Origin: a virus
IMG/VR virus record: IMGVR_UViG_3300022924_000004
Location: 1 to 49,064 of that record
Length of the DNA stretch: 49,064 nucleotides
Reading direction: 5' to 3' (one strand)
Position 1 is the first letter of the stretch. Every line of letters starts with the position of its first letter. The translations under genes were made by a program, and so were the position numbers. This document shows, one piece after another, positions 1-49,064 of this stretch. The notes under the pieces are model-generated. The model had not been told where the DNA came from. It saw only the letters and a list, made by a program, of their open reading frames with translations, and searched no databases.

Positions 1-127
1 AGTTTTGTCCCCAGCCTTCAAAGTTAATTGTACCAGCTCGAGAGGCATATACCGGAGTACCGACTGGCACACCGAGATCTAATCCGTTGTGTCCCTTTTG
101 TCCGTACTGAGCATAATAGGCTGGGTT
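1..127. repeat. 127-bp terminal direct repeat (copy 1), assembly overlap of a circular genome
   Basis: Positions 1-127 are identical to 48938-49064. The copy lies inside the M23 peptidase gene and joining the ends restores one uninterrupted reading frame. This is expected when a circular or circularly permuted genome is assembled with k=127. A biological terminal repeat is possible but less likely at exactly this length and inside a gene. Confidence 0.95.
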
Positions 128-184
128 TTCACCGAAGCCTTGAGTCTGTCGAATTGTATTCATTGGCCATATGTATTTTGGCAT
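1..184 (-). CDS. M23 metallopeptidase endolysin, N-terminal part (crosses the circular junction)
   Basis: The gene starts at ATG 184 and runs off position 1. It continues at 49064 because the two ends of the window are identical over 127 bases. The joined protein is about 340 residues. This part carries the first zinc-ligand motif of the lysostaphin/LytM type, GHNGLDL, with H32 and D36; the other ligands are in the 48099-49064 part. M23 enzymes are zinc endopeptidases that cut peptide cross-links in peptidoglycan. No signal peptide is visible, so the protein would need the adjacent holin-like proteins for release, or could be carried in the virion. It follows the coiled-coil membrane protein at 196-570 in the lysis block. 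Confidence 0.9.
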   Translation of the reverse strand, partial: MPKYIWPMNTIRQTQGFGENPAYYAQYGQKGHNGLDLGVPVGTPVYASRAGTINFEGWGQN

Positions 185-195
185 AATCTATTCCT

Positions 196-570
196 CTATG
201 CGTTAGTTGTCTTATCTATAAGGTCGTCCGATTCTTGTCTCAGACGTTCGTTGTTTCTATGTAATTCTTCAATGACTTCGTTTTTACCGTCAATGATACC
301 TTGTAGTTTTTCGATTTGGAGCCTTAGCTTTTCAATTAGTTCTTCTCGGTCTTTTGCTACTTCTCGCAATCGATCATTCTCTTCGCGCAGTCCGTCGTTT
401 TCTTCGTTAGATAACTTCAATCGACGTTCGTATGCTGAGAATACTGTTTGGTTTTTGTCTTTAGATTCTCTGGTTCGCTGTATTTTCGCTACTGTTATTG
501 TACCAATGATACCAACTGCTGCTGCAACTACTAACGGGGAGAAAATGGCCTCAATAATCGTCTCTAGCAT
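196..570 (-). CDS. Membrane-anchored coiled-coil protein, possible spanin-like lysis protein
   Basis: The 124-residue protein has one N-terminal transmembrane segment (about residues 8-27, rich in V, A, I and G). The rest is a long charged coiled coil (about 45-115) with repeated NEEN, REEN and NNERLRQ-type heptads. Such an N-in membrane anchor plus coiled coil is the architecture of Rz-type i-spanins, and the gene sits between the other lysis genes. No lipoprotein o-spanin partner is visible, and a monoderm host would not need one, so the role is unproven. It overlaps the upstream membrane-protein gene by 20 bases. Confidence 0.6.
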   Translation of the reverse strand: MLETIIEAIFSPLVVAAAVGIIGTITVAKIQRTRESKDKNQTVFSAYERRLKLSNEENDGLREENDRLREVAKDREELIEKLRLQIEKLQGIIDGKNEVIEELHRNNERLRQESDDLIDKTTNA

Positions 571-988
571 CTAGGCCCCCTTTAGGTGGGAAGAAGAACA
601 CTATAGATAGCGCTTGGAAATACGCTAGAGCTGTCCAGATTACCGCAATTAATAACGTGCCACCATCACCTATTCGGAAGAACAGGGCAACAGCCCAAAG
701 GATTTTGATGAATAAACCAGTTTTCATCATATTTCGGAGTAAACCCCATTGACGCTTCCACATTGCAAACGCCATCGTTAGGCCTACGCCTATAAATGTA
801 GCTCCCCATAGACTCATAAATATCTGATTTGGTGCTACTACGGGGAAGATTGTAGGCTCCCACATAAATATACCAACGCCAAGGATGAGGTTAAGAATCG
901 TAAATCCAAGTGCAAACCAAAAGGTTGGAGGATCTAATACCCTTAAACTGGGTCGAGCATTTATTACTTTTTTATTCACTTTATTCAT
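551..988 (-). CDS. Four-helix integral membrane protein, possible holin or lysis accessory
   Basis: The 145-residue protein has about four hydrophobic segments (roughly residues 24-46, 58-76, 88-105 and 112-132) with short charged linkers. It lies between the last ejection-protein gene and the coiled-coil membrane protein, directly ahead of the endolysin. The position suggests lysis or membrane insertion during ejection, but it is longer than typical holins and no family signature is recognised. The C-terminus (DARDDY) is translated over the start region of the next gene. Confidence 0.6.
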   Translation of the reverse strand: MNKVNKKVINARPSLRVLDPPTFWFALGFTILNLILGVGIFMWEPTIFPVVAPNQIFMSLWGATFIGVGLTMAFAMWKRQWGLLRNMMKTGLFIKILWAVALFFRIGDGGTLLIAVIWTALAYFQALSIVFFFPPKGGLDARDDY

Positions 989-1039
989 ACATCGCTTTCA
1001 TAACTAATAGTAACCTTAAGATAGGTTAACTACAACCGT

Positions 1040-4000
1040 CTATTCACCCTTAATACGATCATCGATCCAGTCAGAGATACCGTTACCTCCGGTAACTGTT
1101 CGGCTTAGGGTATTAACCGTACCTACACCCGGGATCAGGTTTAGTACAGTCCTACTGTTTACACCACCGTACCTGTTGATAGGGTTAAGTGGAGTGTTAA
1201 ATCCGGCGCGAGTCTTAGAGTTTTCATTCCAAGGGTTAACAAGACTAGCTCCCGTAGGGTCTGTCTTACTAATTGATCCACCAACCGTAGGCGCATCGGC
1301 ATCCGGATTGATTGTACTAGCGATACCGTCCCATGCGAATTGGATAGCTGCTGTAGCGGCCCACATTCCTGCGAGTGCTGCTGTACGTTTAGTCGCGCGA
1401 AGGTTAGATAGATTCTTAATAGTATCATCGATAGTCTTCACATTGTCTTCTACTAACTTAACATGATCTCGGATTACGTCAAGTGGTGGAGCGTCAGCTG
1501 GAGCTTTTCCATCTTTAACTGCCTTCTCGACATCTTTAAGTCCTTTGAGATATGCCTTGTATTCACCGCGCATATTGGCGATAGGTGTTGCTCGTGGATC
1601 TCCACGCTGTAATACGTCAAGTGCTCGAGCGTCTTTGATCTGAATCGTATCTCGTACGAAGTTTGATATACCAAGTGGGAAGCGCATGAACATTGTCAAT
1701 GCACGTTTAATGGCTGAACTATCGCGAAGGAACTCTGGACGAGCCAATGAGTTAGCACCAAATGCGGTGTTATTCACTTGGATGTTACCAGATCGCTCGG
1801 CTAATGCCAGTGCTTCTGGATCCTTAAGTGCAAGTTTAATTGCTTGTGATTGTGATTTACCGGCTGCAATAGCTTCAGTGTAAGCCTTACTCTGAGAAAG
1901 TCCCTGAGCAAATGCTTGGCGGAATGGACCTTCGACTGAGGTTTGTTCACCCCAGCGGTTAAGATCGTACTTCCTGAATGCGTCACCAACCTTAGATCCG
2001 CGTAGTGCTTCTCCGGCTTCGGTTAATGCATCAGCTTCACCACCTTGAATGTCGCCAGAAACAGTTTTGTCTCCGAAGCTTGCTTTGCTGTCTACAACTT
2101 TCAAATCTTCTGGATCGAAGGCTTTAGCTAGTGCACGACCATCTGATGAAATATCACCGGCTGCGAGTAGCTTCTGAGAGAGTGCAAATGCTGCGTTCTT
2201 AGGGTTGTTCCATAGGAAGGCGCTATAAACGTTGTTCTGTAATCCCTTGATCCATTTATCAGCTGTTGAGCTAGATCCCTGAGAGATACCGTTTGCAAGC
2301 ATAGTATTAAGGTATTGGATACCATCATTGAATTGGCTTGTGTTCGCGCGTACATGGGCTGGAACACTAGAAAGTGCATCAGAAAACTCGTCAAGTACTG
2401 GAGTAAAGGCAATGTGGTTGATCATTCCATCGACGTATCGAGGGAGGACTTCAAGAATGTTGTTGTTCGTAAGCTCTGGTTTTTCATCAAGCTTGCGCTC
2501 CATAGCGTTTTGTGACATAACACGAGTTTTCTTGTCAACCAATCCTTCCGCTAGGTAGCTAGGACTCTCAGAATAGTCTTTTAACATATTCCAAGGTGAG
2601 TAGTTATCGCGTACTGGCATACCAGCATCGATCATTCTCTGTTTAATATCATCAAATACAGTAACAACGCGATCATAGATCTCGCGAGTCTGTGGATCAG
2701 TAATGTATTTTGCGACATTTTCTCGGTCTTCAAGTGCTCTAACGATTTGTGCACCAGTATTAATACGAGCCGTCTCGCTCTTACCAGCTACGTCTTTAGA
2801 TAACTTGACAATCTCTCGCATCGGTGTACGGAGAGAGGCTTTCATATCAGCCTTAGTCTTACTACCGCGAATAAGTGACTGTGCTGTACGAGCACCGGCT
2901 TCACCTAATGTGCGAGTTGCATAGCCAATAGAATCGCTTAGGTAGCGACCAATAGATTTTGTAAGGTTTTCTGAGGCGTCATTAGAAATCTTACCTTGAG
3001 TAAGGTAGGTAACTGCTTTAGCGACTTCTGGATCTAGTTCATTAAGATTAAGATCTTTGACTAACTGTGGATCGAGATCATTACCGATAACGGCAAGTTC
3101 TTGTGGTTTAGCACGACGAGCTGCTTTGTCTTTAATAATAGCTTCAGCTGCTTCATCAGCACCACGAAGATCCATAGAGACTTCACCGAGATCAGCTTGA
3201 GGAGTAACCTCTGCTGCCATAACAGTATTACGAGGAGCCTGAGCTGGTTGTCCGTATACACCGCCGTCTGTGAATCCACGACTAAGCATATCTTCTGGAC
3301 TACGGGCTGTAACGTGAGTAACTTCCCCGTTAACACTTCGTCCAGCAAGCGCAGTTCCATCTCGGTTGTTATCAATGGCGTCAACAATATCGTCTCGTTG
3401 TCCCTCTGGGATACGATAGAAAGTCTTGTCTCCGGTAGATGGATTCACAACCTGTACAACTTCAGTAGGGCTTGTTGTAACATCTGCTGAAATAACAGGT
3501 GACTCTACGCCTACTGATTCCTGCATTTGTTTAGCGCGTAGATATTCTGCTGGGTTAGATGATGTTGCAGCTTCTTCTAATGCGGCCATAGGTGCATTCT
3601 GAGCAGGAGTTATGGTGTTAGGATTTGTAATTTCCGGTTCTGCACGAGTAAATGGATTAGTACTCGTTTCAACAGGTTTAGGTTGAACTTCTGTTTTCCC
3701 ACTCTTTGTGATTTTTGGTCCTTCAATAAGTGTATCTGCGAACTTAGTAGCTGCGTCCTCGTCCATTGAAAGTAATCGAGCGGATAGATTAGGGTTCTGA
3801 GTAATTGCATCGTCGATCTTAGCCTGTGCACTAGGTTCAAGACGTTGGATAGCGCGGAAGAATGGTAGTTCTGCTACCTTAATATCATCAAGTGGATCTT
3901 TAGGACGGTTACGACTAGCAGCAAGCGCACTAGACATCTTACCGAGTATACCACCAAGAGCACCACCAACAGCGGCGCCCGTAACAACTCCACCTACGAT

Positions 4001-4750
4001 ATCACCAGCAGTAGTATCTGCACCGTTAGCCTCAACAGCTCCACCGGCTCCGTATCCAGCACCAAGTACTGCACCCGATGCAAGTCCTTGTTTACCGTTG
4101 CGAGGGTTGAGTACGATATCACGAGCAGCAGATAATGAATCTTTTGCTTTGTCAACAGCTTGAGCAACTGGACGGCCCTCACGAGCAATCTTTGCAATGT
4201 CAAGTCCTGTTTCAGCAACCTTGCCACCGGCACGAGTACCAGCCGCAATAGCGCTACCAGCACCGGCTGTAGCTACGTCAATACCTACCTGAGCAGCAGC
4301 TCCGGCATATTTAGTAGGATCTGTAACGTCCATAATACGGTCGTTTTCAGCTTTAGATTCACCTTCGATCTTTTCGATCTGAGCTTTAATGCTGTCATAT
4401 AATGATTGTTCTTCAGGAGTGAAGTTATTAACACCCGGTTTCATAGGGCCTTTAACTGCGCCCTTTTGTTCGAGGGTATCTTTAGTAGCCCGTAGAGTTT
4501 TAAGTAACTCACGGGTTGAGTCGTCTTTCTTTTCTTGAGACTTAAAAGTAACGCTGTCGAGTGCTCGAGCGTTTGCTTCTGAAATTCGTAGATATGGATC
4601 GACTACTGCCTTAGCTAAACTCTTAGTAGCTCCCGGAATACTAAATTGACTGTTAGGATCGGTTGCTTGACCCCACCAACTTGAGTGGTAGAGGTCTTTC
4701 TGAGTTTGAGCTGTTTTGGCTTGTTCGTCTTCTCGGTTATAGAAAGGCAT
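1040..4750 (-). CDS. Large internal virion / DNA-ejection protein (1236 aa)
   Basis: This is the largest gene of the phage. The N-terminal third contains alanine/glycine-rich amphipathic stretches (about residues 150-185 and 220-285) that resemble membrane-inserting segments of short-tailed phage ejection proteins. The central and C-terminal parts are long mixed helices, with a further hydrophobic stretch near residues 1115-1130. It is the last and largest of three consecutive genes downstream of the tail genes, as in T7 gp14-gp15-gp16 and P22 gp7-gp20-gp16. By position and size it should be packaged inside the capsid and leave before the DNA to extend the conduit through the envelope. No lytic transglycosylase motif is recognised. 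Confidence 0.65.
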   Translation of the reverse strand: MPFYNREDEQAKTAQTQKDLYHSSWWGQATDPNSQFSIPGATKSLAKAVVDPYLRISEANARALDSVTFKSQEKKDDSTRELLKTLRATKDTLEQKGAVKGPMKPGVNNFTPEEQSLYDSIKAQIEKIEGESKAENDRIMDVTDPTKYAGAAAQVGIDVATAGAGSAIAAGTRAGGKVAETGLDIAKIAREGRPVAQAVDKAKDSLSAARDIVLNPRNGKQGLASGAVLGAGYGAGGAVEANGADTTAGDIVGGVVTGAAVGGALGGILGKMSSALAASRNRPKDPLDDIKVAELPFFRAIQRLEPSAQAKIDDAITQNPNLSARLLSMDEDAATKFADTLIEGPKITKSGKTEVQPKPVETSTNPFTRAEPEITNPNTITPAQNAPMAALEEAATSSNPAEYLRAKQMQESVGVESPVISADVTTSPTEVVQVVNPSTGDKTFYRIPEGQRDDIVDAIDNNRDGTALAGRSVNGEVTHVTARSPEDMLSRGFTDGGVYGQPAQAPRNTVMAAEVTPQADLGEVSMDLRGADEAAEAIIKDKAARRAKPQELAVIGNDLDPQLVKDLNLNELDPEVAKAVTYLTQGKISNDASENLTKSIGRYLSDSIGYATRTLGEAGARTAQSLIRGSKTKADMKASLRTPMREIVKLSKDVAGKSETARINTGAQIVRALEDRENVAKYITDPQTREIYDRVVTVFDDIKQRMIDAGMPVRDNYSPWNMLKDYSESPSYLAEGLVDKKTRVMSQNAMERKLDEKPELTNNNILEVLPRYVDGMINHIAFTPVLDEFSDALSSVPAHVRANTSQFNDGIQYLNTMLANGISQGSSSTADKWIKGLQNNVYSAFLWNNPKNAAFALSQKLLAAGDISSDGRALAKAFDPEDLKVVDSKASFGDKTVSGDIQGGEADALTEAGEALRGSKVGDAFRKYDLNRWGEQTSVEGPFRQAFAQGLSQSKAYTEAIAAGKSQSQAIKLALKDPEALALAERSGNIQVNNTAFGANSLARPEFLRDSSAIKRALTMFMRFPLGISNFVRDTIQIKDARALDVLQRGDPRATPIANMRGEYKAYLKGLKDVEKAVKDGKAPADAPPLDVIRDHVKLVEDNVKTIDDTIKNLSNLRATKRTAALAGMWAATAAIQFAWDGIASTINPDADAPTVGGSISKTDPTGASLVNPWNENSKTRAGFNTPLNPINRYGGVNSRTVLNLIPGVGTVNTLSRTVTGGNGISDWIDDRIKGE

Positions 4751-4758
4751 ATTACCTC

Positions 4759-5445
4759 CTACCGAAGATTAAGATTAGGTGCAACTGTTCGCGTTGCTTG
4801 TGAATTAGCTTGTGCTTGAGAGAACCTGTCTGGGTATGCTGAACGGAATCGTTGTACATAACTAGAGTAAGTTTTGATGTCGTTATCGTCGAGGTACTTT
4901 TTAAGTCCCGGACGATCTTCATAAAACTTATCAAGTTCCTTCTTGTTACCAGTAGCCATGATGCGACCAAGTTGAATCGTGTCGTCATAGTCTTTAGTAA
5001 AGTCAACATCACTAGGATCTGCTGAACCCTTGAGAGCTTCTGAGATACTGATGTTATTAGCACGAGCATAATCGTTAACACTAATAGGCTTACCAGCACC
5101 ATCGGTGAAGGTGTAACCACCAGCGTCATTGAGAACTCGTTGGAAGTTTTTAGGGTCTGACTTAGCGCGTTCAATATCACGAACTCGCATTTGCTCTTTA
5201 AGATTGATTTCAGCTTCAGCTTCAGCAGCACGACGGCTTGCTTCTTGCTGATCTGCAACTGCACCGGCATTACCGGCTCCAGCTACACCAGCAGTATTTG
5301 CACCAGCTGAGATAAACTTAAGATTAGCAAGGTTTTGAAGGTTGCCAATTTGACCGGCATTTGCAGCCGTCTGTGCTGGCGAAGCACCAAAGTTAGCTCT
5401 GGTGTTCGCTGCTTGAATTATTGCGTCGATGAAAGGTTGTTCCAT
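4759..5445 (-). CDS. Internal virion / ejection-associated protein (228 aa)
   Basis: The ATG at 5445 overlaps the stop of the upstream gene (TAATG), which fits translational coupling better than the upstream in-frame ATG at 5517. The protein is alanine-, asparagine- and glutamine-rich at the N-terminus, with a probable coiled coil in the middle (about residues 70-105). The C-terminal half is polar and contains repeated YSSY/YDDT-like segments. It lies between two other candidate ejection proteins, in the position of T7 gp15 or P22 gp20. There is no recognisable catalytic motif. Confidence 0.55.
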   Translation of the reverse strand: MEQPFIDAIIQAANTRANFGASPAQTAANAGQIGNLQNLANLKFISAGANTAGVAGAGNAGAVADQQEASRRAAEAEAEINLKEQMRVRDIERAKSDPKNFQRVLNDAGGYTFTDGAGKPISVNDYARANNISISEALKGSADPSDVDFTKDYDDTIQLGRIMATGNKKELDKFYEDRPGLKKYLDDNDIKTYSSYVQRFRSAYPDRFSQAQANSQATRTVAPNLNLR

Positions 5446-6419
5446 TATGAGTATACGCTCGCTGCTAATGCGATGTCCTGTGGTCGCCATCCTGACTGTT
5501 GTAGGCCAGCTAACCATGTCTGTACATCTGTTTGATAAATATCGTTTGTAGCATCGTATAGAGCCGCTTGACGATCTGCCTCGTTGTTGAGTCGGAAGTC
5601 GCGTTCGTCTTGTGCTTGCATAGCCACGAAGTCATTAAGCTGTCGATCAAGATCAGCCTTAGTAGTTTCGTTAAGCTCGATTGAACGAGTACCTTTAGTT
5701 CCAAGATCCTCGAATGTACGCGTACGGAATAGTTCCTGAGTAGCGCGTTCATCAGTAAAGTCTTTAAGTTGGTTGGTACTTGCACGATTACGATCAAGTG
5801 TTTGTTGTTCAAGTTCTTGTGTACCAAGACCTGATTCAGTAAGTCCAGCTTCGGCAAGTGCGGTACGGGCAGCACGGTTGTTCATATCGAACTCGCTACC
5901 TTCAGTTTGCTGGAATTGGTCCTCGTTGTAGAGGCTCTTATCTATAGCGCTATTAACGTCCTCGTCAGTACGAAGTCGGTTAGTAGCAATATCTTCTTGT
6001 GTGTATCGAAGATCTGTATCGGCAGCAGTCTTAGCGGCAGTAGTATTGCCAGTTTGCTGTGAACGTTGCAAAGCATATCGTTCAAGCTGATTGTTTAGCT
6101 TATCCTGATATACTGGGTTAACAGAAGAAAGTGCTTTAGTGTTAGCCTTGGCACGAGCATCTGCTGTATTTAAATAAGGGAGACGAGGCGTAGCCGCTGC
6201 TTGTGCGCGGATAGCTTCAATCTGTTGTTGTATAAGTTGGAGTTCAAGAGCATTAGACGGAGCCGTTGCAATCTTAGGGAGATTAGCTGGAGCAATTTGT
6301 GTCTTAGGTGTGACTTTTGGATTTCCCCAAATGTCATTAGTTGAAGGCTTCTCGACTTTCTTGATAAGTCCGAGTCCCTCGAATACCCCTGCTGCTGCAT
6401 TTTCTAGCCAGTTAGCCAT
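5445..6419 (-). CDS. Internal virion protein, helical and Gln/Asn-rich (324 aa)
   Basis: The first of three consecutive candidate ejection proteins. A short hydrophobic N-terminal segment (ENAAAGVFEGLGLI) is followed by a long, highly charged region rich in Q, N, R, T and D from about residue 60 to 290. This region is predicted to be helical and coiled-coil. The composition resembles phage inner-core proteins. The stop codon overlaps the start of the next gene. The function is inferred from position and composition only. Confidence 0.5.
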   Translation of the reverse strand: MANWLENAAAGVFEGLGLIKKVEKPSTNDIWGNPKVTPKTQIAPANLPKIATAPSNALELQLIQQQIEAIRAQAAATPRLPYLNTADARAKANTKALSSVNPVYQDKLNNQLERYALQRSQQTGNTTAAKTAADTDLRYTQEDIATNRLRTDEDVNSAIDKSLYNEDQFQQTEGSEFDMNNRAARTALAEAGLTESGLGTQELEQQTLDRNRASTNQLKDFTDERATQELFRTRTFEDLGTKGTRSIELNETTKADLDRQLNDFVAMQAQDERDFRLNNEADRQAALYDATNDIYQTDVQTWLAGLQQSGWRPQDIALAASVYS

Positions 6420-6501
6420 TATTAATTTTCCGTTTACTCTTTCCGAGGTTATATATTCTTTAGATAGTATGCTTTATTATAGGTGTTATCGCAAGGGTCT
6501 A

Positions 6502-7023
6502 CTATGGAGCAGCCTTATAAATCTGTCCCGCGTATCTTCCATTCATAACAAGGACCTTGACTCGAAGATTAAATTTCTCCGCGTCAGTCTCAGTTAATGG
6601 GTCTATAGGAGGATTAGGTGGCGGTGGCACACTATAGTAAAAGTCGTGCTTGATATACACATATGTTTCATCAGCGTGAGCGTATACTAAAGTACCACCA
6701 AGACGTACGAAGTTAATCAGATAACGTCCAATATAGAACGCGATAGAAGGTGGTGTATCGATAATATTAAAGTAAACCCATACAGATGGGATATAAGGTA
6801 GGTTATGCTTGAACTTAAGCAAATCCTCACTAACCACGGGGTTAGTTGAGCTTGCTGTAAGATTAGTCATAGTTTTTAGAGGTTTAAAGTAGTATAGATG
6901 AGGCGGATTAGCAACCGTACTCACCTTAACCTGATCAAGATCACTGTCGTATACAAGGTTTTCATCCTTATTAACATCAGTACCTTCTTCAGAGAATCTA
7001 ACTCCCCATCGTTCGCCACTCAT
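6502..7023 (-). CDS. Tail / receptor-binding associated protein with one HNLxYxP module
   Basis: The 173-residue protein contains the motif HNLPYIPSVWV near residues 68-78 followed by beta-strand-like sequence. The same module (HNL-x-Y-x-P) occurs twice in the protein encoded just upstream, so the two are probably related virion components. A proline-rich stretch (VPPPPNPP) near residues 130-140 links to a C-terminal segment. Start and upstream stop overlap by four bases. No enzymatic motif is seen; a tail-spike or fibre accessory role is inferred. Confidence 0.45.
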   Translation of the reverse strand: MSGERWGVRFSEEGTDVNKDENLVYDSDLDQVKVSTVANPPHLYYFKPLKTMTNLTASSTNPVVSEDLLKFKHNLPYIPSVWVYFNIIDTPPSIAFYIGRYLINFVRLGGTLVYAHADETYVYIKHDFYYSVPPPPNPPIDPLTETDAEKFNLRVKVLVMNGRYAGQIYKAAP

Positions 7024-7841
7024 CCTGCAATCTCCGTTGGTTCCTTAAAAATAACATACCGATATGTCTCATCAAAATAAGACGGTAGTACAACAGCTTG
7101 TGGTTCTACGATAGCACCGGCCGGAAGATCTAATGGTCCGATAAAAGCAGTGCTAGGTGAAGGCGCTGGTATTAGGTTGCCAAATATTAGTAATTGAGCT
7201 GGTGTGTATCGTATAGCCACTTTCACAAGTGGTGGATATGCTAGGTTGTGTCGAATAACACCGCGACCCTGTACTGTGAATGGAACACCACCAGTAATCT
7301 GAGCAGTTCCTACTTTATCAATACCAATAGCTTTTGCGTCTGTTGTGACAGAGAACCCAATAGGATCTGAATCACGAACATCTCGAGCTGCATATTGACC
7401 GTTACCGATAAGCTTAATACCGCGATCACTACGTCCGACAGATCCGAGTAATCCTCTGTCTCCACCTTCGTAATCTTCTTCCATATTGAGGTCGTACACC
7501 GTAATGTATCCGTTAATAGTATACTCATATCCTACGCCCGGTCCTTGAGTAAGGATCAGGTATATTGAAGTTCTATCAGCGACAAACAGGTAAGATCCTG
7601 ATTGGCTAGATTGTACTTCAAAACGAGTATTATAAAAAGGCGCCTCGAATGCTGGTAAATAACCTAGATTGTGGTCTAGTAATTTAATTGTTTGATCCTT
7701 AACAAAAGCATCTTCAATATAGATCTTTTGAGTTGCTACAACTGACATAGTTTTCCAACGTGTATCAATAACACGCTGATAGTCTGAAGCCCTAGCGATA
7801 GGAGTTCCTGATTGTGCAATAGCTACGCCGAATTTAGTCAC
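7020..7841 (-). CDS. Tail / receptor-binding associated protein with two HNLxYxP modules (273 aa)
   Basis: Two related segments are visible: HNLGYLPAFEA (about residues 57-67) and HNLAYPPLVKV (about residues 197-207). Each is followed by beta-rich sequence. The module recurs in the next gene downstream (6502-7023). The middle region is glycine-rich and polar. The gene lies in a run of virion genes after the nozzle gene and overlaps its neighbours by 4 to 8 bases. A tail-surface or receptor-contacting role is inferred; no family is recognised with confidence. Confidence 0.45.
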   Translation of the reverse strand: MTKFGVAIAQSGTPIARASDYQRVIDTRWKTMSVVATQKIYIEDAFVKDQTIKLLDHNLGYLPAFEAPFYNTRFEVQSSQSGSYLFVADRTSIYLILTQGPGVGYEYTINGYITVYDLNMEEDYEGGDRGLLGSVGRSDRGIKLIGNGQYAARDVRDSDPIGFSVTTDAKAIGIDKVGTAQITGGVPFTVQGRGVIRHNLAYPPLVKVAIRYTPAQLLIFGNLIPAPSPSTAFIGPLDLPAGAIVEPQAVVLPSYFDETYRYVIFKEPTEIAG

Positions 7842-8103
7842 CGATATTACCGATCCAACCTACTTCTGTACCTAGGTCGTCCGATATAGCGATTCGCTTA
7901 TTAGGTCCATCAAGTTTAATTCCAGTCACACTAATCACATCACCAAGAGAACCTGAAGTTGAAGTTGTATCAAAGTTCACTTCCCTTCGTGGGCTATCGT
8001 TAGATAGACCTGAAAGCGTAACCGCATCAGGCCGTCTAATCCTTCGGCTTAAAAAACCGTTAAAACCGGAGGCTGTGTAATCGTATGGTTCATTTCTATC
8101 CAC
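7834..8103 (-). CDS. Small virion-region protein, GTG start (89 aa)
   Basis: The best start is GTG at 8103. A good ribosome-binding sequence (AGGAG) lies about ten bases upstream, inside the end of the nozzle gene, and the start overlaps that gene's TAG stop. An earlier in-frame ATG at 8166 would overlap the nozzle gene much further and give an unusual cysteine-containing extension. The protein is short, polar and beta-rich, with no recognised domain. It is probably a tail accessory. Confidence 0.5.
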   Translation of the reverse strand: MDRNEPYDYTASGFNGFLSRRIRRPDAVTLSGLSNDSPRREVNFDTTSTSGSLGDVISVTGIKLDGPNKRIAISDDLGTEVGWIGNIGD

Positions 8104-10120
8104 CGAAGGTGCTCTCCTGCATTTCGTAGTGCATATCAAGAAGGTCGATGCTTTGTGGCTCACCATCTGATGCGTGACTAATTCTTACGTTAAAGTTGTG
8201 ATCGTTTAGATCCTTAGTATCACCAATAGCTATCTTGGTAATAGGCTCCTTAAGTTCTCCAACAGTTACAAACTCTGTCTTCGCTACTTTAGGTGGACGC
8301 GCGATTTGAATGTTTGCACCTGAGATAGAGCTTCCAGAGACGAATAGTCCCTTTAATCCCTTCTTAAATGAAGTGCCGTAGTCGCGTTGTCCGTATTGAA
8401 TCATAAATGGAATGATATCACCGGCGTCGGTGTTACCTTCATCTTCACGGTAGATAGTCATAGTGTCCGTAAGCGCATACATACGGTTTTTACCGCTGAT
8501 TCGGCTGTTAATAGTGAACTTCAGGTTACGAGTATAAGTGTCTCGTGACCAAGAGTTTAGATCGAAGTCATAAATAAATCGAGTGAACTCTTCATTAATA
8601 GTTCCTACGTTAATCTTTAGGATATTGTCAATCATTCCGATTGTAACAAATTTGTAGTAGTTAGGATCTACGTTAGCCATTAAGCCCTTGATACCTCGAG
8701 AAATAATCTCGTGAGCACCGCTAGTAGAGTCTCGTGCGTGTACGTTTAGATCTGAGTCAACCCAGATAAGCCACTCGAGAGTATTCACCAGAGCGTTAGA
8801 ATTAAGTAAGCCAATCTCTTCAAATACTGGTTTTAGTTGTGCACCATCAAAGTCGAGCATTGATGTACGGGTAAAAGCAATAAGTCGGTTGTTGCTGTTA
8901 GCAAGTCCCACAACGGATGTATCTGCTGCACTACCAGATGGAATTTGGAGGTAATCAGCTGTTTGTTCTGTACGGTAATCAGTGTTCCAGAGAACTGATA
9001 GTTCTGATTTACGTCCGTCTAACCAAACCTCATCATTATCTGCAAATGAGTATCGAGCTGACAGGTATCCGTTACCAGATCCCACAGCCGTAAGGTTAAT
9101 AGCTGTACCAGCTTGAGCTAATGCAAGTGTAGTTGCGAGCTTAATAGTAGTGGCTGTTACATTAATAACATAATATACAGTTCCACTTACTAAGGGAGTA
9201 ATAGGCGTTGCTGAAGTATATGTGATTGGTGTACCAGTAGTCATCCACGCGTTGCTTGGAACTGTGATAACTTCAGTGGTTGTATTGACAGTAGCTCCAG
9301 ATTGTGCTACGGTAACTGCGTTGATAGATCCGAGAGTAATAGTCGCGGTGTCTTTTGCGTTATTTACTGTACCGATTGTAGCATCATAAGTCTTAGTATT
9401 AGTACCAGCTGCGTAGATATCAACCGCCATACCTGATTTAATGTATCGAACTGAATCAAGGCGAATAGCGCCGGATGTTGCATCGGCGTCTGTAGCGTTA
9501 AGTGTTGTTCCATCGGTAGAGTAGAGGGTTTGAGCTGCTTGGATATAAGTAATAGCTCCCATTGGGGGAGATGATTCGTAGATACGATCAGGATAAACTG
9601 CTGTGGTTTCCACATTACCGAGGTAAAGTTTACCAGAACGTCCACCAACATAAGCGGCTTTAGGGGCGCCTATAAGGTTTCGAGTCTGAGATGGGGTAAT
9701 AGTTCCAGATACGAGACGAATATTGTAAGGCTGGAGTCTTACACCGGCGTCTGTGATACCGGCCATGTAAACTTCGTTAAGATGGAAGTAGAATTGTACA
9801 TTTAAGTTAGCTGGAAGTCCAGTAATGACATCTTCAAATGAATCTGTCTGCGGTCGATAGGCTTTAATAACAGTATTGCTTGATACTGTCGCAGCCATAA
9901 ACCAAATAGTTTCTTCTTTGAATTTTGCTTCGTAGTAAGCTAGGGCAGCTGTACCGGCTGTGTCCTTAAACTCAACATGACCATCCCTACGGACGGCCGA
10001 GCCAATCTTTTTGCCGAAACGAGCATTTTGTGCATCCTCGAGTTCGTTGCTTTTACGGAGCTTCCAGTTAGTAGCAGTTTGGATACCGGCGCTAACGTCT
10101 GCGATCATAGTATTAGGCAT
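8096..10120 (-). CDS. Tail nozzle / stabilisation protein (P22 gp10 / T7 gp12-like)
   Basis: The 674-residue protein starts with a segment typical of short-tailed phage nozzle proteins: a short N-terminus, then ATNWKLRKSNELEDAQNA and an RRDG turn near residues 18-48. Beta-propeller-like repeats follow, including RSGKLYLGN, NNRLIAFTR and a DFDLNSWSRD segment near residues 505-515. A beta-sandwich insertion occupies about residues 190-370. It immediately follows the adaptor gene with a start/stop overlap, the conserved gene order for the dodecameric adaptor and hexameric nozzle. Confidence comes from architecture, size and synteny. Confidence 0.7.
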   Translation of the reverse strand: MPNTMIADVSAGIQTATNWKLRKSNELEDAQNARFGKKIGSAVRRDGHVEFKDTAGTAALAYYEAKFKEETIWFMAATVSSNTVIKAYRPQTDSFEDVITGLPANLNVQFYFHLNEVYMAGITDAGVRLQPYNIRLVSGTITPSQTRNLIGAPKAAYVGGRSGKLYLGNVETTAVYPDRIYESSPPMGAITYIQAAQTLYSTDGTTLNATDADATSGAIRLDSVRYIKSGMAVDIYAAGTNTKTYDATIGTVNNAKDTATITLGSINAVTVAQSGATVNTTTEVITVPSNAWMTTGTPITYTSATPITPLVSGTVYYVINVTATTIKLATTLALAQAGTAINLTAVGSGNGYLSARYSFADNDEVWLDGRKSELSVLWNTDYRTEQTADYLQIPSGSAADTSVVGLANSNNRLIAFTRTSMLDFDGAQLKPVFEEIGLLNSNALVNTLEWLIWVDSDLNVHARDSTSGAHEIISRGIKGLMANVDPNYYKFVTIGMIDNILKINVGTINEEFTRFIYDFDLNSWSRDTYTRNLKFTINSRISGKNRMYALTDTMTIYREDEGNTDAGDIIPFMIQYGQRDYGTSFKKGLKGLFVSGSSISGANIQIARPPKVAKTEFVTVGELKEPITKIAIGDTKDLNDHNFNVRISHASDGEPQSIDLLDMHYEMQESTFGG

Positions 10121-11292
10121 TAGAACCTCCGTAGACCGCGTGAGTGTCCTGTATCTGGACGGAATCCAGTAGGTGAACCAACGTCAATTCGGTTAGCACG
10201 TTGTAACTTGACTACTTCTGATGTGTAGTCATTTACATAACGATCAGAGATACCAACAAAGCTAGGCTCCTTTAGAGCACGTTTGCGGTAGTATCGAGCA
10301 TACAAGTACATCTTGTAGATTCGGTTATTAGGTGTTTCGAGTGTTTGAGCCATTGAAGTAATTTCAGTAAACTTCTTGTAGTAGTAAAGCTTAACCTTAC
10401 CAACAAGTGAAGTTAATGGAGTAGGCATGAGAATAATCTCTTCTTCAATGTCGTCATACGCAAGGTATAACAAACCGTCGCTACGATCAGCGAGGTTATT
10501 GTAATCTAAGTATTCCATTTCGGTAAGAGTAAGGACACGGTATAGATCCGTACGGTCTTCTCCGCTATCTGTGAAGTTATAAGAAATACGGTCAAGTTTC
10601 CAGAAGTCTGCTGGTACTGCGATACGGTTGTTATTAGCAATCGTATTAAGTAGTGCGCTTGTCTTAAGGAAGCGGAAAGGACGGCGTGATTGCGTAATCA
10701 AGTCGCTGTTCACTTCGTTAAGTGTTGCAAGTGCTTCTGCCACACTCATGTTTTGCTGAGTAGTATCATTGACACTCTCGAAGAAATCATTTACTAAACG
10801 TCCGACTGATTCAATAGGATAACCGCTTCCCTGAATAGGGTCGCTGTAATCTGATTCAAGTGGAGTAACGCTATCGTAATAAGTCGTCTTATAGAAATAA
10901 GAAGTTAATCCTGAAGTATCATCGTAAACCGTAATGAGTTTTTCATTGTCTACGTCGATGTCAGTTGTCGATAGTATACTGTAAGATCCATCGATACCAG
11001 TGGTAGAGCGATAGACTTTGATTTGGTCCCATTTCAATGCGAAGATAGGATCATCGGCATCGTGTGCAAACTTAGTTGCTGTAATGGTGAGGTTTTGACC
11101 GGCAGTGACAGCTCCGTTGATTGTTACGACTTCAGTACGTTCAAAACCGGGAAATCCGATCATTACTTTCTTCGTGTTAACAAATCCTTGGTTGTTCCGG
11201 ACTTTAATAGCTGTAACGCCGGGCTGGTAGGCAGCGGCGAGGAAGCTTTGTTCTAATTTATCCGTTGAAGGATTGTTGATGCTGATTTTCAT
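10120..11292 (-). CDS. Head-to-tail adaptor with an N-terminal Ig/Fn3-like domain (390 aa)
   Basis: The N-terminal about 150 residues look like a beta-sandwich, ending with the pattern YFYKTTYYDSVTPLESDYS, which resembles fibronectin type III/Ig-like phage domains. The C-terminal about 230 residues are helical and resemble podovirus gp4/gp11-type adaptors. They include NRIAVPADFWKLDRISY, a PTP turn, and a run of tyrosines and arginines (YKMYLYARYYRKRAL). It directly precedes the nozzle gene. A fused surface Ig-like domain is a variation on the usual all-helical adaptor. Confidence 0.6.
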   Translation of the reverse strand: MKISINNPSTDKLEQSFLAAAYQPGVTAIKVRNNQGFVNTKKVMIGFPGFERTEVVTINGAVTAGQNLTITATKFAHDADDPIFALKWDQIKVYRSTTGIDGSYSILSTTDIDVDNEKLITVYDDTSGLTSYFYKTTYYDSVTPLESDYSDPIQGSGYPIESVGRLVNDFFESVNDTTQQNMSVAEALATLNEVNSDLITQSRRPFRFLKTSALLNTIANNNRIAVPADFWKLDRISYNFTDSGEDRTDLYRVLTLTEMEYLDYNNLADRSDGLLYLAYDDIEEEIILMPTPLTSLVGKVKLYYYKKFTEITSMAQTLETPNNRIYKMYLYARYYRKRALKEPSFVGISDRYVNDYTSEVVKLQRANRIDVGSPTGFRPDTGHSRGLRRF

Positions 11293-11334
11293 ATTACACC
11301 TATTTAATAACTTTCATCACTTTAATACAATGGT

Positions 11335-12903
11335 CTACCTAAATGTAGGTTTGTCGTCAGAATTGATTTGTGGCGCAGATTTATAGTCGGGAGTTGAGAA
11401 TTTTGGCTTTTCATCGTAAATCTGAATATCTACTCGTTCGACGATTATATTTGCAAAACTCTGATCCTGAGAAGTGTTAGTTGTTGGACGCTCTGGATCG
11501 GTATATTTCTTAATCCGTGCATTACCGATGATAGTACGATCTATAACGAGTACAATACGCGCGTTACCGGTGATATTCCTATCTGTTAGGTTCGCAATTC
11601 TTGCGTTACCTGTGATCGTTTGATCAACGTTTTTAGCAATTCGAGCATTACCTACGATTGTACGCGTAGTAAGGATAGATATACGGGCATTACCTATGAT
11701 CGTTTGGTCACGAGTGAACTGGATTCTTGCATTACCCGTAATTGTACGAGTAGTTGTAGCTGTAATTCTTGCATTACCTGTAATAGTACGAGATGTAAGC
11801 GCAGTAATTCTCGCGTTACCGATTATTGTTCGGTCAACGGTTTTCTGAATACGCGCGTTACCAACTATTGTACGATCAACTGTTTTACGGATTGACGCGT
11901 TACCGGTAATTATACGATCGATAGTCGCTTGAATACGAGCATTACCAATAATAGTCTGATCAGTAGCGATTAGGCTAGAGAGGAGATTTGCATTACCTGT
12001 AATAGTTCTATCAACAACTTGTGTTATACGCGCATTACCAGATATAGTCCTATCGACAGTTTTCTGAATACGAGCATTACCAATAATAGTTCTAGTTGTT
12101 AATGCTGTAATCCTAGCATTACCAGTTATTGTACGAGATGTCAATACTGTTATACGAGCATTACCAGTGATTGTACGGGTGGTAATAGCAGTAATACGCG
12201 CATTACCGGTAATAGTCTTCGTGACTACTTGAGTAATGCTTGCGTTACCTGTGATCGTTTGATCAACGGTAGTAGAAGCTGGACGTAGCACTTCACCAGC
12301 AGCTTGAGCACCAATAGTAGATGAACCCCAGCCACCAACAATACCGTTAACCGGCATGGAAGAGGGTCCGGCAGTTTCGATGTATGCACTACCTGTGATA
12401 TCTTTAGCAACTACATCATCTACTACAAGCCTAAATTTAGTGTCGTCTACGTCTGTACCACTCCAAGATCCACCTACAAAAAATATAGCATTATTTGAGG
12501 CGTTATTATTGGGGTTGTTACCAACTTCAAGACGGTTACTGATATCACCACCAGTACTATAGTTAACCCAAAAAGTATAATATCCTTGAGGTAGAACCGC
12601 ATTGTGGACAAGCCTAACAGCCGTCCAAGTAGTCGGAGCTGACGCTACGTTATAAACTGACCCACTAGACAAGATTGACCCAGCTGGAATCGCGTTAACA
12701 CCGGGAGTGTTCTGCAAACCTGCTATTTGGGTACTAAAAGTACCGGTTGGAGAACCGGTTTTGCGAATCCAAACATCTATGTAACCTATAGCGGTTACAC
12801 CATTTGAATAGAATGTCTCACCGGCGGCGTTTGGACCAGCAGCATATAAAATATACTGAGAAACCGGTGTAGTAGTGAAATTATCAGTTGAGTAGATTAT
12901 CAT
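11335..12903 (-). CDS. Repeat-containing fibre protein with 18 TITGNARI-type repeats
   Basis: The 522-residue protein has a beta-rich N-terminal domain (about 1-200), then 18 tandem repeats of 14 residues (about residues 215-469). The consensus is R-T-I-T-G-N-A-R-I-T followed by four variable residues. A polar C-terminal tail follows. One unit is three residues longer, and a degenerate unit (DITGSAYIETA) precedes the array. Regular 14-residue hydrophobic/GN repeats suggest a beta-solenoid or shaft. It lies among tail-fibre-like genes, so a fibre or capsid-surface appendage is inferred. Confidence 0.6.
   Translation of the reverse strand: MIIYSTDNFTTTPVSQYILYAAGPNAAGETFYSNGVTAIGYIDVWIRKTGSPTGTFSTQIAGLQNTPGVNAIPAGSILSSGSVYNVASAPTTWTAVRLVHNAVLPQGYYTFWVNYSTGGDISNRLEVGNNPNNNASNNAIFFVGGSWSGTDVDDTKFRLVVDDVVAKDITGSAYIETAGPSSMPVNGIVGGWGSSTIGAQAAGEVLRPASTTVDQTITGNASITQVVTKTITGNARITAITTRTITGNARITVLTSRTITGNARITALTTRTIIGNARIQKTVDRTISGNARITQVVDRTITGNANLLSSLIATDQTIIGNARIQATIDRIITGNASIRKTVDRTIVGNARIQKTVDRTIIGNARITALTSRTITGNARITATTTRTITGNARIQFTRDQTIIGNARISILTTRTIVGNARIAKNVDQTITGNARIANLTDRNITGNARIVLVIDRTIIGNARIKKYTDPERPTTNTSQDQSFANIIVERVDIQIYDEKPKFSTPDYKSAPQINSDDKPTFR
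11497..12261 (-). repeat. Tandem 42-bp coding repeats (18 units)
   Basis: The DNA copies of the 14-residue TITGNARI units are 42 bp long and diverge mostly at third codon positions. The amino-acid pattern is kept, which indicates selection on the protein. One unit carries a nine-base insertion. Such arrays can change copy number by recombination or slippage. Confidence 0.85.
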
Positions 12904-12961
12904 GTCGTATTATCCTACGACAGTATTCATATCGCTTTCGATAAGAAGATATTTTTTCATA

Positions 12962-13354
12962 TTAAGACCCTATCGCAATCCATTGATAGTAGGCCCTACC
13001 ATTTCCACCAAAGTTGGTGTTATCTGGCTTTCTAAGTTTTACGTCAAATCCGTTAACCGTAACAGTATGGGCTTTTACGACGCCTTGAGCTTCAATGATA
13101 TTTTGTCCGTTACCATATGCTTCTACTGTAGACGTATTATCACCACCAAATACAGCAACCACTATAGGCGCCGTTGTAAACGGAGTACCAAAAGTGACTG
13201 TCTCTGCATAGTCTGGTTGAGAAGTGCTGACAGTAAATACACCCCAACCAGTCTCTATACGCGCATTAGGTACAGTGCTGTTAGAGGTATTATTCTGACG
13301 GCTCACTGGAATTGTTCCGCTTAATTCATATGAAGTAACTTTAGTTTCAGCCAT
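12962..13354 (-). CDS. H-type lectin-like fibre tip protein (130 aa)
   Basis: The C-terminal 90 residues have the spacing typical of H-type lectin-like phage tip domains. There is a PF-TTAPIVVAVFGG segment (the F-x-x-P-V-V pattern) and a terminal YYQWIAIGS strand corresponding to the usual F/Y-x-W-x-A-x-G ending. Such domains bind carbohydrates and form trimers at fibre ends. The start ATG overlaps the stop of the upstream gene. Sugar specificity cannot be read from sequence. Confidence 0.6.
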   Translation of the reverse strand: MAETKVTSYELSGTIPVSRQNNTSNSTVPNARIETGWGVFTVSTSQPDYAETVTFGTPFTTAPIVVAVFGGDNTSTVEAYGNGQNIIEAQGVVKAHTVTVNGFDVKLRKPDNTNFGGNGRAYYQWIAIGS

Positions 13355-13785
13355 TACATTGTCTCCACCATTATAAATGCCGGGGCCGAACTTGAACTTG
13401 CGCTACCGGCGTTAGATGATATAGTACCACTTCCGTTAATGCGCTGCATAGATAGTTTGTAAGTGTGCGAACCGGCAGTGGGCGCTGGCACACGAACAGA
13501 GAAGAATTGGTTAAACCCAACTGGTGTAGTCGGCACACTACCCGTAAAGAACCCCAAATAAGTTGTTCCTTCTTTTACGAAAGTTCGTACAGTTTCACCG
13601 TTTGCAGTAGAACTTGGCCAAGTAAACCCTGTAACCCTAAGATCCTTACCGCCGGGAGCAGTAACAGTAACAGTTAGTCCAGTAAGGTCAACTTCGGTAC
13701 TAGTAATAGAACCCTGAGTAGATGTTACCTCAGCGTATCCTAGTTTGAGTATTACTTGTTGTGGGTTTATTACTTGTTTTGCCAT
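13354..13785 (-). CDS. Putative fibre / receptor-binding domain protein (143 aa)
   Basis: Almost the whole protein matches, in spacing and key residues, the C-terminal about 125 residues of the 426-residue protein at 14006-15286. Both share LGYA near the start, GL-TTVTVPAG or GLTVTVTAPGG, a GSHTY motif and an ending of the form PA-x-I-x-VE. This looks like a free-standing paralogue of a terminal beta-sandwich domain. It probably forms part of the host-contacting appendage. Confidence 0.5.
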   Translation of the reverse strand: MAKQVINPQQVILKLGYAEVTSTQGSITSTEVDLTGLTVTVTAPGGKDLRVTGFTWPSSTANGETVRTFVKEGTTYLGFFTGSVPTTPVGFNQFFSVRVPAPTAGSHTYKLSMQRINGSGTISSNAGSASSSSAPAFIMVETM

Positions 13786-13786
13786 A

Positions 13787-13990
13787 TTATTCTTCTAATT
13801 GTTGTAAAGAGATTTTCTTTATTTCTATTTTTTGCTTAATTGTATTTTCTTCGTCTTCTGGATCGGTTGTATTAATACTTCCTCCATACTGTTTCAGAAG
13901 CATTGTTTTCGCTTCTTCTCGGTTATTAGCTATGATGCTTCCCTCACCAGAACCGATGCTTGTTTCTATACTATAATTGAATTTACTCAT
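13787..13990 (-). CDS. Small acidic/polar protein of unknown function (67 aa)
   Basis: A short protein with an N-terminal strand-like segment (FNYSIETSI), then GSGEGSIIANNREEAKTML, and a helical charged C-terminus. It sits in the fibre gene cluster with tight spacing on both sides, including one base to the next gene. No family is recognised. Confidence 0.5.
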   Translation of the reverse strand: MSKFNYSIETSIGSGEGSIIANNREEAKTMLLKQYGGSINTTDPEDEENTIKQKIEIKKISLQQLEE

Positions 13991-14005
13991 ATATTATTTC
14001 CTTTA

Positions 14006-15286
14006 TTATATTAATTCTACTAAAATGGAGGCAGGTTCGTTTGATACAGCTCCAATTTTTGCAGTACCACTACCCGCAGCCCTAAAGCCAACATTATAAG
14101 TATGTGATCCAGCAGAAGGTACATGAGATGCGATAACGATACCGGGTATGTCTTGGTTGACTGCCGAAACCTGAGTAGAGGATCCAGCTAACTGAGTACC
14201 CGCCGGTACTGCACCATCAAAGATAAACATTTGAGCATAAGCACCGGAGTTATTATTCGTTGCGGATCGAGCATAGGCTGTGATCTTTACTCTTCGTCCT
14301 CCAGCTGGGACGGTAACGGTAGTAGAAAGACCAGTCGCTTGGACTATAGTTGTAGACGCTGTAGTAATATCGGCTACAATCTGAGCATATCCTAGAGTAT
14401 TACCTTGAAGAACTGATTGTGGGAAAGTACCAGATGCGTCTAGTGGCAATAGTGTGTTAGCGGTTGCCGTAGCGTTAGCATTATAACCATCGACCGTATC
14501 TGCATTACCAGTAGTGGCAACAACAAATCGGTAAGATACCATAATATCGTCACCGGTTGAGGGTGCATCACTAAGCGTAAACTGACCAGTGCCCGGACTC
14601 GTTTCCGTAAAATGAGTTACTCGCTTCTGGTTAATACCATTTACAAATACCTCAAGTGAAGCCCCTATGTAAGAACTTTGTAATACGTTAAATGTAGCAT
14701 TTGATCCGTTGACAAGTCCAGTAGGAGTTTCGCCCGTAATAAGGCTATTAGATCCTACGATCATCATCTGATTTCCTGCGATGTAATTTACTACAAGCAC
14801 TGTCCCGGTGACTGGGGCCGTAACGAAGGTAATAGTTGTTGTATTTGTGACAGTATAATCTGCACCACCGGCCTTCATACGAACGCCGTTTTTAAATACT
14901 TCAATAGAAGTAAACGGCTGAGAAGTTGTAAATACGGTGTTAGATCCGTTTACTGTACCCGATGGAACTTCACCTAGCACATAAGTAGACAATAAGTCTT
15001 CAACATAAATACCGTTAGTAACGATCCAACCAACTGCTACGGTTTTAGCCGTGGTGCTCTTCTGTGCGCGTGTGATAGTAAATGTATCTGTAGCTTTAGC
15101 AGTAACTAATACGATTTCAGAAGTACCAAAAGTAGAAAGGCTACCTGACGGTGTTAATGTGACGTAGAATGGTGCTGCTGGAAAGTTAGCTCCAGTCCCG
15201 GCTGTAACAACCAAAGAAGTACCGGCTGTCGGTGTGCTTGGTGCTGTTGCTACGAAACTTGATGCTAGGTTTCCAATATTAGCCAT
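14006..15286 (-). CDS. Tail-fibre-like protein with tandem beta domains (426 aa)
   Basis: Two related central modules are visible, each containing G-x-VNGSN-x-x-F followed by EVFxNGxxxK and a YTVTNTTT or FTxxSPGTGQFTLSDAP segment (about residues 108-170 and 185-250). This is the pattern of neck-appendage and fibre repeats (EVFVNG, VSYRF). The C-terminal domain (about 300-426) has a paralogue in the protein at 13354-13785. The start overlaps the upstream gene end by eight bases. A structural fibre role is strongly suggested. Confidence 0.6.
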   Translation of the reverse strand: MANIGNLASSFVATAPSTPTAGTSLVVTAGTGANFPAAPFYVTLTPSGSLSTFGTSEIVLVTAKATDTFTITRAQKSTTAKTVAVGWIVTNGIYVEDLLSTYVLGEVPSGTVNGSNTVFTTSQPFTSIEVFKNGVRMKAGGADYTVTNTTTITFVTAPVTGTVLVVNYIAGNQMMIVGSNSLITGETPTGLVNGSNATFNVLQSSYIGASLEVFVNGINQKRVTHFTETSPGTGQFTLSDAPSTGDDIMVSYRFVVATTGNADTVDGYNANATATANTLLPLDASGTFPQSVLQGNTLGYAQIVADITTASTTIVQATGLSTTVTVPAGGRRVKITAYARSATNNNSGAYAQMFIFDGAVPAGTQLAGSSTQVSAVNQDIPGIVIASHVPSAGSHTYNVGFRAAGSGTAKIGAVSNEPASILVELI

Positions 15287-15713
15287 TGATGTAAATTACT
15301 TTCTGTTCCTTTTTATTTTCTGAATTGAAACCTTCGTAACCAAGGATATAACGGTTAACGAAAGGCGCTTGTAGTTCTTCGCCTAGGGTTTGATTCTGGT
15401 ACATCTCGCGCCAAAATACAATCTTACGATCTTTTAGCGGTTCGTCCTCTAAAGAGAAGTCGATACCGTTTACACGGAAATCACCATTTAATAAATCAAT
15501 CATAAAGATATCACTAAGGTCTGAATTCGCTAATACGAATGCTGTAAGGTTATGAGTCTCTCCATATTCTACGACATCACGAAAAGCCGAGGGATTCCAC
15601 TCGGCGCCGTCTATATGCTTAGAATAGCGATCATCTGCTGGTTGACGAATAATGTGACCATCATCGAATTCAGCTGACCATAGATATTTGAAGGGGTTAG
15701 GGCTTGTTGACAT
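15279..15713 (-). CDS. Hypothetical virion-region protein (144 aa)
   Basis: A soluble, acidic, mixed alpha/beta protein. The sequence KYLWSAEFDDGHIIRQPADD at the N-terminus resembles small phage proteins with an antiparallel sheet core, but no named domain is recognised. It lies between a small lysine-rich protein gene and the fibre gene. Confidence 0.5.
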   Translation of the reverse strand: MSTSPNPFKYLWSAEFDDGHIIRQPADDRYSKHIDGAEWNPSAFRDVVEYGETHNLTAFVLANSDLSDIFMIDLLNGDFRVNGIDFSLEDEPLKDRKIVFWREMYQNQTLGEELQAPFVNRYILGYEGFNSENKKEQKVIYING

Positions 15714-15752
15714 TGTATTGTCCGATCTGCGATTGTATTCGCGTTATTTATT

Positions 15753-16013
15753 CTATTCTAATGAATCAAGTAAAGCTGTGTTAAGTTTTTGAATCTTGTC
15801 TTTTCCTTCAAGCTCTTCAGCTGATAGTGGGACTTGATCTTTATTCACTTTATTGTGCTCTTCAACAAGTTTGTCGAATTGCTTTTTAGTGAGTCCACCG
15901 GGAAACTTAAGGAAGCTATCTTTGTAAGTAGCTACGATTTCATCGTTTTCGATAGATAACTCATAATTAACGAGCTTCTGTTCTTGTACGTTGTATAATT
16001 TAACTGTTGCCAT
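15753..16013 (-). CDS. Hypothetical small protein (86 aa)
   Basis: The first half is predicted beta-rich (KLYNVQEQKLVNYELSI). The second half is helical and lysine/glutamate-rich, with KKQFDKLVEEHNKVNKDQ. It follows the structural gene at 16015-16542 with a one-base gap. Function unknown. Confidence 0.5.
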   Translation of the reverse strand: MATVKLYNVQEQKLVNYELSIENDEIVATYKDSFLKFPGGLTKKQFDKLVEEHNKVNKDQVPLSAEELEGKDKIQKLNTALLDSLE

Positions 16014-16014
16014 A

Positions 16015-16542
16015 TTAGTTCTCGTTGTACCTTAGAGTTAGTGTAATTGAACCAATGTCACCGGCAGCGGCAGAACCAGTAGTCTGGAGTTGAGTACCGA
16101 GGAATTGTGACCAACCGGCAGCAGCGATTGAGGTTGTTGGTGATGCACCTTCTGGACCGACTGTTGAGAACAGAACTGCTGCACCTGATGTGATGGCAAT
16201 AACTGTAGTAATGTCAGTTGAGAACGCTGCGACTGCTGTAGTCGTAGGAGTTGCGTATGTTGATGTAACTGCGCTTTTTAGAGTAAGTCCAGTACCTAGA
16301 ACACCAGCGGTGTGAGCGAATAGCCCAGAACCAACCGAGTTGAATGTACCTGTGAACTTACCAGATGTGTATTTTGAGTAGCTGTTGTTACCAGCTGTAA
16401 TTGGACTGGCCGTGTAAGCTGTTGCAACGTCATCGACGTTCTTCCAGTTTACCTGAGTCACAGCAGTAGTACGAGTAGCACCCTTTAGTGGTGAACCAGT
16501 TTGAGTACCGTTGTCCTCGTTAAATTCAAATGTTGCTGGCAT
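16015..16542 (-). CDS. Probable virion structural protein (175 aa)
   Basis: The sequence is threonine-, alanine- and glycine-rich with alternating hydrophobic patterns, typical of phage beta-sandwich surface proteins. A terminator-like hairpin lies just upstream (16570-16591), so this gene may be transcribed by read-through or from its own start. No named family is recognised. Confidence 0.5.
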   Translation of the reverse strand: MPATFEFNEDNGTQTGSPLKGATRTTAVTQVNWKNVDDVATAYTASPITAGNNSYSKYTSGKFTGTFNSVGSGLFAHTAGVLGTGLTLKSAVTSTYATPTTTAVAAFSTDITTVIAITSGAAVLFSTVGPEGASPTTSIAAAGWSQFLGTQLQTTGSAAAGDIGSITLTLRYNEN

Positions 16543-16565
16543 GAGCTGTATTTTTCTTTCTTATA

Positions 16566-16591
16566 TTAAAACTACCCCCAGTATAGGGGGT
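16566..16591 (-). terminator. Intrinsic terminator inside the late block
   Basis: On the minus strand an 8-bp perfect stem CTACCCCC/GGGGGTAG with a six-base loop is followed by TTTTAATAT. It lies downstream of the gene at 16613-17215 and before the gene at 16015-16542. It would reduce, or require read-through for, expression of the fibre and ejection genes. Confidence 0.7.
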
Positions 16592-16612
16592 AGAGAGGTT
16601 TCGTTCAAGGGT

Positions 16613-17215
16613 CTAGAGAATAAACTCTCTATTCCATAACTTTAGCGATTCAGCATTCGCCTTGATGCGATACGCGCCGTCTGGCGTAGGTTTAACTGTC
16701 GCTGGGGGATAATAGGTGCTTCCGGGGTTCAATTCGACTCTTAGTCCATTTGACCAAAATTTATCAGAAAGTTGCACAGTTTTAAACATTGTCTCTTTCT
16801 TGAGGTTAATAAGGTATTTCTTAAGTGCGCTAACCCTTATAACCGATCCGTAGAAGTGAGCAATCGATACCGGGTATGGATCTTCTTCTATATCTAGGAT
16901 TGTATCGAGTGCAAGGCCACCTTCGTAGGTGTATCCGTACCTTCCTTCTAACGCGTCATAATCTACCGGTGTTGCCACCATAGCTAACTTGCGATATGAT
17001 GGACGATCAAGGAATACTTGTAAGGAGCTTCGTAGGCTGCCTTTAGCGAATCCCGAGTCTTCTTCTAAGAAAACAATAAAAGCACCAGAAGCGACTTCTA
17101 GCGCTTTAGCCTCATCTTTCAGAGGTATAATTTCGTATTCAATATCTTTTAATTCTTCATCTATTCTTTCCCATTGAGCTTTCTGGAGCTTAGGGACCAC
17201 CACTGTAAGGATCAT
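16613..17215 (-). CDS. Glycosyltransferase-like protein in the head gene cluster (200 aa)
   Basis: The opening MILTVVVPK strand, the segment SGAFIVFLEEDSGFAKGSL (about residues 42-60) and a late DKFWSNGLRVELNPGSTYYPP (about residues 150-170) follow the layout of GT-A, family-2-like glycosyltransferases, with EED in place of the usual DxD. The classical motifs are weak and the protein is short, so it may be a degenerate or non-catalytic relative. Start and upstream stop overlap by four bases. Confidence 0.4.
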   Translation of the reverse strand: MILTVVVPKLQKAQWERIDEELKDIEYEIIPLKDEAKALEVASGAFIVFLEEDSGFAKGSLRSSLQVFLDRPSYRKLAMVATPVDYDALEGRYGYTYEGGLALDTILDIEEDPYPVSIAHFYGSVIRVSALKKYLINLKKETMFKTVQLSDKFWSNGLRVELNPGSTYYPPATVKPTPDGAYRIKANAESLKLWNREFIL

Positions 17216-17502
17216 ATAATATTTTCGTATCTTTCTTGACGATATTTCTTGAAGTTCACTGGATAGTCCAGCTTTTCGTTTTGAGGGTTATCGCCCAATT
17301 CTTTTTTAATGTCGATGTATTTACCATCTACCCGAGGGAAGAGGTGGATCTCGAATGGAGATTCCACCAATCCTGTGAGGTATTCGCCGGGTAATAACCC
17401 ATAGAGCGCGGCAAGAGTTGCTTCATCGATATACTCTTCGTCAGCCTCAGCTGGGGAAGTTTTCCCGTATCCGGGGTGACAAACGTAAGGGAGTGAAGCC
17501 AT
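17212..17502 (-). CDS. Hypothetical small protein (96 aa)
   Basis: The N-terminus contains CHPGYGKTSPAEADEEYIDE, followed by a helical segment and a lysine/tyrosine-rich end. No domain is recognised. The ATGA overlap with the glycosyltransferase-like gene suggests coupled translation. Confidence 0.5.
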   Translation of the reverse strand: MASLPYVCHPGYGKTSPAEADEEYIDEATLAALYGLLPGEYLTGLVESPFEIHLFPRVDGKYIDIKKELGDNPQNEKLDYPVNFKKYRQERYENII

Positions 17503-17548
17503 CTAATACCTATTCTATATTAAGAGTTATTTTTTGTCAAGTACTTTT

Positions 17549-17821
17549 TTACAAAATGTTATTTGTATCAATGTATTCGAGGTAATAATTATCTGAGTGA
17601 GTCTGCGTAGGTTGACTAATATCAAGCCCAGAGATTTTCTTTAACCAGAAATTATTGGTGTGGACACCCGTACCATTGGCGATGATACGGAGCCATTCGT
17701 TGTCTGACTTAATGCCAGTACCACCAGCTATGATTCGTAACCATTCGTTATCACTCTTTGTTACGTTACTGGCGCCATTAGCAATGCTTTTGAGCCAATA
17801 GTTGTTAGAGTGGACAGCCAT
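17549..17821 (-). CDS. Repeat protein with five SDNxWLxxIAxG units (90 aa)
   Basis: The protein consists almost entirely of five imperfect units of about 16 residues: HSNNYWLKSIANG, KSDNEWLRIIAGG, KSDNEWLRIIANG, HTNNFWLKKISG and HSDNYYLEYID. The pattern H/K-S-D/N-N-x-W/Y-L-x-x-I is conserved. Repeats of this kind occur in small phage head or fibre proteins; here the gene lies close to the capsid genes. Function unknown, possibly a capsid-surface or oligomerisation element. Confidence 0.6.
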   Translation of the reverse strand: MAVHSNNYWLKSIANGASNVTKSDNEWLRIIAGGTGIKSDNEWLRIIANGTGVHTNNFWLKKISGLDISQPTQTHSDNYYLEYIDTNNIL

Positions 17822-17823
17822 GA

Positions 17824-18501
17824 TTAGAATCCGTAGTTAGGGTTGTCGTTGGTAGGGTTTAATTGCCAGTTGTAGTTAAACGCGTATACACGATACTTTG
17901 AAGTACCAGCTGCGGTTGCGTCTAGAGTTACCCAGTTGTCTTCTACGACAGTTGTGCTGAAGTTAGTTGAAGCAGGAGCCACAAGTGATTCTACACCAGT
18001 TGCAACGACTGTCTTCAAAAGACGGACTTGTGTAACTGATAGGTTACGAAAACCAATACCGAAGTTATTACCTGTACCAACAGAGAAGGTTGCACCAGCT
18101 CCAGTTTGCACTGGGACTGTGAATCCTGTTACAGTGTGGAATACCTTTGTACCTGAAAGTGTGCCGGGAGTGGCAGCTACAGGAGTAAGGCTTTCTGTAA
18201 TAGTCTTACCTTCTACGTTTTTACCAGTAACTACGACAGCGACAGCTGCAATAGATGCACCAGTACCACCAGATGTAACAGTAATGCTACGAGGGGCAGG
18301 AAGGACTACGTTTAATGGAGTTGTAACAGCTGTTGAAGCGTTACCGGTTACAGCTGCGGAAATAGCAGTTGTACTTGCAGCAGCAGGAGTCATAAGGTCA
18401 AAAGAGTCTAATGAAACTGATAGCAAGCTTTTCTTACCACCGGCTACACCATCACCAAGGGTGATACGAGTAGGGCGGAGCATTTGTTGTTTGATTGGCA
18501 T
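17824..18501 (-). CDS. Putative head-associated structural protein (225 aa)
   Basis: It lies directly downstream of the major capsid gene, beyond a strong terminator hairpin. The sequence is alanine/threonine/valine-rich with alternating strands, including SITVTSGGTGASIAAVAVVV and GKNVEGKTITESLTP, as in phage Ig-like/BACON-like decoration domains. The C-terminus NPTNDNPNYGF is aromatic. A head-surface or decoration role is inferred from composition and position. Confidence 0.5.
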   Translation of the reverse strand: MPIKQQMLRPTRITLGDGVAGGKKSLLSVSLDSFDLMTPAAASTTAISAAVTGNASTAVTTPLNVVLPAPRSITVTSGGTGASIAAVAVVVTGKNVEGKTITESLTPVAATPGTLSGTKVFHTVTGFTVPVQTGAGATFSVGTGNNFGIGFRNLSVTQVRLLKTVVATGVESLVAPASTNFSTTVVEDNWVTLDATAAGTSKYRVYAFNYNWQLNPTNDNPNYGF

Positions 18502-18532
18502 GATAGCCTTTCTATATATTATTTACTTAGAG

Positions 18533-18556
18533 AGAAAAGGGGAGCCGAAGCTCCCC
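18533..18556 (-). terminator. Strong intrinsic terminator after the major capsid gene
   Basis: On the minus strand a 7-bp GC-rich stem GGGGAGC/GCTCCCC is closed by a TTCG tetraloop and followed by TTTTCTCTCT. It lies 29 bases after the capsid stop codon. This is a classical stable terminator that would keep capsid mRNA in excess over the downstream genes. Confidence 0.85.
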
Positions 18557-18584
18557 AATCCATTTATTCAATGGGGAGACTCAA

Positions 18585-19508
18585 TTAAGAGTTATCGCCC
18601 TTTGAACCGTAGATACCGCGCCAGTCAGAGAATCCAACTGTGAATCGGTCAACTACAGACCACTTTGCACTCTTCGTATCGAAGTCGTACTCTGGACCTT
18701 CAAGACCGCGATAGTCTCGGTTAATCCATTTAAGTGGGTTTTGTGTTGCGTCAACTAGGAACCAAGCAGTAGTACTTGCGAGGTAGTCCCAAACAACGAT
18801 TTGTAGACGACCCTTGTAAGGGTTGATGTCGTTGTTAGCAGTACCAGTACGAAGCTGTGAGTCCAAAAGGATACGAGCTTCTTTTTCAAGTTCTGGTGGA
18901 ACGATCAGGTGAGTCGCGCGAACGGCTACCTTTTCACCACGTTGGTCAACTGTACGTCGCATTGCGAGCATACCAGCTTCAAGTGCGTCTTCTGAAAGAG
19001 CAGCAGTTGTGTAGTTGCTTTGTACCGCACCACCGTCTTTGCGAGGGTGATCGATTGCGAATAGAGCTTTACCGTCACCACCGTTGAATAGTGTTTCACC
19101 ACCACCACCGTATGTGAATCCGAAGTTCAAGAGGTCAGCTGCAAATTGTTCGCGTGTGTGAGCACGGGCTTTTGCAAGTCGAGCTGGAGCTTTCTTGATG
19201 ATTCCAGTTTCGTCGTCAGAGTAAAGTTCGTAAGTAATCGCTTCACCAAGAGCAAATGTCTTAGGTGTGTAGATTACTGGGTAGCCACTGATAGGGCTGG
19301 TGTAAACGATTGTGTCGCCTTCAGCCTTTTGTAGCATTTTACCTAGGCCGGTTACTGATGTATCCTTGACGTAGGCTTTAGAAGTACTTTCAACTTCAAA
19401 GATATTTGCAATCTCAGAAGGGATTTCCTTTTCGGTCATGTTGTAGATGCTACGGAAAGTAGGATCTAGCAAGATAGGCCACTGTGGTCGAGTATTAATT
19501 CCAGCCAT
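18585..19508 (-). CDS. Major capsid protein, Mu gpT / HK97-fold type
   Basis: The 307-residue protein shows the features of Mu-type major head subunits: an N-terminal segment with PILLDPTFRSIYNM, the YELYSDDE segment near residues 93-100, FGFTYGGGGETLFNGGDGKALFAIDHP near 128-154, VRATHLIVPPELEKEARILL near 195-214, and a terminal SDWRGIYGS. It follows the scaffold and a probable decoration protein, which matches a podovirus head module. A strong terminator follows the gene. Confidence 0.85.
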   Translation of the reverse strand: MAGINTRPQWPILLDPTFRSIYNMTEKEIPSEIANIFEVESTSKAYVKDTSVTGLGKMLQKAEGDTIVYTSPISGYPVIYTPKTFALGEAITYELYSDDETGIIKKAPARLAKARAHTREQFAADLLNFGFTYGGGGETLFNGGDGKALFAIDHPRKDGGAVQSNYTTAALSEDALEAGMLAMRRTVDQRGEKVAVRATHLIVPPELEKEARILLDSQLRTGTANNDINPYKGRLQIVVWDYLASTTAWFLVDATQNPLKWINRDYRGLEGPEYDFDTKSAKWSVVDRFTVGFSDWRGIYGSKGDNS

Positions 19509-19509
19509 A

Positions 19510-19995
19510 TTATGCGTTTACCTTGTATTTGTGTTCGTTGATAATAACGACTGCTTTAGTTAAGTCGCCTTTGTAACCAAATTGGATTACTTCAAGTTGG
19601 TTAGTTGTTGCACTACGAGTACTTACGTCAAGTAGTTGAGCACCTGTTGCACCAGTTACGTCGAAGTTTTGTCCTACGTCTGAAGCTGCAAGAGTTGTAC
19701 CAACTTGGTCGCTTGTTACTACATATTTGTTAGCTGGGTCAACATGAACGAGGACCTTTACGACTCCCGCTGCGTCACCTGTTGCTGTCTGTGTGTTTGA
19801 AACGTTACTAGGGTCGTTTGATTGACCACCATGTACGATTCCGAGTAGAGTCTTACCGTCGATAGATGCGTTAGTTACGCGTCCTGAAGTAAGGTATACG
19901 AAGTCGCCGTCGGTTACTGTAACGCCGTTTGCAACAGGATACTCTTTAGTTGTTCCTGCCCAAGCGTTGATTGCGCCGCCAATTAGTTCTGGCAT
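19510..19995 (-). CDS. Probable capsid decoration protein (161 aa)
   Basis: A small, beta-rich protein with the pattern YPVANGVTVTDGDFVYLTSG and later KTLLGIVHGGQS. This resembles phage capsid-cement proteins, which cap the threefold or pseudo-threefold positions. It lies between scaffold and major capsid genes, the common location for decoration or capsid stabilising proteins. One base separates its stop from the capsid start. Confidence 0.6.
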   Translation of the reverse strand: MPELIGGAINAWAGTTKEYPVANGVTVTDGDFVYLTSGRVTNASIDGKTLLGIVHGGQSNDPSNVSNTQTATGDAAGVVKVLVHVDPANKYVVTSDQVGTTLAASDVGQNFDVTGATGAQLLDVSTRSATTNQLEVIQFGYKGDLTKAVVIINEHKYKVNA

Positions 19996-20013
19996 AGTTT
20001 TTATATTCCTTTG

Positions 20014-20835
20014 TTATTTCGCGAATTCAAGCAGCTGTTTCTCTGAAAGTCCGTATCGCTTACCCATTGAGATTTGCTCATCGGTTAGCGTGGCTTTCGT
20101 TTTCGCTGTTTTTGTTTTGCCCGGTGTGCCGGGTTTACTTGCTTGTTCTTTCGCTTTTCTGATAGTTTCTTCTTTAGAATCGTCAGCGTCGTATCCGAGT
20201 GAAATCCAAGCTTTTTTAAGGCCTTCTTCCATTCCTAGTGATCGTCCACCGGCTGCCGCTGCATCTGCTAAGAGTGAAAGTTCTTTTAAGACTTCTTCTC
20301 GTAACTCGTTGTCTGTCGCCATTTCTGGGTGTATGTCAACGAATGCGTTATATTCACCATCAAGCTTTTTCTTCATCTCGTTACGAGCGTACTCGATAGC
20401 GGGATCTTCTTTTTGAGCTGGGGCTGGAGCTGCGCCGTCAAGAGCGTCATTCAGAGCTTTGGCTAGTTCAGGGTTCTTCGCAATAACTGCGCCGATCTTA
20501 CTGAGTTCTTCCTTTGCTTCTTTCAACTCTGTAGCGTTCCGTTGTCCCTCTGTTGATGAGTTGCGGTATGCTTCTTCTAGATTCTTAGCGTATTCTTCAG
20601 GGGTATCACCCTTGATCTGAGTAAAACGCTTCTCGAACTTCGGTTCCTCTTCGTCGTCGGATTTAGGTTGTTCACCGTCCTCTTCTTCAGATTCTTCTTG
20701 TTCCTGATCTTCGTTCTCTGACTCTTCGGTTTCTTCTTGGTCGTCTAGGTTTTCGTCTTCTCCAATGGGAGTTTCTACTTGCTCTTCAACGTCTTCGATT
20801 ACTTCTTCTTCATCAGTAACAACTGGATCTGCCAT
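20014..20835 (-). CDS. Scaffolding protein (273 aa)
   Basis: The N-terminal about 75 residues are almost entirely D, E, Q and S. A long charged helical/coiled-coil region follows (about 80-200), and the C-terminus is basic (KPGTPGKTKTAKTKATL then MGKRYGLSEKQLLEFAK). This acidic-to-basic organisation with a basic, capsid-binding tail is typical of phage scaffolds. The position between portal and capsid genes agrees. A perfect hairpin CCAATGT/ACATTGG lies just before the gene. Confidence 0.75.
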   Translation of the reverse strand: MADPVVTDEEEVIEDVEEQVETPIGEDENLDDQEETEESENEDQEQEESEEEDGEQPKSDDEEEPKFEKRFTQIKGDTPEEYAKNLEEAYRNSSTEGQRNATELKEAKEELSKIGAVIAKNPELAKALNDALDGAAPAPAQKEDPAIEYARNEMKKKLDGEYNAFVDIHPEMATDNELREEVLKELSLLADAAAAGGRSLGMEEGLKKAWISLGYDADDSKEETIRKAKEQASKPGTPGKTKTAKTKATLTDEQISMGKRYGLSEKQLLEFAK

Positions 20836-20936
20836 ATACTATTTGTCCTATCTGGTCCAATGTTTGCATACATTGGTTTCCCGCGTGTTAAATAAATTAT
20901 AGCTACTCAACGGCAATTAAGTAGTTAATGCTTTAT

Positions 20937-21248
20937 TCAAGCTGGCTCGTGTGCTTCCATCTCAGCGATAGCTTTGCTGGCTTTCACGGCTTTTTCTTTT
21001 TTAGATGCAGTGTGATTAATGAGATCAACGATAAATCGTGATCCAAGAATTTCACCGCGACTATGTAGAACGTGCTCCCAATTAGGAGACATCGCCATAG
21101 AAAAGGCTGCTTTGTCTTTTTGGTAAAAATCGATAGCTCGAATTATCGTCTCCATTACTGGAGTACCTTTAAGGAGAGCTAATGTTTCCTTATCTTTGCT
21201 ATCTAGTTTTCGGTAGACACCATCAGTGCCATTTGAGCTTTGTTCCAT
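20937..21248 (-). CDS. Hypothetical head-region protein (103 aa)
   Basis: A small, largely helical and charged protein with a lysine-rich end (TASKKEKAVKASKAI). It lies between the portal and scaffold genes. No domain is recognised; such genes in this place can encode head maturation or head-protein chaperones, but there is no motif to support that. Confidence 0.5.
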   Translation of the reverse strand: MEQSSNGTDGVYRKLDSKDKETLALLKGTPVMETIIRAIDFYQKDKAAFSMAMSPNWEHVLHSRGEILGSRFIVDLINHTASKKEKAVKASKAIAEMEAHEPA

Positions 21249-21301
21249 ACTGTATATATCCTATAACATCTTACCTGTAAATTTCAACGGTCTAGCGGAT
21301 G

Positions 21302-23395
21302 CTAGAGGCCCATTTGTTCGCGTGAGCGATCTTGAGCCTCTGCACCATTAGGGGTGGCTGGTTGCAAATCAGCTACCTGTGGGGAAGGACCATCTCCACC
21401 TCCGGGAGCTTGTGGGCCACCGGGAGCACCGTCTTGTGGGATAGCTCCTTGAGCTTGAGCCTCACCAAACGCGTGTTTAGAGATTATGTCCTGAATAGCT
21501 TGTGGAAGTGCATTGAAGTCCATGCTATTCATGTAGTTTAAGTGTTCTTCTGTGTGAGCTTGCGTAGCACCGTCAGTAGGAAGAAGTGGGATACCGCTTG
21601 CCATAACTGTGTTTTCTTCTATAGCAAGTTGCTTCCATTGATCATCAGTAATACCATTACCAACTAACCAGTCAGCTGGATCTTCACCGAATACGCGTAG
21701 GTATCGAGTTGAAGCCTTCTGTGGATCAAGTTGTGAAGCAAGAACTGGATTACTTGTCATTGCACCAAGCATCTCAGTAATCTTAGCCTGTTGTAGTGGC
21801 TTAGATAGAACTGGTGAAGCGTCAGCATTAATAGTAACTTCGTAATCGCCTTCCATGAACTTCGCCATCTTGCGATCGAGCGTAAATCCACTTGAGCCAT
21901 CGATTCGTTCAGAGACTAGCTTATTACCACCTTCTGATTGATCGATCTGATATTCCATACCCTTGATACGAATCTTGCGGTATGATTTCTTTTCGGTTGA
22001 CTTACCACCCTTGGTAATACGCTCAACTCGAGCGGCTGGGTAGAAGAACTGAATGTTGCTCCATTTAAGGCGACCGATACGAACAAGCGTATCCATGTCG
22101 GCAAGGATGTTAACAAGGTTGATACGCTTCTGCGCTTGCTCTTTAGCAATAGCAGCTTGAGTTGCAGTACCACCGGTAACTTGTTGAAGTTCATCCGAGA
22201 TACCGTGAGCGCGTCGCATATCCTCGAGCAGTTGCTCTTCAGATCGGTAGTAGCTCATTGGAGTATCGCCGTATTCTACAGATTGAATAACCTGATTAAT
22301 AGGAACGCCGTTAGTATTGACATACATGAATCCATGTGGTCTAACTCGAGCTTCCTCTTCATCAATATCAACAAGGTCGTTCACGAGGAACATCTTGTCA
22401 ACTTGGAGGTGTTGTTTATCTAACTGGAGACGACGTAGTGATACGCGCTCTTCAGAAAGTGAGTAGATAACTTCTGGAATACCCATACCGAACATACGGC
22501 CGAGCATGATATAGTGTCGGTATACAGCAAAAGGAATTTCCTTGTGCTTGTAAGGAATAGGCGCCATACGAATAAGTACGTTGTTCGCGAGAACGTCATA
22601 GCTGTCAGTCGCACGGTTGTAGTAGTGAAGCACCTCAACGTCATTATCTGACATATCGTGCGCCTTCTTGAAGAAGAGCACTTGAGGTGTAATGTTACCG
22701 GCCTTTGGAACCTTATCGATGTTCATAAATTCTGGACGATCTTTATAAGCTCGTTGGAATTCAGCCCAGTCTATAACTTCACGCTCTACGGCGTCACGAG
22801 CACGAGACTCGTGGGTAGCAGCTGGGTCCCAGAATAGTTGATCATTATCAATAAACTCTGTGTAAGTATCATCGGCATCGATAATCTCACGATCAGAATA
22901 AGTAATTTTACCATCTTTATCAACAGAGTCAAGGTCTTTAACCTTACGCTTCTCATAACGATAACGTTCGGCAACCCATGCAGTACCGCGAATAGCAGCA
23001 GCTTGTTTAGCCATAAACTGTTGAAGATCGAAGCCTGTTCGGTCCATAGAGAAGTTGAAGATGTGATTAGAGAATTGCTCCCTAATAAAATCAGACGCAT
23101 CTACTTGTTCTAGATACGGACGACCACGACGGTCGATAGTTTCCTGCATATGAGATTGGACGGCGCCAAACGCATCAGGTAAAGTAATGTGAGATCGCCA
23201 GTCACCGTATTCACGTTCTGGCTGCCATTGAGCAAACTGCTTATCAGCGCGTTCCCACTGTTGTTCAGCTTCCTTACGAATTTGGTCGTCACGCATCGCT
23301 TCATAGCGTTCCCAGACCCTTCGACGAGCCTCGCGTTCAGCCTTATTCTTTGGCTTGTAAAAATCTTTATTTGTTTCGCTTATTTCTTGAGCCAT
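21302..23395 (-). CDS. Portal protein (P22-like size, 697 aa)
   Basis: The size and layout fit the large portal class. There is a tryptophan- and arginine-rich N-terminal helical region (WERYEAMRDDQIRKEAEQQW), a central wing with FIDNDQLFWDPAA and AVEREVIDWAEFQRAYKDRP, and the helical ELQQVTGGTATQAAIAKEQAQKR stretch near residues 400-420. The C-terminal tail is long and Q/P/G-rich. The gene is preceded by the large terminase with a start/stop overlap and followed by scaffold and capsid genes, the conserved order. The portal is the dodecameric ring for DNA entry and exit. Confidence 0.85.
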   Translation of the reverse strand: MAQEISETNKDFYKPKNKAEREARRRVWERYEAMRDDQIRKEAEQQWERADKQFAQWQPEREYGDWRSHITLPDAFGAVQSHMQETIDRRGRPYLEQVDASDFIREQFSNHIFNFSMDRTGFDLQQFMAKQAAAIRGTAWVAERYRYEKRKVKDLDSVDKDGKITYSDREIIDADDTYTEFIDNDQLFWDPAATHESRARDAVEREVIDWAEFQRAYKDRPEFMNIDKVPKAGNITPQVLFFKKAHDMSDNDVEVLHYYNRATDSYDVLANNVLIRMAPIPYKHKEIPFAVYRHYIMLGRMFGMGIPEVIYSLSEERVSLRRLQLDKQHLQVDKMFLVNDLVDIDEEEARVRPHGFMYVNTNGVPINQVIQSVEYGDTPMSYYRSEEQLLEDMRRAHGISDELQQVTGGTATQAAIAKEQAQKRINLVNILADMDTLVRIGRLKWSNIQFFYPAARVERITKGGKSTEKKSYRKIRIKGMEYQIDQSEGGNKLVSERIDGSSGFTLDRKMAKFMEGDYEVTINADASPVLSKPLQQAKITEMLGAMTSNPVLASQLDPQKASTRYLRVFGEDPADWLVGNGITDDQWKQLAIEENTVMASGIPLLPTDGATQAHTEEHLNYMNSMDFNALPQAIQDIISKHAFGEAQAQGAIPQDGAPGGPQAPGGGDGPSPQVADLQPATPNGAEAQDRSREQMGL

Positions 23396-24984
23396 TATAT
23401 TCCTGTGACTACGCTTCTAGGTTTATCTGATATTCGATGGGTATCGCGTTCTTTTTCTTGGTTCTTTCGATTACCCCTACCACTTGGAGGCGTGGCAATT
23501 TCTAGGATAGTGGCGAGAGCGTCGATCATGTCGTCATTCTCACCTTTAGGGAAGTGGGTAAGTTCATACTCCAAGTCTTCCATTTGGTTTGAGTCGCTAA
23601 CATGGAAAACTCGGCCGTATTCATAGTAAGGTGCTAAAGCCCGTATACGGTCTTCTTTGGCGTTGACTCGACTCTTGATCAATTTGACCGGAAGCCAAAC
23701 GCCACGGCGCTTTTGTTCATCTATTAACATATACTCTATATTCTTCTGAGTTGCAACTGTCTCCAGCGCCATTCCTCGCGGCTTGTATCGGTGATACCAA
23801 TCAAACATAAGGGTAATGATGTCCGAATACTTCATCTTATTATGGTAAACCTCTCGGACGTAGAGGTTGTGCTCAGAATCGAATCCTGCCATAACGAATG
23901 CGGCGCGGTCCGAATAAGGCCCTTCGTTGCTAGGGTCTATAGCTATAAACCAGTTGATCGGCTTGTCTTTAATTTCTTCCCATGTAATATACCGGAAGTA
24001 GTTATGCTTAAAGGTTGCAGTCTCGTCGTCAACCGGGTTGTTCATATACTGACAAGAGAAGATATAACTTCCCTGTTCCCGGCGCTGTTCGTCTAAGAAT
24101 TGCTCAGTCAGTCGCTCAGGAAAGAGCAAGGTTCCGTCGTCTTCTTTTGCCTTTCGGAGAAGGATATTGTAAGACTTCCGTTTATTTTTAAGAATGTCAC
24201 TATAGGCATCCATAAAGTCCCATCGAGTTCCAATGGTGATTCGGGGCATTCCCGGGTCAAGGAGAGAGAGGGCAAGCCGTCGGTGTGCGATAACTTGTTC
24301 AATTTGGTCCTTGTTAGTAACATTCTTTTCGGAGTGGAGGTCGTCTTCGATAATGAGGTCGAAGTGCATTCCGTTAATAGATCGGTCAACTCCGGAACAC
24401 ATGATACTAGGTTCTTTCCGTTTAATAGTTCTACTGGAGAGGTCAACCTGTGCATCGGTCCAACGGGTGCTTGGATTTTTTCGATCAGCATCCGGGAAGG
24501 TTCCATATAAGTGTTTAAAGATAGTCCTGAACTTTTCATTTGATTCTAGGTGTCCTTTAATCTCGGCCAAGAAGTTCTTAGCCTTTCCGTACGTTTCCGA
24601 GTCAATCAAGATTCGGGCATTAGGATCATTTAGTAAGTATTGCAAAGTGAATCCGATTGTAATGATCGAACTCTTGAATGTACCGCGAGGCATGAGAATA
24701 AGCACTTGCTTACGCTTAGGATCGAACTGATCAGAAAGAACCTCATCCTTTTTCCCGCTGTTGTAGCGAGTCATAGGTGTGAAGTTAACTTCCATATCTT
24801 CAGTGAATCCCGGGAGTAATGGCTTGGTGATCTCGGTAAGATCGCGGTGGGTGTTTTCAGTGATCAGGCTCGGATCAGATGCCAGCACATATTTGACCAA
24901 AAAGAATAGATCGTGCTTGACACGTTCTGCTATTTCATCAAGGGCTGCAAGTTGCGCCTGAGACTGTGCTTTATCTAAATCCAT
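23395..24984 (-). CDS. terL: Terminase large subunit
   Basis: The 529-residue packaging ATPase-nuclease carries a Walker A-like MPRGTFKSS (residues 98-106) and a Walker B with catalytic acid, DLIIEDD (209-215). A coupling motif ITIGTRW lies at 249-255. The RNase H-like nuclease has its first acidic motif FIAIDPS (D350) and a terminal DDMIDALA helix near residue 500. It cuts concatemeric DNA and drives it through the portal, which is encoded immediately downstream with overlapping stop and start codons. Confidence 0.95.
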   Translation of the reverse strand: MDLDKAQSQAQLAALDEIAERVKHDLFFLVKYVLASDPSLITENTHRDLTEITKPLLPGFTEDMEVNFTPMTRYNSGKKDEVLSDQFDPKRKQVLILMPRGTFKSSIITIGFTLQYLLNDPNARILIDSETYGKAKNFLAEIKGHLESNEKFRTIFKHLYGTFPDADRKNPSTRWTDAQVDLSSRTIKRKEPSIMCSGVDRSINGMHFDLIIEDDLHSEKNVTNKDQIEQVIAHRRLALSLLDPGMPRITIGTRWDFMDAYSDILKNKRKSYNILLRKAKEDDGTLLFPERLTEQFLDEQRREQGSYIFSCQYMNNPVDDETATFKHNYFRYITWEEIKDKPINWFIAIDPSNEGPYSDRAAFVMAGFDSEHNLYVREVYHNKMKYSDIITLMFDWYHRYKPRGMALETVATQKNIEYMLIDEQKRRGVWLPVKLIKSRVNAKEDRIRALAPYYEYGRVFHVSDSNQMEDLEYELTHFPKGENDDMIDALATILEIATPPSGRGNRKNQEKERDTHRISDKPRSVVTGI

Positions 24985-24990
24985 AGAATC

Positions 24991-25296
24991 CTAGTTGAAT
25001 ACAATTCCGTTAGGATCTCCGCCGACGAACTCTTTAACTGAATCATCAATTCTGCCGTCAATCGCCAGAGGTGGATTTTCAGATTTTGTCACGGAAGGCG
25101 TTGAGATGGGTTCTTGTACGTTTGAAGGTTCTGAATCGATTTCTTCAACACCACCAACCGGTGCGCTCATGTAGTGAGTTCTAAGTAGATCGTTTACGAT
25201 CCGAGTTTTATTTTTCTCTGCTTTAAACAAAGGGGCAATGTCGTTATCAATAGGGATAAGACTCTTCATCTTTAGTGTACGTTTAGCTTTTGCCAT
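24991..25296 (-). CDS. Hypothetical protein upstream of terL (101 aa)
   Basis: The N-terminus is basic (AKAKRTLKMKSLIP) and resembles a ribbon-helix-helix or HTH-like DNA-binding start, with TRIVNDLLRTHYM. The C-terminal 60 residues are acidic and low in complexity. The place directly before terL is where small terminases usually sit, but the protein is short and lacks the expected HTH plus oligomerisation core. A better small-terminase candidate is at 30791-31348. Confidence 0.45.
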   Translation of the reverse strand: MAKAKRTLKMKSLIPIDNDIAPLFKAEKNKTRIVNDLLRTHYMSAPVGGVEEIDSEPSNVQEPISTPSVTKSENPPLAIDGRIDDSVKEFVGGDPNGIVFN

Positions 25297-25454
25297 TATT
25301 CGATTTCCTCTGGTTCTACCTGTTCGCCACGAAAGAGCGAGTCCATAAGTTCAATATAAAGATTCTCTAATAGGATTTCGCCGTCGGCACTCCTGTAGAT
25401 TTCAAGCGATTTAGATACAGATCTAATCGTCCACAATTTTAATAGTAATTTCAT
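25296..25454 (-). CDS. Hypothetical small protein, first gene of the late block (52 aa)
   Basis: ATG at 25454 is preceded by AGAAAGG at good spacing, and the stop overlaps the next start (TAATG). The predicted product starts MKLLLKLWTIRSVSKSLEIY and ends in an acidic stretch. It is too short for family assignment. It is the first coding region after the structured late leader. Confidence 0.55.
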   Translation of the reverse strand: MKLLLKLWTIRSVSKSLEIYRSADGEILLENLYIELMDSLFRGEQVEPEEIE

Positions 25455-25826
25455 TTCATACCTTTCTGTTATTTAATGTTATAATAACAAATGGTATATA
25501 CAAAAACAATGGTCTAGTGGCATCGCTGAAGCAAGTGACTATTTTTAGGTATTCTAAAAAGGCTCCCCTTTTCTAAGCGCTCCGCTTCAGGCAACCTATA
25601 ACGTCGGCAGTTCAAGAAATATGCATTGGATCTTGATACTGACACGAATGAATCTGATATTGAGTTCTAATCTTTATTAGCTAATCATACCATCTTATTT
25701 GTTAATGTACAGGAAATCGATATTTCCGTCACTGCATCTCATTATAGGCGAGATCACCCGTTATAAGCTTGTTAAACTAAGTATCTTAACGTCTCTTAGT
25801 AGCTGCTTCTGCTTTGCCTAGACGTA
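25455..25826 (-). ncRNA. Structured ~370-nt leader of the late transcript with a 5' pseudoknot
   Basis: The region between the promoter at 25833-25861 and the first late gene has no credible gene but many complementary segments. The first bases of the expected RNA pair ACGTCT (25825-25820) with AGACGT (25794-25789). The segment ACTAAG (25800-25795) pairs with CTTAGT (25781-25776), which together form an H-type pseudoknot directly at the 5' end. Further hairpins are GGAAAT/ATTTCC around 25712-25727, and CTGAAGC/GCTTCAG (25526-25532 with 25584-25590). The last encloses two mutually exclusive A/T-rich hairpins (25542-25560 and 25557-25572). A regulatory leader or a processed RNA are both possible. 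Confidence 0.55.
25481..25509 (-). promoter_or_regulatory. Possible secondary late promoter
   Basis: On the minus strand TTGTTT and TATTAT are spaced by 17 bases, immediately before the gene starting at 25454. It lacks the TGTGC element of the other promoters, so it is a weaker candidate. Confidence 0.3.
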
Positions 25827-25832
25827 CTTACC

Positions 25833-25861
25833 ACTGTAGCACACATGGTTTTAAATGTCAA
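25833..25861 (-). promoter_or_regulatory. Late-block promoter, sigma70 type with extended -10
   Basis: On the minus strand -35 TTGACA (25861-25856) and -10 TACAGT (25838-25833) are separated by exactly 17 bases, with TGTGC in front of the -10. The predicted start near 25826 coincides with the first base of the 5' pseudoknot of the leader. It is the same promoter type as the early promoters, so late genes probably use unmodified host polymerase. Confidence 0.8.
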
Positions 25862-25862
25862 G

Positions 25863-26485
25863 TCTTTTTATGTACGCAGTTTATGGTGAAATATTTTTTT
25901 ATGGGGTACTAGGCGGAATATTTTTTATATGGAAGAACGAAGGGTTGCACTGATATCGCCACCTCAGTCAAATAAAATCTTCCCTTTTGGGTGCTATAGG
26001 GGTCTGATGATCGCGCCACAATGTCATAAAGCTTTAAACGTTTAACAATTAAAACTTAAAATTAAAACAATTAAACAAATAAACATTAAACAATAACAGT
26101 AAGGGGGTGAGTGTACCCCTGTTACGCTACATTGTGCGACATTAAGGGTATTGGCAATAGATGGGTTAGTACTCAACTATGATAAGTAACGGGCCTTATA
26201 CGGGCTTAGGTGAGGTCGTTTTTAGCCGGTAAGTGTTGAATATGGGTTAATTGGCCTAGAATGAGAGGTTTGATCAATCAAAAACGTAACACACGGCAAC
26301 GATACGGCACGGGTAAGCCTGAATAGTAGCAATGAAAGACATATAATAATAGCCTGTAATAAGCATAATAACAATACATTATAATAATAAGACTACCTGT
26401 ACTATATCCTATGTAATACTATCATACGTTACCTATAGAATAATGACACTAATAGCCCTTTCTTTTTCTCGCGCGAGGTTTATTA
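25863..26485. other. Divergent AT-rich intergenic region, candidate replication origin
   Basis: No convincing gene lies here. The region has two similar iteron-like segments (GGTGAAATATTTTTTT at 25885 and GGCGGAATATTTTTTAT at 25912). There is also an A/T-rich tract at 26025-26100 flanked by an inverted repeat: CACAATGT at 26017-26024 and ACATTGTG at 26129-26136. A hairpin GGGGT/ACCCC lies at 26104-26119. A 75-bp segment at 26160-26230 recurs at 26906-26975. AT-rich DNA between divergent early and late operons is a common place for a phage origin, but no initiator-binding site could be proved. Confidence 0.4.
26160..26230 (+). repeat. Direct repeat, copy 1
   Basis: GATGGGTTAGTAC, a 21-base spacer, then CCTTATACGG, then CTTAG and GTCGTTTTT recur in the same order and spacing at 26906-26975. 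Coding function is not apparent. Confidence 0.6.
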
Positions 26486-26514
26486 TTGCTTATGCTTGCA
26501 ACCTGTGCTATAAT
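26486..26514 (+). promoter_or_regulatory. Early promoter 1, TTGCTT-17-TATAAT
   Basis: The -35 TTGCTT (26486-26491) and a perfect -10 TATAAT (26509-26514) have a 17-base spacer, with TGTGC extending the -10. The start is expected near 26521, about 20 bases before the short gene at 26541, which has an AAAGG ribosome-binding site. Confidence 0.85.
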
Positions 26515-26540
26515 AAGAATGTAATAAAGAAAGGTATAAT

Positions 26541-26594
26541 ATGCAATTCATTAAACAAGGGCTAAGTATTGAACTACAACGGATTAAACAGTAA
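26541..26594 (+). CDS. Leader microprotein (17 aa)
   Basis: ATG at 26541 follows AAAGG at good distance. The 17-residue product MQFIKQGLSIELQRIKQ ends with TAATG overlapping the next start. It may be a real microprotein or a leader peptide that couples translation of the next gene. Confidence 0.4.
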   Translation: MQFIKQGLSIELQRIKQ

Positions 26595-26764
26595 TGTTTG
26601 GTAAGTCTAATAAAGAATTAAAAGTTGAATGGATCGAAGATCTAGAGCCTCAGAGTTGCACTTGCAAGGGCTTTACAGAACTGTTCCGTAAACTTGAATC
26701 ACTACAATGGAAACTATTAAACGGTGTAGACATATCACAATTAAGCATTAAAGAGGTTGTTTAA
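26594..26764 (+). CDS. Small early protein with CxC motif (56 aa)
   Basis: The start overlaps the previous stop and the stop overlaps the next start. The product begins MFGKSNKELKVEWIEDLEP, contains SCTCKGFTELF and ends with a helical part. No family is recognised. Its place directly after the strongest early promoter suggests immediate-early expression. Confidence 0.5.
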   Translation: MFGKSNKELKVEWIEDLEPQSCTCKGFTELFRKLESLQWKLLNGVDISQLSIKEVV

Positions 26765-26880
26765 TGAATAGGCTTATGCTGTTTATAACTCTATTCTTAC
26801 GCCAAGGCTTTATTATTGGCCTTACATTGTTTGGGGTTTGGATCGGATACAGTATCACCCTTATTATTGACCGTTTGTAA
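26764..26880 (+). CDS. Single-pass membrane microprotein (38 aa)
   Basis: The product is hydrophobic over almost its whole length (LMLFITLFLRQGFIIGLTLF, then GVWIGYSITLII), with positive residues near the N-terminus and at the end. It is translationally coupled to the gene before it and followed by a terminator. A membrane role such as exclusion or host takeover is possible, but nothing specific can be read. Confidence 0.5.
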   Translation: MNRLMLFITLFLRQGFIIGLTLFGVWIGYSITLIIDRL

Positions 26881-26900
26881 GCCTCTGTAATAGCACTATA

Positions 26901-26931
26901 AAAAAGATGGGTTAGTACCCGTCTTTTTGTT
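26901..26931 (+). terminator. Intrinsic terminator of the first early unit
   Basis: AAAAAGATGGG and CCCGTCTTTTT pair around the loop TTAGTA, followed by GTTTTC. The stem has one G-T pair. The hairpin overlaps the start of direct-repeat copy 2, so part of the repeated element may serve termination here. Confidence 0.75.
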
Positions 26932-26975
26932 TTCATTGACCTTATACGGCCTTAGAATGGGTCGTTTTTTAATGC
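26906..26975 (+). repeat. Direct repeat, copy 2
   Basis: Shares GATGGGTTAGTAC, CCTTATACGG, CTTAG and GTCGTTTTTT with copy 1 at 26160-26230 at identical spacing, with divergence in the spacers. The copies are 746 bases apart. Confidence 0.6.
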
Positions 26976-27062
26976 CTTAAAATACACTAACAAGGGTGAG
27001 AGTATAAAGCTTGAGTTTTCCACAAGCTAAAGCACTATTATAAAAAACATACATAAACGGTA

Positions 27063-27091
27063 TTGCTTTTTTATTCCCCTTGTGCTATTAT
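27063..27091 (+). promoter_or_regulatory. Early promoter 2, TTGCTT-17-TATTAT
   Basis: The -35 TTGCTT (27063-27068) and -10 TATTAT (27086-27091) have a 17-base spacer, with TGTGC before the -10. It would drive the operon beginning at 27175 and possibly through 30612. Confidence 0.8.
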
Positions 27092-27174
27092 TAAAGAGTA
27101 AGCAAAAGCATTAAACCACCACAAGTTTAGGCTTACAAATAAACATAACCACCACAAAAAGAAAAGAGGGTACT

Positions 27175-27288
27175 ATGAAAAAGAAGATTAACGTTAAGTA
27201 TATTAATACTAAAGCTAAGTCTCGCGTGATCGTTGTTCCACCTGTTGAACTTGATCCCGTAACTATGACACTAATCAACTTTAGTTAG
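27175..27288 (+). CDS. Small basic early protein (37 aa)
   Basis: ATG follows AAAAGAGGG at proper spacing. The product MKKKINVKYINTKAKSRVIV is basic at the N-terminus and ends with a hydrophobic/polar part. No family is recognised. Confidence 0.5.
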   Translation: MKKKINVKYINTKAKSRVIVVPPVELDPVTMTLINFS

Positions 27289-27307
27289 TCGAAAGAATAA
27301 AACAAAA

Positions 27308-27445
27308 ATGCAAGTAAAATACTTTAATCGCGCCACTAAGCGATACCACAATAAGAAGAGCCTACAAAATAAGTGCATAGAGTTCTTAAAAGTCCTTGGA
27401 TTTTTAACCTTTATCGTACTAATGGCTTGGCAACCTAATTTCTAA
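27308..27445 (+). CDS. Small membrane protein (45 aa)
   Basis: A basic N-terminal half (NRATKRYHNKKSLQNK) is followed by one transmembrane helix (FLKVLGFLTFIVLMAW). No clear ribosome-binding site precedes the start, so confidence is moderate. A topology with the basic part in the cytoplasm is expected. Confidence 0.4.
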   Translation: MQVKYFNRATKRYHNKKSLQNKCIEFLKVLGFLTFIVLMAWQPNF

Positions 27446-27468
27446 TATCTGAGGGGGTATAAAAAGAA

Positions 27469-27810
27469 ATGAAACTATATGTTATTAACGCTACACCTTG
27501 GCGGGATGATGTGCAACGATCGGCAAACATAGTTAATATGATTGACTATCCATCAGACGTTGCAATGATCCTAGCAGAACATAGCATTGAAGGCTTTACA
27601 ATGTATGAAGTCCAAGGCTATTGGCAGGGTAAAGCCGAGAGATCTTTTAAGATAGAGATCGCGCTAGAGGATACTAGAATATTAAGAGCTATCACCGGTA
27701 CCGTATCCGTTGAGGTGCTTATTAATCGTATCTGTACAATCTTAAGGGATAAGTATAACCAAGAAAGCGTAATGCTTACGCTACCTAATGGAGAGGTTGA
27801 GTTTATATAA
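27469..27810 (+). CDS. Early hypothetical protein (113 aa)
   Basis: A soluble alpha/beta protein with VINATPWRDDVQRSANIVNM at the start and MTLPNGEVEFI-like strand at the end. GAGGGGG precedes the ATG at a rather long distance. The stop overlaps the next start. No domain is recognised. Confidence 0.55.
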   Translation: MKLYVINATPWRDDVQRSANIVNMIDYPSDVAMILAEHSIEGFTMYEVQGYWQGKAERSFKIEIALEDTRILRAITGTVSVEVLINRICTILRDKYNQESVMLTLPNGEVEFI

Positions 27811-27995
27811 TGAATCTACCAGACATTAACACCGTTACAGATCAAGATCAAGCGCGTAATATCGCTATTGATTGGTCTAATAATACTAATGAAGGCACTT
27901 CTTGGGGTGAACTAGCCGAGGCGCAAGCTTATTTTGAAGAGCTTGCAACTAAGTTTAATCTTAAAGAAGAGTTTATTGAAAACGCGATAATCTAA
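27810..27995 (+). CDS. Early hypothetical protein (61 aa)
   Basis: Acidic, helical, with TDQDQARNIAIDWSNNTNEG followed by a helix AEAQAYFEELATKFNLKEEF. The start overlaps the stop of the preceding gene. Function unknown; small acidic proteins in this place are often host-takeover or inhibitor proteins, which is only inference. Confidence 0.5.
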   Translation: MNLPDINTVTDQDQARNIAIDWSNNTNEGTSWGELAEAQAYFEELATKFNLKEEFIENAII

Positions 27996-28005
27996 GGGGG
28001 TTATA

Positions 28006-28176
28006 ATGCAAATTATCTTTAATGAAGAAGAACAGGGGTTGATTTTAAAAGCCTCTCACAGTACGCCATTTTCTACCGGACGCGTTGCCGGTGTAGTAAA
28101 GGCAATATACGAGGCTAATCTTGAAGAAGATTTAAAAAGTGCTATTGAACACTTAGAAGAAGTTGAGGCCATCTAA
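28006..28176 (+). CDS. Early hypothetical protein (56 aa)
   Basis: ATG follows AAGGGGG. The product MQIIFNEEEQGLILKASHST is acidic and helical, ending with LKSAIEHLEEVEAI. The stop overlaps the start of the next gene. Function unknown. Confidence 0.5.
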   Translation: MQIIFNEEEQGLILKASHSTPFSTGRVAGVVKAIYEANLEEDLKSAIEHLEEVEAI

Positions 28177-28412
28177 TGAAACTTTACGCTATTCACGTTA
28201 CCTATAATACAGTTAACGACTACGAATCTAAGTTTGATTGGATGTATTCTGTAGCGCCTTTTATGAATGATCAAAAAGCAAAAGAACTTTTTATTGAAGA
28301 TCTTACAGAAGGCCAAGAAGACATTAAGCCGGAAGATATCGAAATTATCGAACTTACGTTTGATACCTTAGATGAAAGAAACGGTTACGAAATTAACCTT
28401 AAAGAGCTTTAA
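28176..28412 (+). CDS. Early hypothetical protein (78 aa)
   Basis: A small acidic protein beginning MKLYAIHVTYNTVNDYESKF, similar in layout to the starts at 27469 and 29921 (MKLYVINATP, MKVYRLEFED), which may indicate a small paralogous family. No named domain. The end overlaps the first copy of a repeated AAGGGAATTAATGAG motif. Confidence 0.5.
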   Translation: MKLYAIHVTYNTVNDYESKFDWMYSVAPFMNDQKAKELFIEDLTEGQEDIKPEDIEIIELTFDTLDERNGYEINLKEL

Positions 28413-28433
28413 GGGAATTAATGAGGCAGTTTT
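28411..28433. repeat. AAGGGAATTAATGAG repeat, copy 1
   Basis: A 23-base segment beginning AAGGGAATTAATGAGGCAG is found again at 29862-29884. Its core recurs at 29252-29263 and 30513-30527. It sits at the boundary after the gene ending at 28412, without coding role. Confidence 0.7.
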
Positions 28434-28463
28434 TAAAAAGTTAAAATACTTTTAGGGGGTATT

Positions 28464-28766
28464 ATGACAAGTTATAGCAGAATGACAGAGTTTAAGATCA
28501 ATGATAATATGATTATCGAATGCCGAGTATACGATACCGGCCGTACTTGGGGACATACAGCGCGGGTGATGGTTAACGATGGGGGTATCTTTTTTGAAAA
28601 GACTAAGGTTCGTACTCAATACCTAAACCGTACTTGGGAAGAATGGCAATATCAGAGCTTATTGCAACAGGTAGCAGAATCTAAAAAACTCTCTGAAAAT
28701 GAAAGACTAGGCGTTAAGCTTTATCTTCTTCACATTAAAGAGGGTACAGAAGAAAGGCCATTTTAA
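28464..28766 (+). CDS. Early hypothetical protein (100 aa)
   Basis: ATG follows TAGGGGG at good spacing. The protein is soluble, with MIIECRVYDTGRTWGHTARV and NRTWEEWQYQSLLQQV. No domain is recognised. The gene is followed after two bases by the next start. Confidence 0.5.
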   Translation: MTSYSRMTEFKINDNMIIECRVYDTGRTWGHTARVMVNDGGIFFEKTKVRTQYLNRTWEEWQYQSLLQQVAESKKLSENERLGVKLYLLHIKEGTEERPF

Positions 28767-28768
28767 TT

Positions 28769-29134
28769 ATGAATGAATCAGAGATAATTATTAAAAACTT
28801 AGAGCGCCTTATCGATCGCTTATCTGAAGAAGGCGTAAGTATTGGCCTTAATGATCTTCACTATAGTTTATTGAACCGTGAAGAATGGATCTATATAGAG
28901 AGCGATATGCTTTATAACGGTGAAGACATACCATCACAATTTGGGGTATACCGTGGTTATGGTGGCGGGGGTATTCATACCGGTGCTATCACTACAGAGA
29001 TAGAGCGAATGACTAAGCGCCGACAAGCTAAGGCGCAACGGTTACTTAATATCTTTAAAGATACTTTTAATGACATCCTAAAAGAAATTGATGGCTTAAC
29101 AGATCCCGCGACTTGGGATAGTGCCACAATCTAG
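28769..29134 (+). CDS. Early hypothetical protein (121 aa)
   Basis: The protein has a helical N-terminus, a glycine-rich middle (FGVYRGYGGGGIHTGAI, about residues 58-74) and an acidic helical end. No domain is recognised. Confidence 0.5.
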   Translation: MNESEIIIKNLERLIDRLSEEGVSIGLNDLHYSLLNREEWIYIESDMLYNGEDIPSQFGVYRGYGGGGIHTGAITTEIERMTKRRQAKAQRLLNIFKDTFNDILKEIDGLTDPATWDSATI

Positions 29135-29141
29135 GGGGCTT

Positions 29142-29315
29142 ATGGAACTACAGTATAAAGATCAAGCGGAACAGTACGCGCAAGAAGAGGCCAATGAAGA
29201 GTATAAGGCTAAGATTGATGCTTTACCTTTTATGCTTAAACCTTTAGCGCTAAGGGAATTAATTGTGCAAAATGATGATACCGATTTTAGCGGTGCAACA
29301 GAGGGGGATCGATAA
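29142..29315 (+). CDS. Early hypothetical protein (57 aa)
   Basis: ATG at 29142 follows TAGGGGG, which is preferred over the in-frame ATG at 29121 inside the previous gene. The protein is glutamate-rich and helical (EANEEYKAKIDALPFMLKPL). The DNA encoding ALRELI contains the AAGGGAATTAAT repeat core at 29252. Confidence 0.5.
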   Translation: MELQYKDQAEQYAQEEANEEYKAKIDALPFMLKPLALRELIVQNDDTDFSGATEGDR

Positions 29316-29548
29316 TGGCAAGAAAAAAGATTGAAGATCCGTTTACTATTGAAAATGGCATCTCTTTTATAGCTATCATTATATCATTATTGGCGCTTAC
29401 ATTATTGATGAATAATAAGCCGGTGATTGGTGGTTATACGGAACTTAATTGTCATAAAACGGTATACGAGGATGGATCTAGCGCCTGTATTGTAAAGCTA
29501 GATAGTTATAGTGATAGAATAAAAGTCTTTAAAGAGTCGAGGCAATAG
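29315..29548 (+). CDS. Single-pass membrane protein (77 aa)
   Basis: A basic start (ARKKIEDPF) leads to one transmembrane segment (about residues 14-32, SFIAIIISLLALTLLM) and an extracytoplasmic part with two cysteines (LNCHKTVYEDGSSACIV) that could form a disulfide bond. The start overlaps the previous stop. Function unknown; a surface-exposed role such as superinfection exclusion is possible. Confidence 0.5.
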   Translation: MARKKIEDPFTIENGISFIAIIISLLALTLLMNNKPVIGGYTELNCHKTVYEDGSSACIVKLDSYSDRIKVFKESRQ

Positions 29549-29698
29549 ATGGGCGTACTACTACAAGAAGTTATTGAGGCCGGTGGCTATGATCTTAATA
29601 CCTACGAGGACGCGATATGGCTACTCTCTAAGCGGAATGAGTTTGAAGAGTTGGTTGATCAAGCGCAAGCCTTAGTTGATAAAGAGGATGAGGATTAA
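29549..29698 (+). CDS. Early hypothetical acidic protein (49 aa)
   Basis: The start is directly after the preceding stop (TAGATG). The product MGVLLQEVIEAGGYDLNTYE continues helical and ends KEDED. Function unknown. Confidence 0.45.
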   Translation: MGVLLQEVIEAGGYDLNTYEDAIWLLSKRNEFEELVDQAQALVDKEDED

Positions 29699-29924
29699 CG
29701 TACCAGTACGGCACATTGATAGCACCTATAACATACCGGTATTGTCTGATTATCTTAACGTAAAGTTTACGTTTGAGTACGTTATGCAAATCGATGGGGA
29801 ACTAACCAAGGTTGAGGCAAAACGGGTGCTATATTGGGCCGGTAAAATGTATGACAACTCCAAGGGAATTAATGAGGCAGTTTTATTAAATCTGTCTAGA
29901 GGGGTAAAGAGCGGATTATTATGA
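29688..29924 (+). CDS. Early hypothetical protein (78 aa)
   Basis: The ATG at 29688 overlaps the end of the previous gene. An alternative TTG at 29676 would add four residues. The protein contains RINVPVRHIDSTYNIPVL and YAGKMYDNSKGI. The DNA for SKGINEAVL contains copy 3 of the AAGGGAATTAATGAG repeat. Function unknown. Confidence 0.45.
   Translation: MRINVPVRHIDSTYNIPVLSDYLNVKFTFEYVMQIDGELTKVEAKRVLYWAGKMYDNSKGINEAVLLNLSRGVKSGLL
29862..29884. repeat. AAGGGAATTAATGAG repeat, copy 3
   Basis: Identical over 23 bases to 28411-28433, but here it lies inside a reading frame. The core also occurs at 29252-29263 (copy 2) and 30513-30527 (copy 4). The recurrence inside and outside genes suggests a DNA-level signal. 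Confidence 0.7.
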
Positions 29925-30244
29925 AAGTTTATAGACTAGAGTTTGAAGATTATGGTGTATTCGGAACACATATGTCCAAGTTTATCTCAGATCCTAAAGA
30001 CGCATTGTATACCTTATACGGAAATACAACTCCGGTTAATAAGTGGACGGGTGGTTTCAATCAATATCGTTTCGCTTGTCGAACACCAGAAAAGCTTGTA
30101 GCTTACTTCGGATCTGATTTTGGTAAAGCTATTGGTGCTGGTGCAGTTGTTGCGGTGTACGAGGTTAGTATAAAGTACGTTATGTTTGGGTATAGAGGGG
30201 TGGAACTAGCATTCCAAGCAGATAAGGCGGTTAAGTTAACGTGA
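29921..30244 (+). CDS. Early hypothetical protein (107 aa)
   Basis: A small mixed protein beginning MKVYRLEFEDYGVFGTHMSK, with a glycine/alanine/valine segment (AIGAGAVVAVYEVSIKYVMF) towards the end. ATGA and GTGA overlaps connect it to both neighbours. Function unknown. Confidence 0.5.
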   Translation: MKVYRLEFEDYGVFGTHMSKFISDPKDALYTLYGNTTPVNKWTGGFNQYRFACRTPEKLVAYFGSDFGKAIGAGAVVAVYEVSIKYVMFGYRGVELAFQADKAVKLT

Positions 30245-30612
30245 GTTATAAAACTACTAAAGTAAGACAAAAGTATGTAAAGCTTATCAAGTCTGGGGTG
30301 GTGGTTGACTGTGAGCTGTGCTTAGAGCGGATAGTAAACACCGGTAATACTGGTAGAAAAATGCTTACAGTTGATCATATTATACCTAAGTTCTTAGGCG
30401 GTACTGATGCAGAGATTAATTTGCAACCGGCGCATAAGAAATGCAATTCAAAAAGAGGACATAATATCTATGTCCCCCGTTGTGTGCTTTTTATTTTGTG
30501 TTATGTAACTCTAAGGGAATTAATGAGCGCCCTTATTAGAAATACATTCCTTGTTCATACAGATACCGGCGATCCTGAGAGAATCACAGTCTACGCATTG
30601 AGTAACGTTTAA
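30241..30612 (+). CDS. HNH endonuclease (123 aa)
   Basis: GTG start overlapping the previous stop. The motifs are visible: C24-x2-C27, D45-H46 in LTVDHIIPKFLGG, N60 and H65-x2-C68. This is a compact HNH beta-beta-alpha metal fold with structural zinc cysteines. HNH proteins can be homing nucleases or phage packaging or defence nucleases; the position in an early operon gives no decision. The last about 30 residues are read through the end of a convergent gene (30520-30798), so the true end may be dispensable. Confidence 0.75.
   Translation: MSYKTTKVRQKYVKLIKSGVVVDCELCLERIVNTGNTGRKMLTVDHIIPKFLGGTDAEINLQPAHKKCNSKRGHNIYVPRCVLFILCYVTLRELMSALIRNTFLVHTDTGDPERITVYALSNV
30513..30527. repeat. AAGGGAATTAATGAG repeat, copy 4
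   Basis: A 15-base match to the core of copies 1 and 3, located within the HNH gene and across the end of the convergent gene at 30520-30798. Confidence 0.6.
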
Positions 30613-30798
30613 AGCTTGAACAGTTACCTCTTCCTTCCGAGCTTTCTTTGCGCGGGTAAGGTTGGGTGTCTTCTTGGTAGCTTGAACGTGTACGTCATAA
30701 ACAACACCACGATAAACTATCTCAAATACTTGGCCCGTTGCTTTCATAACTTTGAACAACGGAAAGATATTCTTCTTGAGTTGAGTAAGACTAAGCAT
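30520..30798 (-). CDS. Small zinc-ribbon-like protein (92 aa)
   Basis: A leftward gene following the HTH protein with an eight-base overlap. The N-terminal part is a small beta-rich domain (QVFEIVYRGVVYDVHVQATK). The C-terminus carries QCVDCDSLRIAGICMNKEC with a C-x2-C and a later C-x4-C, a probable zinc ribbon. It overlaps the end of the HNH gene by 93 bases in the opposite direction. Function unknown. Confidence 0.55.
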   Translation of the reverse strand: MLSLTQLKKNIFPLFKVMKATGQVFEIVYRGVVYDVHVQATKKTPNLTRAKKARKEEVTVQALNVTQCVDCDSLRIAGICMNKECISNKGAH

Positions 30799-31348
30799 CT
30801 GGGAAGATCGCGTGAAGCATTCCTACTTCATCCTTATCATTAATAGCCTTAAGCAAGATCATAAGATTCTTCTTATTTTCTTCTGGGTTTTCGGTGATTG
30901 ATGTAGGTTTACCGGCTTCGATCTGAGACTGGTTGAACATTTCTTTTGAAATAGTTACAAGATCCTTAACGGAAATATGACCACGCCTATTAATTTGTTC
31001 AACTGAATCAAGGTATTCTTTAAAGTCTATGTCGCCATCATCGTATAGTTTCTTGGCTTCTTCTAATTCTTTTTCTATCTGATCAGCTGAATCAAGTTTG
31101 TGTTCAATCTGCTTCTTGGCTTTGTCTAGGATACGAGCAGACTTAGATGTTTCATGTGCAACAAGTGAACTCTTAATTTGTTCAAGTGCCATTGAGTTAC
31201 GCTGTTTAATATCTGTAATACCAGACAATGAGATATCAACGCCCTCTTTTACGAGGTCGTCTTTAATGTCTTGATAAGTATCGCCTCGTGCTATACGAGC
31301 AACGATCTTAATCTCAGTCTGTGTGTCGATTTTGCGTTTGTTGGCCAT
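30791..31348 (-). CDS. HTH protein, candidate terminase small subunit (185 aa)
   Basis: The N-terminal 50 residues look like a helix-turn-helix (KIVARIARGDTYQDIKDDLV then VDISLSGITDIKQRN). A long charged helix follows, and then VKDLVTISKEMFNQSQIEAGKPTSI near 125-150, which resembles the oligomerisation and C-terminal segments of phage small terminases. No other good small-terminase candidate is present. It is unusual that it lies about 6 kb from terL, but on the same strand. A transcription regulator is the alternative. Confidence 0.45.
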   Translation of the reverse strand: MANKRKIDTQTEIKIVARIARGDTYQDIKDDLVKEGVDISLSGITDIKQRNSMALEQIKSSLVAHETSKSARILDKAKKQIEHKLDSADQIEKELEEAKKLYDDGDIDFKEYLDSVEQINRRGHISVKDLVTISKEMFNQSQIEAGKPTSITENPEENKKNLMILLKAINDKDEVGMLHAIFPDA

Positions 31349-31583
31349 CTTCGTGTATCTGTACCTTTATTCTGTGCTTACCATTGATACCTATAACTTT
31401 AGCTAGGGTGCGTATTGCATCTATTGTTGAACCACTACGGCCAAGCAATGATGCGATGCTAGTTCCGTTAGGGTGAATAGTAATCACCGCGCCGTACTCG
31501 TCCTGTTTTTCAGTAACGGTAGCTTGGTCGCCTAAGATAGATTTTACAATTCCCTCTACGAGTTCTGTACTGTTTAAATTCAT
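31314..31583 (-). CDS. KH-domain RNA-binding protein, KhpA-like (89 aa)
   Basis: The start is ATG 31583, six bases after a -10 element, so it appears leaderless. The domain follows the small bacterial KH protein KhpA: a beta-alpha-alpha-beta core with VITIHPNGTSIASLLGRSGS, where G48-R-S-G51 is the G-x-x-G loop that contacts RNA, followed by TIDAIRTLAKVIGI. KhpA-type proteins bind structured and small RNAs. A phage copy, divergently transcribed next to the operon that leads to a large non-coding RNA, points to a phage RNA function. Its stop overlaps the start of the downstream HTH gene. Confidence 0.75.
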   Translation of the reverse strand: MNLNSTELVEGIVKSILGDQATVTEKQDEYGAVITIHPNGTSIASLLGRSGSTIDAIRTLAKVIGINGKHRIKVQIHEDGQQTQNRHTD

Positions 31584-31589
31584 AGACGT

Positions 31590-31618
31590 ATAATACAGTT
31601 GATTGTGGATAAGTACAA
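31590..31618 (-). promoter_or_regulatory. Minus-strand promoter of the KH gene, leaderless
   Basis: On the minus strand TTGTAC (31618-31613) and TATTAT (31595-31590) are 17 bases apart. Only six bases separate the -10 from the ATG at 31583, so the transcript probably begins at or next to the start codon. No ribosome-binding site is possible. Confidence 0.65.
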
Positions 31619-31636
31619 TAGTCTGAAACATTGGTA

Positions 31637-31665
31637 TTGACTTTTACTATTGAGTGTGCTATGAT
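31637..31665 (+). promoter_or_regulatory. Early promoter 3, leaderless
   Basis: TTGACT (31637-31642) and TATGAT (31660-31665) have 17 bases between, with TGTGC before the -10. The ATG at 31672 comes six bases after the -10, so the mRNA should begin at the start codon. It is divergent from the KH promoter; the -35 boxes are about 20 bases apart, which could allow coordinated control. Confidence 0.8.
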
Positions 31666-31671
31666 GGAAGC

Positions 31672-31887
31672 ATGACTAAAGACAAACTTACACTCACGGT
31701 TGAAGGATATGGAACTAAATTTAGCACGGAGGTTTCTGACGAAGCGTCAGCTCCAGTAGTGATGAAACTGTTTGTCGATCTTATGACAGCATACGGCTAC
31801 TCACGAAAGAATTTCATTGATATGTTAGGGAGTGATCCCGGCGATTGGGATAACGTTTATCAAGAACTACAAAAGTTAGGGGAATAA
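31672..31887 (+). CDS. Early hypothetical protein (71 aa)
   Basis: The promoter position supports ATG 31672 rather than an in-frame ATG at 31654, which would be upstream of the transcription start. The protein has a beta N-terminal part (KLTLTVEGYGTKFSTEV) and a helical C-terminal half with GDWDNVYQELQKLGE. Function unknown. Confidence 0.6.
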   Translation: MTKDKLTLTVEGYGTKFSTEVSDEASAPVVMKLFVDLMTAYGYSRKNFIDMLGSDPGDWDNVYQELQKLGE

Positions 31888-32100
31888 ATGTATACAGTAA
31901 ACTATAACGATGGTGAAGCTAAAACTCAAGAGTTTGAGAATCCTCACGAAGCAAAGCGATGGATCGATGATCTCGCAAGTAATAATAATGTAAAGATCGA
32001 GAATGTATTAGACGAAGTAGGTAATGTGGTTTCTATTAATCCTTACTACGATGATGTCTGGTGTGGTATCTTGCTAAAGAAAGAAGAGCCTAGTGAATGA
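31888..32100 (+). CDS. Early hypothetical protein (70 aa)
   Basis: The ATG directly abuts the preceding stop, with GGGGAA as ribosome-binding site. An acidic alpha/beta protein with VNYNDGEAKTQEFENPHEAKRW. Function unknown. Confidence 0.55.
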   Translation: MYTVNYNDGEAKTQEFENPHEAKRWIDDLASNNNVKIENVLDEVGNVVSINPYYDDVWCGILLKKEEPSE

Positions 32101-32527
32101 GTACACGGCAACCGAAGACATACGAAAAGGTGATCGCGTGGTCATTGATGAAGGTACTTCCACTGTCAAATTGGCTAGTACAATGGCTGTTGCTACAACA
32201 GGACAAGATGATAACGTACCTAGAAAAATATCTGAAATACCAAACTCCGAAATAATAGAAGTTATGCAAGCGTTTGAAATAGCGTTTGACATAAAGCTAC
32301 GGCCGGTAGAAGAACAGCGCAGATATGCAAAGTTCCTCATCAAAGATTATGGAAAAGAAAAAGTGTTGCAAGGGATACAAGCAGCACTAGCAGTCCGGGG
32401 TCGTCAGTATTCCCCCAGTATCACAAACCTTAAAGAGTTACATTTCAAATGGGGCAAGCTTGTTGATTATTTTGCAAGGAATAGTCAGAAGCAACAATCC
32501 AACGTTACAAATTTAGACGACATATAG
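32093..32527 (+). CDS. Replication-protein-like (144 aa), possible initiator/loader fragment
   Basis: The C-terminal half contains AFDIKLRPVEEQRRYAKFLIKD and later QYSPSITNLKELHFKWGKLVDYF, which resembles the C-terminal part of phage replisome organisers and DnaD-like or O-type proteins (typically a SPxIxNxxxLxxKW pattern). The N-terminus is not recognised. As no polymerase, helicase or primase is encoded, such a protein could recruit host replication proteins. Assignment is moderate. Confidence 0.4.
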   Translation: MNEYTATEDIRKGDRVVIDEGTSTVKLASTMAVATTGQDDNVPRKISEIPNSEIIEVMQAFEIAFDIKLRPVEEQRRYAKFLIKDYGKEKVLQGIQAALAVRGRQYSPSITNLKELHFKWGKLVDYFARNSQKQQSNVTNLDDI

Positions 32528-32542
32528 GAAGGAAATATTTAT

Positions 32543-33115
32543 ATGTGTGGAACAAAAGCAGCAGAGTACAAGTTTAAAATCGGTGATAAAGTAAAAGTTT
32601 TAAAGAACGATGATGGTAAAGATAGTGATCTTGATCAAAGCGTAGTTGGTAAGACTGGAGTTGTTACTCGAGTTCTATCGTATATGGGTCAATGGCCTTA
32701 TGTTGTAGAAATTGACGGACATGAATTCGATGATAGCTTCGGTGAAGATGAGTTACAACTGTATACACCTACAGTATTTAGCGGTGGTGATCGCGCTATC
32801 CTTACTAAGATTGAAAATGGCTTCGGTGAAGATCAGAGTGAAGCATATAATCTCCCTATGGTTGTTGAACTCCGTAGCGAGGATACACATCCCGCTTATG
32901 ATTTCCAAGCGTACGCTGAAGATGGACGTTTTGTATCAGCAGTAAAGGCTAAATACCTCCATCCTACTGACGGAAAGTTTCCTGAACCACCTGAAACTGA
33001 AGAAGACGAAGCAGATGAGAACGAAGACGAAGATGGTACTATTGAAATCAACGGTAGTACTTACGCGTTAGAAGATGTCATGCGCCGTCTTGAAACACTA
33101 GAGCCATTGAACTAA
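32543..33115 (+). CDS. SH3/KOW-like domain protein with acidic tail (190 aa)
   Basis: AGGAAGGAAA precedes the ATG. The N-terminal about 80 residues (FKIGDKVKVLKNDDG, then GKTGVVTRVLSYMGQW and YVVEIDGHEFDDSF) have the small-barrel pattern of KOW/SH3-like domains, with a second similar unit around 80-130. The C-terminus is strongly acidic (EEDEADENEDEDG) and ends with ALEDVMRRLETLEPLN. A related module starts the gene at 38596. Function unknown; nucleic-acid or protein binding is likely. Confidence 0.5.
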   Translation: MCGTKAAEYKFKIGDKVKVLKNDDGKDSDLDQSVVGKTGVVTRVLSYMGQWPYVVEIDGHEFDDSFGEDELQLYTPTVFSGGDRAILTKIENGFGEDQSEAYNLPMVVELRSEDTHPAYDFQAYAEDGRFVSAVKAKYLHPTDGKFPEPPETEEDEADENEDEDGTIEINGSTYALEDVMRRLETLEPLN

Positions 33116-33135
33116 GATAAAACGGGGGTAATCAT

Positions 33136-34149
33136 ATGTACGATGTTGTTATTGTAGGATCAGGGCCAGCAGGACTATCCGCCGCTGTTAATGCAGCGAG
33201 TGAAGGATTGAAAACCTTAGTAATGGATATGTCTACTGAGTTTGGTGGACAAGCAGGAACATCTACGATGATTGAAAACTATGCCGGATTCCCAGACGGT
33301 GTAACAGGTAAAGAGTTGGCGCAACGTATGCTAGATCAGACCTATAAGTTTGATGTTGAGTACCAAGCGCCATCTCGTGCCTGTGGTTTGAGCCGAGAAG
33401 ACGATCGTATTGTGGTACTAGATGATTCTGGTGATCACATTGAAACTCGATCTGTCATTCTCGCGATGGGTGTGCAATACCGTAGGCTTAAGATTCCTAA
33501 TATAACTAAGTTTCTTGGCCGTGGTATTGTATACGGATCACCGGTACTTGGTAAAAAGTATGTCGGAAAGAACTTTGTAGTCGTTGGTGGTGCTAACTCC
33601 GCCGGTCAAGCAGCCATGCATCTATCACAAATCCCCGGATCTACTGTTAGAATGGTAGTTCGTGGCGAGAGTATAGGTGATAGGATGAGTAATTATCTCG
33701 TTGAACGACTTGAGATGGCTGATAATGTAACTATTCATTTAAACAGTGAAATTTCAAACGTAGACGGGGGCAATGATTTACAAAATGTCTGGATTAAAGA
33801 TAAAACATTCACAGAAGGTTTCGATGTCGATCATATTTTCATCCTTATTGGCGCTGTACCATTGACAAGTTGGATGAAAGATATTTTAGAACTAGACAAA
33901 TCTGGTTTTATATTGACTGGTAGGGATCTTAAAGCGACTGATGTACGAGAGTTTAAAGATACTTGTGGACGTAAGCCGTTTGATCACGAAACTTCCATGC
34001 GAGGTGTGTTCGCAGCAGGAGATATACGGGCTAAATCAGTAAAAAGAGTAGCCAGTGCAGTAGGCGAGGGCGCCGCGACAGTACCGGAAGTACACCAAAT
34101 AGTACAAATAGCAAAAGATAGAGAGGCATATGAAAACACCAAAAATTGA
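33136..34149 (+). CDS. Thioredoxin-reductase-like FAD/NAD(P) oxidoreductase without CxxC (337 aa)
   Basis: The FAD-binding GSGPAG (residues 8-13), GGQAGTSTMIENYAGFPDG (37-55), the second nucleotide motif GGANSAGQA (151-159) and the C-terminal GVFAAGD are all present. The redox pair expected near residue 134 in thioredoxin reductase (CATC) is replaced by VYGSPVL. It resembles the FAD-dependent, thioredoxin-reductase-like group without the active-site disulfide. It is not a classical thioredoxin reductase, so the electron acceptor is unknown. CGGGGG ribosome-binding site precedes the ATG. Confidence 0.8.
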   Translation: MYDVVIVGSGPAGLSAAVNAASEGLKTLVMDMSTEFGGQAGTSTMIENYAGFPDGVTGKELAQRMLDQTYKFDVEYQAPSRACGLSREDDRIVVLDDSGDHIETRSVILAMGVQYRRLKIPNITKFLGRGIVYGSPVLGKKYVGKNFVVVGGANSAGQAAMHLSQIPGSTVRMVVRGESIGDRMSNYLVERLEMADNVTIHLNSEISNVDGGNDLQNVWIKDKTFTEGFDVDHIFILIGAVPLTSWMKDILELDKSGFILTGRDLKATDVREFKDTCGRKPFDHETSMRGVFAAGDIRAKSVKRVASAVGEGAATVPEVHQIVQIAKDREAYENTKN

Positions 34150-34234
34150 TTGGCCACTAGCCATCACTCTAATGGGTACGTTTGCCCTTCTTATTCTATT
34201 TTTAACATATGCAATGCTTAGGATTTACACATGA
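34130..34234 (+). CDS. Single-pass membrane microprotein (34 aa)
   Basis: The gene overlaps the end of the oxidoreductase gene and the next gene (ATGA). One transmembrane segment covers nearly the whole product (WPLAITLMGTFALLILFLTY). No family is recognised. Confidence 0.5.
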   Translation: MKTPKIDWPLAITLMGTFALLILFLTYAMLRIYT

Positions 34235-34713
34235 GTTACTATTGGCGTATTAAATGGAGAGATTATAACGAGCAAGAACTGCTGATCAGTGAGAAGCAAG
34301 CTCAAATTATTAATCAAAATCTTACACTAGAGAACAGGCCGGAACGGTTTGTTATAAACAAGATACCTTATCGTTATGATGCGATTGATGTTGTCGAACC
34401 TACGACAAAGAAAGTAGAAGAAGATGTTAAACAGCTTTATGCAGGGGGTGCTGAACGGCTCAAAACAGGCCCTATACTTGATGAAGAGGGTTTTGTTATC
34501 GCTAACTGGTACAAACGACAGGTTAGCTCAAAGGAATTCGAGAAGTATTATGCAAATCACCCCAGCTACTACACCCTCGAGCGTCTGGACTCTGGCAATA
34601 TCGTTATCGCGTTCAGAAGGGCCGAAGAGATAAATGCAACTCGACCAGCTGATCTTGAGTTATGTACAGAGCAAGAAGTCGAAAGACTGTGGAAAAGTTA
34701 CGGAAACATTTAA
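34231..34713 (+). CDS. Early hypothetical protein (160 aa)
   Basis: An ATGA overlap couples it to the membrane microprotein. The protein is mixed alpha/beta with YWRIKWRDYNEQELLISEKQ and a later segment FRRAEEINATRPADLELCTE. No domain is recognised. It is the last gene before the large RNA promoter. Confidence 0.5.
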   Translation: MSYYWRIKWRDYNEQELLISEKQAQIINQNLTLENRPERFVINKIPYRYDAIDVVEPTTKKVEEDVKQLYAGGAERLKTGPILDEEGFVIANWYKRQVSSKEFEKYYANHPSYYTLERLDSGNIVIAFRRAEEINATRPADLELCTEQEVERLWKSYGNI

Positions 34714-34722
34714 AAAATAGTA

Positions 34723-34751
34723 TTGACTTTTACAACCAAGTGTGCTATATT
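34723..34751 (+). promoter_or_regulatory. Promoter of the large non-coding RNA
   Basis: TTGACT (34723-34728) and TATATT (34746-34751) have 17 bases between, with TGTGC in front of the -10. The start is predicted at about 34757, which is exactly the first base of the first helix of the RNA. Confidence 0.85.
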
Positions 34752-34756
34752 GAATA

Positions 34757-35614
34757 CAGATAAGGACAGCGCTGGACAAGTTACTACAAGTAACAGTCAG
34801 AAGACCGTTCAGCACCTTATCTGTCACGGATGCTCGAAGAGAAATCTAGAGAGGACGACCCAACAGTAGGCGGTTTTAGCACTCAGGTCTGTCTTTTGGA
34901 CACATCCGTACATTAAAAATTAAGTGTAAAGCATCGGTGATAAGTGTCTGATGTCTGCGGCAGTGGACTATAGTGACTAAACCAAGAGTAAATAGAAGTG
35001 CCGGGTCTAGGAGGGTTGCAAACAGTACTAGAAACGTCGCGCGGTGGAAATCTTCTATACTTGTTATCGATGCTGTGCACTTAAGAAACTTAACAATTCG
35101 GCGTTATACGATTACAGAGGGGGTGGTGTACACAGCGGCGTCTCGAAACGTCAGTAGGGGTAGCTCTCCAAACCCAAAGTAGGACGCTTATCGACCCCCC
35201 GTGTGATCGTATAACAACTGTATTATTTAATCTGTTCGTGGGGACTTAGCTTGACGAGTTCATGGCATCAGTTACCGCTGATGAGTCGAGCGACCTCCTT
35301 ACCCCATGAGCGGTTTAGATAATATAGTATTGATAATAATTCCGGGGGGATGCACGGCAACCCTTTGACCCGCATACGGATGGCCGTCTTTATGCATAGT
35401 GGCAGAGGAATGTAGACTGTTTTCGACTGGATCAGGACATGGAAGAGTGCATCGCTTACATGATTCAATTCCAGCGTCAGACACCCCCCTCGAAGTATTA
35501 TCAAGATTTGTACATTTTCACAGGTTCCCCCGTGCAAGATCGCCGGAGTAATTACCACAGATCGTCCTGACTGCCGTTTGATCACTGGATCAGTCGAAAA
35601 TGGGGTCTGTGAAA
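34757..35614 (+). ncRNA. Large structured non-coding RNA (~860 nt), GOLLD/ROOL-like in style
   Basis: A 930-base gap without credible gene starts with a consensus promoter and is full of long complementary segments. The strongest are CAGATAAGG (34757-34765) with CCTTATCTG (34815-34823); ACGGATG (34826-34832) with CATCCGT (34903-34909); TTAAGTG..AGCATCG (34920-34936) with CGATGCT..CACTTAA (35068-35084), 14 pairs around a 3x3 loop; and ATAGAAG (34992-34998) with CTTCTAT (35052-35058). Next come GTTATACGAT (35103-35112) with ATCGTATAAC (35206-35215), enclosing GGGGGT/ACCCCC and GCGTC/GACGC; a nested column CGTGGGG/CCCCATG, GCTTGAC/GTCGAGC and CATCAG/CTGATG within 35237-35308; TGCACGG (35351-35357) with CCGTGCA (35530-35536); and TTTCACAG..CCCC (35516-35530) with GGGG.CTGTGAAA (35602-35614). 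No tRNA is found inside. Homology to a known RNA class was not tested. Confidence 0.8.
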
Positions 35615-35642
35615 GTGTATAAGGAAATAAAGAAAGGGTAGC

Positions 35643-35957
35643 ATGGGATCACAAACAATACGAGTACCGATAACCGTTAAGATTTTTAACGCCAAAAACG
35701 ATGAGATGATATTCAATGCCTCTTCGTCAGTAAAATCGAAAATTAGAAATCTGACCTCTGAAGCTCTCGCTCAGAATGAAAATCTGGATGTAGTTGGTAC
35801 TGCTAAAGTAACTTACAGTCGAGAACAGGATTCGTTCAATAGCTTTGATTTTAAAACGATCGAAGAATTTGATGAGAAGATGGGACCGATCTTAGAGATT
35901 GGGCTACTACGGGAACTTAAAGCATCAGGGATGCTAGAAAAGAAGTATTTAGGATAA
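35643..35957 (+). CDS. Early hypothetical protein (104 aa)
   Basis: AGAAAGGGTAGC precedes the ATG; the same leader end precedes the gene at 37395, so a common 5' UTR end is used. The protein has a beta first half (TIRVPITVKIFNAKNDEMIF) and a helical second half (EEFDEKMGPILEIGLLRELK). It may be co-transcribed with the upstream large RNA, since no terminator is seen between. Function unknown. Confidence 0.55.
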   Translation: MGSQTIRVPITVKIFNAKNDEMIFNASSSVKSKIRNLTSEALAQNENLDVVGTAKVTYSREQDSFNSFDFKTIEEFDEKMGPILEIGLLRELKASGMLEKKYLG

Positions 35958-36133
35958 TGGAACGAGGACCAGAACAGACTAACGAACGACCAGCAACCGA
36001 TGAAGAACGTGAAGAACTGCAAAGGCAACTCGGATCTCTCGGACTATATGATGCAAATGACGGTACACTTGGACCAGTCGATCATCAAGAAAGCTTCTGG
36101 CCTCACACTAACGTATTACCGGGAGAAGATTGA
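35957..36133 (+). CDS. Early hypothetical acidic protein (58 aa)
   Basis: Start and stop overlap neighbours by one base each. The product begins MERGPEQTNERPATDEEREE, is acidic and likely disordered in its first half, with SFWPHTNVLPGED at the end. Function unknown. Confidence 0.5.
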   Translation: MERGPEQTNERPATDEEREELQRQLGSLGLYDANDGTLGPVDHQESFWPHTNVLPGED

Positions 36134-36303
36134 TGGCTAAAAAATTTATTGTTATTTACGGTACGGACAACAAAGAGGTAAAAGGTACTGCTGACACAAT
36201 CGAAGAAGCTATCTTCATAAGAGGACCTATCGAGGGCGAACATTTTAATAACGCTATTTATAAATTAATAGATGTTAAGGTAGAAGAAAGCGATAATGCG
36301 TGA
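36133..36303 (+). CDS. Early hypothetical protein (56 aa)
   Basis: Begins MAKKFIVIYGTDNKEVKGTA, a small alpha/beta protein with an EEAIFIRGPI helix and a YKLIDVKVEE strand. It overlaps the next gene by eight bases. Function unknown. Confidence 0.5.
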   Translation: MAKKFIVIYGTDNKEVKGTADTIEEAIFIRGPIEGEHFNNAIYKLIDVKVEESDNA

Positions 36304-36709
36304 AAGTTACGAATACATCCCTTGTAACGCAGCAACTCCGTGCAAGTACAGGGAAGAGGATGAATGTTTCGAGGATTTACACCACGAAGCGTTCCCTAAG
36401 TCAGCATATCGTACTGCACTAGAAAAACAGTTCAGAAACCATGTGATGAATAAAGTCGTTATGTGCCGAGCGGTACACGATGATATCCACGCTCAACAGC
36501 TTCTCCCCCGTAAAGGTACTCGAGAAGAAATGCAACAATTAATGGAAGGTTTTAAAAAGAGTGAACAAGCAGCTAAAAGAAGTACAGGGATCAGTAACGG
36601 AGCACTGGATGGACAAGAAGCTACGGCTTCGACAACCTATCAACCTACCGGGAAACGTGATCAGGATAACAGCACCAGCCTTGGTAGCAATGAACGCTCA
36701 CCGGAATAA
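36296..36709 (+). CDS. HNH-like or zinc-binding small protein (137 aa)
   Basis: The N-terminal part has CNAATPCKYREEDECFEDLHHE with three cysteines, then a HHEAFP motif, N49-type spacing and VVMCRAVHDDIHA. The order C-x6-C, HH, N and C-x3-H-x3-H resembles HNH nucleases without being a clean match. The C-terminal about 45 residues are low-complexity and overlap another reading frame (36609-36776). A phage nuclease or zinc protein is likely, but the catalytic state is uncertain. Confidence 0.45.
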   Translation: MRESYEYIPCNAATPCKYREEDECFEDLHHEAFPKSAYRTALEKQFRNHVMNKVVMCRAVHDDIHAQQLLPRKGTREEMQQLMEGFKKSEQAAKRSTGISNGALDGQEATASTTYQPTGKRDQDNSTSLGSNERSPE

Positions 36710-36776
36710 ACTTTTAGGGACAGACTACTCACTACATGAGTTAGCCCAGATGGATGAAGATGAAAAGCAAGCTTAG
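36609..36776 (+). CDS. Small overlapping early gene (55 aa)
   Basis: ATG 36609 follows GGAG at seven bases, inside the preceding gene in another frame. The product MDKKLRLRQPINLPGNVIRI continues with TAPALVAMNAHRNKLLG and an acidic end. This sequence looks more protein-like than the low-complexity tail it overlaps, so both frames may be used over about 100 bases. A start at ATG 36690 is the alternative. Confidence 0.4.
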   Translation: MDKKLRLRQPINLPGNVIRITAPALVAMNAHRNKLLGTDYSLHELAQMDEDEKQA

Positions 36777-37110
36777 TACACATATCGCATTTATAGCATG
36801 GATCGTATTCCTTACGGTCGTAGCAGTTGCCATGTACTCCTATCACATATATGAATTTAATCTCTATATGCTTGGTGGATTTACAATCTTCGGAATAGCT
36901 GATCTGTTCGTTATCTCTGAATACTCAGGATACATTAAGGACACTACGGTATTCCAAATAGGGTCAACAGCCTCTTACTACGGCCCTAAAGGTTTACTTA
37001 TCACCGGGACTATCCAAGAGAACTTTGGTATCTTCCACAAGATCCGCGCTATTGGCCACAAAGACAAATGGGTGTTGAGCCACCAAGTCGTATGGGTACG
37101 CTCTTCTTAA
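36754..37110 (+). CDS. Membrane protein, two transmembrane segments (118 aa)
   Basis: Two hydrophobic segments (about residues 11-31 and 37-55) are followed by a soluble beta-rich C-terminal half (GSTASYYGPKGLLITGTIQE, GHKDKWVLSHQVVW). An alternative start at ATG 36760 removes two residues. The membrane plus beta domain suggests an NfeD/OB-like or SH3-like membrane protein but no family is clear. Confidence 0.5.
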   Translation: MKMKSKLSTHIAFIAWIVFLTVVAVAMYSYHIYEFNLYMLGGFTIFGIADLFVISEYSGYIKDTTVFQIGSTASYYGPKGLLITGTIQENFGIFHKIRAIGHKDKWVLSHQVVWVRSS

Positions 37111-37331
37111 AAGACGGAAGAGTACTTGAGCTTAGTGATGAACAGACAATGTATCTCGCCAAGCTCATTTTCTTTATCCCTAACCATAAGCAGATCAAAC
37201 TAAACGGTGAGATATTCACATTAGACGATCTGGACCATGAAGCAAAGAGATTATCTCAGTTGCCTCAGCAAACTGGAATTGGTATAAATGTTGCAGCTGT
37301 GGATAAGTCAGAGCGTAGAACTAATCAGTAA
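37092..37331 (+). CDS. Early hypothetical protein (79 aa)
   Basis: ATG 37092 overlaps the end of the membrane-protein gene; the in-frame ATG at 37068 would add eight residues. The protein begins MGTLFLKDGRVLELSDEQTM and continues with a helix and a strand of the form KLNGEIFTLDDLDHEAKRL. Function unknown. Confidence 0.5.
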   Translation: MGTLFLKDGRVLELSDEQTMYLAKLIFFIPNHKQIKLNGEIFTLDDLDHEAKRLSQLPQQTGIGINVAAVDKSERRTNQ

Positions 37332-37339
37332 AAATAGTA

Positions 37340-37368
37340 TTGACTTTTATCGTCATGTGTGCTATACT
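37340..37368 (+). promoter_or_regulatory. Early promoter 4
   Basis: TTGACT (37340-37345) and TATACT (37363-37368) have a 17-base spacer, with TGTGC in front of the -10. It drives the operon starting at 37395, with about 20 bases of leader including AGAAAGGG, similar to the region before 35643. Confidence 0.85.
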
Positions 37369-37394
37369 GAGAGTATAAATAAGAAAGGGTAGCA

Positions 37395-37658
37395 ATGTAC
37401 GATATTCAAGTAGAACTATATAAGGGCGAAGATTCAATAGCATTTGACGAGATCTTTGATGATCCTGCTGATCGAGAATTAACGAGTGTTCTGTACAAAT
37501 CAGTACCAGTATTAGAATCTGGTCAAGCTGATCGTGCAGTTATCTACATTGCGAAAGACGGAGAGCTTCTTGAAATTATGAATTTCACAGCAGCCGAGTT
37601 TGATCCTAAGCAAGTATACACAGACATTGAAGAGTTCAAACAAGAGAGGGGCGCATAG
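37395..37658 (+). CDS. Early hypothetical protein (87 aa)
   Basis: Acidic alpha/beta protein beginning MYDIQVELYKGEDSIAFDEI with a later strand AVIYIAKDGELLEIMNF. It is the first gene of the replication/recombination operon and its stop overlaps the GTG of the nuclease gene. Function unknown. Confidence 0.55.
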   Translation: MYDIQVELYKGEDSIAFDEIFDDPADRELTSVLYKSVPVLESGQADRAVIYIAKDGELLEIMNFTAAEFDPKQVYTDIEEFKQERGA

Positions 37659-38596
37659 TGAGTGGACCAAAGATCACAAAGATTACAATCGGAGGTACTA
37701 TTCCTACCGCTCAATATACCGACATCCGACCTACTTTTGAAGTAGAGACGGATGGAGATGTAGAGGGCGCTAAGAAGTTAGCACTTGAACAGTTAGTAGA
37801 CATCAGCCAGCGATTCGCAGTTGATGGTAAAGAGTTCCAAGACCGTGCAGCAGCGAAGAAAGTTCCTACTGACGGTATCAAGTTGACAAAGGTTGAGAGC
37901 CTTATCACAGGTGTAGTAGCGTTCAGGGATCAATACAATCACTTCTATAACGAAAAGGGTGAGAAGTACTTGAGCGCGAGTAGCTTCATTAAGAAGTACA
38001 AGAAACCATTTCCTAAAGAGTTTATTCTCCCTAAGATGGTTGGTGCATATGGTGGTGAAGTTGCAGACTGGGAAGCTATCTGGGGACTCCAAGGTGAGAT
38101 CTCTACGCAACTTGGTAAAGCGATTCACGCCGGAATTGAACTGTACGGTAAGTACAGTGAGTTAGGTGCAAAAGCTGGTGCTAAAGAGAATATCAATAAG
38201 GCACTTGCAACTCAGCCATACGTTAAGTGGGCTGTAGAGGAATACTTTAAGGGTAAAGAAAAAGAAGAAGCACTATATGAAGAGCTTATCCTCGATGATA
38301 AAGATCTCCGTATGGGACTTATTGACCGTATCCTTATTGTAGACAAGAAGAAGAAGATCGCTCGTGTACAAGATATTAAGACGAATGCAGATCTCCATAA
38401 AAAAGAAGAATTCATCGCTCCATTTAATACATTAACTCAAGAAGTCCTAAGCGGATACCGTATCCAATTAACTTGGTACAAGGATCTTCTTGAGAAGTAC
38501 GGATGGACCGTTGAAGGATTAGACATCGATCACCTAACAGCTGATGGATGGGAACGCACAACAATAGAAGCAGTAGACTTGAAAGGATTAAAGTAA
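37658..38596 (+). CDS. PD-(D/E)XK nuclease, Cas4/RecB-like (312 aa)
   Basis: GTG start. The nuclease core is visible: KAIHAGIELYG (H157), G220-x2-D223 in GLIDRILI, D239-x-K241 in VQDIKTN, and Q270-x3-Y274 in RIQLTWYKDLL. This is the usual order H, GxxD, DxK and QxxxY of RecB/Cas4-type exonucleases; no cysteine cluster for an iron-sulfur site is seen. The first about 85 residues form a separate beta/alpha segment common in phage nucleases of this type. The neighbouring SSB and RusA fit a role in recombination or DNA processing. Confidence 0.8.
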   Translation: MSGPKITKITIGGTIPTAQYTDIRPTFEVETDGDVEGAKKLALEQLVDISQRFAVDGKEFQDRAAAKKVPTDGIKLTKVESLITGVVAFRDQYNHFYNEKGEKYLSASSFIKKYKKPFPKEFILPKMVGAYGGEVADWEAIWGLQGEISTQLGKAIHAGIELYGKYSELGAKAGAKENINKALATQPYVKWAVEEYFKGKEKEEALYEELILDDKDLRMGLIDRILIVDKKKKIARVQDIKTNADLHKKEEFIAPFNTLTQEVLSGYRIQLTWYKDLLEKYGWTVEGLDIDHLTADGWERTTIEAVDLKGLK

Positions 38597-39081
38597 TGAC
38601 AAGTTTTAAAGTAGGCGACAAGGTTGTATTAACAGATGCAGCACTAGAAGAGGATGATTTAGATAGTTATTCATCAAAAGGTTTCGTTCACACAATTACA
38701 AAAGATCAAGATGAAGACGGTGATTACCGCCTTGACGTAGAGGGCGATCCAGATGATTACTTCTACGCTAATGAAAAACAAATTATTAAAGCACAAAAGA
38801 CATTTGAGAACCTCGAAGTTGGTGATACTATCATCTACAACGGTGGATACTCAAGCGAACAAGTGCATACTGTTGAAGGTGTAGTTGGCAACGTAGTATT
38901 CGTACTACCTCCAGAAGCAACAGGTGATAGTATTGAAACTTACACAGTTAACTATCTAAAAGAATCAGACGAATGGGTACTACCTGAATCTGAAAAAGAA
39001 GAAGAAAAAACTGAGCTAACACTCAAAGAGATTGCTGATAAATTTAACGTTCCGGTTGACCAACTTAGGGTCAAAGAATAA
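38596..39081 (+). CDS. SH3/KOW-like small-barrel protein (161 aa)
   Basis: ATG 38596 overlaps the nuclease stop (TAATG), preferred over an upstream ATG. The start FKVGDKVVLTDAALEEDDLD and a second unit EVGDTIIYNGGYSSEQVHTV follow the two-barrel pattern seen in the protein at 32543-33115. The C-terminus is acidic, then ends with LKEIADKFNVPVDQLRV, a small helix-turn-helix-like part. Function unknown. Confidence 0.5.
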   Translation: MTSFKVGDKVVLTDAALEEDDLDSYSSKGFVHTITKDQDEDGDYRLDVEGDPDDYFYANEKQIIKAQKTFENLEVGDTIIYNGGYSSEQVHTVEGVVGNVVFVLPPEATGDSIETYTVNYLKESDEWVLPESEKEEEKTELTLKEIADKFNVPVDQLRVKE

Positions 39082-39101
39082 TCTAAGTAGAAAGGATAAG
39101 T

Positions 39102-39338
39102 ATGAACAAGCTATTCAATTTAGACAAAAAGAAGTTTATTCCAACTGCTAAAGCGCTATTCACCACATTTGTATGGGCTGGTTTCATCGTAGTATCTTTC
39201 TTTAGTGCACTCAGCTTACGAGGCACTATCGATCTACAACCTTGGGCCGACGTAGTACTTGGTACTGCACAAGGCGCTTACGGTTTGATCGCACTCGGAT
39301 TAATAATTTTCCAAGCTCAAATTAACGATAAGAAATAA
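39102..39338 (+). CDS. Two-helix membrane protein, small holin-like (78 aa)
   Basis: AAAGGATAAGT precedes the ATG. Two hydrophobic segments lie at about residues 15-37 (ALFTTFVWAGFIVVSFFSAL) and 48-70, with basic residues near the start. The size and topology would fit a class II holin, but the early-operon position argues against lysis. Function unknown. Confidence 0.5.
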   Translation: MNKLFNLDKKKFIPTAKALFTTFVWAGFIVVSFFSALSLRGTIDLQPWADVVLGTAQGAYGLIALGLIIFQAQINDKK

Positions 39339-39361
39339 TATAACGAAGGACGAATAATACT

Positions 39362-39892
39362 ATGGTAGACGTACGCGATCTATATGCAAAAAACAAACCA
39401 GCATCAGCTGGAGGTGAAGACTTCCTAAAGCTTCAAGATGGAGACTCAGTACGAGTACGATTCTTGGATCTCCCAGTTGAATTCACAACAGAATACCAAG
39501 ACGGATCAAAGGGTGTACGTTGGGCATGGCCTATCTACAACTTTGACGAAGGTAAGATGATGATCTTTGAAGCCGGTAAGATGATTTACAACGCGCTCAA
39601 CGATCTTATCCAAGACGAAGAGTATGGTGATCCATCTGAATATGATGTAAAGGTTGCACGAACCGGTAAGACACAGAACGATACTCGATACACTATCACA
39701 CCTACCCGTGAGAATAAAGAACTCCCAGAAGGTGCTGAACCTATCGATGTATACAAGGTAAAGAGTAGCTCTCAATATGCGACAAACGTTCATCGCCTTG
39801 GTGAAGAACCGTCAGCTGAGAAGACCACCGACATTGTGTTAGACGACATCGAAGACAAGCCAATCGATCTCTCAGAAATTCCATTTAACTAG
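39362..39892 (+). CDS. Single-stranded DNA-binding protein, phage type (176 aa)
   Basis: The protein shows a beta-barrel pattern (FLKLQDGDSVRVRFLDLP, then GVRWAWPIYNF and DVKVARTGKTQNDTRYTITP) typical of phage SSB/gp32-like OB folds. It has the acidic C-terminal tail ending IDLSEIPFN, close to the conserved DIPF ending that recruits partner proteins. It is placed among nuclease and resolvase genes and should protect and organise replication intermediates. Confidence 0.75.
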   Translation: MVDVRDLYAKNKPASAGGEDFLKLQDGDSVRVRFLDLPVEFTTEYQDGSKGVRWAWPIYNFDEGKMMIFEAGKMIYNALNDLIQDEEYGDPSEYDVKVARTGKTQNDTRYTITPTRENKELPEGAEPIDVYKVKSSSQYATNVHRLGEEPSAEKTTDIVLDDIEDKPIDLSEIPFN

Positions 39893-39900
39893 GATACATT

Positions 39901-40380
39901 ATGGCAGAATTAGATCTCAATCAAGTACAAGAAGATATCGAAAAGATTACTCAGACAATCTGGAAAAAGCAGACTGAGGCAAGTACAGCATCAGAGAACT
40001 CTAATGACGAGAGCTTGAGTATACTGTTGACCACATTGGCACGGTATAACTCAAGTCTCGGCCGTAATGCTGCGACAGCTAAAGCTATTGCTCGAGATAT
40101 GAAGCGAGTCCTAGAGAATCTTAAAGAGGATCAAAAGACACGAGTTTCAGAACTTACTCTCAAGTATATCAATGGAGGTGGTCCGGTTGGGAAATCCGAG
40201 CACCAAGCCAAAGTTGATGCAGCAAAAGAGTTCAAACCCTTGATCGCAGACGCATTCAAGGTGTATAATGAAGTTCAGCTCATCGCAGATCAAGCAGATG
40301 ACTTAACATATCGGACTGATACATATTTAAAAATGGGTCAGACTAGGGTGAGCCTAATAAAAGCCGATAAAAAAGGATAA
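39901..40380 (+). CDS. Helical coiled-coil early protein (159 aa)
   Basis: Predominantly helical and charged throughout, with LDLNQVQEDIEKITQTIWKK and IARDMKRVLENLKEDQKTRV. A glycine-rich interruption (YINGGGPVGKSEH, near residue 90) breaks the helices. It follows SSB by eight bases and could be a recombination mediator or SSB partner; there is no motif to confirm that. Confidence 0.5.
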   Translation: MAELDLNQVQEDIEKITQTIWKKQTEASTASENSNDESLSILLTTLARYNSSLGRNAATAKAIARDMKRVLENLKEDQKTRVSELTLKYINGGGPVGKSEHQAKVDAAKEFKPLIADAFKVYNEVQLIADQADDLTYRTDTYLKMGQTRVSLIKADKKG

Positions 40381-40386
40381 TAGTTT

Positions 40387-40542
40387 ATGGCGAATACCAA
40401 TTCGCAGGAGCCTCCCTTATGGGGAAGGTACATAGAAACACCTATGAAGAAGTATTATGGAGTTCCCGGTAGTATCATCTACCCTCACATATTCTTCACC
40501 ATAGCAATACTTACAATAATAGGATTTCTTACACTAATATGA
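40387..40542 (+). CDS. Single-pass membrane microprotein (51 aa)
   Basis: ATG at 40387, no strong ribosome-binding site. The N-terminal half is soluble and the C-terminal half is one hydrophobic segment (IFFTIAILTIIGFLTLI). The stop overlaps the RusA start (ATGA). Confidence 0.5.
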   Translation: MANTNSQEPPLWGRYIETPMKKYYGVPGSIIYPHIFFTIAILTIIGFLTLI

Positions 40543-40904
40543 GAATTTGGGTCCCAGCAAAGTTTCCTAGCTTAAATGAATACATTAATGCCGAAAGGCG
40601 CAATCGTTTCTTAGCTGCTAAGATGAAGAAAGAGTGGACCGAACTCGTAACGAACACCGTTATTGAAGCCAGAGGGTCAACATTGCCTTATGTCGCAGTG
40701 TTCCCTCTCGGCATTAAGTTCATCGTACACGAGCAGAATACTCGTAGAGACATCGACAACGTAGCCAGTATGGTTGCAAAGTTCTGTCAAGATGGACTGG
40801 TTAAGGCCGGGGTTCTCCCGGATGATTCACAGAAGTACATCAACAAAATAGAGTTTGAATTTATCATTGATAAAGATAACCCGGGTGTAGAAATTATTTT
40901 ATAG
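40539..40904 (+). CDS. rusA: RusA-family Holliday-junction resolvase (121 aa)
   Basis: The sequence has the RusA signature RRDIDNVASMVAKFCQDGLV followed by LPDD, in which the aspartates of DID and PDD bind the metal. The N-terminus (PAKFPSLNEYINAERRNR) also matches the family. RusA dimers cut four-way junctions symmetrically. In phages they resolve branched replication DNA before packaging, which agrees with the neighbouring SSB and nuclease genes. Confidence 0.9.
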   Translation: MRIWVPAKFPSLNEYINAERRNRFLAAKMKKEWTELVTNTVIEARGSTLPYVAVFPLGIKFIVHEQNTRRDIDNVASMVAKFCQDGLVKAGVLPDDSQKYINKIEFEFIIDKDNPGVEIIL

Positions 40905-40922
40905 AACGGATATAGGTAGAGT

Positions 40923-41105
40923 ATGGAATTTGGAATCATTTGGACAGTTGTATACCTCATAGCTAATGGACTTATACTTGTATTTGGACCATTAATGATC
41001 GGTCAAGAACGAAAACCTCGCTTCTATACCGTAGGATGGTACATCTCTGTAGCTATTGAAATTATTGGAACCAGCATTGCGCTGATATGGGCGTACTTAG
41101 TATGA
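40923..41105 (+). CDS. Two-helix membrane protein (60 aa)
   Basis: AGGTAG precedes the ATG. Two hydrophobic segments (about residues 5-22 and 40-58) are separated by a basic loop (GQERKPRFY). The stop overlaps the start of the RNA-ligase gene (ATGA). Function unknown. Confidence 0.5.
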   Translation: MEFGIIWTVVYLIANGLILVFGPLMIGQERKPRFYTVGWYISVAIEIIGTSIALIWAYLV

Positions 41106-42010
41106 GTACCGGACCATTCCCTAAGATTCTCCATGTAGGTCATAAGGATATCTCAACATTGTTTGATGATGTCGTGGAGATCACAGAAAAAGTAGACGGA
41201 TCTCAACTGGGATTCGGCAAAGTAAACGGAAGACTATTTGTTCGATCGAAGGGACGCGAGTTAGATCTCGATAACCCTGATGGAATGTTTATGAAAGCGG
41301 TAGAATATGTTAGAAGTATTGAAGACAGGCTCCCAGATAACTATACGTTCTACGGGGAATACCTCCAGAAACCGAAGCATAATACACTGGCCTATGACCG
41401 AGTACCAACTAACGGTATTGCACTTTTTGGAGTCTATAACTACGAAACAAAAGAGTTTTATGATTATGAAACCATACAGGTATGGGCGAACAAACTTGAG
41501 GTTGATGCAGTCCCAGTCATTAAACTCGGAATCAGCAACCCAGAAGAAGTACTAGAATTTGTAAAGAATAGGGTAAGTTACCTTGGTGGACAGAACATTG
41601 AAGGCGTGGTAGTTAAAGCGTACAAGCCTTGGCTATTCCTTAACTCAATTCCACTATCAGTAATGAGTGGTAAATATGTTACAGAAGAATTCAAAGAAGT
41701 CCACGGTGCAAACTGGAAAGCGGAGAATACCAATAAGGGTCAACTCGCAGTCGCAATCGGTAAGTATAAAAGTGTCGCGCGGTGGAACAAAGCAGTACAA
41801 CATTTACGAGATGCTGGCAATCTTTCCGGATCGCCCAAGGATATCGGACTTCTTATAAAAGAAGTGAGACGAGATGTTGAAGAAGAAGAGAAGGAAAACA
41901 TTAAAGATATTCTATGGAAGATCTATGGTGATAAGTTCCTTCACGAAGCCGGAAGTGGCTTACCTCAATGGTATAAAGAAGAGTTAGTGAAAGGAAATAT
42001 AGACGTATGA
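41102..42010 (+). CDS. RNA ligase, Rnl2-like (302 aa)
   Basis: ATG 41102 overlaps the preceding stop. The nucleotidyl-transferase motifs are visible: EKVDGSQLGFG with K30 as the AMP-accepting lysine, YGEYL (motif III) near residue 86, and a late IEGVVVKAY (motif IV) near residue 170 followed by KYVTEEFKE (motif V). The ligase seals RNA nicks, and together with the downstream kinase-phosphatase it would repair RNA cleaved by host anticodon nucleases. The C-terminal about 100 residues are helical. Confidence 0.8.
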   Translation: MSTGPFPKILHVGHKDISTLFDDVVEITEKVDGSQLGFGKVNGRLFVRSKGRELDLDNPDGMFMKAVEYVRSIEDRLPDNYTFYGEYLQKPKHNTLAYDRVPTNGIALFGVYNYETKEFYDYETIQVWANKLEVDAVPVIKLGISNPEEVLEFVKNRVSYLGGQNIEGVVVKAYKPWLFLNSIPLSVMSGKYVTEEFKEVHGANWKAENTNKGQLAVAIGKYKSVARWNKAVQHLRDAGNLSGSPKDIGLLIKEVRRDVEEEEKENIKDILWKIYGDKFLHEAGSGLPQWYKEELVKGNIDV

Positions 42011-42153
42011 GTTATGTAATCATATACAAAGACGATAATTACCGCACTACTTTTACCGAAGTAGCTACGGACAAAGAAGCTGTAGAAGAAGCAAGAAAGC
42101 ACAGCGGGTCAGTAATTATAAAAGCACAAGATCTAAAGCTAGAAGAAGAGTAA
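42007..42153 (+). CDS. Early hypothetical protein (48 aa)
   Basis: Overlaps the ligase stop (ATGA). The product MSYVIIYKDDNYRTTFTEVA is a small alpha/beta protein ending with an acidic helix. Function unknown. Confidence 0.45.
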   Translation: MSYVIIYKDDNYRTTFTEVATDKEAVEEARKHSGSVIIKAQDLKLEEE

Positions 42154-42154
42154 T

Positions 42155-42358
42155 ATGAAAACTAAAATCAAAGTTGAGTATTACCATGACGTTCACGAAC
42201 AGATCCTAGAACTCCATGCAGCTATGCAGGAAATAAAATCTAGTGGCTTGACAGAAGAAGCGATTGTATTATTACTACAGAACGCATCAAAAGAATCAAA
42301 GACATCAATTAGAAATGTACTCTACGCGCTAGAGAACATAGATCGGTACTTGAAGTAA
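42155..42358 (+). CDS. Early hypothetical protein (67 aa)
   Basis: A small, largely helical protein with VEYYHDVHEQILELHAAMQE and SKESKTSIRNVLYALENIDR. The stop overlaps the next start. Located inside the RNA-repair cassette, but no motif. Confidence 0.5.
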   Translation: MKTKIKVEYYHDVHEQILELHAAMQEIKSSGLTEEAIVLLLQNASKESKTSIRNVLYALENIDRYLK

Positions 42359-42510
42359 TGCCTAAGCTAGTATTTGAATTTAAAACACAAGAAGATCTCG
42401 ATAACTGGTATGGATTTTATTCCGACGGTGGTGGAGAAGACGGTATCTATGAAGGCTTCGCTCAAGAAGGCTGGGATTACCCTGAAATCAAAGTAACACA
42501 GGAGTCATAA
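42358..42510 (+). CDS. Early hypothetical protein (50 aa)
   Basis: The product begins MPKLVFEFKTQEDLDNWYGF, then a DGGGEDG turn, and ends in a strand. Start and stop overlap neighbours by one base. Function unknown. Confidence 0.5.
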   Translation: MPKLVFEFKTQEDLDNWYGFYSDGGGEDGIYEGFAQEGWDYPEIKVTQES

Positions 42511-43400
42511 TGCCTAAAGTATTAATCCTACGAGGAATCCAAGGATCCGGCAAGTCAACCTACGCTAAGAAACTTGTTGATAAAGGCGGATGGATCAGAG
42601 TAAATAAAGATGATTTACGAGCAATGTTATTCAACAGTAAGTTCAATGGCAAGAAAGAGAAAGCCATCCTTACAATTAGGGACCGTATTATTACTAACGG
42701 CCTTCGCTACGGTTATAATGTTGTGGTTGACGATACCAACCTTAATCCTACTCATATTGACAGGATTGGTGAAGTCGTAGAAAACCAGCAATACATCGAT
42801 AACGATGGAGCTGAAGAAGACAAGAAAGTAACATACGACATTGAGATTAAAGACTTTGAAGTAACACTTGATGAAGCAATTAAGAATGATCTTAAGCGCG
42901 AGAAGTCTGTTGGTGAAACTGTTATCCGTGACACATGGAATAAGTGGATCCGACCAACATTAACACTAGATTTAACACCGAAGGACGAATTAGAAAGTGC
43001 AGCAATTTGGGATCTTGATGGTACACTGGCACTACTTAATGGCCGTGATCCATATGACGCTTCTGAAGCTGAGTATGACTTGCCAAATTACCCAGTTATC
43101 GACGCTTTGCACCGCTACCAAGAAGATGGTGGTAAAGTTATCATCACTTCGGGAAGAAGCGATGAATATGAAAAACAAACGTTCGCGTGGTTAGAGAAGA
43201 ATAATATTAAGCCTGACGTTATCATTATGCGTAAGCAAGGTGATACTCGTAAAGACTACGATGTTAAAAAAGAAATGTTCATGGATCACATCTATGGAAA
43301 GTTCAATGTAGAATTCGTATTCGATGATCGACAACGTGTAGTTGACGGATGGCGCGATCTTGGACTCACAGTATTCCAAGTAGCAGATGGTAACTTCTAA
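42510..43400 (+). CDS. Polynucleotide kinase-phosphatase, T4 Pnkp-like (296 aa)
   Basis: The N-terminal P-loop kinase has GIQGSGKST (residues 10-17) and VVVDDTN (71-77). The C-terminal HAD phosphatase has DLDGT (168-172), SGR (214-216) and a late FDDRQRVVDGWRDLGL close to the T4 Pnkp pattern. The enzyme phosphorylates 5'-OH ends and removes 3'-phosphates, giving ends the RNA ligase at 41102-42010 can seal. The two enzymes form an RNA-repair system. Confidence 0.9.
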   Translation: MPKVLILRGIQGSGKSTYAKKLVDKGGWIRVNKDDLRAMLFNSKFNGKKEKAILTIRDRIITNGLRYGYNVVVDDTNLNPTHIDRIGEVVENQQYIDNDGAEEDKKVTYDIEIKDFEVTLDEAIKNDLKREKSVGETVIRDTWNKWIRPTLTLDLTPKDELESAAIWDLDGTLALLNGRDPYDASEAEYDLPNYPVIDALHRYQEDGGKVIITSGRSDEYEKQTFAWLEKNNIKPDVIIMRKQGDTRKDYDVKKEMFMDHIYGKFNVEFVFDDRQRVVDGWRDLGLTVFQVADGNF

Positions 43401-43789
43401 TGCTCTACGTCTTGACGACATACCAAGATAGCCACTATTACAGGAATTATACTCTGCGATATGGGTATCTTGGTAAAGAGAAGATGGATGATTACAACGG
43501 AGAAATTCTTGCATTCATTCCGGTAGTAAGAGCAGAGACAAGTGAACGGTTTGAATACGATGGGTTCTCATACAGAGATCCTAAGCCAGCTAAATTTGAT
43601 CTTAAGAACCTAGAAATTGTTACTAACCCTGAACCTATATCTTTAGCTGAATACACTATTAAACCAGTTAAACAGCGAGAAGCCAATAAGGTTATTGAAG
43701 CAATAGAGAACAAAGCTTTTAAAGAAGCACAAATCTCAGCTGATTTCAAGAACGTATCTGAAAAACTTAAAGTATTGATGGAGTTGTAA
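43400..43789 (+). CDS. Early hypothetical protein (129 aa)
   Basis: A mixed alpha/beta protein beginning MLYVLTTYQDSHYYRNYTLR, with a helical C-terminus rich in K and E (KPVKQREANKVIEAIENKAF). It is in the same overlapping chain (TAATG) as the kinase-phosphatase. No family is recognised. Confidence 0.5.
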   Translation: MLYVLTTYQDSHYYRNYTLRYGYLGKEKMDDYNGEILAFIPVVRAETSERFEYDGFSYRDPKPAKFDLKNLEIVTNPEPISLAEYTIKPVKQREANKVIEAIENKAFKEAQISADFKNVSEKLKVLMEL

Positions 43790-44067
43790 TGCCAACTAAA
43801 GATACACTCAAAGAGCGCGGTAGTCGCTACGGTAATTACCTAGAACAAACTACCATCATTAAAAATATAGAGAACGCGATCCACGAGACTGGCGCCGGTG
43901 TAGTTTGGTTAGGCCTAGAGGCTGATCAAAAAGACGCACTCTATATGATCATCGTAAAGATGAGTCGTATCCTGAATGGTGATCCTGATTATGCAGATAA
44001 CTGGGAAGACATCGCCGGATATGCAACATTAGTAGCTAATAGATTGAACGGAGTTAAAAGTGAGTAA
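43789..44067 (+). CDS. DUF6378-like phage protein (92 aa)
   Basis: The pattern ERGSRYGNYLEQTTIIKNIE, followed by QKDALYMIIVKMSRILNGDP, then DNWEDIAGYATLVANRL, follows the common small phage protein domain DUF6378. This family may be related to MazG-like nucleotide enzymes, but no function is proved. It is short and entirely helical. The fit is good, though based on memory of the pattern. Confidence 0.65.
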   Translation: MPTKDTLKERGSRYGNYLEQTTIIKNIENAIHETGAGVVWLGLEADQKDALYMIIVKMSRILNGDPDYADNWEDIAGYATLVANRLNGVKSE

Positions 44068-44266
44068 TGTAGGCGGATTTTCATTATGGGGAGCGGCGTT
44101 TCTTACGACACTCGTATTCCTCGTCCTAAAGTTGACAGCAGTAATTACATGGTCATGGTGGTGGATCTTCTCCCCTCTTCTGATCGCAGCTGGAATAACA
44201 GCGGTAGTATTAGTAGTTATCGGACTCATCCTACTCCTGATCCTTCTCGCAGCGCTGAAAGATTAG
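44060..44266 (+). CDS. Membrane protein with two to three helices (68 aa)
   Basis: GTG start overlapping the previous gene by eight bases. Almost the whole product is hydrophobic: GAAFLTTLVFLVLKLTAVIT, a WSWWWIFSPL middle, and GITAVVLVVIGLILLLILLA. Basic residues appear only at the very end. Function unknown. Confidence 0.55.
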   Translation: MSNVGGFSLWGAAFLTTLVFLVLKLTAVITWSWWWIFSPLLIAAGITAVVLVVIGLILLLILLAALKD

Positions 44267-44270
44267 TACT

Positions 44271-44423
44271 ATGAGTGAACGCGAAGATAAGGCCATTGAA
44301 ACCATTTGTGTTCCAATAGGGTATCTTCACGAACTAGAAGAACTAAAAACAAAGGAACAAGAAGATGACGATGGAACGACAGACGACACAACAACCGGAG
44401 ATGCAAAGCCCTCCGATAAGTAA
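44271..44423 (+). CDS. Early hypothetical acidic protein (50 aa)
   Basis: The product MSEREDKAIETICVPIGYLH continues with an acidic, disordered tail rich in D and T. It overlaps the next gene by 59 bases in another frame. Function unknown. Confidence 0.4.
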   Translation: MSEREDKAIETICVPIGYLHELEELKTKEQEDDDGTTDDTTTGDAKPSDK

Positions 44424-44574
44424 AGAAGAACTATTCTCGCTGAGAGACGTTCTCGAGGGCATGAGTCCATTGGAACTTCAGGCACATAAACTAAAGATGC
44501 TAAATGGTATATCGGATCGAGAGGCTATTGTCCACTTGATCAATGACGTACTGGATGGTAACGGGGTAATTTAA
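44365..44574 (+). CDS. Early hypothetical protein (69 aa)
   Basis: AAAGGAAC is well placed before ATG 44365. After a disordered, Q/T-rich start, two amphipathic helices (KEELFSLRDVLEGMSPLELQ, and REAIVHLINDVLDGNG) follow. It overlaps the preceding gene. Function unknown. Confidence 0.5.
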   Translation: MTMERQTTQQPEMQSPPISKEELFSLRDVLEGMSPLELQAHKLKMLNGISDREAIVHLINDVLDGNGVI

Positions 44575-44576
44575 AA

Positions 44577-45098
44577 ATGGTAGAAACAGCAGAACAGGCT
44601 AAGTTGGGTAGTAAAACCCTACTAGAAGAGGCTGTAAAGGATAGCGGATATACGCGTATCGAGATCGTAAAGGTCGCATACATGGATTATCTCGTATCCG
44701 AACGACAGGTAAGGGCCTTGCAAAATGTGCTCGGTGGTAACTTACCTAAACACACCTACAATGATCGAGTTGGTGGTATGAAACGAATCGATCGAACTTC
44801 TGCATTACGCAGGGGAAACCGAAAGCTAGGTATTAACATCACTCGGAGCGCCGGTAAGACATCTAAGCACATGAAGTTCTTTGATAAGCTTATGACAGCG
44901 CAACAAAGATCTGGATACTTGTACGATAGGTTTGAAGCATTAGCGAGACAGCTGACACCAGAGGAACAGAACTCAATTATGACGGGTGTTCCATTGCCGG
45001 TTAACGTTATGGCGGATAAGCCCAAGAAACAATCCATTGTGACGCAGATTAATAGTTCAGGTGAGCATAAAATCGAAGTTAATAAGAAAGTAGTATAA
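44577..45098 (+). CDS. Early hypothetical protein (173 aa)
   Basis: A largely basic, helical protein with KTLLEEAVKDSGYTRIEIVK and a basic centre (KRIDRTSALRRGNRKLGINI). It looks nucleic-acid-binding, with a helical C-terminal half. No domain is recognised. Confidence 0.5.
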   Translation: MVETAEQAKLGSKTLLEEAVKDSGYTRIEIVKVAYMDYLVSERQVRALQNVLGGNLPKHTYNDRVGGMKRIDRTSALRRGNRKLGINITRSAGKTSKHMKFFDKLMTAQQRSGYLYDRFEALARQLTPEEQNSIMTGVPLPVNVMADKPKKQSIVTQINSSGEHKIEVNKKVV

Positions 45099-45100
45099 GT

Positions 45101-45394
45101 ATGTGTTTAAACGCAAATCGACCAGAATCTCGCACAGCGACAGAGGCAGCTTCTTTATTCTATGAAGATCTAGAACGTAAGACGGCTCGAGATATTATTG
45201 GAAATCATAATCCTAGTAATAACCCAGCAGTTGATAAGATTAAAGCAGCAGCGGTAGAGCTAATTATTGCTATCCACCAAGCTGAAGGTATCGGTTCAGA
45301 AGACTGGGCGCCAGCTCATTGGAACGAACTAGCTGTGGATAACGTTGTTATTGCATCGATGTTAGCAGTAAAAGCTGCAACTTTCAAGCAATAA
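45101..45394 (+). CDS. Possible Acb2-like anti-CBASS sponge (97 aa)
   Basis: The C-terminal two-thirds, from GNHNPSNNPAVDKIKAAAVE to ELAVDNVVIASMLAVKAATF, follows the helix-loop-helix plan of small Acb2/Tad1-like phage proteins that bind cyclic nucleotides in hexamers. These have NPS-x-x-x-V-x-x-I-K-x-x-A and a final amphipathic helix with A-M-x-A-V-K-A. The resemblance is judged by eye and could be accidental. Confidence 0.35.
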   Translation: MCLNANRPESRTATEAASLFYEDLERKTARDIIGNHNPSNNPAVDKIKAAAVELIIAIHQAEGIGSEDWAPAHWNELAVDNVVIASMLAVKAATFKQ

Positions 45395-45398
45395 AGTA

Positions 45399-45427
45399 TT
45401 GACATTTTGAACAAGGTGTGCTATATT
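45399..45427 (+). promoter_or_regulatory. Promoter of the tail-lysozyme gene, leaderless
   Basis: TTGACA (45399-45404) and TATATT (45422-45427) with 17 bases between, and TGTGC before the -10. Six bases separate the -10 from the GTG at 45434, so transcription should begin at the start codon. Confidence 0.85.
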
Positions 45428-45433
45428 GAATAA

Positions 45434-46036
45434 GTGATTCAACTACTAATAGTCGCGGTAGCAGTAACATTCAGTTTACTCACTATCCCGATCGAAGCAG
45501 CACAACCACCTGTCGCCAATGAGCCTCCGGCCATTGTTGCAGTTCAAGAAGAAAAGAAAGTGGAACCGATAGTGGAAACTCCGAAAGAAGTAACTCCTGA
45601 ACCGGCTCCCGTAGTAGAACAGCAAATAGCACCTACACAATCAAACACAACCCCTTCAGAAAACGAAAGCATTGCTTGGAACTTTCTGATCTCTCAAGGG
45701 TTTACTCGTAACCAGACAGCTGGTATAATGGGTAATCTCCAACAAGAGCACGGCTTTAATACATCCGATGTCCCCGGTGGACTCGGCATTGTCCAGTGGA
45801 CAAGTGGTCGTAGGGCAGCACTCATCAATAAAGGTAACTACTTGGACATTAATGTTCAGTTAAACTACTTGATGGAAGAATTAAACGGAAGCGAGTCTGG
45901 AGCAAAGGCAGCCGTACTAGCGTACGACGGCGTTGAATCAGCGACGATCGCATTCCAAAATAAGTTTGAGAGATGTGGCACTTGTATGCAGTCTCAACGA
46001 ATAATGTACGCCTACGAAATACTAGGACGACATTAA
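45434..46036 (+). CDS. Secreted phage-tail-lysozyme domain protein (200 aa)
   Basis: The GTG start matches the promoter (leaderless). Residues 1-23 form a signal peptide (IVAVAVTFSLLTIPIEA, cleavage after EA-A). A disordered P/E/V-rich linker follows (about 24-75), and then a phage-tail-lysozyme domain (GFTRNQTAGIMGNLQQEHGF, then GIVQWTSGRRAAL and a C-terminal CGTCMQ). The conserved glutamate is in QQEHGF. The family is typical of virion lysozymes and is frequent in Saccharibacteria. Here it is secreted and expressed from a strong early promoter, unlike the late lysis genes. Confidence 0.8.
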   Translation: MIQLLIVAVAVTFSLLTIPIEAAQPPVANEPPAIVAVQEEKKVEPIVETPKEVTPEPAPVVEQQIAPTQSNTTPSENESIAWNFLISQGFTRNQTAGIMGNLQQEHGFNTSDVPGGLGIVQWTSGRRAALINKGNYLDINVQLNYLMEELNGSESGAKAAVLAYDGVESATIAFQNKFERCGTCMQSQRIMYAYEILGRH

Positions 46037-46061
46037 TAAAAAGCAACCTCTTGTGGGTTGC
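46034..46061 (-). terminator. Minus-strand terminator-like hairpin
   Basis: On the minus strand GCAACC/GGTTGC with a seven-base loop is followed by TTTTTATTA. On the plus strand no U-run follows. It is therefore oriented to end a transcript coming from the 46062-46259 region on the minus strand. Confidence 0.6.
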
Positions 46062-46259
46062 GAAGAGTAAAAGGCTTGAACGTGCAGACATCGCCCGTGA
46101 GCGATGGCCCCCGTTGGCTGGATTAAACGTAATTAGCCTCACGGCGTAGATATTAATCCACTCTTCGCAGTTCGCAAGGACTGTCCCTTATACCCCCTTT
46201 CGATGGTCTGATAACGAGGAGTTATCAGCGCAAGCTCGGCAAGCACTCCGAGGCCATCA
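46034..46259 (-). ncRNA. Structured RNA element, probably minus strand (~225 nt)
   Basis: The region has no good gene. It contains GCGAAGAGT (46060-46068) with ACTCTTCGC (46160-46168); TGGATTAA (46119-46126) with TTAATCCA (46153-46160); CATCGC/GCGATG (46089-46106); and a closed three-way junction at 46202-46258 with stem GATGGTC/GGCCATC and hairpins CTGATAAC/GTTATCAG and CTCGG/CCGAG. Read on the minus strand, one loop becomes a GTGA (GNRA) tetraloop at 46136-46145, and the RNA ends with the terminator at 46034-46061. No clear minus promoter was found, so plus-strand leader function is the alternative. Confidence 0.45.
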
Positions 46260-46280
46260 CCTAATTAATGAATGGAATTT

Positions 46281-47045
46281 ATGATAGAACCTAGGATATT
46301 ATTGTACGACCTTGAAGTGTCTCGCGACATTGTAGAAGGATACGGAAACAAATGGGAGTTTAAAGTAGTCAAGACTACGCGACACCAAGAACTTATGAGC
46401 TTCGCATGGAAGTGGCTCGGTGAAAAGAAGATACACTATCTAAGCCGACATGACTTTGACACATACGGAGCATTCGTATTCGCACTCTGGGAACTTCTAG
46501 ATGAAGCCCATATCGCTATCGCTCACAACGGTATCAAGTTCGATAACAGGATGGCTAATCGATTCTTCATTAAAGAGAATCTAACACCTCCATCACCGTT
46601 CCGATCTATTGATACACTACAGGCAGCTCGAAGGAATTTCAAGTTCCAAGGCAACAGCCTGAATGAACTCGGTGAATACCTCGAAGTTGGCCAAAAAGAA
46701 AAGATCACATACGCGGATCTTGAAGAAGACTTTATGTCAGATAATCCTAGCCGTAAAACACTTAAGGCTATGGAGAAATATAACAAGCAAGACATCGTTC
46801 TACTTGAAGCAGTATACCTAAAGTTACGCCCTTACATTAGGAATCACCCGAACCTCGCAGTTGTCTCACAACGACCTGAAGTCTGTGGAGTCTGTATGGG
46901 TACTAACTTCCAGTCAAGGGGCACGATCGAAACTAACAGTGCAACTTACCGAGCATTCCGTTGTACCACTTGTGGAACTACACAACGTCTAAGGTTACAA
47001 GACAAAGAACATAGACACGATAAATCAGTTTATGTTAATGTATAA
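46281..47045 (+). CDS. DEDD 3'-5' exonuclease with C-terminal zinc ribbon (254 aa)
   Basis: ATG 46281 has GGA five bases upstream and is preferred over ATG 46272. Exonuclease motifs are visible: DLE near the start (LLYDLEVS), AHNGIKFDNRMANR (Exo II), and YNKQDIVLLEAVY (Exo III, Y-x3-D), the set of the DNA-polymerase proofreading exonuclease. No polymerase domain is present. The C-terminus has CGVCMG and CTTCGT, a zinc ribbon. It may act in DNA repair or as a stand-alone proofreading or nucleic-acid-degrading enzyme. Confidence 0.8.
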   Translation: MIEPRILLYDLEVSRDIVEGYGNKWEFKVVKTTRHQELMSFAWKWLGEKKIHYLSRHDFDTYGAFVFALWELLDEAHIAIAHNGIKFDNRMANRFFIKENLTPPSPFRSIDTLQAARRNFKFQGNSLNELGEYLEVGQKEKITYADLEEDFMSDNPSRKTLKAMEKYNKQDIVLLEAVYLKLRPYIRNHPNLAVVSQRPEVCGVCMGTNFQSRGTIETNSATYRAFRCTTCGTTQRLRLQDKEHRHDKSVYVNV

Positions 47046-47068
47046 GACTAACTAAAACGGAGAACTAG

Positions 47069-47254
47069 ATGGGCAATATAGCTTTAGCACAAAAACTCAA
47101 CGACGAAGAACTAACACTAGAACAAAAGCTTGCCCTTATTGATCAAGCCATGAAAGAACAAGAAGCAGAAGATAGGGACCACGCCATTAACACTGGTACA
47201 GTATACGCTCCGCGTGACCCATCAGATGCATTTGCTTGTGAGGGATGTCAATAA
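47069..47254 (+). CDS. Early hypothetical protein with CxxC end (61 aa)
   Basis: CGGAGA precedes the ATG. The protein is helical and charged (LNDEELTLEQKLALIDQAMK) and ends CEGCQ. The stop overlaps the glutaredoxin start (TAATG), so expression is probably coupled. A role with the glutaredoxin is possible. Confidence 0.5.
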   Translation: MGNIALAQKLNDEELTLEQKLALIDQAMKEQEAEDRDHAINTGTVYAPRDPSDAFACEGCQ

Positions 47255-47496
47255 TGCGTGTTAGTATCTATGGAACAACAGTATGTGCTTTCTGTAAGAC
47301 ATTAAAACAATGGCTCGACAGCAAAGACATACAATACACTTACATCAACCTTGACGAAGACGAAGCAGCTAAGATGTTTATGCAACAAACGCTAGACATT
47401 AGCCGAGTCCCAGTAACTATGATTACCGAAGGCGAAGACACTAAAATGTTTATCGGTTTCGATCGACAAGGTATCGGTGCAGCTCTTGGAATCTGA
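47254..47496 (+). CDS. Glutaredoxin-like protein (80 aa)
   Basis: The active-site motif C11-A-F-C14 lies in the usual beta1-alpha1 position (IYGTTVCAFCKTLKQWL), with cis-proline VPVT near residue 52. ATG 47254 is preferred over an upstream start. Such phage glutaredoxins normally serve ribonucleotide reductase, but no reductase gene is present here. It may pair with the oxidoreductase at 33136-34149. Confidence 0.8.
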   Translation: MRVSIYGTTVCAFCKTLKQWLDSKDIQYTYINLDEDEAAKMFMQQTLDISRVPVTMITEGEDTKMFIGFDRQGIGAALGI

Positions 47497-47523
47497 TCAC
47501 TGCCCTAATTACCAAGAAAACTC

Positions 47524-47552
47524 TTGACAAATTGAATATCGCCTGATATAGT
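47524..47552 (+). promoter_or_regulatory. Promoter of a small RNA
   Basis: TTGACA (47524-47529) and TATAGT (47547-47552) have a 17-base spacer, with TG at the extended -10 position. No gene follows; a structured sequence and a terminator do. Confidence 0.85.
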
Positions 47553-47557
47553 GAGTG

Positions 47558-47666
47558 GTGCACTTAATTAGGAGATTAAGCTAACTGAAATGCCTCGATA
47601 GGTTAGCGGCTCTTAGAACATAGAGGCAACAAAAAAGACCCCCGTAATGGAGGTCTTTTTATTTTT
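47558..47666 (+). ncRNA. Small RNA with hairpin, H-type pseudoknot and terminator (~105 nt)
   Basis: The transcript from the promoter at 47524-47552 contains a hairpin CTTAAT (47563-47568) / ATTAAG (47575-47580) with the loop TAGGAG. A classical pseudoknot follows: stem 1 GCTAAC (47580-47585) / GTTAGC (47602-47607) and stem 2 TGCCTC (47591-47596) / GAGGCA (47623-47628), with loops of 5, 5 and 15 bases. It ends with the terminator at 47631-47666. No start codon with good context is present. Pseudoknot RNAs of this size can be riboswitches or free small RNAs; since promoter and terminator enclose only this sequence, an independent RNA is preferred. Confidence 0.7.
47631..47666. terminator. Bidirectional intrinsic terminator
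   Basis: AAAAAGACC and GGTCTTTTT pair around a CCCGTAATGG loop; U-runs follow on both strands. It ends the small RNA and early transcripts from the left and the late lysis transcript from the right. Confidence 0.85.
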
Positions 47667-47675
47667 GTGGTGTTA

Positions 47676-47846
47676 CTAGCCGCGATTGGCTAGTGCTACA
47701 ACACCCACAATAACAAGTACTACTGCTGCGATGAAACCAACAATGGCTCCAAAGGTAAGTAGTGCTGCGCTTACTGCTACAAATTTAGCGAGTAAGAACA
47801 GTGCAATTACTGCGAATAATACTACGGATGCAATTCCTGTTAGCAT
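47676..47846 (-). CDS. Small double-helix membrane protein, holin-like (56 aa)
   Basis: GGGAG precedes ATG 47846. The product is almost wholly hydrophobic (IASVVLFAVIALFLLAKFVA, then LLTFGAIVGFIAAVVLVIVGV), with basic residues only near the middle and end. It follows the holin-like gene by one base and is the last gene of the late transcript. Holin or antiholin function is possible. Confidence 0.55.
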   Translation of the reverse strand: MLTGIASVVLFAVIALFLLAKFVAVSAALLTFGAIVGFIAAVVLVIVGVVALANRG

Positions 47847-47847
47847 T

Positions 47848-48099
47848 TTATTCTCCCTGTTTTATGGTTGATGTTACTTTATTCTGGATCACGTTGTAGT
47901 AATAAGTTACCACTGCGATCAACGGAGGCAACAGAGCGACAAGCCATGTTGCGTTCGCTTGAATAAAGTTCTGGACATCAGGTAAAACAATCATTGCTAA
48001 GAATGTAGGAGCAGCAACAATGAACACTTGGTTGAACGTGCGAATCGCGCGTCCTATTTTCGTATCTTTAAATGCTACTGGGTTTTCTTCAGTTGCCAT
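47848..48099 (-). CDS. Holin-like protein (83 aa)
   Basis: ATG 48099 overlaps the endolysin stop (TAATG), and AAAGGAAAAA serves as ribosome-binding site. A polar start is followed by two transmembrane segments (FIVAAPTFLAMIVLP and WLVALLPPLIAVVTYYY) and a basic end. Size, topology and position next to the endolysin fit a class II holin. Confidence 0.65.
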   Translation of the reverse strand: MATEENPVAFKDTKIGRAIRTFNQVFIVAAPTFLAMIVLPDVQNFIQANATWLVALLPPLIAVVTYYYNVIQNKVTSTIKQGE

Positions 48100-49064
48100 T
48101 ACTTTTTCCTTTCCCAAGTTACTAGGAAGTCTTGTATTAATTTAAACCATTTAGCTATCTGTTCGCCTAAATTAATAGTTGGCTGTTCAGGAGTTTCTGG
48201 TTTAGGCTCGGTTGTACCCGGATTATCCGGTGTAGCTTCATCGAGCTTTTTTTGTAAATCTGTGATCTGTTGATCTCGCTCAGAAATCGTTTGTTTCAAT
48301 GCATCGATTGTTGCATCGTCAGATGAGTTAGCTTCGATCAAGGCTTGTACCTGTGATTTGGCTGCATCGCGATCTGCTGTAGCTTGTGTGAGTTGACTAT
48401 TAAGTACGTCAACTTGAGAGAGACGATCGTTAATTCCGTTAATAGAATTACTGTCTCCGGAGTCACGCCATTGACGAGCTTCTGGTGATAGGAATAATTC
48501 TTGTAAGTATTCAACCGTTAAGTCTTTACCGACATGACCTTCGTTATCGCTTGATCCATCTAATGCGCTGCGACGACCAGCTAATCCGTTCCTACCTAGG
48601 ATACCGTGTGCTAACTGTCTCCACGCGTCTGTTGTTACCTTTACTGGCACGTTATTTCCTCCGTTTCCGGGATTAGTTGTTTCTTGTCCGACTGCGAATT
48701 GGCTAGGGTTGACTCGTCCAGCGAATCCATTACTGAATACTGGAGGTTTACCTATAAATTCAAAGTGTAAGTGTGGGCCTGTGACTCCACCCGTAGCTCC
48801 ACTATAACCAATTAATTGGCCTTGTGCAACTGACTGTCCTTTATTAATGACAGTTGATGTTAAGTGAGCGTACCCTGTATAAACGTCACCGTGATCTATG
48901 ATGATCGCGATTCCTGCTACTGCACCCATCCAGCTAGAGTTTTGTCCCCAGCCTTCAAAGTTAATTGTACCAGCTCGAGAGGCATATACCGGAGTACCGA
49001 CTGGCACACCGAGATCTAATCCGTTGTGTCCCTTTTGTCCGTACTGAGCATAATAGGCTGGGTT
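48099..49064 (-). CDS. M23 metallopeptidase endolysin, C-terminal part (crosses the circular junction)
   Basis: The continuation of the gene starting at 184. It contains the middle zinc ligand region (IIIDHGDVYTGYAHL) and GPHLHFEF with the HxH pair (H117 and H119 of the joined protein). This completes the M23 active site begun by H32 and D36. After the catalytic domain (about 1-140) comes a region AWRQLAHGILGRNGLAGRRS (about 170-230) that may bind the cell wall. A coiled coil and a P/T/E-rich linker follow, then an amphipathic C-terminal helix (LGEQIAKWFKLIQDFLVTW). Confidence 0.9.
   Translation of the reverse strand, partial: NPAYYAQYGQKGHNGLDLGVPVGTPVYASRAGTINFEGWGQNSSWMGAVAGIAIIIDHGDVYTGYAHLTSTVINKGQSVAQGQLIGYSGATGGVTGPHLHFEFIGKPPVFSNGFAGRVNPSQFAVGQETTNPGNGGNNVPVKVTTDAWRQLAHGILGRNGLAGRRSALDGSSDNEGHVGKDLTVEYLQELFLSPEARQWRDSGDSNSINGINDRLSQVDVLNSQLTQATADRDAAKSQVQALIEANSSDDATIDALKQTISERDQQITDLQKKLDEATPDNPGTTEPKPETPEQPTINLGEQIAKWFKLIQDFLVTWERKK
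48938..49064. repeat. 127-bp terminal direct repeat (copy 2)
   Basis: Identical to positions 1-127. Removing one copy gives a circular map of about 48,937 bp and restores the M23 peptidase reading frame. Confidence 0.95.

Follow-up and report, generated by a model that had tools for sequence, protein, structure and literature searches.

A Mosaic Array of Structured RNA Modules behind a Phage Promoter

The locus, its predicted transcript and its fold

The stretch of DNA analysed here, referred to as the window, comprises 49,064 nucleotides of the IMG/VR virus record IMGVR_UViG_3300022924_000004, whose terminase places the virus in distant relationship to the Zobellviridae (~25 % identity). On the plus strand, a gap at positions 34714–35642 separates a gene of 160 aa from a gene of 104 aa, neither with an assigned function. 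The initial annotation, made from the sequence alone, had described a large ornate RNA with its own promoter in this gap, and that part of its interpretation is borne out by folding energy, covariation and non-coding character. Positions 34757–35628 are predicted to give a non-coding, highly structured plus-strand RNA behind a phage promoter, which we describe as an array of seven modules, M1–M7 (Table 1).

The promoter motif pointed out beforehand is present, recurs ahead of other genes of the window genome at 37340 and 45399, and is also found at the equivalent place in the related genomes G001, G002 and G003 introduced below. As anticipated, the predicted starts at 34757–34758 fall on the first bases of a 9-bp helix formed by CAGATAAGG and CCTTATCTG (34757–34765 with 34815–34823). 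The array ends 14–20 nt upstream of a start codon, and as no terminator was found between the array and the downstream genes at the window locus, the RNA may extend into the mRNA of those genes. Each array has near its 3' end a short AUAAGG (window 35622–35627, L005 ~4913–4918, L030 ~3220–3226) that matches the beginning of M1 (GAUAAGG); it may represent a remnant of a leader or a duplicated target site.

Table 1. Positions of the promoter, the RNA modules, the following gene and the second RNA locus in the window.
Feature	Position	Strand	Description	Remark
Promoter	34723–34751	+	TTGACT-N17-TATATT with extended TGTGC	sequence motif
M1	34757–34823	+	5' hairpin of invariant stem AGAUAAGG/CCUUAUCU, bulge of 5 nt and a second stem that covaries	z −5.1
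M2 (candidate)	34826–34909	+	closed by ACGGAUG/CAUCCGU	weak, z −1.5
M3	34920–35084	+	basal helix of 25 pairs plus inner helices	homologous to a G002 module
M4	35103–35215	+	closed by GUUAUACGAU../..GAUCGUAUAAC	z −4.4
M5	35220–35325	+	column of stacked helices	z −6.0
M6	35328–35508	+	basal stem UUGAUAAUA/UAUUAUCAA, GGGGGG/CCCCCC, two inner arms	homologous to a G001 module
M7	35507–35628	+	long basal helix; loop GGAGUAAUUACC is conserved and contains the palindrome GUAAUUAC	homologous to a G002 module
Gene following the array	35643–35957	+	104 aa	conserved in relatives, there with small ORFs between
Second structured RNA locus	46037–46258	+	frame stem, GNRA hairpin, further hairpin	

Folding of the 858-nt RNA yields −298.2 kcal/mol compared to −246.6 ± 7.4 kcal/mol for shuffled sequences (z −6.9), and the fold is a row of separate closed domains. 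When the modules were also folded singly, six of the seven reached z ≤ −3.4, with control coding windows averaging −0.4. The successive domains proposed at first sight are thus recovered as closed modules, except that M2 remains weak. A sliding scan with 160-nt windows did not single out the array within the genome, so that the case rests on comparison and not on folding energy alone.

Two ORFs inside the locus, of 69 aa on the plus and 105 aa on the minus strand, would speak for an overlooked protein gene or for ordinary intergenic DNA free of constraint, an explanation we regard as hardly credible in view of the fold and of covariation exceeding slid controls. G001 lacks a counterpart of the 105-aa ORF, and a 61-aa antisense similarity falls within the DNA alignment of M6, which itself lacks codon periodicity. 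Substitutions in M3, M6 and M7 show no codon phase (p 0.7–0.95), whereas those in the adjacent gene do (p 7e-7), and a coding sequence was rejected on these grounds. A conserved protein across the region, named in the initial annotation as incompatible with its RNA, was accordingly not found.

Relatives and the mosaic composition of the array

Four related phage records with terminases 86–89 % identical are present in IMG/VR, two of which cover the whole locus. G001 (IMGVR_UViG_3300023314_000007) was found via the upstream protein, and a terminase search delivered G002 (IMGVR_UViG_3300022924_000005), G003 (3300022751_000157) and G004 (3300023106_000088). The contig of G003 ends inside the array, where it is near-identical to G002, and G004 is a fragment without the locus. 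Both G001 and G002 feature promoter and RNA array at the same syntenic place as the window, consisting of M1, one other module and M6 in G001, and of M1, two other modules, M3 and M7 in G002. Local alignments with shuffle controls gave z ~27–33 for M6 between window and G001, z ~21–24 for M7 and ~11–15 for M3 between window and G002, and z 5–8 for M1 across all genomes. The ~70-nt M1 is the sole module common to all relatives covering the locus; homologues of M2, M4 and M5 were not found in the relatives compared. Nothing else is clearly common to the G001 and G002 arrays in these alignments, with one module of each (G1x and G2y) sharing motifs at weak similarity (z ~3–3.6).

Covariation in homologues, which the initial annotation had put forward as a test of its helices, was observed within the shared modules. 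All 52 pairs of M3 are formed in both sequences and 14 of them carry two-sided changes (slid controls 0–3), as do 14 of 56 pairs in M6 (slid controls 0–4) and 3 of 29 in M7. There are three distinct sequences only, so that M3, M6 and M7 were each compared in one genome pair; as the counts derive from sequence pairs and from structures obtained from those same sequences, the slid controls weigh more than the percentages. The basal helix of M3 pairs 34920–34944 with 35060–35084 and incorporates, in register, the helix noted earlier at 34920–34936/35068–35084, just as the nested helix column noted at 35237–35308 sits within M5. The outer stem of M1 does not vary in sequence, and the second stem appears rebuilt by compensation in three genomes, as read from the sequences rather than counted by a tool.

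The initial annotation had further favoured a single giant RNA, in length and style akin to GOLLD and ROOL. Such a molecule would represent a new class with one fold, multimer formation and optional peripheral domains in the relatives, and it draws support from its length, helix density and self-paired 5' end, from a GNRA hairpin at the second locus described below, and from the M7 loop, whose conserved palindrome GUAAUUAC could kiss. A probable pseudoknot in M6 between AUGCAC (35350–35355) and GUGCAU (35447–35452) also speaks for it; it is the one well-placed case among the at least two crossing pairings proposed, and with both strands identical in the relative, covariation does not test it. 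Nevertheless, the relatives share the 70-nt 5' hairpin alone and otherwise carry differing module subsets, G001 and G002 having nothing else clearly significant in common at the array locus, which makes a mosaic array likelier than one giant RNA. Taken together with the missing Rfam match, we consider the giant RNA unlikely.

On the 3' side of the array, the relatives differ by small inserted ORFs ahead of the homologue of the 104-aa gene. These insertions at the array's place mark an accessory locus, and the differing array subsets together with the differing ORFs identify the position as an accessory hot spot behind a promoter. An identical 11-nt linker between modules, ACTTAACAATT, occurs in two arrays (window ~35088–35098, L005 ~4728–4738) and is a possible recombination point.

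The same surroundings bear on a cis-acting 5' leader that would regulate the downstream operon through its stability or translation, in the manner of a riboswitch, an attenuator or an RNase barrier. The short distance to the start codon in the window and the type of promoter, which drives other phage genes as well, are compatible with this explanation, and the absence of a terminator fits it equally. We nonetheless rate it as rather improbable, because the gene directly 3' of the array differs per relative, the modules change independently, and seven successive domains over 860 nt go far beyond the needs of known leaders.

A second RNA locus and known RNA families

A further structured gap of the window lies ahead of the DNA polymerase exonuclease gene (window 46037–46271, L027 3570–3862, L017 7061–7698 on the minus strand; the gap in G001 spans ~640 nt). 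Here, a frame stem GCGAAGAG/CUCUUCGC at 46060–46067/46161–46168 is followed by a GNRA hairpin, and the inserts held between GCGAAGAG and CUCUUCGC differ in length and sequence between window and G001. A covariance model of M3 matched the second locus of G002 (L027:3687–3845, E ~2e-6), and an M3-type basal stem is present at this locus in both G001 and G002. Across the four copies of this stem 11 of 25 pairs covary (slid controls 0–3), and the common G-U (11 cells) but rare A-C combinations (2 cells) point to a plus-strand RNA. In G002 the stem encloses a tRNA-like cloverleaf whose acceptor-like stem measures 7 bp and which has a D-like arm and a T-arm GGUUCGAGUCC, though with a third arm of 3 bp only, no CCA and no proper anticodon arm; the content in G001 is unlike it. 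Frames that are conserved while their contents change stand out as the most unusual feature we found. A homology of M6 to the tRNA-like insert of G002, considered for a common 10-mer and 9-mer, was rejected since alignment gives it no support.

The strand asymmetry also bears on a DNA-level element, such as an origin, a packaging site or a recombination hot spot with the hairpins acting as cruciforms or single-stranded DNA. The hypervariable position, the long palindromic stems and the AUAAGG repeated at both array ends would suit such an element, which is however very unlikely given compensatory changes that run via G-U on the plus strand and a promoter that points straight into the array.

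Large phage RNAs of unknown function have so far been treated as single ornate molecules. GOLLD resembles the array in being phage-encoded, longer than 800 nt, rich in helices, variable in its domains and orphan in function; ROOL is likewise a large ornate phage RNA with pseudoknots, the array's being the probable one in M6. GOLLD carries a universally conserved 3' region, and ROOL is often located near tRNA islands and adopts one conserved multimeric fold (PMC12286853). By contrast, the array shares its 5' hairpin only, its 3' module is M7 in window and G002 and M6 in G001, and the tRNA genes often found near GOLLD are absent from its vicinity. GOLLD assembles into a homo-multimeric and ROOL into a homo-octameric nanocage. 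No Rfam family matched the locus at gathering threshold, nor was anything credible seen up to E ≤ 10; this includes the GOLLD, ROOL, OLE and HEARO models, the last two describing large structured bacterial ncRNAs and thereby comparable in kind. The suspected likeness to GOLLD and ROOL hence holds for size and style, membership is not supported, and the suggestion that the RNA may be a new class stands.

The statement that no tRNA lies inside was confirmed by ARAGORN, and a phage tRNA array was rejected, as the sole tRNA-like fold belongs to the second locus of G002. Searches of phage and plasmid records by blastn returned nothing for the locus, its core or the array of G001, named phages contain no relatives of the flanking proteins, and the covariance models found nothing in six distant Zobellviridae genomes. 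Hits from exact-motif scans of viral contigs (L007–L011, L014, L015) were discarded as chance matches, and those from a scan of genome contigs (L033–L035) for their unrelated context.

Possible roles of the modules

Our preferred explanation, to which we assign a probability of about 0.45, is that accessory RNA modules acting in trans form a mosaic array on the leader of an operon. The mosaic array itself is well supported; the function of its modules in trans is what we infer. The array would make up the extended 5' portion of an operon's transcript. Its modules of ~70–190 nt would fold independently, each with a long basal helix closing it, and the 5'-terminal hairpin M1 would presumably protect the transcript and lend it stability. 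Like accessory genes, the modules would be gained, lost and exchanged between related phages as well as between two loci of one genome, and they may be freed by RNase cuts in the A/U-rich linkers, although nothing was found that points to processing between modules. Most likely they would bind or mimic targets of host enzymes, serving as decoys, in counter-defence or in host take-over. Such binding or mimicry would explain the fast module turnover, from which alone the trans function is argued; the turnover, the accessory hot spot and the one tRNA mimic would fit decoys or other RNAs directed against the host. That close relatives differ in their combinations of modules suggests interchangeable RNA genes of a type that has not been described before.

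A bolder version, tentative and in our estimate doubtful, would see RNA accessory arrays as a fast-evolving arsenal of this phage lineage, in which conserved helical frames at two loci have structurally unrelated payloads swapped into them, one of them a tRNA mimic. If true, such arrays would correspond, at the RNA level, to an island of anti-defence genes. Small structured accessory RNAs directed against host defence are known from phage tRNAs and RNA anti-CRISPRs (Racrs) (PMC11555353, PMC10651486). The array would likewise employ small structured RNAs in the place of accessory genes, yet ARAGORN recognises no tRNA in it and Rfam CRISPR-repeat models, as a search for mimics of CRISPR repeats, gave no significant match (best E 4.3, outside the array). 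None of the modules is similar to an RNA known as a decoy or from defence. A search of open-licence papers brought up no mosaic array of phage ncRNAs, which does not prove that there is none.

Comparison of the close relatives shows how the components of a large phage RNA are reshuffled as modules at two loci, with covariation inside the shared modules. Function can hence be tested separately for each module, and the shuffling suggests an evolution of RNA accessory elements in phages that may resemble that of anti-defence proteins.

Elsewhere in the window, PHROG matches identify an RNA ligase and a polynucleotide kinase gene at 41087–42010 and 42510–43400, suggesting RNA repair against tRNA-cutting defences. 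Neither has a clear counterpart in the G001 contig, and they were rejected as partners of the array since G001 carries an array without a clear match to either. At 47524–47665, with equivalents in G001 and G002, a small RNA without above-threshold Rfam match comes with a promoter (TTGACA-17-TATAGT) and a terminator of its own; its sequences point to an H-type pseudoknot in which both helices, in the window GCUAAC/GUUAGC and UGCCUC/GAGGCA, carry compensatory changes. A largely non-coding, A/T-rich stretch of 2.2 kb at 25297–27468 lies between the two divergent gene arms and contains several promoter-like stretches and very small ORFs. The gene at 33136–34149 is assigned to the ribonucleotide reductase large subunit by PHROGs and to a thioredoxin-reductase-like pyridine nucleotide-disulphide oxidoreductase by Pfam.
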